Positions 1-38,291 of a stretch of 38,291 nt of DNA are shown here, piece after piece. Each line of letters starts with the position of its first letter. The first letter of the stretch is position 1. The stretch comes from Bacillota bacterium (GTDB taxonomy: Bacteria > Bacillota > Sulfobacillia > JAJZYS01 > JAJYTV01): the NCBI GenBank assembly GCA_021793645.1, contig JAJYSJ010000022.1, forward strand, positions 1 to 38,291. Direction: 5' to 3'. The notes under the pieces were generated by a model. The model saw nothing but the letters and a program-made list of their open reading frames with translations. It did no database searches and was not told the DNA's origin. Both the position numbers and the translations under genes were made by a program.

Positions 1-272
1 GAAGCCCCACAGACGTACCGACCTCCGCAAGGCGCACCAGAGCATTCAACGACTGCGTTTTCATCCCTCGTGGCGGCCGCAAGGCCGTGGGGAACTGACT
101 ACGTAACTCGCGTACAGACACAAACCGCATACGAGGCACCCCCGTGTACACATATGATACTACGTTTTGGACTTTCGTGCTCACCGCCGGAAACCGAATA
201 AGAGTCACGGGCCGACCGATTCTGGTCAATCCCTTCGTGATGCGGGTTAGTGCCAACGCATGGCGCTGCGGA
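1..272. other. Left-edge region with no firm gene
   Basis: No recognisable gene is seen in the first 272 bases. A plus-strand frame is open from the edge to a TAA at 104-106 (34 codons, rich in Arg and His) and could be the tail of a gene that starts outside the window, but it matches no family I know. A longer plus-strand frame at 144-362 overlaps the lipoprotein remnant on the other strand, lacks a good ribosome-binding site and looks like chance. Confidence 0.3.
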
Positions 273-1087
273 TCAGGAACTCGTCGAGCCGTACTGCGGG
301 CCGGCGAAAGTCACTTCGTAAAACGCACCGCCGGGTCCGAGTGCCCCGTTGGGGTTGTATGAAGCGAGGCCGATGAGCTGGTGGTTACCTTTCGTCATGT
401 AGCTGTAGAGAAGGGTGCTTAGGTTCAATAACCGCTCACTGCTGGGCCCTAACGCAGGCAGCACCGGCCCGTCGTAGCCCCTATAGCCTGGGCGTCCTTG
501 CGCGCCGCTGCAAAGAACGGCCCTCCGCCGATAGCGGAGCAGCCGCGGCAGACTCCGTCGCTGCCCACCTGAATGGCCACCTGCGCGGACGAGAGATATA
601 CTTGGAAAGAACTTTTGTCCGTTGTTGAGGATTACCAGGTAGGCCGCCACTTCAGGGCGATCGGCTGCGGGACAGGCAAACCGACAGTCTGCGGAGTGCC
701 ACGCGAGGTGACGGGTGCACTAGCGTAAGTTGTTGGGACCGCCACTACCGGTACTTGTGTTGGTGCGACCGGTGTGGGCAGAACAGGCAACTGGGCCGGG
801 CCGCCTGTAGGATTGCCGCCTGGGAACTCGGTGCCGCCATTCTCGATGGACGGAGGCGGCTTCCCAGTGTTCGAGGAAGAGACTTTGGGCTGTGCATGAT
901 GGGTGCTGTGCGCTGTATGAAGGCCATGGGGCGGTGATGCGCTCGGCTGCCTACCGCATCCGGTCGCTAGCAGAAGCACACCAACCAAGCCTGCCCAAAG
1001 GCCCTGTCTCCGCGCTCGGATGGAGCGGTCGCCGAGCGGCCCTGGAGTTACTCCGATACCCTGCGGCGGGGCGCTATTGCGGGGCAT
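273..1087 (-). pseudogene. Secreted lipoprotein, broken by frameshifts
   Basis: The ATG at 1087 has a good Shine-Dalgarno (AGGGAG, 5 nt spacing). The product begins with a basic segment, a hydrophobic stretch and the lipobox LATGC, so it should be a lipid-anchored exported protein. A Pro/Thr/Val-rich linker follows. The first frame stops at 632, but the next frame continues immediately with a sensible sequence (VAAYLVILNNGQKFFPS) to a stop at 273. One missing G near 648 would join them. Between about 590 and 480 the plausible coding frame shifts again (AQVAIQVGSDGV, then GGGPFFAAARKDAQ) and returns. This means at least three frame changes: decay or a poor-quality read. I do not recognise the C-terminal domain. 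It is divergent from the GNAT gene at 1171. Confidence 0.55.
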
Positions 1088-1170
1088 AAACGCTCCCTGA
1101 TGCCGAGGCTCTCTGCGGCTCACACGTTCGGTGGGCGAGGCATGGATCAGATGGATGGGGGAAGGACGCG

Positions 1171-2142
1171 GTGAGTGAGACAGTGAAGGGCACGCCGCAG
1201 GACCTGGGAGCCGCGCAGGTGCGGCTGATGCAGGGCCTGGCCCAGGAGGTGACGACGCTGCGTCCCGAGCTCCTTGAGGGCGGCGCGACCGTCGGGGAAC
1301 TCGCTTGGATATTCGGCAAAGACCGGGCGGCGCTCGGCGATACTTGGCGCCACCGCTTGTGGCGCCGCGCCGACGGCAGCGGCCGACTGGACGCCTGGGC
1401 CTGGGTGTACCTCCCGTACACGGTGAATCGCAGCGACGGCTCCACATCCAAGTCAAACAGCGCGAACCTGGTCTGGCAGGTCCATCCGGACCGCCCGGAT
1501 CTGCTGGACGAGATCCTCGACTGGTACGCCGAGCATGCGGCAGGTCTTGACCGGTTCATCACGCCGCAGGATCCGGACACGCACATGTTGGCCCGGCTGC
1601 CCGCGTACGGCTACGAACCCGATACGGAGATGGGTGGCGACGACGGCGATTGGCACCAGTTTAACCGTCGGTCACTTGTGAACCTGCCGGAACCCGCATT
1701 GCCGCCCGGCTTCCGTTTCCGAACGGCCGCTGAGGTAGGCCCGTTGGCCGCAACCCGTGCGCACGTAGACGCGTGGCATCCGTCGACGTTCACCGAGACC
1801 AGTATGGCAGGCGTACAGGCCACATGGCCTTATCGCGACGACCTGCATGTTCTCGTCGAAGCACCGGATGGGACCCTGGTTGCCAGCGCCATCATGTGGT
1901 TCGATCCCTACAGTCGCACCGCTGAATTCGAACCGGTGGGAACGCATCGGTCCTATCGCCGTCAGGGCCTGGGCACCGCCCTGTTGTGGCACGGCATGCA
2001 CCGGGCCCGCGACGCGGGTGCGGAGACGATGCTGGTCGCGTGCATCGGCGCGCCCGCACATCCGGCGGCCCGCGAACTGTATTACGGGGTCGGTTTCGAA
2101 CCGTTCACCCGCGATGTCCCGTATGTCAGGCGAGAGAAGTAG
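1171..2142 (+). CDS. Tandem GNAT N-acetyltransferase
   Basis: The 323-residue protein should transfer an acetyl group from acetyl-CoA to an amine. The C-terminal half carries the GNAT acetyl-CoA binding motif R-R-Q-G-L-G-T-A (around residue 265) and the usual beta-strand/helix order ending in YYGVGFEPF. The N-terminal half (about 1-165) looks like a second, degenerate GNAT-type domain, the layout seen in mycothiol-synthase-like and other tandem GNATs. The GTG start is supported by a GGGGGAAGGA Shine-Dalgarno 4 nt upstream. The substrate cannot be told from the sequence. The gene stands alone, between a broken lipoprotein gene and a Tn3 remnant. Confidence 0.8.
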   Translation: MSETVKGTPQDLGAAQVRLMQGLAQEVTTLRPELLEGGATVGELAWIFGKDRAALGDTWRHRLWRRADGSGRLDAWAWVYLPYTVNRSDGSTSKSNSANLVWQVHPDRPDLLDEILDWYAEHAAGLDRFITPQDPDTHMLARLPAYGYEPDTEMGGDDGDWHQFNRRSLVNLPEPALPPGFRFRTAAEVGPLAATRAHVDAWHPSTFTETSMAGVQATWPYRDDLHVLVEAPDGTLVASAIMWFDPYSRTAEFEPVGTHRSYRRQGLGTALLWHGMHRARDAGAETMLVACIGAPAHPAARELYYGVGFEPFTRDVPYVRREK

Positions 2143-2191
2143 TCGTAGCTCGAGTGGTCGGCACCGAGAGCTCCGCAGGCGACTCAGAACT

Positions 2192-2380
2192 CTAGAGAAG
2201 ATCCTCATCGGTCAGTGCGGCGAAGGGGTTCCCCATCGGCCGAAGGGCGCCGGTGGGGCTCAAGGTGTGAATGCGCACCGGCCGAACATGTTGATGCGCT
2301 CGTGCCCCAGGGGGACTGGCGGGCCGCGTCCTCATCGGCGATCTGCTGCCCCTCCGCCCGCAGTTGGGCGAGCAAAAACG
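2192..2380 (-). pseudogene. Tn3-family transposase C-terminal remnant
   Basis: Read on the minus strand, three adjoining frames give LLAQLRAEGQQIADEDAARQ, then GHERINMFGRCAFT, then LSPTGALRPMGNPFAAL before a TAG at 2192. Together they match the extreme C-terminus of Tn3-family TnpA proteins (a D-E-D-x-A-R-x-S-P segment, then H-I-N-x-x-G-R-x-x-F, then L-R-P-L-R-x-P). Two frameshifts within 190 bp and no upstream catalytic domain show a dead fragment. It abuts the T-run of the tRNA operon terminator. Confidence 0.6.
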
Positions 2381-2416
2381 GGGGCGCAGGACCCACATCT
2401 TGGGGTGCCTGCGCCC
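2372..2416 (-). terminator. Rho-independent terminator of the tRNA operon
   Basis: GGGCGCAGG (2382-2390) pairs with CCTGCGCCC (2408-2416), and the inner ACCC/GGGT extends the stem. On the minus strand the hairpin is followed within three bases by TTTTT. It lies 25 bp downstream of the tRNA-Lys 3' end. Confidence 0.85.
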
Positions 2417-2440
2417 AGAAACCTGCTCTACGAAAGGGAT

Positions 2441-2516
<76 letters not shown>

Positions 2517-2526
2517 ACACACTGTT

Positions 2527-2603
2527 TGGTAGCGGCGGCTGGACTCGAACCAGCGACACTACGGGTATGAACCGTATGCTCTAACCAACTGAGCTACGCC
2601 GCC
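2527..2603 (-). tRNA. tRNA-Met (CAU), elongator type
   Basis: The 77-nt cloverleaf has anticodon CAT in the stem-loop ACGGTT-CAT-ACCCGT, T-arm GCTGG-TTCGAGT-CCAGC and an encoded CCA. It lacks the three G-C pairs of the initiator anticodon stem. A CAU anticodon could also be a tRNA-Ile whose C34 becomes lysidine; the sequence alone does not settle this. Confidence 0.9.
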
Positions 2604-2610
2604 GCAAAAA

Positions 2611-2691
<81 letters not shown>

Positions 2692-2709
2692 ATGTTATCC
2701 GCAAACGAA

Positions 2710-2738
2710 AGTCTAGACTGGTTGGACGGCCGTGTCAA
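2710..2738 (-). promoter_or_regulatory. Sigma-A-type promoter of the tRNA operon
   Basis: On the minus strand a perfect -35 TTGACA (2733-2738) is 17 bp from a -10 TAGACT (2710-2715), just upstream of tRNA-fMet. The near-consensus match and ideal spacing suit a strong stable-RNA promoter. Confidence 0.85.
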
Positions 2739-2752
2739 GCGAAGATGTGCTT

Positions 2753-3673
2753 TTAGAAGCTGGCAATCGCGGACAGCATGCTCCGCCGCACCGCGCCTGC
2801 ATCAACTGCCATCGCGACATCGCAGTTCGCGTCTTCGATCTTCGCCCGATCATCGACCACGGTCTGGCCATAGGTTAGTGCGCTTGCAGTTTCGACAGCG
2901 ACGCTGCAAGGGACGGTGCCGCAAATGCCGGGCTGGATCGCCTCAAGCACCGCGACCACGTCGTGCAATTTGGCTTCTCCCCAGCCTTGGCGCCGATAGA
3001 CCTCTTCGTAGTAGGCAAGCATACGGTCCGCTGCCTGAGCGACCTTCCCCGGCATGCGCCGGATCTCCGCGTAGTCTTCCTTGGAGCACGCCACCTGGTG
3101 CGTTACGTTGAGGCCAACCATCGTCAACGGCACGCCAGATTCCACAGCGACGCGCCAAGCCTCTGCGTCTGCCCAAACATTGAACTCGGCTACAGGTGTT
3201 ATGTTCCCTCGCAAGGTGCTCCCGCCCATCACAACGAGCCGATCAACCTTTTCACGGATGGAGGGATCCAGGCGCAGTGCCAAGGCCACGTTCGTCAGCG
3301 GCCCCGTCGCGATCCAAGTTACGTTGCCTGGCGCCTCGTGCAGCATGCGGCAGGTCGCGATCACAGCATTCTCAGTCTGCACGGGCGCACTGCTCTCCGG
3401 TAACTCGGCTCCCCCCAATCCGTCCTCGCCGTGCACCAGCGGGTCGAAGGCGTAGCCGCGCACGAGCGGCAATTCGGCTCCGCGGAAGACCGGGACGTCC
3501 GATCGCCCGGTAAACGCCGCAAGGTTTCGCAGGTTGCGATACCCAATGTCGACTGGAACGTTCCCAACAGTGGCGCACATACCAAGAACCGCGACATCGG
3601 GCTCGGCCAACAGAGTGAAGATGGCCAGCGCGTCGTCGATGCCGGGATCGCAATCCAGAATGACTTGTCGCAT
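2753..3673 (-). CDS. Inosine-uridine-type nucleoside hydrolase
   Basis: This 306-residue protein should hydrolyse ribonucleosides to base and ribose in nucleoside salvage. The N-terminus has the family calcium-binding signature DCDPGIDDALA (residues 7-17), followed by the typical TVGNVPVD, IATGPLTN and FNVWADAEA motifs and a C-terminal histidine-aspartate (LHDVVAV). The length is normal for the family. Substrate preference (purine, pyrimidine or broad) is not decided. The ATG at 3673 has AAAGGAG some 13 nt upstream, which is longer than usual. It ends about 15 bp before the tRNA operon promoter in the same direction. Confidence 0.92.
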   Translation of the reverse strand: MRQVILDCDPGIDDALAIFTLLAEPDVAVLGMCATVGNVPVDIGYRNLRNLAAFTGRSDVPVFRGAELPLVRGYAFDPLVHGEDGLGGAELPESSAPVQTENAVIATCRMLHEAPGNVTWIATGPLTNVALALRLDPSIREKVDRLVVMGGSTLRGNITPVAEFNVWADAEAWRVAVESGVPLTMVGLNVTHQVACSKEDYAEIRRMPGKVAQAADRMLAYYEEVYRRQGWGEAKLHDVVAVLEAIQPGICGTVPCSVAVETASALTYGQTVVDDRAKIEDANCDVAMAVDAGAVRRSMLSAIASF

Positions 3674-3711
3674 CAGTGAATGATGACTCCTTTAGAGAAG
3701 GTCTATTGGCC

Positions 3712-4029
3712 TCACTTCGGCGGCTCTTCAACGGATCCCTTGCGTAGCGCCTGCCGCGCATCACGCAAGGCCCGTCGCAGTTGCGGGTCCTGTTGGCTCG
3801 CGCGACGCACGGCGTCCACTCCTTGGATTGCTTGGGGCGGCATGGCTGCCAGCAGATCTGACAACACCTCGGGTGGCAGCGCCTCCGCATTGAGCAGGCC
3901 CGCAAGCCCTTCAAGCGATTCCTCCGGCACGAAGACGGCGTACGCCCACCGAACGCGTTCAACAGCTTCAGGCTCCTTGGCGCGGCTCAAGCGGAATACC
4001 CTTACTTCGCCCCCCTGCGCTTTGCCCAA
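3712..4029 (-). CDS. Hypothetical small protein
   Basis: This 105-residue, Ala/Leu/Arg-rich, mostly helical soluble protein matches no family I recognise. A TTG start at 4029 has a GAAGGGAAGG Shine-Dalgarno 6 nt upstream. No signal peptide or membrane segment is seen. It lies 38 bp upstream of the nucleoside hydrolase on the same strand, so the two may be cotranscribed. The codon pattern is like that of neighbouring genes and no credible gene occupies the other strand, which argues for a real gene. Confidence 0.55.
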   Translation of the reverse strand: MGKAQGGEVRVFRLSRAKEPEAVERVRWAYAVFVPEESLEGLAGLLNAEALPPEVLSDLLAAMPPQAIQGVDAVRRASQQDPQLRRALRDARQALRKGSVEEPPK

Positions 4030-4199
4030 CGCACACCTTCCCTTCGCCTCGAGGGTACGGCCGGGACAAACGCGACGGCACGCGGGGACTCCCGGCAGTC
4101 AAGGCGCAAGAAGGCAATCCTGGCGATCTGTACCTGCAGGTATGGTTGAAAGGCGATCCTCCCGTGCCGTCGAAGAGGGAGGGCGAAAGGAGCGAGCGG

Positions 4200-5138
4200 A
4201 TGGACCTGCGCTCCCGATACCGTGGCGCGATCTACGGCCTCGCGGTCGGCGACGCAATGGGCGCGAGCATCGAGTTCGGCATCTACCCGGACTACCACCC
4301 GATCTTCGATCTGCGTGGAGGCGGACCTCACAACCTGGAAGCCGGGCAGTGGACCGATGACACCTCGATGGCACTCTGCCTTGCCGACAGCCTCCTCCAT
4401 CTCGGCGAGTTCGATGCACAGGACCAACTGCGCCGGTATCTTCGCTGGCTACGCGAGGGCTACCGCTCGAGCACCGGGAAATGCTTCGACGCCGGCGGAA
4501 CCGTAAGGACGGCGCTCCAGCGCTTCGAGCGCCGTCCTGCCCCGTACTGCGGCAGCGAGGATCCGAACTCAGCAGGCAACGGCTCGATCATGCGCCTTTG
4601 TCCGGTGCCGCTCTTCTTTCGCAGCGATCCCCGCGTTGCGATCGCCCGCAGCGCCGACAGTTCGCGCACGACCCACGCTGCCCGCACGACCATCGACGCT
4701 TGTCGCTACCTCGGCGGGCTGATCGTCGGCGCACTGGAGGGCCGCACGAAACGAGAGCTGCTCTCCCCTAGGTTTACGCCCATTGCAGGCTTGTTCGACG
4801 CAGAGCCACTTTGTCCCGAGATCGAGCGCATCGCACTAGGCGCTTTCAAAAATCGCCGGCCGCCAAGCGAGATCAAAGGCAGCGGCTACGTCGTCGACTC
4901 CCTCGAAGCAGCCCTCTGGGCCTTCTATCACGGAGAGACCTTCCTCGGCGGACTCTACCTGGCCGTCAACCTCGGCAACGACGCAGACACCACCGGTGCC
5001 GTCTTTGGGCAGCTGGCTGGTGCACACTTCGGTACCGAAGAGATCCCCGCAGACTTCCGCCGAAGCGTCGCCCAGTGGGCCGACCTAGAAGCAGTCGCAG
5101 ATGGACTGTACGAGGCCTCGCAGTCGCTGGCCCGCTAG
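4200..5138 (+). CDS. ADP-ribosylglycohydrolase family protein
   Basis: This 312-residue DraG/ARH-fold hydrolase is expected to release ADP-ribose from a protein or small molecule using two magnesium ions. The paired metal-binding motifs are present: W-T-D-D-T-S near the N-terminus and N-D-A-D-T-T-G near the C-terminus, with GLAVGDAMGA and GNGSIMR also typical. The ATG at 4200 has AAAGGAG 8 nt upstream; an earlier in-frame start at 4146 lacks a site. The stop overlaps that of the convergent carbon-nitrogen hydrolase by 4 bp. The substrate is unknown, and no ADP-ribosyltransferase is visible nearby. Confidence 0.9.
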   Translation: MDLRSRYRGAIYGLAVGDAMGASIEFGIYPDYHPIFDLRGGGPHNLEAGQWTDDTSMALCLADSLLHLGEFDAQDQLRRYLRWLREGYRSSTGKCFDAGGTVRTALQRFERRPAPYCGSEDPNSAGNGSIMRLCPVPLFFRSDPRVAIARSADSSRTTHAARTTIDACRYLGGLIVGALEGRTKRELLSPRFTPIAGLFDAEPLCPEIERIALGAFKNRRPPSEIKGSGYVVDSLEAALWAFYHGETFLGGLYLAVNLGNDADTTGAVFGQLAGAHFGTEEIPADFRRSVAQWADLEAVADGLYEASQSLAR

Positions 5139-6004
5139 GGCAACCGCACCAATGGGCCCAGCAGGTCGCCCCGCCAGTCACGATGGAACTTCTGGCGCCA
5201 GCGGGAGCGGCGGGACGCCGCGAGGTCGACGTCTGCAAAAAGCAGCTCCTCCTTGCCGCCTTCCTTGGCTAGTGCGAGGAAGTTCCCGTCCGCGTCGCAC
5301 ACGTGTGATGCAACTCCGAAGCGGGCCACGGCGTGCTCGCCGCGGAAATTGTACTGCTCCTCGCCGCAGCGATTGCAAAAAGCGATGGCCGTCCCTGTGT
5401 CGAAGGCGTGCACGCGGGTCGTCAGCGGAGTGATGTCGTCCTCATGCGTTGTCTTGATGCGCGGCGAGTTGCTGACCTGCACGACGAGGTCCGCGCCCTG
5501 CAGTGCCAAGGCGCGCACGAATTCGCCGTAGACGGCATCCTGGCAGATCAGGATGCCGATGCGCCCGAGTGCAGTCGGAAAGACGGGAAGGGCATCTCCC
5601 CGGCGGAAGATCTCCGCTTCCACGCAGGCTCCGTCGCCGAGGTCGTTCCCGTACAGGTAGAGCGGCGGCACCGCCTTGTCGTACACGCCGATGAGGCCCT
5701 GCGGCCCCAAAAATAAGGCCGAATTATACACGAGACCCGAGGGTGCGATGCGCGCCATTCCGCCGACGATGTACAGGTTGTGGCGGGCGGCCAGCTCGGA
5801 CCAGAGGCGGGTGGTCTCGCCGGGAACCTCCTCGGCGAGTTCCATAAATTGTTCTCCGAGCGTGTAGCCTGTCGTGGCGAGTTCCGGCAGAAGGACGAGC
5901 TGCGCCCCTTTCGCAGCTGCACGTTCGATCCAGTCCACCGTCCGGCGGCGGTTTTCTTGGACGTCCCCCTTGGCGAGATCCATCTGACACAATCCAATCC
6001 GCAA
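5135..6004 (-). CDS. Carbon-nitrogen hydrolase (nitrilase superfamily)
   Basis: The 289-residue cytoplasmic amidohydrolase has the Glu-Lys-Cys triad: E in LLPELATTGY, K in GVYDKAVPP, and C in ILICQDAVYGE. The overall length and order are those of nitrilase-family amidases such as N-carbamoylputrescine amidase or omega-amidase; the substrate cannot be assigned. Two starts are possible: GTG at 6013 lies almost on the Shine-Dalgarno, whereas TTG at 6004 is 6 nt from GAGGTG and is preferred. It ends tail-to-tail with the ADP-ribosylglycohydrolase. Confidence 0.88.
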   Translation of the reverse strand: MRIGLCQMDLAKGDVQENRRRTVDWIERAAAKGAQLVLLPELATTGYTLGEQFMELAEEVPGETTRLWSELAARHNLYIVGGMARIAPSGLVYNSALFLGPQGLIGVYDKAVPPLYLYGNDLGDGACVEAEIFRRGDALPVFPTALGRIGILICQDAVYGEFVRALALQGADLVVQVSNSPRIKTTHEDDITPLTTRVHAFDTGTAIAFCNRCGEEQYNFRGEHAVARFGVASHVCDADGNFLALAKEGGKEELLFADVDLAASRRSRWRQKFHRDWRGDLLGPLVRLP

Positions 6005-6083
6005 GGAAAACACCTCTCCTTATCCCGCAGGCGCTTTGGGCATCAGCGGCGAACTTTCGAAAGCCTCATAGGGAGGGCGCCCT

Positions 6084-6701
6084 TTGCTGGTCCTCTACTC
6101 GCTGCTGCTGATCCTGTTCTGGCTGCTCGTCCCCACGCTGCTTGCGACGCTGATTCGCCCGCCGCGGCCGCTTGGGCGGGATGGCTTCGCCGCACTCATT
6201 GCGATCGCCTTCTGGGTCCTGATCGCGCTCCTTCATCTACCGATCCACCTTGCACCGCATCCGATGCGGTCGCACTGGATCCTCGTACTACTGCTCTTGT
6301 CGCTCGCAAGCTATGTGTACCTCTTCGTCCGAGGACTGCGCATGCCGCCAAACGGCTACCGGCCGGCAGGGCTGCGCGGCGACTTTCTTTCCATGGCTGT
6401 GCTGTCTCCACTGGACGAGGAGCTTCTCTTCCGCGGCCTCCTCTTCGCGCTGGCCCTGCCCGCGTTGGGTCCCTTCTTCACCATCGTCTATACGTCCATC
6501 CTGTTCCTCCTGGCCCATGAAGCAGGCCGACTTGGCGGGCTGCGTCGGAGTCGGCAGGAGAGTCTTGCGGATCTTGTCTTCGGACTGCTGGCAGGGGCGC
6601 TCTACGCCTGGACCGGCACCATTGCCGCTCCGGTGCTTGCCCATGTGCTGGTGAACGCCTGGTACGCCTACACCCGCTCTATCGACGAGGTGCGGCGCTA
6701 G
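6084..6701 (+). CDS. CPBP-family intramembrane metalloprotease
   Basis: This 205-residue polytopic membrane protein has about six hydrophobic segments. The three CPBP (Abi/CAAX protease) motifs are present in order: D-E-E-L-L-F-R-G around residue 112, F-L-L-A-H-E around residue 143, and H-V-L-V-N-A-W near the C-terminus. These supply the glutamates, histidines and asparagine of the membrane active site. Members process prenylated or peptide substrates or act in bacteriocin self-immunity; the role here is unknown. The TTG start follows GGGAGGG. It is divergent from the preceding gene. Confidence 0.88.
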   Translation: MLVLYSLLLILFWLLVPTLLATLIRPPRPLGRDGFAALIAIAFWVLIALLHLPIHLAPHPMRSHWILVLLLLSLASYVYLFVRGLRMPPNGYRPAGLRGDFLSMAVLSPLDEELLFRGLLFALALPALGPFFTIVYTSILFLLAHEAGRLGGLRRSRQESLADLVFGLLAGALYAWTGTIAAPVLAHVLVNAWYAYTRSIDEVRR

Positions 6702-6745
6702 ACCTGTGCGGGCCGACGAAGGGTCCGCCCCGGAGGAGCGGATCC

Positions 6746-9487
6746 TCAGCGGTTCCGAAGCACCGCGTCGTACAGCTCTTCCATTCGGGCGATCAGGTCC
6801 GCGCTGGCCTGCGTGAGTTCGAAGGACTCCTGCGTCGCGCCGTCCTCGTCTCCGTCCGCCTTGCGGCGAAGCATCTTCAGGATGGCCCCGTGCAGTTTGC
6901 GGTGCAGCCGGTCAATCTCCTGGAAGACCGGCAGACCGCCGAAGTTCTCGTATCCCAGTCCGCTGCACCAAAGGCCGAGACGGCAGCGATCCACATCGGG
7001 CAGATTGCCGCCCGGGACGTCATCCTGCAATGCCTCGAGCGCTGAACGCACGAGGCGAGCTTCCTCCTCCTGCCAGCCCGCCAGCAGAAGGAGATAGTCC
7101 CATTGGCGCATGTTCACCCGTGTGCGCTGCCAGGCTGGGTCCGGGCGCCAGTCAAGGAGCCACCGCTCGATCTCCGCTATCGGCAGCGGGCGCGCGATGG
7201 CGAAGCCTTGGCCGATCGAGCAGCCAAGGTCAAGGAGCACCGTACCCTGCGAGACCTCCTCGACCCCTTCCGCCACGAGCATTCGCCGCATTGGCAGGAT
7301 GGCCGCAGCCAGTCCGTTCATGATCGAGAGGCTGGTGATGTCCGCGAGCGCCGCCTTGGTAAAGCTCTGATCCATCTTGACTTCGTCCACCGGCAGGCGC
7401 TGCAGGTGCGTCAACGAGCTGTATCCGGTGCCGAAGTCGTCGAGCGCCCACCGCACGCCGAGCCGTGACGTCGCCAGCATCGCGGCGATCGTCCGCTCCA
7501 TATCGTCGACTGCAGCCGACTCCACGATCTCCAGCGTCAGGTTCCCAGGGTCCACTGCGGGATAGCGCATCAGCGCTGCCCCGATGCGCTGCGGGAAGTC
7601 TGCGGCCCTGAGTTGGATTGGAGCGATGTTGACGTTCATCCGCGCACGCAGTCCGCCCTTGATCCATGCCTCCATCTGCTGCAGCGCAGCGTCGAGGACA
7701 TACTCACCAAGAACGGCCATCAGTGCGTGGCCTTCGATCGCAGGCAGAAACTGCCCTGGCGCGAGCAAGCCGCGCTCGGGGTGCTGCCAACGGACGAGTG
7801 CTTCGAAGCCGATGAGTCTTCCCGTATGCATCTCGACCTGAGGCTGGTAGTGCAGAACGAACTCATTGCTCGCGAGGCCCCGCGCGATCTGCTCGCGCAG
7901 TGTCTGGCGGTTGACAATCGCTTCCTCGATCTCCGGCGTGAAGCAGACGAGCTCGCCGGGACCCGCGGCAACGGCGCGGTAGGTTGCCATGTGGGCGCGG
8001 CGCAGCAATTCCTCTGGCGTATGGCGCTCGATTCCCTGGTCACGCGCGATGCCGATGTTAACCTCCAGTTCCAAGCGTTCGCTGCCCATGGCGATGGGCT
8101 CTTGCAGGCGCTGCGCGACCGACTTCCCGAATGCCTTGGCACTCTCTTCGTCCGCGAGCCCCCCGATCAGCAGGGTAAACTCGGCGCCGCCGACGCGCGC
8201 CACGAGATCCGTCGGCGACACGGCAACGCGCAGCCTTTGCGCGACCTCCCTCAGCACCGCATCTCCTTTGGCATAGCCGAGCCTGTCATTCATCTCCATG
8301 AAGTCCCCGATCGCGACGTGCATGGCCGCCAGGTGCACACCCTCGGTGCGTGCCGCGGTCAATCGTTCTTCGATGGTGTTGCGCAGCAGCACTTCGTTTG
8401 GCAGGTTCGTCAAGGGATCGTAGTGTGAGAAGAAGCGGGCGCGGTCCTGGGTCTCCATATCCTGGATAGCAAAGCCGATGTCGCCTGCAAGGCGCCTCAG
8501 CAGCAGCAGCAGATCGTCTGCGAAGAAGTCTGGGTCGTTTGCATAGACTGCGAGCAATCCTGTGACGTGCGCTCCCTGGTGAAGCGGGAGGCATGCCGTC
8601 GCCCGGCCAAGCCCGGATGCGGTCGCATTCTCGAAGAAGGCCTGCTGCAGGGGATTCTCGGATGCGTCCTGCCATACAACAGGCTGCGCGGTATGCGCGC
8701 ATTCCACCGCGGGGCCGTACCACTCGGGGCAGAAGGGTCGGCTCGCGAGCAGAGCGGCATAGGGACCACCCTCGCCTGCGTAGGTCACGAGGCGGACTCC
8801 CTCTTCTTGCAGCAGTCCGATCCAAGCGAACTGCAGCCCCATCTTGCGAACGAGGATCGAGCAGATCTCCTGGAACAAGCTCTCTACCTGCCCGCGCTGA
8901 ACGAGGACTTCGTTGGCCGAGAGCAGGGCCGAGTGAAATCTCTCTAGGCGCGCGCTGCTCGACTCCGCCTTGGCCAGTCGCTCCAGCAGGGTCTGGCGCT
9001 CGAAGGCGGCGCCGAGCTGTTCGGCCATGCTCTCCAAGATAAGCGCCCTCTGTCCGGCAGGACGTTCGGCGGGCGTCTGCCACCCCAGGCTAAGAGCACC
9101 CACCAGAGAATCTCCAATGCGAATCGGAAGGTGCAGAACGTTGGCGACGCCAAACTCGCGAAAGAGTGGCTGCGCCAGTGAATCTGTCTGATAGTCCTCG
9201 ATGAACAGTGGCTTGCCTGAACGCACGGCCGCACTGGCGCCTGGCGACAGCGAGTGCAGAGTCTTGGCTTCAATCTCAGGTGGAAAGCCGATGCACTGCT
9301 CATAGAGCAAATCTCCCTCCGCGCCCACCAGCGACAGCGCGGCGTTGTCGGCACCGGCCAGCTCCATGGCCGCCTGCACCGCCACGTCCAAAAAGGCGAC
9401 GCCCTCGTCGCCTTGCTCGAGTCTTTGCAGCGTACGGAGAATGGACTGCAGTTCCGATGCGCTCTCTGCCGCGGCTTCGTCGTGCAC
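6746..9487 (-). CDS. GAF-GAF-GGAEF-EAL-CZB cyclic-di-GMP phosphodiesterase
   Basis: The 913-residue cytoplasmic signalling protein has two GAF domains (about 15-165 and 205-345), a GGDEF-type domain (from HYDPLTNLPNE near 354), an EAL domain (about 530-775) and a C-terminal CZB-like zinc-binding domain (about 790-905). The cyclase signature reads GGAEF near residue 430, so cyclase activity is probably lost; it may still bind GTP. The EAL domain keeps its motif (FEALVRW near 560), DDFGTGYSS near 682 and AEGVEE near 736, so it should hydrolyse cyclic-di-GMP. The CZB part has C in CRLGLW and an H-x-x-x-H pair (HRKLH). The first usual His ligand is not evident. GTG start after AAGGTGG. Confidence 0.88.
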   Translation of the reverse strand: MHDEAAAESASELQSILRTLQRLEQGDEGVAFLDVAVQAAMELAGADNAALSLVGAEGDLLYEQCIGFPPEIEAKTLHSLSPGASAAVRSGKPLFIEDYQTDSLAQPLFREFGVANVLHLPIRIGDSLVGALSLGWQTPAERPAGQRALILESMAEQLGAAFERQTLLERLAKAESSSARLERFHSALLSANEVLVQRGQVESLFQEICSILVRKMGLQFAWIGLLQEEGVRLVTYAGEGGPYAALLASRPFCPEWYGPAVECAHTAQPVVWQDASENPLQQAFFENATASGLGRATACLPLHQGAHVTGLLAVYANDPDFFADDLLLLLRRLAGDIGFAIQDMETQDRARFFSHYDPLTNLPNEVLLRNTIEERLTAARTEGVHLAAMHVAIGDFMEMNDRLGYAKGDAVLREVAQRLRVAVSPTDLVARVGGAEFTLLIGGLADEESAKAFGKSVAQRLQEPIAMGSERLELEVNIGIARDQGIERHTPEELLRRAHMATYRAVAAGPGELVCFTPEIEEAIVNRQTLREQIARGLASNEFVLHYQPQVEMHTGRLIGFEALVRWQHPERGLLAPGQFLPAIEGHALMAVLGEYVLDAALQQMEAWIKGGLRARMNVNIAPIQLRAADFPQRIGAALMRYPAVDPGNLTLEIVESAAVDDMERTIAAMLATSRLGVRWALDDFGTGYSSLTHLQRLPVDEVKMDQSFTKAALADITSLSIMNGLAAAILPMRRMLVAEGVEEVSQGTVLLDLGCSIGQGFAIARPLPIAEIERWLLDWRPDPAWQRTRVNMRQWDYLLLLAGWQEEEARLVRSALEALQDDVPGGNLPDVDRCRLGLWCSGLGYENFGGLPVFQEIDRLHRKLHGAILKMLRRKADGDEDGATQESFELTQASADLIARMEELYDAVLRNR

Positions 9488-9522
9488 TGCAAGCCACCTT
9501 CGATCGATTTTCGGGTGTCTTG

Positions 9523-9965
9523 CTATGGCAATTCTTGCTGAGACGGCTGCTTTCCTGCCGCACGCGCTTCCGAAGGCGGCCTACCCCTCCCCGCGACGCC
9601 GTCCCACAGGACGGCGACCAGAACGCCGGCCGTGCGGTCGATGTCCGCGAAGCGGGGCTTGCCTCCTCATTTTCGGACCTGTCCGACGCGGAGGAGCGCA
9701 AGAAAGGCATGCGCAACCAGCACTGGATCCGCCGTGCGGATCTCGCCTCGCTCGGCAGCAGCAGGGAAGGCGCATTCGATCACCGCTTCGCCGCTGCGCT
9801 CCTGTGCGCGGATGTCTGCCAGCCGGGTCGCAGAGAGATCCAACGTCGCCTCAGGCATCATCGCGTCGAATCTTTTGCAGGGGTGCGGCAGCGCGAGCAC
9901 GATCTTGGCGATTTCCTCAAGCCGCGCCCGCAGCGGCCACCCTGCTGGAGCAGGCTCTCGGTGGC
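9523..9965 (-). pseudogene. TetR-family regulator remnant with in-frame stop
   Basis: One minus-strand frame reads RARLEEIAKIVLALPHPCKR, then EAVIECAFPAAAERGEI, then ADPVLVAHAFLALLRVGQVRK, a typical TetR C-terminal ligand/dimerisation domain. A TGA interrupts the frame at about 9667, after which the same frame continues sensibly (RFADIDRTAGVLVAVLWDGV) to a TAG at 9523. The N-terminal helix-turn-helix is not found upstream. The gene is therefore truncated at the 5' end and carries a nonsense codon. It lies head-to-head with the acetamidase gene. Confidence 0.5.
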
Positions 9966-10068
9966 GTGACGCGCACGGTTCCGCCTGCAGGCGCAAGCCC
10001 CGATCGCGCACTAGAGAGGAACCAGCCATCTGGCGGCGAAGGTCGGGTCTCACCGTGGAGGTGGTTTC

Positions 10069-10989
10069 TTGGCGTCTTTCCACATCCCGCGCTCGAACTC
10101 GCACTTCACCTGGAACCGCGACCTGGCCCCCGCAGTCACTGTAGACCCAGGAGCGACCGTCTCCCTCGAGGTCGCGAATGCATCCGGCGGGCAGTTCGGT
10201 GCCGACGCCAGCGTCGACGACGTCGCGCGATTGGACTTCTCGCGCGTGAACCCGGTCACGGGCCCCGTCTTTGTGCGCGGCGCGGAACCTGGCGACAGTC
10301 TCGTCGTCGACATCCTCTCGATTGACCTCGACACCTGGGGCTGGACTGCGAACATCCCTGGCTTCGGCCTTTTGGCCGATGCGTTCCAGACGCCGCACCT
10401 GCGCATCTCAAAGGTCTCCGCGCATACGGCGGATCTGATGCCGGGCCTGCGCATCCCCGTTGTGCCGTTCATCGGCACGATCGGTGTAGCAATGCCCTCT
10501 TCCGGAGACCACCCGATCGTGCCGCCAAGTCCCCAGGGCGGCAACATGGACATCCGCCACATCACGCCCGGTGCGCGTCTGCACCTGCCGATCGCGGTAC
10601 ACGGTGCACTCCTTTCGCTCGGTGACACGCATGCCGCGCAAGGAGACGGCGAGGTGTGCGGCACCGCGATCGAGACGAGTTCCGTCGTGACAGTCCGCGT
10701 GCACCTCGAGAAAGGCGGGGCCCGGCCCTACCCGATGGTCGAGACGCACCCCCGCAGCGCGCGCCAAGGTCGGGCCATCGCAACGACCGGCATCGCGCCC
10801 GACCTGTTCGAAGCTGCCCGCGCCGCCACCCGCGGGATGATCGAGGAGATCGTCCGCAGGACCGGGGTTACGGCGCTCGACGCCTACCTCGTCGCGTCGG
10901 TCGCGGGCGATCTAAAGATCTCGGAAGTGGTGGATGCGCCCAATTGGGTCGTCTCGATGCACCTCGAGAAGGACATCCTGAACGGCTGA
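10069..10989 (+). CDS. Acetamidase/formamidase family amidase
   Basis: The 306-residue protein belongs to the FmdA/AmdA family, which hydrolyses short amides such as formamide or acetamide to ammonia and the acid. Features of the family include NANP-like openings (SGGQFGADAS), VNPVTGPVFVRGAEPGD, the glycine-rich IGTIGVA, GGNMDIRH and GALLSLGDTHAAQGDGEVCGTAIE, which carries the metal-binding and catalytic residues. The TTG start is 4 nt after a GGAGGTGG Shine-Dalgarno. It is a single-gene unit closed by a hairpin at 11069-11088. The remnant TetR gene upstream may once have regulated it. Confidence 0.92.
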   Translation: MASFHIPRSNSHFTWNRDLAPAVTVDPGATVSLEVANASGGQFGADASVDDVARLDFSRVNPVTGPVFVRGAEPGDSLVVDILSIDLDTWGWTANIPGFGLLADAFQTPHLRISKVSAHTADLMPGLRIPVVPFIGTIGVAMPSSGDHPIVPPSPQGGNMDIRHITPGARLHLPIAVHGALLSLGDTHAAQGDGEVCGTAIETSSVVTVRVHLEKGGARPYPMVETHPRSARQGRAIATTGIAPDLFEAARAATRGMIEEIVRRTGVTALDAYLVASVAGDLKISEVVDAPNWVVSMHLEKDILNG

Positions 10990-11068
10990 TCGGCGCGGCT
11001 GGTGCACCCTGCCGCCGTGCCGTTGATGCGCAGATGCGTCCTTGCAGGCCCCGCACAGAGGGGAAGGC

Positions 11069-11096
11069 GCCCGCCGGATGCGGCGGGCGTCTTCTG
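11069..11096 (+). terminator. Hairpin terminator after the acetamidase gene
   Basis: GCCCGCCG (11069-11076) pairs with CGGCGGGC (11081-11088) across a GATG loop, followed by GTCTTCT. The T-tract is short, so termination may be moderate. Confidence 0.6.
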
Positions 11097-11154
11097 ATCC
11101 ACTCTCTCCCGTATCGGGAGGTTGCGCAGCGGTACAATCGTTGAAAGGGAGGTC

Positions 11155-11916
11155 TTGCCGATTTCAGAGCGGAGCTGCGCCGTCGTCACCGGCGCATCAT
11201 CGGGCATCGGTGCCGCCTTCGCCGCCGAACTGGCCGCCCAGGGACACTACGTCGTGCTGATCGCGCGGCGCACAGAACGCCTCGCCGAGGTGCTCGGCGC
11301 GCTGCCTGAGGGTGCAGGCGAATCGCTGGTGCTGGACGTTGCAGCACCGGGCTCTGCCGAGGCTGCCCTGGCGCACCTCGCACAGCGCGGCCTAATCCCC
11401 GATCTGCTCATCAACAACGCCGGCATCGGCGATTACCGTCCCCTCCTCGACGCGGACCTCGAACGTCTGCATGCCATGATCGAAGTGAACAGCCGCGCGC
11501 TGCTGGACTGGACCTACGCCTTCCTGCTCGGCATGCGTGAGCGTCGCCGCGGCGCAGTCATCCAGGTCGCTTCCGGGATCGTCTTCGTCCCTGCGCCGAA
11601 GATGGCCACGTACGCTGCAAGCAAGGCGTTCGTACATGCGCTCGGAGAGGCGCTGCCCTTTGAACTGCAGGGCACCGGCGTCTCGTATCTGACGCTCTAC
11701 CCGGGTTCGACCGAGAGCGAATTCTTCGTCGGTGCGGGGATGAGCCGTCCGCCGGGCACCGTTCCCGCTCGTCAGGTTGCGCGCGAGGGGCTGGCAGCCC
11801 TCGCCCGCGGCAAGACGCGCCACGTCGTCGGCGCCTTCAACCGGTTCGGCACTCGTATCATGCCTTTTCTGCCGCGGGGCTTCGTCGCCCGCATGGCGGC
11901 CAGGATGACGCAATAG
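11155..11916 (+). CDS. Short-chain dehydrogenase/reductase
   Basis: This is a classical SDR of about 253 residues that uses NAD(P)(H) to oxidise or reduce an unidentified substrate. It has the cofactor motif T-G-A-S-S-G-I-G near the N-terminus, NNAG, and the catalytic Ser (VASGIV) and Y-A-A-S-K. The TTG at 11155 directly follows GGGAGG; an earlier in-frame TTG at 11122 lies upstream of a TACAAT -10-like box (11134-11139), so the later start is more likely. The C-terminus (GFVARMAARM) resembles DltE/YdfG-type SDRs. Confidence 0.9.
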   Translation: MPISERSCAVVTGASSGIGAAFAAELAAQGHYVVLIARRTERLAEVLGALPEGAGESLVLDVAAPGSAEAALAHLAQRGLIPDLLINNAGIGDYRPLLDADLERLHAMIEVNSRALLDWTYAFLLGMRERRRGAVIQVASGIVFVPAPKMATYAASKAFVHALGEALPFELQGTGVSYLTLYPGSTESEFFVGAGMSRPPGTVPARQVAREGLAALARGKTRHVVGAFNRFGTRIMPFLPRGFVARMAARMTQ

Positions 11917-11972
11917 GGCCCGTTGCAGCCAAGCCAGGCGGACCCGTGCGCGCCGCGCAGTACCGGCGACTT

Positions 11973-12502
11973 TTAGGACGAAGCGGCAGCGGAACCGGCG
12001 CGATCCGCGTTGCGATGCAGGAGGCTGTACATCACTGGCACGACGACGAGCGGACGCTACTCCGATCGCAGGAAGACGGCGATCGTCGTGACGGTCGAAG
12101 ATGTGACCGCCTTCGCGACCTCGCGGACCCCGGCGATGATCGTGTCCTGCGTTCGGTCGCGAGGCGGCGTCGCCTGGATTTTTCGGAAGACGTTCTCGAG
12201 CAGCACAATACTGTCGTCGACGACCCGCCCGACCGATACTGCAATGCCGCCAAGGGTCATGACGTTGAGACTGATTCCCAGTGCATTGAGAACCATCAGG
12301 CTGATCAGGATCGACAGCGGGATGGAGACGACGGCGACGAGCGTCGAAGCGGCGTTCCTAAGAAGAAGGCGATGATCAGGACGGCGAGCAGGGCACCGAG
12401 GAGAGCCTCCTGCAGCATGCTGTTGACCGACGCCTTGATGCTGGTCGCCTGGTTGTCCAGCGTGACGATATGAATGCCCTTGGGCAGGTTCTGACGGACG
12501 GT
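11973..12502 (-). pseudogene. RND (AcrB/SwrC-type) efflux transporter remnant
   Basis: The minus strand encodes pieces of an RND inner-membrane pump in the correct order. The first is SVNSMLQEALLGALLAVLII, followed by a frameshift near 12360. The second is NVMTLGGIAVSVGRVVDDSIVLLENVF, which contains the proton-relay D-D pair. The third is VREVAKAVTSSTVTTIAVFL. Then, after a junction near 12057, comes the extreme C-terminus LVVVPVMYSLLHRNADR. More than 700 residues expected between the last two pieces are missing, so there was a large internal deletion. Any periplasmic adaptor partner is absent. Confidence 0.8.
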
Positions 12503-12555
12503 CTCACGTCAGCGGGAACAGACGTGCCCATCCGGGCGACGTGCGCAAGGCGGCG

Positions 12556-12999
12556 CTAGTTCGTGCCGCCACGTTGCCGAATGGCTTCTTTGGCCAGTTC
12601 GTCGCAGCGATTGTTCAACGGATCCGAAGCGTGGCCTTCCACCCACTCGAACTTGACCTTGTGCTGCCCGATCGCGCTCAACAGCTCTTGCCAGAGGTCC
12701 TGGTTCTCGACAGGTTTGCCGGTGCTCGTGCGCCAGCCGTTTTTCTGCCACTTGTCGAGCCATCTCTTCTGAAAGGCGTTCACCACATACGACGAATCGG
12801 AGTGGACGCGCACATTGCACGGCTGGGTGAGCGCCTTCAAACCTTGGATGACCGCCGTCATTTCCATACGGTTATTGGTCGTATCCGCGGCGAAGCCGGA
12901 GATCTCCCTGCGCCTTTCCCCGGCAACAAGGACGGCAGCCCAGCCGCCCGGACCCGGATTGCCGGAGCAGGCGCCGTCGGTGTAGATGGTAATATCCAT
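12556..12999 (-). CDS. rnhA: Ribonuclease HI
   Basis: This 147-residue enzyme cuts the RNA strand of RNA-DNA hybrids during replication and repair. The catalytic acidic residues are visible: D in TDGACSGNPGPGG, E in NNRMEMTAV, D in VHSDSSYVV, and the late D in DPLNNRCDELA with the preceding H in GHASD. WLDKWQKNGWRT is the basic-protrusion region of type HI enzymes of the E. coli kind. The ATG at 12999 has GAGGAG upstream; the frame extends further but without a site. Confidence 0.95.
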   Translation of the reverse strand: MDITIYTDGACSGNPGPGGWAAVLVAGERRREISGFAADTTNNRMEMTAVIQGLKALTQPCNVRVHSDSSYVVNAFQKRWLDKWQKNGWRTSTGKPVENQDLWQELLSAIGQHKVKFEWVEGHASDPLNNRCDELAKEAIRQRGGTN

Positions 13000-13312
13000 G
13001 CTTGTACTCCTCGCAAAGGTTTGGAAGTCAACAGGCTTCGAATCTGCCCGTTCGTGATGCGTCTCCCGCCATCCTGCAGAGTTCCATGCAGCCTGTATCG
13101 CTCCGGTTGGCGCCTCGCCAATACGACGCGTCCAGGAGGGGGAGCCTGCGGCTCGGACGGACCTCCTGTGCGACATAGCGAATGGTCTGGCGCCCTTCGG
13201 CAACGCGCGAGGCGCTTCCCAGCGAGCATTTCAGCGATTTGAGCATCCTCACGGCGACCCGGCACGACCCCCGGCGACTCTGGCAGAAAGGCAGCAACCA
13301 GGGCAGCAAAAC
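13000..13312. other. Gap with an unidentified coding-like fragment
   Basis: No complete gene is seen. On the minus strand a reading beginning FAALVAAFLPESPGVV continues, after a frame change near 13200, as EGRQTIRYVAQEVRPSRRL. This could be a broken reading frame, but it matches no family I know. The region starts the patchwork island. Confidence 0.3.
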
Positions 13313-13456
13313 TCAATCGTCTACCAGAGTGTCGAAGCGATCGAATGCAGCCTGGAGGGTTGCATCAAGGACGTGCGCGTACACCTGCGCCGTGAACGCG
13401 AAGCTCTTGTGCCCCCGCATCTTCGAGATGACCACGATGTCGATACCGGCCCACGG
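13313..13456 (-). pseudogene. Tyrosine integrase C-terminal stub (copy 1)
   Basis: Minus-strand translation gives AGIDIVVISKMRGHK, then SFAFTAQVYAHVLDATLQAA, ending FDTLVDD and TGA. This is the end of a phage-type tyrosine recombinase: the G-H-K segment before the catalytic tyrosine and the Y-A-H after it are both present. Everything upstream, including the catalytic Arg and His-x-x-Arg, is missing. It is clearly related to the second stub at 16076-16270. Confidence 0.75.
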
Positions 13457-13467
13457 TGCCGCTGTAC

Positions 13468-13794
13468 CTATGGGTTTTTGAAGATGTTATGATCGCCTAT
13501 TCTCCTCCACCTGACAACCGGCCACTTTTTCCCTTCGGAATCGATTGCTTCAGTCCATTCCCAAGTGGCTCTGCCATCGGGCCCACTAAAGTGCCAAGTC
13601 ATTTCCCAAACACCTTTGGCACCGGTAACAGACTGGACGCGGAGGCTATCCTGCCAGGCTGACGGATCCTTACTGAGAATGTAACGCTCGCAACCTTCAT
13701 TAAAGTCTTTTACGGCCGCACGGAACAGCTTACGCTCGGCCTCTGAGAGCCGGCGATAATCAGCCTTGAAAGACTCTGTTCGTTCGTACCTCAC
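13468..13794 (-). CDS. RelE/ParE-like putative toxin
   Basis: The 108-residue basic protein is translationally coupled (4-bp GTGA overlap) to an AbrB-type antitoxin gene. The sequence (SFKADYRRLSEAERKLFRAA, GVWEMTWHFSGPDGRA, VVRWRRIGDHNIF) resembles the ParE/RelE-like proteins that accompany AbrB-family antitoxins in actinobacteria and other bacteria. Such proteins usually cut mRNA at the ribosome or poison gyrase; the target here is not known. The pairing, order (antitoxin first) and size all fit a type II module. It lies directly beside an integrase stub. Confidence 0.68.
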   Translation of the reverse strand: MRYERTESFKADYRRLSEAERKLFRAAVKDFNEGCERYILSKDPSAWQDSLRVQSVTGAKGVWEMTWHFSGPDGRATWEWTEAIDSEGKKWPVVRWRRIGDHNIFKNP

Positions 13795-14075
13795 GACTCC
13801 AGATCGGTCAGGAACTCGTCGACGTCCTTGAAGGATCTTACTCGCCCGGCCTTGATGTCCTCATCCGCCTCGTGCTCCATGCGCTGCCACTTGTCGGTCC
13901 AAAACCAAGTCTGCTCAAATGGTATCGCGACGTAAGGGCGCAAGACGATCTCGCCATCCCTCTCAACGACTTCGACCTGCGCTCCGGGCTCATCCAAACC
14001 GTAGCGCCGCCGCGTGTCGGAAGGGATAGCAATCAATCCTCGATTCCGTACGGTTACGAAGACCTTTCTGTCCAT
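13791..14075 (-). CDS. AbrB/MazE-family antitoxin
   Basis: This 94-residue protein has an N-terminal swapped-hairpin AbrB domain (VTVRNRGLIAIPSDTRRRYGL) that should bind DNA as a dimer. It also has an acidic C-terminal tail (FEQTWFWTDKWQRMEHEADE, then KDVDEFLTDL) of the type that wraps around a partner toxin. It should neutralise the 13468-13794 product and repress its own operon. The ATG at 14075 has only a weak ribosome-binding site. Confidence 0.75.
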   Translation of the reverse strand: MDRKVFVTVRNRGLIAIPSDTRRRYGLDEPGAQVEVVERDGEIVLRPYVAIPFEQTWFWTDKWQRMEHEADEDIKAGRVRSFKDVDEFLTDLES

Positions 14076-14384
14076 CAGAACCGCAGCGCTGAGACCCCGG
14101 CGTTCGAGCCGGAGAGGAAGCGCGGCTCCCCCCTTTCTCCTTCAGCAGCAGTATGGACGAAAAGCCGAAAAGCTGCAAGGCTGATTTCTCGCTTCTTGCA
14201 CCTTCTGAAGCGTTGCGTGCCAAAACGGCGCCAAGGACACCGAACCGCCGCTGGCACAGTGCCGGCGGCGGTTCTCACAAACCTCTGTTTCAATCTCCTG
14301 TGGGAAACGGACAGGCAAAAGCGACATCGCCTGTGCGGTGCCGCTATCACTCGGCTATCGTCAGCATCGTACGGCGCGACGGTT
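14076..14384. other. Non-coding stretch with a long inverted repeat
   Basis: No convincing gene is found. At 14242-14257 the sequence GAACCGCCGCTGGCAC is followed one base later by its near-perfect reverse complement (14259-14274; one G-U type mismatch). It may be the terminator of the minus-strand membrane-protein gene at 14385, although no T-tract follows on either strand, or a relic of a mobile-element end. Confidence 0.45.
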
Positions 14385-14822
14385 TCAGGGCACAGGCACC
14401 ACTTCACCATTGTGGTATGGGCGGCAACCCTTGGGCGGAGAGACGTTCGTCGAAAGAAAGGTAATGTGCCCGTTAGAAGTACATACGTACGTGTGCGAGA
14501 CATAACCTGGCACCCGCTGCGAAAGTGCGACGGGTATCGACAGCAGGAAGATAACCGCCAACGCTATCGTCATCGCGTGCGGTCTGGTGCGCTTCACTAG
14601 ACCCTCTATGAGCCCATAGATCATAGCTGCCATTGCCACGTATCCTACGATTGCACTTCCCGTTATCGTGCGCACCGTTGGTTCAAAAGAACGAAAAACT
14701 AACAGTAAGTCAATTGCAGGAGTCGCGTGCACAAGAAGTAACGCAAGCCCCAATGCAAATATCATGCCGCCATATCCCTTGCGGCGAGGTTCGATGCCGC
14801 CGCCGTCACTATTTGATTGCAT
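14385..14822 (-). CDS. Small membrane protein, unknown function
   Basis: This protein of about 145 residues has a short polar Gly-rich N-terminus, three predicted membrane segments (MIFALGLALLLVHATPAIDL, IVGYVAMAAMIYGLIEGLV, and MTIALAVIFLLSIPVAL) and an exported tail with two cysteines (TYVCTSNGH, PPKGCRPYHNG) that could form a disulfide. I do not recognise the family. Three consecutive ATG codons follow GGGAGG; the one at 14822 has the best spacing (7 nt). A promoter lies just upstream at 14843-14870. Confidence 0.6.
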   Translation of the reverse strand: MQSNSDGGGIEPRRKGYGGMIFALGLALLLVHATPAIDLLLVFRSFEPTVRTITGSAIVGYVAMAAMIYGLIEGLVKRTRPHAMTIALAVIFLLSIPVALSQRVPGYVSHTYVCTSNGHITFLSTNVSPPKGCRPYHNGEVVPVP

Positions 14823-14842
14823 CATCATTCCTCCCATTTTCC

Positions 14843-14870
14843 AGTATACTCCATTTTTCGTTAGGATCAA
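14843..14870 (-). promoter_or_regulatory. Sigma-A-type promoter of the small membrane protein
   Basis: On the minus strand, TTGATC (14865-14870) and TATACT (14843-14848) are separated by 16 bp. It sits only 2 bp beyond the transposase stop codon, so the IS end may supply part of it. Confidence 0.6.
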
Positions 14871-15901
14871 GGTTAAAGAAGTTGTTTTGTAGTGGTGAAC
14901 ACCATTGGCGTGTGACTGTGATTCAGCAGACGATTGGCAACGACGTTGCGGGGAATGTTATTCGTGGAATCTATACGCTGGAACCAGACAAGGTAGTTCG
15001 GCAGGTACTTGGTGCTCACACCGTTGAAGGGACGAATCCATCGCTTCAAACGGCTGTGGTAGCTGTTCACGTTGCCCAGATGGTAAATGCCGCGCTTCTT
15101 CACACCGAGTCTAGCGTTCAGAGCCTTGAGTGGGATGTTCTGCGCCGTGGCGTACGTGCGGTACGCACTCGCCGCATCAGTACACAGTACGCAATCACCC
15201 AGCACGCCGTTCAAGACTGTCCCAATCTGGGCTGCTGACACCCGTCCCCGACCGACGACCTCCGAGACAGTCGACGTCTGTCTGTCCCGAGCTACGAGTA
15301 CGCACACCTGGTGGCGGCTGATGCCGCGCAGCGGTGCCTTGATGCCTGAGTACCTGGTAGGTCGAGTTAGACGGTGGGACCCCTTCTGCGATTCCAGGAA
15401 GAAGGTCTCATCGGCTTCCACAATGCCCGACAAGGTGGGCTTCGGGAGGTTCCGAAGTGCGGAGAGGATCTTATGCCGCCAGTAGAAGGCGGTCGGCACG
15501 CTGATGCCAACGTCCTGGGCGGACTGGCGTATCGTCATTCCCTGGCTCATGCACTTGGCGTACTTGAGCCATTTGTCTATGCCGTAGTGGGTACCTGCGA
15601 GCGGTGAAGCTGTCGCATCGTTGAAGGTCTTCCCGCAGTCAACGCAACGGTAGCGCCAACGGTCCTTGTACTTGCCGTGACGGTGGATGTGGGGTCCCTG
15701 GCAATGCGGGCAACTGAAGCCGTTGGCGAACCGTTTCTCCCTGAAGTCTACGACCACCTGAGGGCTGAGTCTGGGCTGGAGAAGCCTCTCAAGGCGACGG
15801 TATAGGAACTCTTGGTCGAGCGGCGGAAGCTGGGTGATGACTTGCGCGAGCTGCTGTACGACAGGAACTACCACGTGGTCCCACCTCAGGGATCAGTATA
15901 C
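14844..15901 (-). mobile_element. IS1595-type insertion sequence (ends tentative)
   Basis: A single-transposase element. The sequence GTATACT at 14844-14850 recurs inverted at 15895-15901, which is the only inverted match I found flanking the gene; it extends no further with confidence, and I could not find a clear target-site duplication. The boundaries are therefore provisional. The transposase frame is intact, so the copy may be active or recent. Confidence 0.5.
14873..15874 (-). CDS. IS1595-family transposase
   Basis: The 333-residue protein has an N-terminal zinc ribbon (CPHC near residue 54 and CVDCGKTF near 77), a helix-turn-helix (GMTIRQSAQDVGISVPTAFYW) and an ISXO2-like catalytic domain with D in GIVEADETFF and D in VLCTDAASAYR. 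The third catalytic position appears to lie in NVNSYHSRLKRW. It should excise and insert its own element. The frame is complete. GTG start at 15874 with AGGTGGG upstream. Confidence 0.85.
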   Translation of the reverse strand: MVVPVVQQLAQVITQLPPLDQEFLYRRLERLLQPRLSPQVVVDFREKRFANGFSCPHCQGPHIHRHGKYKDRWRYRCVDCGKTFNDATASPLAGTHYGIDKWLKYAKCMSQGMTIRQSAQDVGISVPTAFYWRHKILSALRNLPKPTLSGIVEADETFFLESQKGSHRLTRPTRYSGIKAPLRGISRHQVCVLVARDRQTSTVSEVVGRGRVSAAQIGTVLNGVLGDCVLCTDAASAYRTYATAQNIPLKALNARLGVKKRGIYHLGNVNSYHSRLKRWIRPFNGVSTKYLPNYLVWFQRIDSTNNIPRNVVANRLLNHSHTPMVFTTTKQLL

Positions 15902-15943
15902 CCAACCCCCTCGGATTTCCACTTTGAACTGAGGTTCTCACAA

Positions 15944-16031
15944 ACGGCTTTGTGAAGCAGCTTTTCGTTGGTGCCGGGGGCGGGACTCGAACCCGCATGG
16001 TGTCGCCACCGGAGGATTTTAAGTCCCCTAG
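15944..16031 (-). repeat. Partial tRNA-Leu copy, attachment-site remnant
   Basis: From 15969 to 16031 the sequence repeats the 3' part of tRNA-Leu(UAA) at 19416-19501 in the same orientation: acceptor 3' strand with CCA, T-arm and half of the anticodon arm (GGAGGATTTTAAGTCCCCT) are identical. Only the variable arm differs. About 25 bp beyond the tRNA 3' end (15944-15968) is also similar to 19391-19415. The 5' half of the tRNA is absent. This is the expected scar of an element that integrates into a tRNA gene, and an integrase stub begins 45 bp away. Confidence 0.75.
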
Positions 16032-16075
16032 GACCCTGGATCCTGGATCCTGGGGCTAGTCGTCATTAGCCGTGA

Positions 16076-16270
16076 TTAGCCGCGAAGTCCCAATATCCCG
16101 CTCCACAGGCGCGGTTGGAGCCTCTGCGATCTGACCCTGGTTATCCACCCTTCGCCGCCCTTCGCCGGGCAAGATGGCGCCATCTTGCCGGTGGCGTCCA
16201 GCGGGTGCGCATAGGTCTGCGTGGTGAACGCAGACCTCTTGTGACCCAGCATCTTCGAGATGGCCACATG
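16076..16270 (-). pseudogene. Tyrosine integrase C-terminal stub (copy 2)
   Basis: Minus-strand translation gives HVAISKMLGHKRSAFTTQTY, then AHPLDATGKMA, and runs on to a TAA at 16076. The catalytic tyrosine (T-Q-T-Y-A-H) and the preceding G-H-K are present. The rest of the recombinase is replaced at about 16265 by part of a beta-propeller gene. It is related to the stub at 13313-13456 and lies beside the tRNA-Leu remnant, as expected for an integrase next to its attachment site. Confidence 0.75.
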
Positions 16271-16650
16271 TGGTTGTAGAAGCTGTCGCCGAGGACATAC
16301 ATCGTGCTCGCATCGAACGCGATCGCCCTGACGGTGCCGAACGAGGACACACCATTGCTTGACGTCGAAGTGCCGGTGAACCGATCGGTGAAGGGTTGGC
16401 GCGTTCCGGTCGAAAGGTTGTAGAGGTAATACGCCACCGGGCCTCCGTCCACTCTCGACGACACCTAGCCCCAGAGCACCCAGTGGCTGCCCGCGTAGAC
16501 GCAAGCAGCCTCGTCATACGGCTGTTCTGCACCCATGAGATTTCGGGCTGCTCCTGTTGCAGGGTCGACGAGCCAGAGGTTCCCTGGCGTCACGGTTCCA
16601 TAACTGGGGGATGGAGACGACGGCCACCCCCGCACCAGCAGCCCATAGGC
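16262..16650 (-). pseudogene. Beta-propeller-like protein fragment with in-frame TAG
   Basis: One minus-strand frame reads GTVTPGNLWLVDPATGAARN, then YAGSHWVLWG, an in-frame TAG, then GGPVAYYLYNLSTGTRQPF and AIAFDASTMYVLGDSFYNHMW. The spaced W-x-V-D-P-x-T-G and Y-x-L-Y-N-L-S-T-G units resemble WD40/YVTN-type propeller blades. The gene has no start, carries a nonsense codon near 16467, and is cut off by the integrase stub. Confidence 0.6.
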
Positions 16651-16831
16651 GGTGCTCGGAGAGGCGCAGCGCCGTCAGCTGCTTCGTTCCGCTGTGGAGG
16701 CGCTCCTGCTCGAGGCCGAGCGCCTGGGCTTCAGTCCGGGCGAAGCCTTGGACGACCTCGGGCGATCCTTGCGCGAGCGGGACGGAAGCGTCGAGCCGGA
16801 TGGGGAGGGGAAGCGCGATGTTGGCCGTTAG
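16649..16831 (+). pseudogene. GntR (YtrA-like) regulator C-terminal fragment
   Basis: The frame ending at TAG 16829-16831 reads LGEAQRRQLLRSAVEALLLE, then RLGFSPGEALDDLGRSLRE, the characteristic C-terminal helix pair of YtrA-subfamily GntR repressors. The DNA-binding domain is missing. The stop overlaps the ABC ATPase start by 14 bp, the coupling normal for ytrA-ytrB type operons, so these two pieces came together from one operon. Confidence 0.6.
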
Positions 16832-17683
16832 CCTCCGGAATCTGCAGAAGCGCTTCGGTCCGGTTCCCGTCCTTGACGGGATCGACCTCGAGGTGCCGGA
16901 GGGCAGCATCTACGGTCTGCTTGGCCTCAACGGAGCCAGCAAGACGACCTTGCTGCGCCTGCTGATGGGCTTTCTCCATTCCAGCGCCGGCGAGGGCAGC
17001 CTGCTGGGCCACCCCCTGGGACGGCTCGATGCGAAGGCAAGGGCGTGCGTCGCGTACGTGCCGGAGCAGCCCACCTTCTATCCGGGAATGCGCGTTGGGG
17101 ACCTCTTGCGCTTCGTCGGCGAGCTGCACCCGCACTGGTATGCCTCGACTGCGGAGCGCTACCCTGAGACCTTCGAGCTGCCCCGCAGCCGCAAGGTGGC
17201 AGCACTCAGCACCGGCATGCGTACGCAGCTCGCTCTTGGACTCGCGCTCTCGACGCAGCCGGAGCTCCTGATCATCGATGAACCGGCGGCGGGGCTCGAT
17301 CCGGTGCACCGCCGGCGCTACCTGCAGGTTCTGCTCGAAGCAAGCGCGGTTCCGGAGCGCACGGTGCTGCTCACATCCCAGGACCTCGGTCTCGTCGAAC
17401 GCACTTGCGACCACTTCGCGCTCATCCACGACCGGCGCGTGCAGATCGCGGGGCCGATCTCCGAGATCCTCGACGCGGAGCGCCGACTGCTCGTCTCGGC
17501 ACGAGCCGACGCCTCCGCGGACCTCGCGGCCCTCGCGGGTGTCCGCACCGTGCGCTCCGAGGCGCACGGCTTTCTCGTCACGGGCAGGGTGGAGCCCGAG
17601 GCGGTGCGCGGTCAGGGGTGAAGGGCGTTCAGGTGCTCGGCGTCTCGCTCGAGGAACTCTTCTGGAGTTACGTCGGCGAGTGA
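16818..17683 (+). pseudogene. ABC transporter ATPase, frameshifted, altered Walker A
   Basis: From ATG 16818 the product is an ABC-2-type (YtrB/CcmA-like) ATPase: Walker A region GLNGASKTT, Q-loop AYVPEQPTFYPG, signature LSTGMR, Walker B LLIIDEPAAGLDP and switch region LTSQDL. In Walker A the invariant Gly before Lys is Ser (G-L-N-G-A-S-K-T), which should weaken nucleotide binding. The frame stops at 17621, but a one-base shift near 17612 restores the C-terminus (GVQVLGVSLEELFWSYVGE, ending 17683). A permease-like start (MRGAGIRWRNADNRRPFR) follows at 17687 but breaks off near 17767. Confidence 0.7.
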
Positions 17684-17889
17684 GCGGTGCGGGGAGCCGG
17701 GATTCGCTGGAGGAACGCGGATAACCGGCGGCCGTTCCGTTCCGCGGCAGTGCTGGCGTCGGCAAGTCGACGATGTCTACCGCGGTATCGAAGGCGCTGT
17801 CGCTGCACCGGGTTAAGCAACGCGCGGTCTGGTACGACGAAACTTCTCAGGCAGACTCGCCGCGGGTGGTGCGATCCAACGGTGCAGCC
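17684..17889. other. Junction region after the ABC fragment
   Basis: Only the first 27 or so codons of a possible permease (from GTG 17687) are seen before the sequence loses coding character. No gene is supported between 17767 and the toxin stop at 17890. It probably contains the edge of the transferred or deleted segment. Confidence 0.35.
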
Positions 17890-18384
17890 TCAGGGAGTCA
17901 ACCCCTGACCGGTTTGCTGCGGTCCAAACTGCGCGATCAGGTCCCTGCCGGACATAACCTTCAATACACCATACCCCACCAACGGCTGGTAGTCCGCCCC
18001 GTTGTTCGTAATGAGGGTAGCCCCCTCTGTGACCGCCGTCGCGGCGATCATGGCATCGGGGAGTTTGAGCTTGCCGCCTGTGACTTTCCCGCACGATGGG
18101 CAACGTTGGCCAACAGAGTGACTACTCAGCCGGCGTAGTTCGCCAGCTTTCCGGCTGATCGTACTGTCAACATCTAGGACGGCGTCAACACTAGCCAGAA
18201 GTGTGTCGGCTTTGGCAAGATCCGGAGCAGAGGCGCTCGACCAGGAATGCAGTTCTCCTCTCGTCGCCTCGGAAAAGTAGACACGGTCACCCCGACGCTG
18301 AAGGTTTGCCAAACTGGACGCTAGGTCCCAGTCCCCCAAAAGGATCTCGCTAGCAATGTCCGTGTCCACGACAAAGGCCGCCAT
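17890..18384 (-). CDS. PIN-domain (VapC-like) putative toxin
   Basis: This 164-residue protein should be a magnesium-dependent ribonuclease. The PIN acidic residues are all present: D in FVVDTDIASEIL, E in ATRGEL, D in KLPDAMIAATA and D in NNGADYQPL. An unusual insertion between the third helix and the KLPDAMI motif carries C-P-S-C (HSVGQRCPSCGKVTGGK), which could bind zinc. The ATG at 18384 is 2 bp after the stop of the HTH gene, so the two are translationally coupled. Order and spacing suggest a toxin-antitoxin pair. Confidence 0.78.
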   Translation of the reverse strand: MAAFVVDTDIASEILLGDWDLASSLANLQRRGDRVYFSEATRGELHSWSSASAPDLAKADTLLASVDAVLDVDSTISRKAGELRRLSSHSVGQRCPSCGKVTGGKLKLPDAMIAATAVTEGATLITNNGADYQPLVGYGVLKVMSGRDLIAQFGPQQTGQGLTP

Positions 18385-18386
18385 TA

Positions 18387-18884
18387 TTAGCTGTTATCCC
18401 GGTCTTCAGAAGCCTCCCGGATCTCCTCCACCAAAGTCTTGTTGTTGGCCCACACGCCAACATACTCAGAGGGGTCAGGCTTGCGGGAGGCGGGCTCAGT
18501 ACCAGACTGAAGACCCTTCACGACATCTCCTTTGGAAATGCGGTAGGTGCCGCCAGGCGTGCGGACATTGCGAAACTTGCCCGATTCGCACCACCGACGG
18601 ACCTGTTGCTGACTAACTTGGAACATCTCCGCAACCTCCGCGGTGCTAAGCCATTCCCCTTTGTCCGTCTGACCAAAGGCCACTACGAGAGAGTACGACC
18701 GGTTCTCCTTCAGCACGCTCGGGTCCGTGCGCACTTCGTCAACCACGCGGCGGACGAACCTTGCAACCAACTGTCGAGTCACCTGAGTAATCATTTCGTT
18801 AACGTGCGCAGCCCTCTGATCGGACTCCGCAACTGCCTTCAGTTCCTTGATCACCTCGGGGGTGAGTTCAAGAGTCTCTTCCAC
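18387..18884 (-). CDS. Excisionase-like HTH protein, putative antitoxin
   Basis: The 165-residue protein has an N-terminal helical region (about 1-65), a central MerR/excisionase-type winged helix (EWLSTAEVAEMFQVSQQQVR, then RWCESGKF and the wing RTPGGTYRISKGDV) and a charged C-terminal tail (VEEIREASEDRD). It is likely to bind DNA and repress the operon, and its tail may hold the PIN toxin. GTG 18884 follows AGGAGAGGGGGG. A longer frame to 18950 would overlap the promoter at 18910-18938, which supports the shorter start. Confidence 0.72.
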   Translation of the reverse strand: MEETLELTPEVIKELKAVAESDQRAAHVNEMITQVTRQLVARFVRRVVDEVRTDPSVLKENRSYSLVVAFGQTDKGEWLSTAEVAEMFQVSQQQVRRWCESGKFRNVRTPGGTYRISKGDVVKGLQSGTEPASRKPDPSEYVGVWANNKTLVEEIREASEDRDNS

Positions 18885-18909
18885 GCGTACGCCCCCCTCT
18901 CCTGGCTGT

Positions 18910-18938
18910 AGTCTATCACTCGTATCCCACATGTGCAA
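18910..18938 (-). promoter_or_regulatory. Promoter of the HTH/PIN operon
   Basis: On the minus strand TTGCAC (18933-18938) is 17 bp from TAGACT (18910-18915), with a strong Shine-Dalgarno and GTG 18884 just downstream. The overlapping ACATGTG may be part of an operator. Confidence 0.7.
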
Positions 18939-19415
18939 CATCCCCCACATCTACCATCACTGTTGCCGGCAGCAGTACAAGTTATGCACATCTGAGACTA
19001 CCCAGGATCCTCGGTACGGTGGTCTTCCCAAAAAGGGGGCGCTTGCGGTTGGTCCGTCGACCCGCTTAAGGAGGCCACTTTCATCGGTGTATCTGCGTGC
19101 GTCGATACCGTTCCAAACTGCATCCAAGCCCGTAGCGAGGTTCTGGGAAAAGGCGACGAACGGATGTGATCGAGGCCGTCAACCCTCGTGAGAACGTATC
19201 CTGGTTCGGAGTCGTGTGTCGTTAGCGACCCTGCAGACTCTCGCTCTGGAGTGAGCCATCGGCGTCCCTCCGGTCGGGTTGGTCGCTACTGCCCCCTGCC
19301 TAGGCTGTATTTTCGCTGTGGTCGCTTGAACCAGAATGGCGCCAAAGAAGTTACATCACCCTCGGCCATCCGCCGGGGGTGATGCTAGTAAACGGCTTCG
19401 TGATGCGGTTTTGTT
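18939..19415. other. Gene-free stretch with a hairpin after tRNA-Leu
   Basis: No credible gene is found. CATCACCC (19354-19361) pairs with GGGTGATG (19377-19384); on the minus strand it lies 31 bp beyond the tRNA-Leu 3' end and is followed by TAACTTCTTTGG, so it may be a weak terminator of that tRNA. A strong AAGGAGG site near 19070 leads to no standard start codon. Confidence 0.45.
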
Positions 19416-19501
19416 TGGTGCCGGGGGCGGGACTCGAACCCGCATGGACTTGCGCCCGGAGGATTTTAAGTCCCCTGCGTCTGCCGTTTCGCCACCCCGG
19501 C
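19416..19501 (-). tRNA. tRNA-Leu (UAA)
   Basis: The 86-nt tRNA has acceptor GCCGGGG/CCCCGGC, the long class II variable arm, anticodon loop CTTAAAA (anticodon TAA), T-arm GCGGG-TTCGAGT-CCCGC and an encoded CCA. Its 3' part is repeated at 15969-16031. Confidence 0.95.
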
Positions 19502-19613
19502 GCCACATCAAAGTATAGCATCCATTGCGCTGCGGCAGTCCTAAACTGCGCGTTCGTCCAGGCAGCCCGGCGATGCCAGCCCACGCTCCATAGCGCGTGC
19601 GCTCAACGCAAAA

Positions 19614-20600
19614 TCAGCGGTTGACGGACTTCATCGCCTGCTCGGGATAGCGCTGGCCAGAGGCAACGCCTTCCGGGAAGGCATCGCGGATGTTCTCGAG
19701 GTCCGCCGGACTGAGCTGCACACTGAGTGCGCCGAGGTTCTCCTCGAGGTACTTGCGGCGCTTGGTGCCAGGGATCGGGGCGATGTCGTCCCCCTGCGAA
19801 AGCACCCACGAGAGGGCGAGCTGGGCCGGCGTGCAGCCCTTCTCCTTTGCGATCTCCTCGAGGCGCTGCACAATCAGGAGGTTCTGCCTGAGGTTCTCTT
19901 CCTGGAAGCGCGGGGCATTGCGGCGGAAGTCTCCCTCCGGCAAGTCGTCCACTTGGCGGATCCTGCCTGTCAAGAACCCTCTGCCGAGTGGGCTGTAGGG
20001 TACAAAGCCTATCCCGAGCTCCCGGCAGGTGGGCAGGATCTCCGCCTCCACGTCGCGGGTCCAAAGAGAGTACTCGGTCTGCAAAGCGGAGATCGGGTGC
20101 ACCGCATGCGCGCGGCGGATCGTCGCCGGGGACGCTTCGGAGAGTCCGAGAAAGCGCACCTTCCCTCGGCGTACGAGGTCCGCCATGGCACCGACAGTGT
20201 CCTCGATCGGCACACTCGTATCGACGCGGTGCTGGTAGTAGAGGTCGATGCAATCGACGCCAAGCCGCTTCAGACTCGCATCGCAGGCGGAGAACACATA
20301 CTCCGGTCGTCCGTTGATTCCGAGCGGCTTGCCTTCCGGGGAACGCACGTTGCCGAACTTCGTGGCGAGCACAACCTGATTGCGGTGTCCCCGAAGCGCC
20401 TTACCCACGAGTTCCTCGTTGCGTCCGACCCCGTACATGTCCGCGGTGTCGAAGAACGTGACCCCCAGTTCGATCGCATGGTGGATGGTCGCGATCGACT
20501 CCTGATCGTCCTGTCCTCCATAGAAGTCGGACATCCCCATGCAGCCAAGCCCGAGCGCAGATACGGAGAGGCCCTGCTTGCCGAGTTCTCTCGTCTGCAT
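19614..20600 (-). CDS. Aldo/keto reductase
   Basis: The 328-residue NADPH-dependent oxidoreductase has a (beta/alpha)8 fold. The active-site tetrad is visible: D in [10 protein letters not shown] in the same segment, K in VLATKFG and H in [19 protein letters not shown] at the N-terminus and [12 protein letters not shown] and [15 protein letters not shown] at the C-terminus place it with the AKR13/YajO-like branch of small-aldehyde reductases. The ATG at 20600 follows GGGAGG with 7 nt spacing. No clear operon partner. Confidence 0.93.
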
Positions 20601-20714
20601 CCTTCATGCCTCCCTTGTTCGATGCACCGACTGATGCATTTGGTGCTATTTCCTAAAAAGCCTTCTCAACATCCGGGCGGACCGCGGTGCCTGGATCGAA
20701 AAACCGCTCGAGAT

Positions 20715-22814
20715 CTAGACGTGCTCTTTCAGGAAGCCGGTGCGAGACTCTGCCACTTTGCGCTTGAGGGCAATGCCTCGCACGGAATGCCGGGATTCCG
20801 GCAGCACCTGCACCTCGAAGGGCCGGTCCGCTTCGATCAGCGCGGAGATCATCCGCGCGGAGTGGCGGAAGTGAACATTCTCGTCCACGAGTCCGTGGAT
20901 GATCAAGAGGTCGCCGCGCAGTCGATCGGCGAGCGGCCAGAGCGCCGCCCCGTCGTAGCCGTCCTTGTTCGGCCCCGGCAGCCCCATGTAGCGTTCTGTG
21001 TACGCCGTATCGTACCAGCGGAAGTCTGTCACGGGCGCTCCCGCAACCCCCGCCTTGAACACGTCCGGCGCCTTGAGGAGCGCTGTGAGCGTCATGAACC
21101 CGCCGTAGCTCCAGCCGTAGATGCCCACCCGCTGCGGATCGACGTTCTCGTGCTGGGCGAGGTAGCGCACGCCTGCGACCTGGTCGTCGAGCTCCACCGT
21201 GCCGAACCGCTCGAAGAGCGGCGCCTCGAAGGCGAGTCCGCGGCCATAACTGCCGCGCCCGTCGAGCTTCCAGACGACATAGCCCTGCTGCGCCATGTAC
21301 TGCGCCTCGAGGTCCGCTGTCAGTTCCCAAGCGCGTGTGACCATCTGGGCATGCGTGCCGCCATAGACCGAGACCACGAGTGGCAGCTTGTCCGCGGATG
21401 GCGTCGTCGGCCTGTAGATCGCGCCGTAGAGCGGCGTGCCATCAGCCCCCGGAATCCGCACGATCTCCGGCGGCACAAGGCCGAGTTCCTGTGCCGAGAA
21501 GCCGTCCTGCGTGTGGATGACCGTTTCACCCGCTGCGCCGATTCGGCGCAGGACCGTGACGGCTGGGTGCTCTGGGCTGCTGAAGCGCTCAACGTAGGTA
21601 CGCGCGTCCTCCGAGAAGGTCGCGGCATGCCAGCCGGGGGCATGGGTCATCCTTTCGGCCGCACCACCCGCCAAGGCCGCCGCGAATATGTGGCGCTGGG
21701 TCGGGTCATCGTCCCAGCCGAGGTAGTAGGCAACGCGGCGATCTTCATCCAGTGCGAGGAGCGCATTCACATTTCCCGCGTCGCTTCCCAGTGCGCGCTC
21801 TGCGCCGTCAGCCGAACGCAGGTAGAGCCGGCGCACTCCTGTGCGTTCGCTGGAATAGAGAATCTCGCCCGTCTTGAGGAATCGGGTGTCGTCGTTCACG
21901 TTATACCAGGGAGCACTCTCTTCGCTGAAAAGAGGGTGCGCTTTCGGCTCTCCCGGGCGGTAGAGCACCCATACGGCGCGGCGCTGGAGCCTGTCGAGCC
22001 AGATGGCACAGAGATCTCCCGATGGCGTCCAGACTGCGCGGGCAAGATACTCTCCGGCACTTTCGTACCAAGTGGTCTCGCCGCCTGCGGCGGAGACGGT
22101 GCCGAGACGCACGCGCGCGTTTTCCGCTCCGACGAGGGGGTACCGGTGCTCCTCGACCCAGACGGGATCCCCCGTCTGGTGGCTGATCGGATAGAGCGGC
22201 ACGTGACGTTCGTCGGCCTCGGCGTACGCGATGATGGCACCATCGGGCCGGATCCAGTAGCCCTCCGGGCGGCCAAGTTCCTCCTGCGCCGCGTACTCCG
22301 CAAGTCCATGGGTGAACCCGGGCTCTGCGCCGGTAGTCAGGGCCTGCACCTCTCCCGTGGCGAGATCGAGCACGTGCAGGTCGCCCTCGCGGACGAAGGC
22401 GACGCGCCGTCCGTCCGGGAAAAGGCGCGGGTCGACTGCGTCCGCGGCGTTCTGGAGCGCCATAAGCGGCTGGCCGACGCGGCCGTGCCAAAGCTGGCCG
22501 CCGTGTGGCACGAGCAGGGTGCCGCCGGTGATCTGGTAGGACGTGATGCCGCCCCAGGCCTGACGAGAGCGCTCCCGGCGCAGCTCCTCCTCTAGCGAGT
22601 ACGCATCATCCTCGCCTGGCGGCTTCGTCAGAAGGCGGCTTTCGTTGGCGTTCAGATCGTATAGCCAGAGGTCGAGCGTCGTGCTTTCCTCGCGCGGCAA
22701 AAGGTATGCCACTGCGCCTGCGTCCTCTAGGAACTGCAAAGACTGCGGCCCCGCAGTTCCGGGCGGCGGGAAGGTGGCGATCTGGTCCAGGGTCAGTTGG
22801 CTATAGCGCACCAT
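20715..22814 (-). CDS. S9-family prolyl oligopeptidase-like peptidase
   Basis: This is a 699-residue serine peptidase of the DPP-IV/acylaminoacyl-peptidase type. The N-terminal two-thirds is a beta-propeller with repeated strands. The C-terminal alpha/beta-hydrolase domain has the nucleophile in GIYGWSYGGFM (about residue 565), the acid in GLVDENVHF (about 640) and the histidine in ESRHSVRG (about 673). No signal peptide is evident with the chosen start, so it is probably cytoplasmic. The ATG at 22814 has AAAGGA upstream; a longer frame to 22952 lacks a site. Confidence 0.92.
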   Translation of the reverse strand: MVRYSQLTLDQIATFPPPGTAGPQSLQFLEDAGAVAYLLPREESTTLDLWLYDLNANESRLLTKPPGEDDAYSLEEELRRERSRQAWGGITSYQITGGTLLVPHGGQLWHGRVGQPLMALQNAADAVDPRLFPDGRRVAFVREGDLHVLDLATGEVQALTTGAEPGFTHGLAEYAAQEELGRPEGYWIRPDGAIIAYAEADERHVPLYPISHQTGDPVWVEEHRYPLVGAENARVRLGTVSAAGGETTWYESAGEYLARAVWTPSGDLCAIWLDRLQRRAVWVLYRPGEPKAHPLFSEESAPWYNVNDDTRFLKTGEILYSSERTGVRRLYLRSADGAERALGSDAGNVNALLALDEDRRVAYYLGWDDDPTQRHIFAAALAGGAAERMTHAPGWHAATFSEDARTYVERFSSPEHPAVTVLRRIGAAGETVIHTQDGFSAQELGLVPPEIVRIPGADGTPLYGAIYRPTTPSADKLPLVVSVYGGTHAQMVTRAWELTADLEAQYMAQQGYVVWKLDGRGSYGRGLAFEAPLFERFGTVELDDQVAGVRYLAQHENVDPQRVGIYGWSYGGFMTLTALLKAPDVFKAGVAGAPVTDFRWYDTAYTERYMGLPGPNKDGYDGAALWPLADRLRGDLLIIHGLVDENVHFRHSARMISALIEADRPFEVQVLPESRHSVRGIALKRKVAESRTGFLKEHV

Positions 22815-22917
22815 GCGTCGAAATCCTTTCCTGTGCCTGGCTAAGGGAGTGGCTTCGCCGCTCCGAGCAGCGAAGCCTGCCGAAAGGGCTCTCTCAGGCG
22901 ACCTCTCGCGGCTTCCT

Positions 22918-24183
22918 CTACTCCATCTCCGCGAGGATACAGCTCTCTTCACGCAGAACGGCGGCTGTGCTGTGCAGGATCTCCCGCGCCCGCTCGAGGT
23001 GCTGACGCAGGGTCGGACGCGTCACGAGCGAGACCGTCGCCTCGGCCTCCCCGCCGGGCGGCTGATGCACGATGCGCAGACTGACGCCGGCTTCGGAGAA
23101 TGCCTGTGCCACCGACGCCAGTGCCCCCGCCACTTCGCGCACGCGCAGGCGCAGGTAGTAGGCGTTCTGGTGCACCTCGGCCGGAAGCAGCGCAGCCGGC
23201 TCGAGCGGCAGGGCGACGCTCCGCCCACCCACGCGCCTGGCCCTCGCCGCATCCAGGATGTCCCCGATCACCGCTGAGCTCGTGGCAGGTCCACCAGCGC
23301 CAGGACCCTCGAAGAGCAGCTCCCCGATCGGTTCCCCGCGGACGTACACGGCGTTCTGGGCGCCCCCGACATCGGCAAGCGGGTGACTTTTCGCAATCAA
23401 GGTGGGCGCGACACCGACCAGGAGTCCCTCCGGGGTCGCCTCCGCCCGCGCGATCAGTTTGATCACCGCGCCGAGTCCCTTTGCCTCGCGCACGTCGTCC
23501 GCCGTGATCTTGCGGATTCCTTCGCGACGCACCAGATCGACGTCAACCCAACCGCCGAACGCCAAACTTGCCAGGATGGAAATCTTGCGGGCGGCGTCGA
23601 CCGCGTCGAGGTCATCGGAGGGGTCCGCTTCAGCGTAACCGCGGGACTGTGCTTCCTGCAGGGCCTCCTCGAAGCTCACGCCGTCCTCGTGCATCCGACT
23701 CAGAATGAAGTTCGTCGTTCCGTTGACGATGCCGTAGATCGCCTGCAGACGGTTGCCTGCGAGCGATTCCTGCAGCGAGCGGATGATCGGGATGCCGCCT
23801 GCGACCGCTGCCTCGAAGAGGAGGTCTGCACCGGGCCTGCCATTCGCAGAGAGCTCCGGGCCCGCACGCGCGATGACTTCCTTGTTCGCCGTCACCACCG
23901 CCTTGCCGCGGCGGATCGCTTCCGCTATGTAGCTGCGCGCGGGTTCGAAGCCGCCCATCAGTTCGACGACCACCTCGATGTCGGGGTCGTCCAATACGTC
24001 CCGTGGATCATAGGTGAGGCGCGAGTGCATGCTCTCGGGGCGACGCTTGTCCTGATCGTGCACGAGGATGCGCGCAACCACGATCTCCTCGCCGAGCCGC
24101 GCGGCGAAGAGTTCCCGCTCGAGATCCAGCACCTCGACCACCTGTTTGCCTACGGTACCAAGTCCCAGCACTGCGATGCGCAA
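22918..24183 (-). CDS. hom: Homoserine dehydrogenase
   Basis: The 421-residue enzyme reduces aspartate semialdehyde to homoserine, the branch-point step to threonine and methionine. It has an N-terminal Rossmann motif (AVLGLGTVGKQV), the catalytic core (TANKEVIA, FEAAVAGGIPIIRSL, YGIVNGTTNFILSRM, GYAEADPSDDLDAVDAARK) and a C-terminal ACT domain (REVAGALASVAQAFSEAGVS) that usually gives feedback inhibition. The TTG at 24183 fits the Rossmann start; the Shine-Dalgarno there is weak. thrB and thrC are not next to it. A minus-strand TACAAT at 24217-24222 may be its -10 box. Confidence 0.95.
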   Translation of the reverse strand: MRIAVLGLGTVGKQVVEVLDLERELFAARLGEEIVVARILVHDQDKRRPESMHSRLTYDPRDVLDDPDIEVVVELMGGFEPARSYIAEAIRRGKAVVTANKEVIARAGPELSANGRPGADLLFEAAVAGGIPIIRSLQESLAGNRLQAIYGIVNGTTNFILSRMHEDGVSFEEALQEAQSRGYAEADPSDDLDAVDAARKISILASLAFGGWVDVDLVRREGIRKITADDVREAKGLGAVIKLIARAEATPEGLLVGVAPTLIAKSHPLADVGGAQNAVYVRGEPIGELLFEGPGAGGPATSSAVIGDILDAARARRVGGRSVALPLEPAALLPAEVHQNAYYLRLRVREVAGALASVAQAFSEAGVSLRIVHQPPGGEAEATVSLVTRPTLRQHLERAREILHSTAAVLREESCILAEME

Positions 24184-24298
24184 GCCGGCCCACCGCCCTG
24201 ACCTGTAATGGGTGCTATTGTAGCCGATCCCGCTGGCAGAGGATAGGTAGAGGCCCGCGGGGCGCCGCCGTGCTAGGATGTCCTGGGGGGTATGGTTG

Positions 24299-25261
24299 AT
24301 GGCTCTTCTGATTCGCGAAGCCGATGTAACGAAACTCCTCTCGATGGGCGAAGCGATCACGGCTGTCCGTGAGGCGCTGCAGGCGCAGGGGCAAGGCTCC
24401 CTCTCCGAGCAGCCCCGGCGTCGCGTCATGAGCCAGGATGCTGTGCTTTCCGGACTCTTCGCGAGCCACCCCAAGCGCAACCTGATCGGCGGAAAGGTCT
24501 ACGTCGCGTCCAAGGCCGGTGTGGCGCGCTTTTTGATCCCCATCTGGGACCAAAGGGACGCGAAGCTCCTTGCCTTGATCGAGGGAGACCACCTCGGGCA
24601 GATGCGCACGGGCGCCATCTCCGCCGTAGCCACGGATCTTCTCGCCCGCAAGGATGCAGCGCGTCTCGGCATGATCGGCGCAGGCTACCAGGCAGAAACC
24701 CAGCTAGAAGCGATCGCGCTCGTACGGCCGCTGCAGCGTGCGACGGTCTACGCACGCAACCGTGAACGCCTCGAGGCGTTCTGCCGGCGCATGACCGATC
24801 GCATCGGGGTACCCGTTGCGCCTGCCGTTGACGCACGGGATGCGGTCGTGGGCCAGGATGTCATCGTCACGATCACCGGTGCCAAGGAGACGGTGCTGTT
24901 CGGCCGAGACCTCGCCCCCGGCCAGCACGTCAACGCCGCTGGCTCCAACCGTGCCCACGACCGGGAGATCGACGACGACGCGGTGCTGCGCGCAAAGGTC
25001 GTCGCCGTTGACTCGCGCGCCACGGCCGAGATCGAGGCGGGTGACGTGATCCCGCTGCTGCGGCGGGGCGCCCTGCGTCTCGAAGACCTACCGACGCTCG
25101 GCGAGATCCAGGAAGGCGTGCGGCCCGGACGGCAAAGCCCGGAGGATGTCACCCTCTTCCTGTCCCAGGGCATCGCCGCACTTGACCTCGCCGCAGGAGC
25201 CGTCGTCCTCGAGAAGGCGCGCGCCGCAGGCTTGGGCCAGGAGGTGGACTTCCTCTCGTGA
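24299..25261 (+). CDS. Ornithine cyclodeaminase/mu-crystallin family protein
   Basis: The 320-residue NAD(P)-binding protein has the family motifs RRRVMSQDAVL near the N-terminus, the conserved K in IGGKVYVAS, the R-T-G-A segment (GDHLGQMRTGAISAVA), the Rossmann GMIGAGYQAETQ, and the late D in VAVDSRATAEIEAGD. Members include ornithine cyclodeaminase, alanine and lysine-type dehydrogenases and ketimine reductases, so the substrate is open. The ATG at 24299 is preferred to the one at 24278. First gene of a three-gene operon. Confidence 0.88.
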   Translation: MALLIREADVTKLLSMGEAITAVREALQAQGQGSLSEQPRRRVMSQDAVLSGLFASHPKRNLIGGKVYVASKAGVARFLIPIWDQRDAKLLALIEGDHLGQMRTGAISAVATDLLARKDAARLGMIGAGYQAETQLEAIALVRPLQRATVYARNRERLEAFCRRMTDRIGVPVAPAVDARDAVVGQDVIVTITGAKETVLFGRDLAPGQHVNAAGSNRAHDREIDDDAVLRAKVVAVDSRATAEIEAGDVIPLLRRGALRLEDLPTLGEIQEGVRPGRQSPEDVTLFLSQGIAALDLAAGAVVLEKARAAGLGQEVDFLS

Positions 25262-26085
25262 GCACCCTTCTCAGGCCCGCCCTGACGACGGGCGGCGCGG
25301 CCAGCGTGCAGGAGTTCGGAGAAGGGCCGGACGTCGTGCTGATGCTGCCGGGATCCGGCGCGGACAGGATGGCGCTCGGCCTGCAGGGGCGGTCCCTGCA
25401 GGCGGCGCACATGCGCGCCCTCTCGCTCGACTACCCAGGGCTCGGTCTGTCTTCGGATCTTCCCTTGCCCAAGAGCATGGAGGAACTCGTCGACTATTCC
25501 TTTTTTGCACTGGACGCCCTCGGCGTCGATCGCTGCCACCTGCTCGGCCATTCGCTCGGCTCGGCCTTGGCGCAGGAGATGGCGCTCCGCAGCCCAGACA
25601 GGATTCGCTCCCTCGTACTGCTCGCGACCTGGGGACGCCTCGATCCCTTCCTCGCGCTGCGGGCCCGCATCGTCGGCCAGGTGGTGCGCCTGGGCTACGA
25701 GGAACGCACGGCGCTTTTACCGTACTTCATGGCGAGCCGCCCGCTCGTGAACGCGATGCAAGACGGCACGGGGGCGCTTGGCCTTCGCGGCAGCCGGGCT
25801 GTCACCGATGAGACGATGCGGCACTATCTCGAACTGGCCCGCGACCCCGACAGGCTTCCACGCCTAAAGTCGCTGCAGATTCCGGCGCTGGTCGTCGCGG
25901 GGGAGCGCGACCTGATGACCCCGCCGGAGTATGGGCTGGAAGTCGCGCAGGCGTTGCCCCAGGCGGAGTTCCAACTCCTGCGCGGTGAACGCGCATCACA
26001 CCTTTTCCATTACGAATTGGGCGAGGAGACGAACGGGCACATCGTGCGCTTCCTTCGCTCGCTGCCCGGTCCCGGGCCAAACTGA
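25258..26085 (+). CDS. Alpha/beta hydrolase
   Basis: The 275-residue serine hydrolase has the nucleophile elbow G-H-S-L-G (about residue 98), an oxyanion region LPGSG, the acid in VVAGERDLMTPPEY and the histidine in ERASHLFHYE. The GTG start overlaps the stop of the previous gene (GTGA), so translation is coupled. The substrate, possibly an ester or lactone related to the upstream dehydrogenase-family product, is unknown. Confidence 0.88.
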   Translation: MSTLLRPALTTGGAASVQEFGEGPDVVLMLPGSGADRMALGLQGRSLQAAHMRALSLDYPGLGLSSDLPLPKSMEELVDYSFFALDALGVDRCHLLGHSLGSALAQEMALRSPDRIRSLVLLATWGRLDPFLALRARIVGQVVRLGYEERTALLPYFMASRPLVNAMQDGTGALGLRGSRAVTDETMRHYLELARDPDRLPRLKSLQIPALVVAGERDLMTPPEYGLEVAQALPQAEFQLLRGERASHLFHYELGEETNGHIVRFLRSLPGPGPN

Positions 26086-26098
26086 AAGGAGGATCCGT

Positions 26099-26335
26099 AT
26101 GGCATCGCTTTCCGATCTGCCCGAAGCCCAACGCCGCCGCGCGCTTCGACTAGGGTACTGGACCTGGGTGGTGCTGATCCTCGGGGCCACCGCGGCCATC
26201 ATGTTCGTGCGCGGCGTGATGCCCGCCTTGACCGCACCGCTCTCGGCCCTGCTGGTGCTGGCCTTCGTCGTCCTGGAGATCTACCAGCCCATCTTCGTCC
26301 GTCGTCTGGCGCACGAGGCAAAACAGGAGAAGTAG
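26099..26335 (+). CDS. Small two-segment membrane protein
   Basis: This 78-residue protein has a charged N-terminus (LPEAQRRRALRLGY), two hydrophobic helices separated by a short turn (TWVVLILGATAAIMFV, LTAPLSALLVLAFVVLEIY) and a basic tail. An ideal AAAGGAGG site 6 nt before ATG and a 13-bp gap from the hydrolase show that it is the third gene of the operon. The family is not recognised. Confidence 0.7.
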   Translation: MASLSDLPEAQRRRALRLGYWTWVVLILGATAAIMFVRGVMPALTAPLSALLVLAFVVLEIYQPIFVRRLAHEAKQEK

Positions 26336-26344
26336 CAAAAGCTC

Positions 26345-26380
26345 GGACGTGGTCACGAGGCATACCTCGTGACCACGTCC
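26345..26380. terminator. Strong bidirectional terminator
   Basis: A perfect 16-bp stem (GGACGTGGTCACGAGG at 26345-26360 with its complement at 26365-26380, loop CATA) separates two convergent genes. TTTGTCT follows on the plus strand and, after GAGC, TTTT on the minus strand. Confidence 0.88.
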
Positions 26381-26438
26381 TTTGTCTACTCTGCTGCATC
26401 TTCTCCAAAGAGCCCTTGCGCCGCAGGATCCCGCAGGT

Positions 26439-27539
26439 TCAGGCCGTCGTCGAGCTCCGGCGCGAGGCGCTCTTTGCTGCGCGGCGGATCTCCTCCACCT
26501 CTTCGTCCGGGATCGAGCGCTCGAAGCGCCGGAAGCCGGCCACGGAAAAGCCGTGCTTGTTCGCAAGTTCGCGAATCTCCCGAACGCGCTCCGGCCGGAT
26601 GTCGAGACCTAGTGTGTACGGCTCGTAGCGCCGCTCGAGCGCCAGAATCATCGTCTCCGCGATGCACGCCTCTGCGTAGCCGGGCGGAAAACCGAAGTTG
26701 AAGTGGAAGTCCACAGGGCCCGGAACCTCGATCACGCCGCCGTCGATCACCAGAACGTCGCGGCGTTGCTCGTACACCTTCTCTGAGACATTGCGCGGAC
26801 GCGCCACGTCGCAGACGACCGCGCCGGGCCGAAGGTCTGCAGGCTCCAAGATGACACCGGTGGCAGAGGAGACGGTCAGGAGGATGTCCGCGGCGCCCGC
26901 GGCACTCTTGGCGTCGGTAGAGATCTCCACCTCGGTCCGCGTGCCAAGGTCTTGCATACTGCGCGCAACCTCCTGCAGCTTCGTCGTCTGGCGCCCTACG
27001 AGCACCAGGCGGCGAACCTCTCCCGCCAGCGCGGCCGATGCTGCGCGGCCGATGGCACCCGTGGCGCCCACCACAACTGCGGTGGCGTCATCCGGTGAGA
27101 TGCCCATGCGCCGGGCTCCGAGCAGCGCCCCGTCGACGGCCGACGCCGTCGTGTAGGAATTGCCGGTCGTCACAGGTATGTCGAGCCCCTTCGCGACCGA
27201 AATGCCGCGGTCGCCAATCACCTTGGTGAACGCTCCGAGGCCCAAGATGCCTGCTCCGAGCTTTTCGGCGATCTTGCCTGCCCGCAGGAGCTTTGGCAGC
27301 ATCACTTCGCGGAATGGCAATTCCAACATCAGGTGCGCCGAAACCGGCACCACCACGAACCAGCCCTCGGCCTCCGCACCCGTCTTCGAACGCGCACCGG
27401 TGATGTGCGAGATCTTGAACGGCGGAAGCCGGCTGAACCCCTTTTCGACGAGCGACTCCGGCAGACTGTTGAGCAGTGGGAACTTGCGCGTGAAGTCATC
27501 GAACCGCAGGGGATGCAGGACGAACGCAAATCGCTCCAC
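26439..27539 (-). CDS. Acyl-ACP-reductase-like dehydrogenase (COG5322)
   Basis: This protein of about 366 residues resembles the cyanobacterial long-chain acyl-ACP reductase: an N-terminal region starting FAFVLHPLRFDDFTRKFPLL, a middle segment (LGLGAFTKVIGDRGISVA), and a Rossmann fold (VVVGATGAIGRAASAALAG) followed by SSATGVILEPADLRPGAVVCDVARP. In the cyanobacterial enzyme a cysteine forms the acyl-thioester; I do not see the matching cysteine with certainty, so aldehyde production is not assured. The GTG at 27539 is 6 nt from GGAGG and preferred over ATG 27545, which touches it. A promoter with a palindromic operator precedes it. Confidence 0.75.
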   Translation of the reverse strand: MERFAFVLHPLRFDDFTRKFPLLNSLPESLVEKGFSRLPPFKISHITGARSKTGAEAEGWFVVVPVSAHLMLELPFREVMLPKLLRAGKIAEKLGAGILGLGAFTKVIGDRGISVAKGLDIPVTTGNSYTTASAVDGALLGARRMGISPDDATAVVVGATGAIGRAASAALAGEVRRLVLVGRQTTKLQEVARSMQDLGTRTEVEISTDAKSAAGAADILLTVSSATGVILEPADLRPGAVVCDVARPRNVSEKVYEQRRDVLVIDGGVIEVPGPVDFHFNFGFPPGYAEACIAETMILALERRYEPYTLGLDIRPERVREIRELANKHGFSVAGFRRFERSIPDEEVEEIRRAAKSASRRSSTTA

Positions 27540-27551
27540 GCGCATCCTCCT

Positions 27552-27601
27552 ATGTGCACAAATCTGTGCACATCGTACCATGCCGGCAGCCATGCCCGCA
27601 A
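27552..27601 (-). promoter_or_regulatory. Promoter with palindromic operator
   Basis: On the minus strand TTGCGG (27596-27601) and TACGAT (27572-27577) are 18 bp apart. Immediately downstream two TGTGCACA half-sites (27553-27560 and 27565-27572) with a 4-bp AATC spacer form an extended palindrome that begins at the last base of the -10 box and covers the likely start site. This placement suits repression of the COG5322 gene. The regulator is not identified. Confidence 0.7.
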
Positions 27602-27698
27602 ACCGACGGCGACCAGCCCGCCGGGCGCTCGCGAGGCATGCCTCCCGCACAGCGCTGCGCGCGGGGCGACGCCCGCGCTGGGCCTTTGCAGTTGCCGA

Positions 27699-29576
27699 TC
27701 ACACCTTGAAGACGCGCAAGGTCTCCTGCAGGTCGGTGGCTTGCGTGCGAAGATCTCCCGCGAGGCTGCTCACATCGCGCATGGCCTGCTCCATGGACTT
27801 CGCGGTCGCGGACACCTCTTCTGCGGACGCGCTCGTCTCTTGCGCCACTAAAGCCACATGGGAGACGGCTTCCGCGACCTGGCGCGTCGATGCGAGCATC
27901 TCTTCGGCGGCCGCCGACGCCTCTTCGGTCATCGCCGCCGCGTTTTCGATCATCACCGTGATCTTCTGCTGTGACGAGGCAACCAGGGACGCGCCGTCGG
28001 CCAGCTCGTGCAGGCGGTCCTTGATACCCTGCATCGATTGCAGGATATCCTGCAGCGCCACGCTTGCGCTCTCGCCGAGCGCCGAACCGCGACTGGCCTC
28101 TTCCGTCCCCTCCCGCACCGCGGCGCTTGCCGCTGCCAGCCCTTCCCGGATCTGACCGACGATCGCCTCGATCTCCTTCGCGGATTCCGTGGAACGGGTG
28201 GAAAGTGCCCGCACCTCGTCCGCGACCACCGCGAACCCCTTGCCGTGCTCGCCGGCCCGTGCGGCCTCGATCGCGGCGTTGAGCGCGAGCAGGTTTGTTT
28301 GCGAGGCAATATTCGAGATGACCTCCACGATCATCCCGATCTGCGCAGAGAACTGCACCGTGCCCTCGACCCGCTCCGCCACCGTTTGGATCGCCACGTC
28401 GGTGCGCTTCATGGCTGCGATCGCCTCGGCGACCGATGCGCTTCCGGAAGACGCAGAGGTAAAGGCCGATTGGGCTGCCGTGGAGATGTCGCGGGACATG
28501 CTCTCCATCTGGACGATGGCTTGCGAAGTCTTCTCCGCCGCAGCGGCCGTGGCTTCCGATTCCGCCGCCTGCGACTGCGCGCCGACGGCAACCTGGTGGA
28601 TGGCGAGGTTCAGCTGCTGGGTGTTCTCACTGATGGTCGCGATGCTCGAAGTCTCCTGGGAGACGCCGGTCGCCACCTGCTGGATGGAGCCGGAGACCTG
28701 CGTGGCTGCCGCCAACGCTTCGTTGGCAGTGCGGTCGAGCGCATGACCCGCCGCGGTGACGGAAGCGGCGACCGAAACGGCTTGGCTCAATACCATCCGC
28801 AGGTTTGCCTGCAGCGCATTGACCCCACGCAGGTACGCGGCGATCTCGTCCTTTCCCTTCACCTCGATCGCTGGTCCGCTGAAGTCGTTTTGGGCCATGC
28901 CGGCGATCGCGCGGATGGCGATCAGGATGCGCCGGAGCACCAGCGCGTAGATGAGCCAGAAAATGACCACCCCAAGCACCGCGACGCCCGCGATCGCAGC
29001 CAAGAACGTGACCCGCATGACGTCCACGCGGTGCTGGGTGCTCTGCACGGCGCCTTTGAACCCTTGGCTGGCGGTATCCGCCGCAAGGACATCGAGCAGG
29101 CGGCCCACCTTGCCCCCAGCTGCCACGCTGCCCAAGAATACCTTGCTGCGTCCTGCGGCCACCTGCCGCTGCTGGATGTCCTGAAGGCCTGTACCAGTGA
29201 CCGATGCGTACTGCCTATAGTCGCCGAGGATCTGCTGCACGTCGCCTGTTACGCCGGGAATGCCCAGGCGTTCGAGCGCCTGCGCATCGCGGATAAACGC
29301 CGCGCTGTCCGCACGATAGGCACGATAACCGCCGCCGTATCCGTAGGCATAGAGACGCGCCGCGTCTTGCAGTCCAGAGAAATCGGCCCGCATGTCGAAC
29401 GCAAGGCGCTGCGCCGCGAAGTAATTGGACGCATCGTCTAATCTTGTGTAAACAGGGCCGATGTAAAAGTACAGAAATGCGGCGAGCGAAGCCACTCCTA
29501 TCACAGCCAGAGAGATTGCAATGAAGAACGTCCTACTTAATGACGTGTTTCTGGCCCATAGTATTAATCTGCTCAC
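27699..29576 (-). CDS. Methyl-accepting chemotaxis protein
   Basis: This 625-residue membrane receptor has an N-terminal transmembrane helix (about 15-38), an extracytoplasmic helical sensor of about 160 residues, a second transmembrane helix (about 195-218), a HAMP region and a long coiled-coil signalling domain. The hairpin tip is canonical: [20 protein letters not shown], then [19 protein letters not shown]. It should relay a ligand signal to CheW/CheA; the ligand is unknown. The C-terminus lacks an obvious CheR-tethering pentapeptide. The GTG start has AGGAG upstream. A flagellar-sigma-type promoter lies at 29669-29694. No other chemotaxis gene is in the window. Confidence 0.92.
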
Positions 29577-29963
29577 AGGGCAGTTCTCCTGTATCTATCA
29601 GTCCGATAACCATTGTTCTCCATCGCCAAATGTCCAGTGCTACATGATCTCCCTTTTCATGTCCGCACCTCCCGGCTAAACTGGAGAAACTTTACCATCT
29701 CCAACCATTGTCTTCTATATCATTAAGCATCATCTTCGCTGTGCTTTGTGACCGCCATTCGGTCTTCCCTATGGTCCATGCAGAATACTCTAGGCTTCGC
29801 ACGCTGCGCCTTGCCGGGCCGATTCTTCGGTAAGGGCCGGCCCCTCAAGCTCCGTTCTCCCGAACCGCTGGACCCGGCGCCGCGCAAGACCTCTGCCGCA
29901 CCCCATAACCGGCCGCCAGCGACGGACGATGCGGAAAATCGAAGGATGCCCCCGGGGAGGCGG
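29577..29963. other. Chemoreceptor leader and gene-poor spacer
   Basis: The left part is the 5' leader and promoter of the chemoreceptor. An 89-codon minus-strand frame at 29723-29992 overlaps the cupin gene end, has no recognisable domain and is not supported as a gene. I saw no cyclic-di-GMP (GEMM) riboswitch consensus. Confidence 0.4.
29669..29694 (-). promoter_or_regulatory. Flagellar sigma (SigD/FliA-type) promoter
   Basis: On the minus strand TAAA (29691-29694) is followed after 14 bp by GCCGGGAG (29669-29676), close to the sigma-D consensus TAAA-N14-16-GCCGATAT. It lies about 90 bp upstream of the chemoreceptor start, a gene class typically in this regulon. Confidence 0.6.
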
Positions 29964-30308
29964 TCAGCCCAAGGCACTTGCGATCCCGTCACCCTCTAGG
30001 ATCACGGCGCGCATGCCGCCCTCGCTCTGCGTCTCGTGCTCCTCCCCGCGGGCAAAGAACACGGCCTCGCCAGCGCGGAGGAGCTCCTGAGCACCCGCCT
30101 GCCCGCGCACCATGGCACTGCCGTCAACGACCAAAAGGAGCTGCTCTGACGCCGCCTCGTGCCTGCCGATGCGTCCACCTGGCGCAAGGTAGCAAAGGTG
30201 GGCGTGCAGCGCCAGGGTGCCCGAGAAAAGCCGCGCGAGCGCGAATCCGCTGCTCCCGTAGTGCGTGACCGGCTGGGCCGTTTCTTTGGCGAAGTCAAGC
30301 ACCCGCAT
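29964..30308 (-). CDS. Cupin-domain protein
   Basis: This 114-residue small beta-barrel protein has the cupin motif 1 region GGRIGRHEAASEQLLLVVDG, with G-x-H and E, and motif 2 around ELLRAGEAVFFARGEEHETQSEGG. Such single-domain cupins often bind a metal and act as isomerases, dioxygenases or sensors; nothing points to one role. The ATG at 30308 has GGGGAG 5 nt upstream. It follows the terminator of the yab cluster, so it is probably transcribed separately. Confidence 0.8.
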   Translation of the reverse strand: MRVLDFAKETAQPVTHYGSSGFALARLFSGTLALHAHLCYLAPGGRIGRHEAASEQLLLVVDGSAMVRGQAGAQELLRAGEAVFFARGEEHETQSEGGMRAVILEGDGIASALG

Positions 30309-30342
30309 TCGTCTCCCCCTGTCTGCATGGGACAGAAACAAA

Positions 30343-30364
30343 GGGCGCCGGATGGCCGGCGCCC
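30343..30364 (-). terminator. Terminator at the end of the yab cluster
   Basis: GGGCGCCGG (30343-30351) and CCGGCGCCC (30356-30364) form a 9-bp stem with a 4-base loop; on the minus strand TTTGTTTCTG follows. It lies 15 bp beyond the S1-domain gene stop. Confidence 0.85.
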
Positions 30365-30379
30365 CGCATCGTTTCAACC

Positions 30380-30817
30380 TTATAAGGCCCCTGCTCCGCC
30401 TCGCCCGTGGCCTCCGCGGTGCGTGTCGTGGTGGCGGCGCAGGTCCGCCTGCTTGTCCTCGCTGTCCTTCATGAACCGGGCCAGCTTGTCTTCGAAGTTC
30501 TGCGGGCGCCCGGGACTGCGGCGTCCGCCCATGGGGGGCCGTCCCTCACTGCGGCGCGGACCGGCGGCAGCACCGGGTTGTGCTTGGCGGATCGAAAGTC
30601 CGATCTTCTGGTTGCCGTCGAAGGACAGGATCTTGACCTTGACCTTGTCCTGCTCCTTCAGGAAGTCCTTGATGTCGTTCACGTAAGCATCCGCAACCTC
30701 GGAAATGTGAACAAGCCCGGTCTTGCCAGAAGGCAGCAGCACGAACGCTCCGAAGCGCGTGATGCCAGTCACAACACCCTCTACCACGGCACCGACCACG
30801 ATCTCTGTATCCGCCAA
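30380..30817 (-). CDS. yabR: S1-domain RNA-binding protein (YabR-like)
   Basis: This 145-residue protein has one S1 domain (about 5-78: VGAVVEGVVTGITRFGAFVL, then GLVHISEVADAYV, and VKVKILSFDGNQKIGLSIR) and a low-complexity Gly/Arg/Pro/His tail. In Bacillus the equivalent yabR follows divIC. Related proteins (general stress protein 13, CvfD) bind ribosomes or mRNA. A TTG start follows GGGAG. Last gene of the cluster. Confidence 0.88.
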   Translation of the reverse strand: MADTEIVVGAVVEGVVTGITRFGAFVLLPSGKTGLVHISEVADAYVNDIKDFLKEQDKVKVKILSFDGNQKIGLSIRQAQPGAAAGPRRSEGRPPMGGRRSPGRPQNFEDKLARFMKDSEDKQADLRRHHDTHRGGHGRGGAGAL

Positions 30818-30913
30818 ATTCTCCCCGCTTTCCGCATATGGCAGAGGCGTACAACGCCACTACCTCTGATAGCGATTCTAGCGGGGAAAACGGCGGGGCG
30901 TCAAGCGGTGATG

Positions 30914-31297
30914 CTAGGGAACCGTATGAATGACCAGCGGCGTCGTGCCCGCAGGGGCATAGTGCAGTTCACTGCGTACGGCGGCCGCCTGGCCAGCGCT
31001 CGACTGCAGGTAGTGCAACTCTTTGGAGAGCACCGCATTCTGCGCATTCGTGTGTGAGAGCTGCTCCGTGATGACATGCTCATCGGCCTGCACGTGCAGC
31101 AGCTGCAGCTCTCCGATGGCGCCGGCTCCGATCAGGTAGAGGACGACGCCTGCGAACATCATGCGGCCGAACCGAAGCTTTAGCCGCCTGCGCCGCTTGC
31201 TGGGCGCTGGCGCTCCGTCCCGCCGGACCGGCGTTGGGCGCTGGGGAGCGGGTGAACGCAGAGCTGCCAGCCCGATCGCATCAGCTGCCTTCGTCAA
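30914..31297 (-). CDS. divIC: Septum formation initiator, DivIC/FtsB family
   Basis: This bitopic membrane protein of about 127 residues has a basic cytoplasmic N-terminus (SKRRRRLKLRFGR), one transmembrane segment (MFAGVVLYLIGAGAIGELQL) and an extracellular coiled coil (ITEQLSHTNAQNAVLSKELH). It should join FtsL and DivIB in the divisome. The C-terminal part lacks the strong E-x-x-A-R pattern of typical FtsB, so it is somewhat divergent. The TTG at 31297 is placed by AGGAGG; its 5' end overlaps the HTH gene by 17 bp, indicating coupling. Confidence 0.85.
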   Translation of the reverse strand: MTKAADAIGLAALRSPAPQRPTPVRRDGAPAPSKRRRRLKLRFGRMMFAGVVLYLIGAGAIGELQLLHVQADEHVITEQLSHTNAQNAVLSKELHYLQSSAGQAAAVRSELHYAPAGTTPLVIHTVP

Positions 31298-31523
31298 TCT
31301 CTTCCTCCTCCTCTCCAACGGCCAAGGCGAGCGGATCTCCGTCGATTACGATGACGACCTGGTATCCCTTCTGCTTTGCGCGGTGCAATAGCGTAGCGAC
31401 GCTGGACTCGCTCAGCTTGAGCTGACGAGCGATCGCGTCGAGCCGCACTCCTGTTTCCTTCAGCGTCACCGTCTGGCGCTCGCGAAAGCTAAGCCGCTCC
31501 GCGCCGCGGATCTCGATATGCAC
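31281..31523 (-). CDS. Small sigma-region-4-like HTH protein
   Basis: This 80-residue protein has a helix-turn-helix like sigma-70 region 4 or LuxR (LSFRERQTVTLKETGVRLDA, then IARQLKLSESSVATLLHRAK), followed by a hydrophobic strand (YQVVIVIDGD) and an acidic tail with six Glu or Asp. It may be a transcriptional regulator rather than a sigma factor, since region 2 is absent. GTG 31523 has GGAGG with 7 nt spacing. It lies between yabQ and divIC, where Bacillus has no such gene, and is preceded by DnaA-box-like repeats. Confidence 0.75.
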   Translation of the reverse strand: MHIEIRGAERLSFRERQTVTLKETGVRLDAIARQLKLSESSVATLLHRAKQKGYQVVIVIDGDPLALAVGEEEEEIDEGS

Positions 31524-31542
31524 CGCGCCGCCTCCGCAAGGT

Positions 31543-31574
31543 TTGTCCACAATTTGTCCACAGTTTGTGGATTA
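31543..31574. promoter_or_regulatory. Cluster of DnaA-box-like sites
   Basis: TTGTCCACA occurs at 31543-31551 and again at 31554-31562, and TGTGGATTA (reverse TAATCCACA) at 31566-31574. The first is the high-GC form of the DnaA box; all three match TTRTCCACA in eight or nine positions. The two direct copies are 11 bp apart, about one helical turn. They fill the 62-bp gap between yabQ and the HTH gene. Confidence 0.6.
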
Positions 31575-31584
31575 TTTGTCCTCG

Positions 31585-31896
31585 CTAGGTTCTACGCCGC
31601 TTGCGGGATTCCTGCCACGGCATACGAAGCAGCCCGAGCAGGGCTAGAGCAAGCCCGCATCCGGCTGCGAACCCCACGAACACGTAGGCACGCAGGTCGC
31701 CCAGCGTGCCAATCAGCAGCGCAGCCCCTCCCGCCACGCTCAAGATAAGCAGCAGCGCCGCTTCAAGCAGCATGCGCCACAGTCTGCGGCGGCCGCCGAG
31801 CAGAGCGATCAGCTTCCAGGCGGGTACGACGAGCATGCCGACGAGAGCAGCGAACAGCATGCGGTCAATCTGCTCCAGAATTGGCAGGTCGATCAT
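31585..31896 (-). CDS. yabQ: Spore cortex protein YabQ
   Basis: This 103-residue polytopic membrane protein has three to four hydrophobic helices (MLFAALVGMLVVPAWKLIAL, MLLEAALLLILSVAGGAALLI, YVFVGFAAGCGLALALLGLL) and a basic tail. Position after yabP and before divIC matches Bacillus, where YabQ is made in the mother cell and needed for cortex formation. It overlaps yabP by 4 bp (ATGA). Confidence 0.78.
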   Translation of the reverse strand: MIDLPILEQIDRMLFAALVGMLVVPAWKLIALLGGRRRLWRMLLEAALLLILSVAGGAALLIGTLGDLRAYVFVGFAAGCGLALALLGLLRMPWQESRKRRRT

Positions 31897-32162
31897 TTGA
31901 GCAGTCTCCGCCAGGCGCCCTTGCGCTTGGTCTCCGCCACGTAGAGCAGCGCACCCACATCGCCGTCCAGGACGAGATCGCCCTGTTCAAGATCCAGGTG
32001 CCGTATGTGCAGGTTCTCGCCACGGACCGTCAGCATGCCGAGGTGGGTAATCAGCACGATCTCGCGATCATCGAACGACTCCACTTTGGCAACGCCGGTC
32101 ATGGAGAGCAGGCTGCGGTCCACGAGCTCCAGGCCGTGGTGCTTCTTGGGCGCGTCTGGCAC
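31893..32162 (-). CDS. yabP: Sporulation protein YabP
   Basis: This 89-residue soluble protein has the YabP/YqfC-like pattern LELVDRSLLSMTGVAKVESF, then DREIVLITHLGMLTVRGENL and HIRHLDLEQGDLVLDG. In Bacillus yabP is a mother-cell sporulation gene transcribed with yabQ. The GTG at 32162 has GGAGGTGG upstream. The minus-strand CATAGCAT near 32185 is a partial match to a sigma-E -10 box, not enough to claim a promoter. Confidence 0.85.
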   Translation of the reverse strand: MPDAPKKHHGLELVDRSLLSMTGVAKVESFDDREIVLITHLGMLTVRGENLHIRHLDLEQGDLVLDGDVGALLYVAETKRKGAWRRLLK

Positions 32163-32296
32163 GCCGCCACCTCCGTTCCCCCCATGCTATGCGGGCGAAG
32201 TGGCCCACGTGCCAAGGAAGGTACGCCGTACGTGAAGGAGAAGATCATCGGCGATGGCGGCCCAGAAGCCGCACGACTGCGACGGGGGAATGGCGT

Positions 32297-32614
32297 ATGA
32301 TTCGGCACCTATTGCTCCTGACGCTGCGCGACGATGTGACGCAAGAGGACCTCGAGGGCATCTCCGCCGGCTTTGATGCCCTGGCCCGTGAGATCCCGGA
32401 AATCGCCGGGCTGCAGCACGGAGCCGCGTTGCAGCTGCCTGGCAGCTCTGCGCAGCCTGCCGACTACGCGGTCGCGCTCGACTTTGAAAACGAGGAGGCC
32501 TTCGCCCGCTACATCGATCATCCAATCCACCGGGAGTTCGTGCGCACGCGTCTCCTGCCGGTGCGCACAGGAGGCATGTCGGCTCAGATCAGGATCCAAG
32601 ACGGACGCTCCTGA
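32297..32614 (+). CDS. Dabb (stress-responsive A/B barrel) domain protein
   Basis: This 105-residue protein has the small dimeric alpha/beta-barrel pattern: MIRHLLLLTLRDDVTQEDLE at the start, the helix LEGISAGFDALAREIPEIAG, and DYAVALDFENEEAFARYIDH before the final strands. Members of the family include stress-induced proteins and some cyclases; the role here is unknown. It opens a two-gene, opposite-strand unit within the yab cluster. Confidence 0.85.
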   Translation: MIRHLLLLTLRDDVTQEDLEGISAGFDALAREIPEIAGLQHGAALQLPGSSAQPADYAVALDFENEEAFARYIDHPIHREFVRTRLLPVRTGGMSAQIRIQDGRS

Positions 32615-32627
32615 AAGGAGTGGCCCC

Positions 32628-33443
32628 TTGCCGGTTGCCCTGGTCGGCCTGGCGATTGCGTCTGCCGGGCTGCACGTTGCCTGGAATGCCGCAGCGCGGG
32701 CGCAGGGCGGACGCCTGCGCTACATGTGGCTGATCATGCTTGGCGGCGGAAGCCTCGGCCTGCTGATCGGGTGGCCTTGGTTTGGCGCCCTCGATCTGGA
32801 GCACCTGTGGCCTTGGCTTTTTGCGACCTGGGTAATCCATGCCCTCTATTTCACCTCGTTGGCGCAGGCCTACCGCAGGGCGGAGCTCGCGTGGGCATAT
32901 ACCCTCTCGCGTTCCCTCGGGGTCCTCTCTACGGCCCTCGTCGCTTCTCTCTCCTTCGGAGAGCACCTCTCCCTGCTCGCCTGGTGCGGCATCGCGCTGG
33001 TCATCCTCGGCAGCCTCCTCGCCAGCGGCGGCGCCGGCCGGCCGCAGGCGCTTTGGCGCGTCGCTCTGATCGGCCTCCTGATCGCCGCCTACAGCGTGGT
33101 CGACAGCCACGCAGTGCGGATCGCACCTCCAGTTGCCTACATCGCCCTGCTATACCTTGGCTCCGGCGTGCTCGTCGCACCCTTCGCCCTGCGGGAGTCC
33201 GCCGCTCCTGGCGACGCACGGGCCCTTCTCTTCGGCGGGCTCAGTCTAGCCTCGTACCTGCTGATGCTGTTCGCCTACCGCTCTGGACCCGTCGCCCCAC
33301 TGCTCGCCGTGCGCCAGGCTGCTCCCTTGCTGGCGGCGCTCGGCGGCTACCTCTTCCTGCGAGAGATGCCAAGCCGTGTCCTGATCGCTGGGACGCTCCT
33401 GATCGTGCTCGGTGCGGCGCTGTTCACACTCGCGCCCGCGTAA
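32628..33443 (+). CDS. EamA/DMT-superfamily transporter
   Basis: This 271-residue membrane protein has about ten transmembrane helices in two repeated EamA halves (ALVGLAIASAGLHVAWN..., then ALIGLLIAAYSVVDSH...), each with the drug/metabolite exporter pattern, including YRRAELAWAYTLSRS and YRSGPVAPLLAVRQ at the end of each half. It likely exports a small metabolite or amino acid. The TTG at 32628 has AAAGGAG; 13 bp separate it from the Dabb gene. Confidence 0.9.
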   Translation: MPVALVGLAIASAGLHVAWNAAARAQGGRLRYMWLIMLGGGSLGLLIGWPWFGALDLEHLWPWLFATWVIHALYFTSLAQAYRRAELAWAYTLSRSLGVLSTALVASLSFGEHLSLLAWCGIALVILGSLLASGGAGRPQALWRVALIGLLIAAYSVVDSHAVRIAPPVAYIALLYLGSGVLVAPFALRESAAPGDARALLFGGLSLASYLLMLFAYRSGPVAPLLAVRQAAPLLAALGGYLFLREMPSRVLIAGTLLIVLGAALFTLAPA

Positions 33444-33468
33444 GAGGCAAGGCAGCTGTGCGCGCACA

Positions 33469-33517
33469 GAAGACGCCTGCACATTCCGCATCCGCGGAAT
33501 CCTGCGCAGGCGTCTTC
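33469..33517. terminator. Long hairpin between convergent genes
   Basis: GAAGACGCCTGC (33469-33480) pairs with GCAGGCGTCTTC (33506-33517), and inside it ATTCCGC (33483-33489) pairs with GCGGAAT (33494-33500). It lies between the EamA and GH18 genes, whose ends face each other. T-tracts are short. Confidence 0.7.
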
Positions 33518-33521
33518 CGTG

Positions 33522-34586
33522 TCAGAGGATCCTGTGGCGCAGCTGGGTCCAGACATCCGGCGATTCGTAGCCGAGGCGCCAGATTGCGATCCCCCCGATG
33601 TGCGCCTTCCTGGCGACGGCTAGCTTTCCCGTGAAGGACCGCTGGTCTTCATACCAGACGTCGTGGGAGCCGTTGTCGACGTAACGGAAGTGATACTCCT
33701 GCGACGCCGCGTCCCAGGTCGGCTGGATGCCATACTTCTTGAGGAGCGCCTGGGCCTGCAGGGTGGAGACGGTCGTCGTCGCTCCCCCCTTGGTCCAGTC
33801 GTATCCGTAGGCCGCGATGCCGAGATAGATCCGCTGCTTGGGGATGTAGCGCAGGGCGAACTGCAGGTTCTTCTGTACCCAGGGCAGCGGCGCAACCGAT
33901 CCGGGAGGCCCCCCGGAGTAGTGGTGGTCGTAGGCCATGATCACGACGGAGTCGGTGACGTGGCCCAGTGCCGGGTAGTCGTAGGGATGGGTGATGTCCA
34001 TCGTCACGCCGACCTTGGGGAAGACCGCGACCCCGAGGCCCTTCCCCATCGCGTGCAGTTCCTTCCCGAGGCTGTTGAGGAAGGTCGACAAGTCGTCCCG
34101 CGAGTAGGGCGCGAGCAGTTCGAAGTCGATGAAGGCTCCGTCGTAGTTGTGCTTGCGCACGAGGTCGACGATTGTCTTTGTCATCGCAGCACGCGTCGGC
34201 GTGGAGTACATCGGGTTCTGGCCCGCGTTTCCGATCAGCGGCCAGATCCGGATCTTCTTCTGGTGCGCGAAGGTGACGACATGCTGGTCGGTGTTGTCGG
34301 TCGTCAGGCTCCCGCCGGCGTCGATGCGGTACCAGTAGGGACTGACTATCTGCATCTGCGTCGCATGCGCCTGAAGAGACGGCCAGGAGCCGGGATCCGA
34401 CCCGCCGCCGTTTTCATAGAATCCCATCACCATCGGCCGCCAGAAGAGATGCCATGATTGCCGCGGCAGTCCATTGCTTGCGCTCGGCGCCCGGGTGCTG
34501 CGAACCGAGACCCCGATCACGATCAGAAGAAGTAGCGCCGCGCCGCCAATGATCTGGTAGCGCCAGCGCTCGAACAGTTCGCGCAT
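33522..34586 (-). CDS. Membrane-anchored GH18 glycoside hydrolase
   Basis: The 354-residue protein has an N-terminal membrane anchor (about residues 10-28), then a family 18 domain. The catalytic motif D-G-x-x-x-D-x-E appears as DGAFIDFE near residue 155, with VVIMAYDHHYSGGPPG and the terminal IAIWRLGYESPDVW also characteristic. The closest relatives I know are YaaH/YdhD/SleL-type peptidoglycan N-acetylglucosaminidases linked to spore germination, but it has no LysM domain. Good GGGGAGG site. It sits between yabP and rqcP, a place not used in Bacillus. Confidence 0.88.
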   Translation of the reverse strand: MRELFERWRYQIIGGAALLLLIVIGVSVRSTRAPSASNGLPRQSWHLFWRPMVMGFYENGGGSDPGSWPSLQAHATQMQIVSPYWYRIDAGGSLTTDNTDQHVVTFAHQKKIRIWPLIGNAGQNPMYSTPTRAAMTKTIVDLVRKHNYDGAFIDFELLAPYSRDDLSTFLNSLGKELHAMGKGLGVAVFPKVGVTMDITHPYDYPALGHVTDSVVIMAYDHHYSGGPPGSVAPLPWVQKNLQFALRYIPKQRIYLGIAAYGYDWTKGGATTTVSTLQAQALLKKYGIQPTWDAASQEYHFRYVDNGSHDVWYEDQRSFTGKLAVARKAHIGGIAIWRLGYESPDVWTQLRHRIL

Positions 34587-34629
34587 GGCGAGCCTCCCCC
34601 TCGAGTAGGCTCAGCCTTTGCGCCTCGAT

Positions 34630-34902
34630 TCATGCCTTCTCTGGCGCGGCCTTCTCTTGCTGCGAGAGGACTTCGTAGAGCTCCTTCGCGCCCTGTGCCG
34701 AGGCGTGTTCCGGCGTTGCGAGTACCCGGACGCGGGTGATCCTGCCGCCCAGGTCAATCTCCAGAAGATCGCCGACGCGCACGTCGCTAGCGGGTTTCGC
34801 AGGCTTTCCACCGATGCTGACGCGTCCGGCCTCCGCCGCATCATGCGCGAGCGTGCGCCGTTTGACGAGCCGGGATATCTTCAGCCACTTGTCGAGCCGC
34901 AT
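34630..34902 (-). CDS. rqcP: S4-domain protein RqcP (YabO/Hsp15 type)
   Basis: This 90-residue protein consists of an S4 RNA-binding domain (MRLDKWLKISRLVKRRTLAH, then EAGRVSIGGKPAKPASDVRVGDLL) and a short tail. In Bacillus RqcP stabilises P-site tRNA on stalled 50S subunits and cooperates with RqcH in alanine tailing. ATG 34902. It follows HU after a strong hairpin. Confidence 0.92.
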   Translation of the reverse strand: MRLDKWLKISRLVKRRTLAHDAAEAGRVSIGGKPAKPASDVRVGDLLEIDLGGRITRVRVLATPEHASAQGAKELYEVLSQQEKAAPEKA

Positions 34903-34924
34903 CGCTTGCCCCCACCAACGCAAA

Positions 34925-34948
34925 GGGGGCCGGGAATTCCCGGCCCCC
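34925..34948 (-). terminator. Terminator or attenuator between HU and rqcP
   Basis: GGGGGCCGGGAA (34925-34936) is immediately followed by its perfect complement (34937-34948), with TTT next on the minus strand. It lies 14 bp beyond the HU stop and should reduce read-through from HU into rqcP. Confidence 0.75.
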
Positions 34949-34961
34949 ACTTGCCCTGAGA

Positions 34962-35237
34962 TTACTTCGCGACGGAGTCCTTGAGCTGCTTACCCGCCTT
35001 GAAGGCCGGAACCCGGCTTGCCGGGATGCTGATCTCCTTCTTGGTCTGCGGGTTCAGGCCCTTGCGCGCAGCGCGCGAACGAACCTCGAAGGTACCGAAA
35101 CCAACCAGCGAAACCTTGTCCCCGCCCTTGAGGGCTTCTTCGACCGAGTCAACGAACGCGGTGACTGCCTTCTCAGCGTCTTTCTTGCTGAGTCCCGCAC
35201 GGTCGGCTACCTTCGCGACCAGTTCGGTCTTGTTCGT
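34962..35237 (-). CDS. hup: DNA-binding protein HU, apparent ACG start
   Basis: This HU-family histone-like protein has all hallmarks: [20 protein letters not shown], then [20 protein letters not shown], and [19 protein letters not shown]. The native N-terminus (M-N-K-T-E-L) falls on ACG at 35235-35237, 7 nt after the GAGGGAGG Shine-Dalgarno; that gives 91 residues, the usual HU length. The only conventional in-frame start is TTG at 35282, 45 nt upstream of this point, which would add 15 unusual residues and lacks a good site. Either ACG is used, the TTG is used, or the base is miscalled for ATG. Confidence 0.93.
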
Positions 35238-35314
35238 AGGTACCCCTCCCTCTGCCGATTGTCGACGCCTAGGATTCGGCAATCTGGCCAGCTTTCCTGC
35301 TGGGTTAGGCTTCT

Positions 35315-36463
35315 TTAGGCCATTTTTGCCTCATTCCAGGCAGTCTGGACGTCGTTTCGCGTCGCTTCCGATAGTTTCCTGCCGAGAAGTGCCTCTGCGC
35401 TCGCGCATTTGCGGCGAAGCCGTTCAAGTTCCGCACGCGTCTGAGCCTCGAGATCCTCTCCCTGTGCGATCCTCTCCGCAAGCACAGCGCTGAAGCCGCC
35501 CTCGGAAATGTCCGTGACGCCTGCCCGCAGCAAGCGCTGTACCGCCTTTTGCAGTGCGGCCAGCGAGGAAAGAGAACGCGGGATGCCGGAGAGCTCGCTT
35601 TCGCGGCGTAAGCCTTCTTCCGCCTTCAGCTCCTCCCAACGCGGCAGAACCGCTTCGGCGGTCGCATAATGCTCGGCGCCGAAGACGTGGGGGTGCCTGC
35701 GCCGCAGCTTTCGGCGCAATGCCTCCGCGACCGCACCAGCGTCGTACGTGCCCTCCTCCTGGCCGAGTTCGGCGTGAAATAGTACTTGTAGGAACAAGTC
35801 TCCCAATTCTTCCACTGTTTCATGCAGGCTTCCATCCTGCAGCGCGTCGTACGCCTCGGATGCCTCCTCCAGCAGATACGGCAACAGGGAGCCGTGGGTC
35901 TGCTGGCGGTCCCAGGGACAGCCTCCCGGCGCCCGCAGGCGTGCCATAATGGTCTGCGCGCCCACAAAGCATAGCGCCGCGTCGCCGCCGAGCGGCGGCA
36001 CGTAGAGGAAGCCACGATCAGAGCGCCTCTTCGCCAGTTCGAGCACGGGACCCTCGGCCCGCTCGGCGCCTTCGATCAGGATGCCGTGCGGTGCTTCCTC
36101 CAGCGGACTCGGCAGCTTGTCCCCGGAAGGGCCGTAGATCAGCACCGCCTGTGCCGCCGGCCAGGGCTGCGGCGCGTCCGCCGGTCTGCTGAGGGTGCCT
36201 TGCGGAAGGCCCAGCGCGACGGTCAGGGGTGCAGCCCACATGACCGTCGCACCCGCTTCGAGCGCCCGCCAAAGCCAGGGATCCGATGGCTCAGGGCCAC
36301 CGAACAGCAGCAGCACATCGTCGTTCCCGCCACCCCGAGGGAAACCCTCGTGCACGCCATCTGTGCCATCGAGCGTGCCCGCGACGCCGGGCCCGCAGTA
36401 GATCCTCTCACCGCCCGTCAGGGTCCTCGGCAGGCCGCCCGCACCGACGCCGATCACCAGCAA
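35315..36463 (-). CDS. mazG: MazG-family protein with reduced methylase domain (YabN-like)
   Basis: This 382-residue protein has a C-terminal MazG nucleotide pyrophosphohydrolase domain (about 205-380): [30 protein letters not shown] and [16 protein letters not shown] provide the E-x-x-E and E-x-x-D metal ligands. The first 190 residues begin VIGVGAGG and occupy the place of the tetrapyrrole-methylase domain of Bacillus YabN, but are shorter and retain few other motifs. It probably removes pyrophosphate from damaged NTPs. Its Shine-Dalgarno (AGGAGGTGA) is formed by the last codons of the flippase gene, so the genes are tightly coupled; TTG start. Confidence 0.9.
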
Positions 36464-36468
36464 CCCGT

Positions 36469-38013
36469 TCACCTCCTGAGCAGCCCTAGCCACTCCAGAC
36501 CGCGCCGTAGGCGTGGACCGACCATTGGGATGTCTTCCAGGTCCGAACCTCGCAGACCTCCCGCTACGATCAGGCCCGCGAAGTATGCCGCAAGGCCGAC
36601 CACAACGGCCAGCACCGCCCGGATGCGCGATGCGCCAAGCGGAAGCGCCGCAAGCACCGCTGCCATCAGCAGGGTTGCAACGATGGGGCGCGCGATCTGC
36701 TCCTTGAGAGAGAAGACGCGTCCGAGTCTGCGCAGCGCTCCGACATTCAGCAGCGCCCAGACAAAGTACGCGCCAACCGTCGCGAGGCCGGCTCCCGTTA
36801 CACCGATCTGGCCCACGAGCAACCAGGTGAGCCCGATCTTGCAGAGCACCGCGTACCCTAGGTTGCGCAGCGGCAGCCACGTTTCTCCGGCGCCCTGCAG
36901 CCCTGCGGAGGAGACCTGCGCCAGCGCGAAGAAGAGGACGCTCGGCGCAAGCGCCTGTACGATCGAGCCGGCGGACGCACTGTCGAAGAGCGCACGTGTC
37001 AGCGGAGTCGCCAGGATGTAGAGGCCAACAGCGGCCGGCAGCGTCCAGAGGATCGTCGCACGCAGCGCGTCGCGCATGGCCTTCGCGGCGCCTGCACGGT
37101 TGCCGCTCGAAGCGTACGCGGCGACCGACGGCACGAGCGCGACGGCGATCGCTCCCGAGATGATGCCGGGCAGTGCGACGAGCGGCATGCCATACCCGGA
37201 GAGTTCCCCGTAGAGACCGGTGCGCGTGCTCTCGCCAAGTCCCAGTGCCGCGAGGCGCGCCGGCACCAGCACGAGGTCGACAAGCTGCATCAGCGGGACG
37301 CCGAGGCCCGCGACGGTGATCGGCACCGCCAGCACCAGCAGCGTCCGAAGAAGAGGCTTGAGTGACGAGGGATTGCCGCCCGTGCGCGGCAGCCGTACGG
37401 TGCGTCGCACCGCGAACAGTGCCAGGAGCCCCGCGAGCGCGCCGAAGCTGGCGCCCGATGCCGCACCGGCTGCCTGCGCCGCGATACCCTGGGGCCGCAG
37501 GAGCACGACGAGTGCGATGAGCGCTCCGACGCGCACGACCTGTTCCACGACCTGAGAAAGCGCCGTCGGCCACATGATCTGATAGCCCTGGTAGAAGCCG
37601 CGGAGCGCCGACATGCCCGCCACGAGGAGCACGGCCGGCGCGACCGCCGCGATGGAGAGGGCCGCTCGCGCGTCACGCGTGACGTGCTGCGCAAGCCACG
37701 GCGACATGAAGTACAGGGTGATGCCTCCGAGCAGGCCGAGGCCAGAGAGCAGGACGAGCGATACTGTGAGCACACGGCGCGCCTCTTTGTGTGCACCGCG
37801 CGCAGCCGCGTCTGCAACCATCTTCGAGATCGCCACGGGCAGGCCCCCCGTCGAAACGGCGAGCGTCGCGGCGTAGATCGGATACGCCATGTGGTAGAGC
37901 CCTACGCCTTCCGGCCCCAGGAGGCTGGGAAGCAGCAGGCGGTACAGTCCCAGAAGGCGGCTCAGCAGCCCGCCCAGTGCGAGCAGGGTCGCTCCTTGCA
38001 GAAAGCCGCCCAC
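36469..38013 (-). CDS. spoVB: SpoVB/MurJ-type polysaccharide flippase
   Basis: The 514-residue membrane protein has about 14 hydrophobic segments of the MOP exporter superfamily (FLQGATLLALGGLLSRLLGL, GVGLYHMAYPIYAATLAVST, SALRGFYQGYQIMWPTALSQ). SpoVB and related proteins move lipid-linked peptidoglycan precursors across the membrane, here probably for spore cortex. The GTG at 38013 is placed by GGGAGG 6 nt upstream; the open frame extends to 38070. First gene of the cluster seen in the window; no spoVT is visible upstream. Confidence 0.93.
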   Translation of the reverse strand: MGGFLQGATLLALGGLLSRLLGLYRLLLPSLLGPEGVGLYHMAYPIYAATLAVSTGGLPVAISKMVADAAARGAHKEARRVLTVSLVLLSGLGLLGGITLYFMSPWLAQHVTRDARAALSIAAVAPAVLLVAGMSALRGFYQGYQIMWPTALSQVVEQVVRVGALIALVVLLRPQGIAAQAAGAASGASFGALAGLLALFAVRRTVRLPRTGGNPSSLKPLLRTLLVLAVPITVAGLGVPLMQLVDLVLVPARLAALGLGESTRTGLYGELSGYGMPLVALPGIISGAIAVALVPSVAAYASSGNRAGAAKAMRDALRATILWTLPAAVGLYILATPLTRALFDSASAGSIVQALAPSVLFFALAQVSSAGLQGAGETWLPLRNLGYAVLCKIGLTWLLVGQIGVTGAGLATVGAYFVWALLNVGALRRLGRVFSLKEQIARPIVATLLMAAVLAALPLGASRIRAVLAVVVGLAAYFAGLIVAGGLRGSDLEDIPMVGPRLRRGLEWLGLLRR

Positions 38014-38156
38014 ATGATCCCTCCCTCTGCCCATTGCATGCGGAAGGCCGCGCGATATGCGCCGCCGCACCGCGGGGGATCCGCCAGGACCAGTGGGACG
38101 GTCGTCGCCCGGCCGATGCAGCGAAGTAGCTCTTGGATCACAGGCTGCCTCCCCAC

Positions 38157-38291
38157 AGTGCCTTGAGCGAAGCGTACACTTCGCAGACCTGCCCGCACTG
38201 TGGCCACCTTAGCAGGGTGGCGGGAAGAACCTACCGCTGTCGGTCGTGCGGATACAAAGCACACCGCGATGCGGTAGGATCCGTGAACATC
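38157..38291 (+). pseudogene. TnpB (IS605/IS1341 family) zinc-ribbon fragment, runs off edge
   Basis: The plus-strand frame has SEAYTSQTCPHCGHLSRVAG, then RTYRCRSCGYKAHRDAVGSV and NI at the window end. The two C-x-x-C pairs of the OrfB zinc ribbon and the third catalytic aspartate (H-R-D-A-x-G-S-V-N-I) are present. The RuvC core that should precede it is absent: a TAG closes the frame at 38126-38128. So this is a 3' remnant, or a gene with a frameshift just before the ribbon. Confidence 0.7.

Follow-up and report, generated by a model that had tools for sequence, protein, structure and literature searches.

A small gene encoding an HTH protein lies between yabQ and divIC in many non-Bacillus lineages of the Bacillota, and it is preceded by a tandem array of 11-bp TTGT units that is conserved, and absent, together with it, and in about half of the regions by a sigma-H-like promoter. 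We propose, with a probability of about 0.5, that the array is an operator with DnaA boxes embedded in its units in most lineages, and that the HTH protein would bind it cooperatively along a single DNA face, exerting negative feedback on an HTH–divIC operon.

The HTH–divIC locus in the window

The window, the whole 38,291-nucleotide stretch of DNA that was analyzed, contains the following features at this locus:

30380..30817, minus strand: S1-domain gene (yabR-like), last gene of the conserved block (profile match, synteny)
30914..31318, minus strand: divIC-like gene, directly 3′ of the HTH gene and overlapping its end (ORF list, profile match)
31281..31523, minus strand: HTH gene, 80 aa, sigma-region-4/LuxR-like, with a GTG start at 31523 and its stop at 31281-31283
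31531..31535, minus strand: Shine-Dalgarno GGAGG, 7 nt 5′ of the HTH-gene GTG (sequence)
31542..31585, plus strand: tandem array of four 11-bp units, TTTGTCCACAA, TTTGTCCACAG, TTTGTGGATTA and TTTGTCCTCGC (sequence, pattern search, orthologous arrays, phase statistics)
31585..31896, minus strand: yabQ, the 5′ neighbour, whose 3′ end holds the promoter and whose stop abuts the array (TIGR02893, below cut-off)
31589..31613, minus strand: sigma-H-like promoter AGGAATCCCGCAAGCGGCGTAGAAC, with −35 AGGA at 31610-31613 and −10 GAAC at 31589-31592, within the 3′ end of yabQ
31893..32162, minus strand: yabP (TIGR02892, above cut-off)

The first-pass annotation had reported a box cluster upstream of the HTH gene, consisting of two TTGTCCACA repeats in helical phase and an inverted TAATCCACA. 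These sites are exact: TTGTCCACA occurs on the plus strand at 31543-31551 and 31554-31562, and TGTGGATTA, which is TAATCCACA on the minus strand, at 31566-31574. The three DnaA boxes are real and coincide with units 1–3 of the array; what had been missed was a fourth unit, the common 11-bp register of all four, and the promoter. Four TTTGT cores recur in 11-bp steps over 31542-31579 with no mismatch, and the same pattern found no match in shuffled sequence with three mismatches permitted. Across the whole window, single near-boxes are no rarer than chance (4 versus 4.35 expected). Chance occurrence of the boxes was ruled out by the phase statistics, the pattern search against shuffles and the region counts given below. 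In the order to which the window belongs, array and gene have opposite orientations, the TTTGT core lying on the strand opposite the gene, a point against the operator reading. A comparison of the leader with Rfam matched no known RNA element.

The gene order yabP–yabQ–HTH–divIC–S1 is conserved in non-Bacillus lineages of the phylum, with divIC immediately 3′ of the HTH gene at 73/80 loci, and the gene neighborhood places the operon within a sporulation cluster. In the window the HTH gene overlaps divIC, as had been noted, when the divIC ORF is counted from its first listed start.

An old member of the cluster

The HTH gene product had been described as an 80-residue, sigma-region-4-like protein, and our analysis bears this out: translation from the GTG at 31523, served by the GGAGG, gives 80 aa that match Sigma70_r4_2 (PF08281) with E 1.5e-6 and 28.2 bits, above the curated cut-off of 25.7. 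Profile searches identified sigma region 4 as the closest relationship. Sigma-70 region 2, the part responsible for core binding and promoter melting, is absent from the 80-aa protein, which holds the HTH core and two strands only. The AF2 model (pLDDT 85.7) predicts two strands flanking three helices (E2-6, H13-23, H28-34, H39-51 and E55-59). Foldseek matched VpsT, DesR and GerE through the HTH core only, with weak E-values, and returned no full-length structural match. Along the sequence, the protein is laid out as EIRG(A)E(R/K)LSFRERQVV.LKE, the HTH, RA(K/R).KGYQVVIV..GDPL and an acidic tail.

Among close relatives, the gene showed a dN of 0.03-0.07 against a dS of 0.65-0.80 (dN/dS about 0.03-0.09), indicating that it is real and constrained. 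It was present in 54/61 relatives sampled across the class, mostly as one match and at 53–94% identity; its absence from one of them, G009, reflects a contig end only, the array of that genome lying at base 69 of the contig. A phylum-wide sample of 398 genomes gave at least 150 matches at E ≤2e-26, and carriers by name include Moorella, Pelotomaculum, Desulforamulus, Thermincola, Sulfobacillus and Fermentithermobacillus. The gene had initially been taken as inserted before divIC; the conserved order instead identifies it as an old member of the cluster, ancestral in these lineages, and synteny together with near-universal conservation ruled out insertion of a foreign gene.

In families f28 and f39 of the class, the HTH gene was not found in 8/8 genomes searched, and yabP was confirmed in both genomes examined for it (G038 and G057), a pattern that suggests clean lineage losses. 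In G035 (L250, about 2370-2590; G035:C1:3441361-3441590), the HTH gene is interrupted by a single-base frame shift at about residue 24, and a five-unit array is retained despite the split; three relatives (G459, G474 and G487) carry an intact gene. The open-access papers searched yielded no publication on an HTH gene in the yabQ–divIC gap and no description of the protein family, its array or their placement at divIC, all of which seem undescribed.

The array and promoter across genomes

With regions more than 70% alike removed, and with array and box counts that otherwise ignore shared ancestry, the 11-bp period recurred throughout the upstream regions: in 76 nonredundant regions, TGT pairs numbered 188 at a lag of 11 (3.8 in shuffles), 132 at 22, 76 at 33 and 31 at 44, and at least three uninterrupted units were found in 77/112 regions, compared with 1/2240 shuffles. 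The units form a gradient, from TTGTACTAA or TTGTAGTNN at the outermost position through TTGTCCACA or TTGTACACA at the next to TTGTGGATAAC at the gene-proximal position, where the unit is usually TTATCCACA inverted, a canonical DnaA box. Among nine family members, the array and promoter appeared as invariant blocks amid diverged sequence. In L100 (upstream of 10001) and in G183, drift has turned the array into near-perfect TTGGGATAAGC repeats with the 11-bp period kept; taken as a co-variation test, L100 showed unchanged oriC boxes and an unchanged recognition helix.

The sigma-H consensus is AGGAWWT-N12-14-HGAAT, with which the putative promoter agrees, the match in the window being a relaxed form (AGGAATC..GAAC). 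Among the 112 regions, AGGA-N17-GAAT/C or near forms were present in 61 (5.6 expected) and the strict form in 24 (0.85 expected), and the promoter spanned a fixed 25 bp in 51/62 matches. Its −10 element mostly ends no more than ~30 bp 5′ of the first detected unit, often 5–17 bp, so that the array would sit at and just after the transcription start, a position suited to repression. In some lineages, including those with Sulfobacillus-type loci (L070, L076, L084 and similar), TATAAT stands in place of the sigma-H-like promoter, about as far from the array.

Genome-wide scans, which were pattern searches with two different array patterns, returned matches almost confined to the HTH locus with both patterns; the others fell in oriC of Thermaerobacter-type genomes and at a few single sites. 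A wider regulon sharing the array was rejected, the candidates being scattered single matches only (RecD2-like, thiolase, beta-lactamase-fold and CYTH neighbors). At G030:C58:40554-40583 (L247), a three-unit array of the same type lies immediately 5′ of a RecD2-like helicase ORF.

In 12 genomes that carry yabP and lack the HTH gene, neither an array nor a box was found within ~1.4 kb 3′ of yabP, a stretch inside which divIC was identified in 7/12. The array is therefore present with the HTH gene and absent from the yabP locus of HTH-less genomes, the distribution predicted for an autoregulated HTH operon. Since nothing of the array is left at the yabP locus of these genomes, or before divIC where divIC was located, it probably acts for the HTH gene or for the operon that holds this gene, not for divIC as such.

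Candidate readers of the array

From these patterns, we infer that the region is the promoter–operator of a conserved HTH–divIC operon. Transcription from the sigma-H-type promoter at the yabQ 3′ end would run towards the HTH gene, and its first ~45 bp would be made up of TTGT units in helical phase, spaced by one DNA turn, on which HTH molecules would most likely sit side by side along one DNA face. Units occupied at the transcription start would repress the protein's own promoter, and this repression would cap HTH and DivIC output after sigma-H switches the operon on, thereby setting the DivIC level. Binding by the HTH protein would account for the fixed 11-bp register of the array, for its association with the HTH gene and for its near-absence elsewhere in the genome, array matches found almost only at the HTH locus being what a self-operator would give. 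Sigma region 4 reads the −35 element, which makes it plausible that a sigma-region-4-like fold reads the TTGT core. DnaA, too, is probably able to bind the array, since in most lineages the inner units are DnaA boxes as well, and it might compete there, either adding repression or relieving that exerted by the HTH protein. An extended version, in which the HTH protein forms a one-per-turn filament on the phased array and competes with DnaA for control over the DivIC synthesis that sigma-H drives, so that replication state would be tied to the sporulation septum across the phylum, is speculative, and we consider it unlikely.

Alternatively, DnaA itself may be the main reader, a possibility that we hold only tentatively. 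The strong gene-adjacent box would nucleate ATP-DnaA, which would spread over the weaker boxes with their 2-bp spacers, and HTH–divIC would be repressed or activated, tying replication initiation to early-sporulation division in a manner similar in kind to B. subtilis sda. Perfect TTRTNCACA boxes occur in 91/112 upstream regions compared with 2.5% of shuffles, so that matches to TTATNCACA exceed the chance level; together with the inverted TTATCCACA that usually forms the last unit, this makes DnaA hard to dismiss. The oriC of the window's own genus also uses TTGTCCACA, and B. subtilis DnaA binds cooperatively at other loci and regulates genes including sda and ywlC (PMC4447404).

However, the DnaA box is not the conserved element in every lineage: 21/112 regions lack a perfect box, yet at least three TTGT units are retained in about 13 of these. 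Box-less arrays occur at L252, L269, L271, L280, L285, L095 and L122, and oriC carries normal TTAT boxes in those of the genomes that were examined, G238 and the genome of L122 among them. Moreover, the array boxes differ from the oriC boxes of the same genomes in both spacing and sequence. Same-orientation near-boxes are spaced by 11 bp in 142 cases and by 12 bp in 12 within arrays, compared with 17 and 26 cases, respectively, at oriC, and direct boxes favor G at position 3 in arrays (TTGT:TTAT, 85:18) but not at oriC (6:48; Fisher 9e-19); inverted boxes showed no difference in position-3 preference between array and oriC. The array was also not found where the HTH gene is missing, yet DnaA is universal. 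At G435:C1:2478702 and G182:C1:1284171 (L315 and L316), far from oriC, a DnaA C-terminal domain occurs in a second protein of shorter length.

The first-pass annotation had suggested that DnaA could couple replication initiation to expression of a division gene, and had named conservation of the boxes and the HTH gene in related genomes as one check. Both are kept together across the phylum, which makes such coupling possible. The part of the proposal that rests on conserved boxes thus stands, whereas the element that is conserved is the strict 11-bp TTGT array, and the box-less lineages and the differences from oriC render DnaA less likely as the sole reader.

A reader of another kind, such as a regulator of sporulation, is improbable: the sigma-H-type promoter and the location in a sporulation cluster would suit one, but TTGTNNNNA shows no match to the Spo0A box, TTTGTCGAA, and the array and the HTH gene go missing together. 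Least credible of all is an origin-proximal cluster that titrates DnaA and plays no regulatory role on the operon, as the locus lies ~64-230 kb from dnaA in closed chromosomes but offers only 3–5 units, bound to one gene and its promoter and gone when the HTH gene is gone.

Coupling among replication, division and sporulation has been studied almost only in Bacillus subtilis. An operator read by the HTH protein would make this locus a compact control module at divIC, common to many other spore formers and not known from B. subtilis, for which a conserved candidate regulator, a probable operator and a promoter class can now be named. The exact 11-bp array would also offer a clear model of cooperative same-face binding.

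Phased-operator repressors, DnaA-controlled genes and sigma-H promoters are all already known kinds of element, and the locus can be set against several systems. Its order matches the Bacillus yabP–yabQ–divIC–yabR cluster except for the HTH gene, which sits with the array between yabQ and divIC; we know of no HTH gene at this position in Bacillus. The protein shares the tri-helical HTH with stand-alone sigma-70 region 4 and GerE (LuxR-type) proteins but differs from them in its two flanking beta strands, its conserved EIRG...KGYQVVIV.GDPL frame and its acidic tail. At oriC of E. coli, low-affinity DnaA sites are arrayed beside one strong box, and the array described here likewise has weak sites in tandem, closely and evenly spaced, with a strong one flanking them on one side; unlike E. 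coli oriC, it is no origin, and spacings of 11 and 12 bp are about equally common among the oriC boxes of these genomes. Finally, the DnaA-box-regulated Bacillus genes sda, ywlC and ywcI, with their box clusters, likewise place several DnaA-type boxes at the promoter of a small regulatory gene in a sporulation context, whereas the array here is distinguished by its rigid 11-bp register, its TTGT core, its box-less lineages and its location at HTH–divIC.
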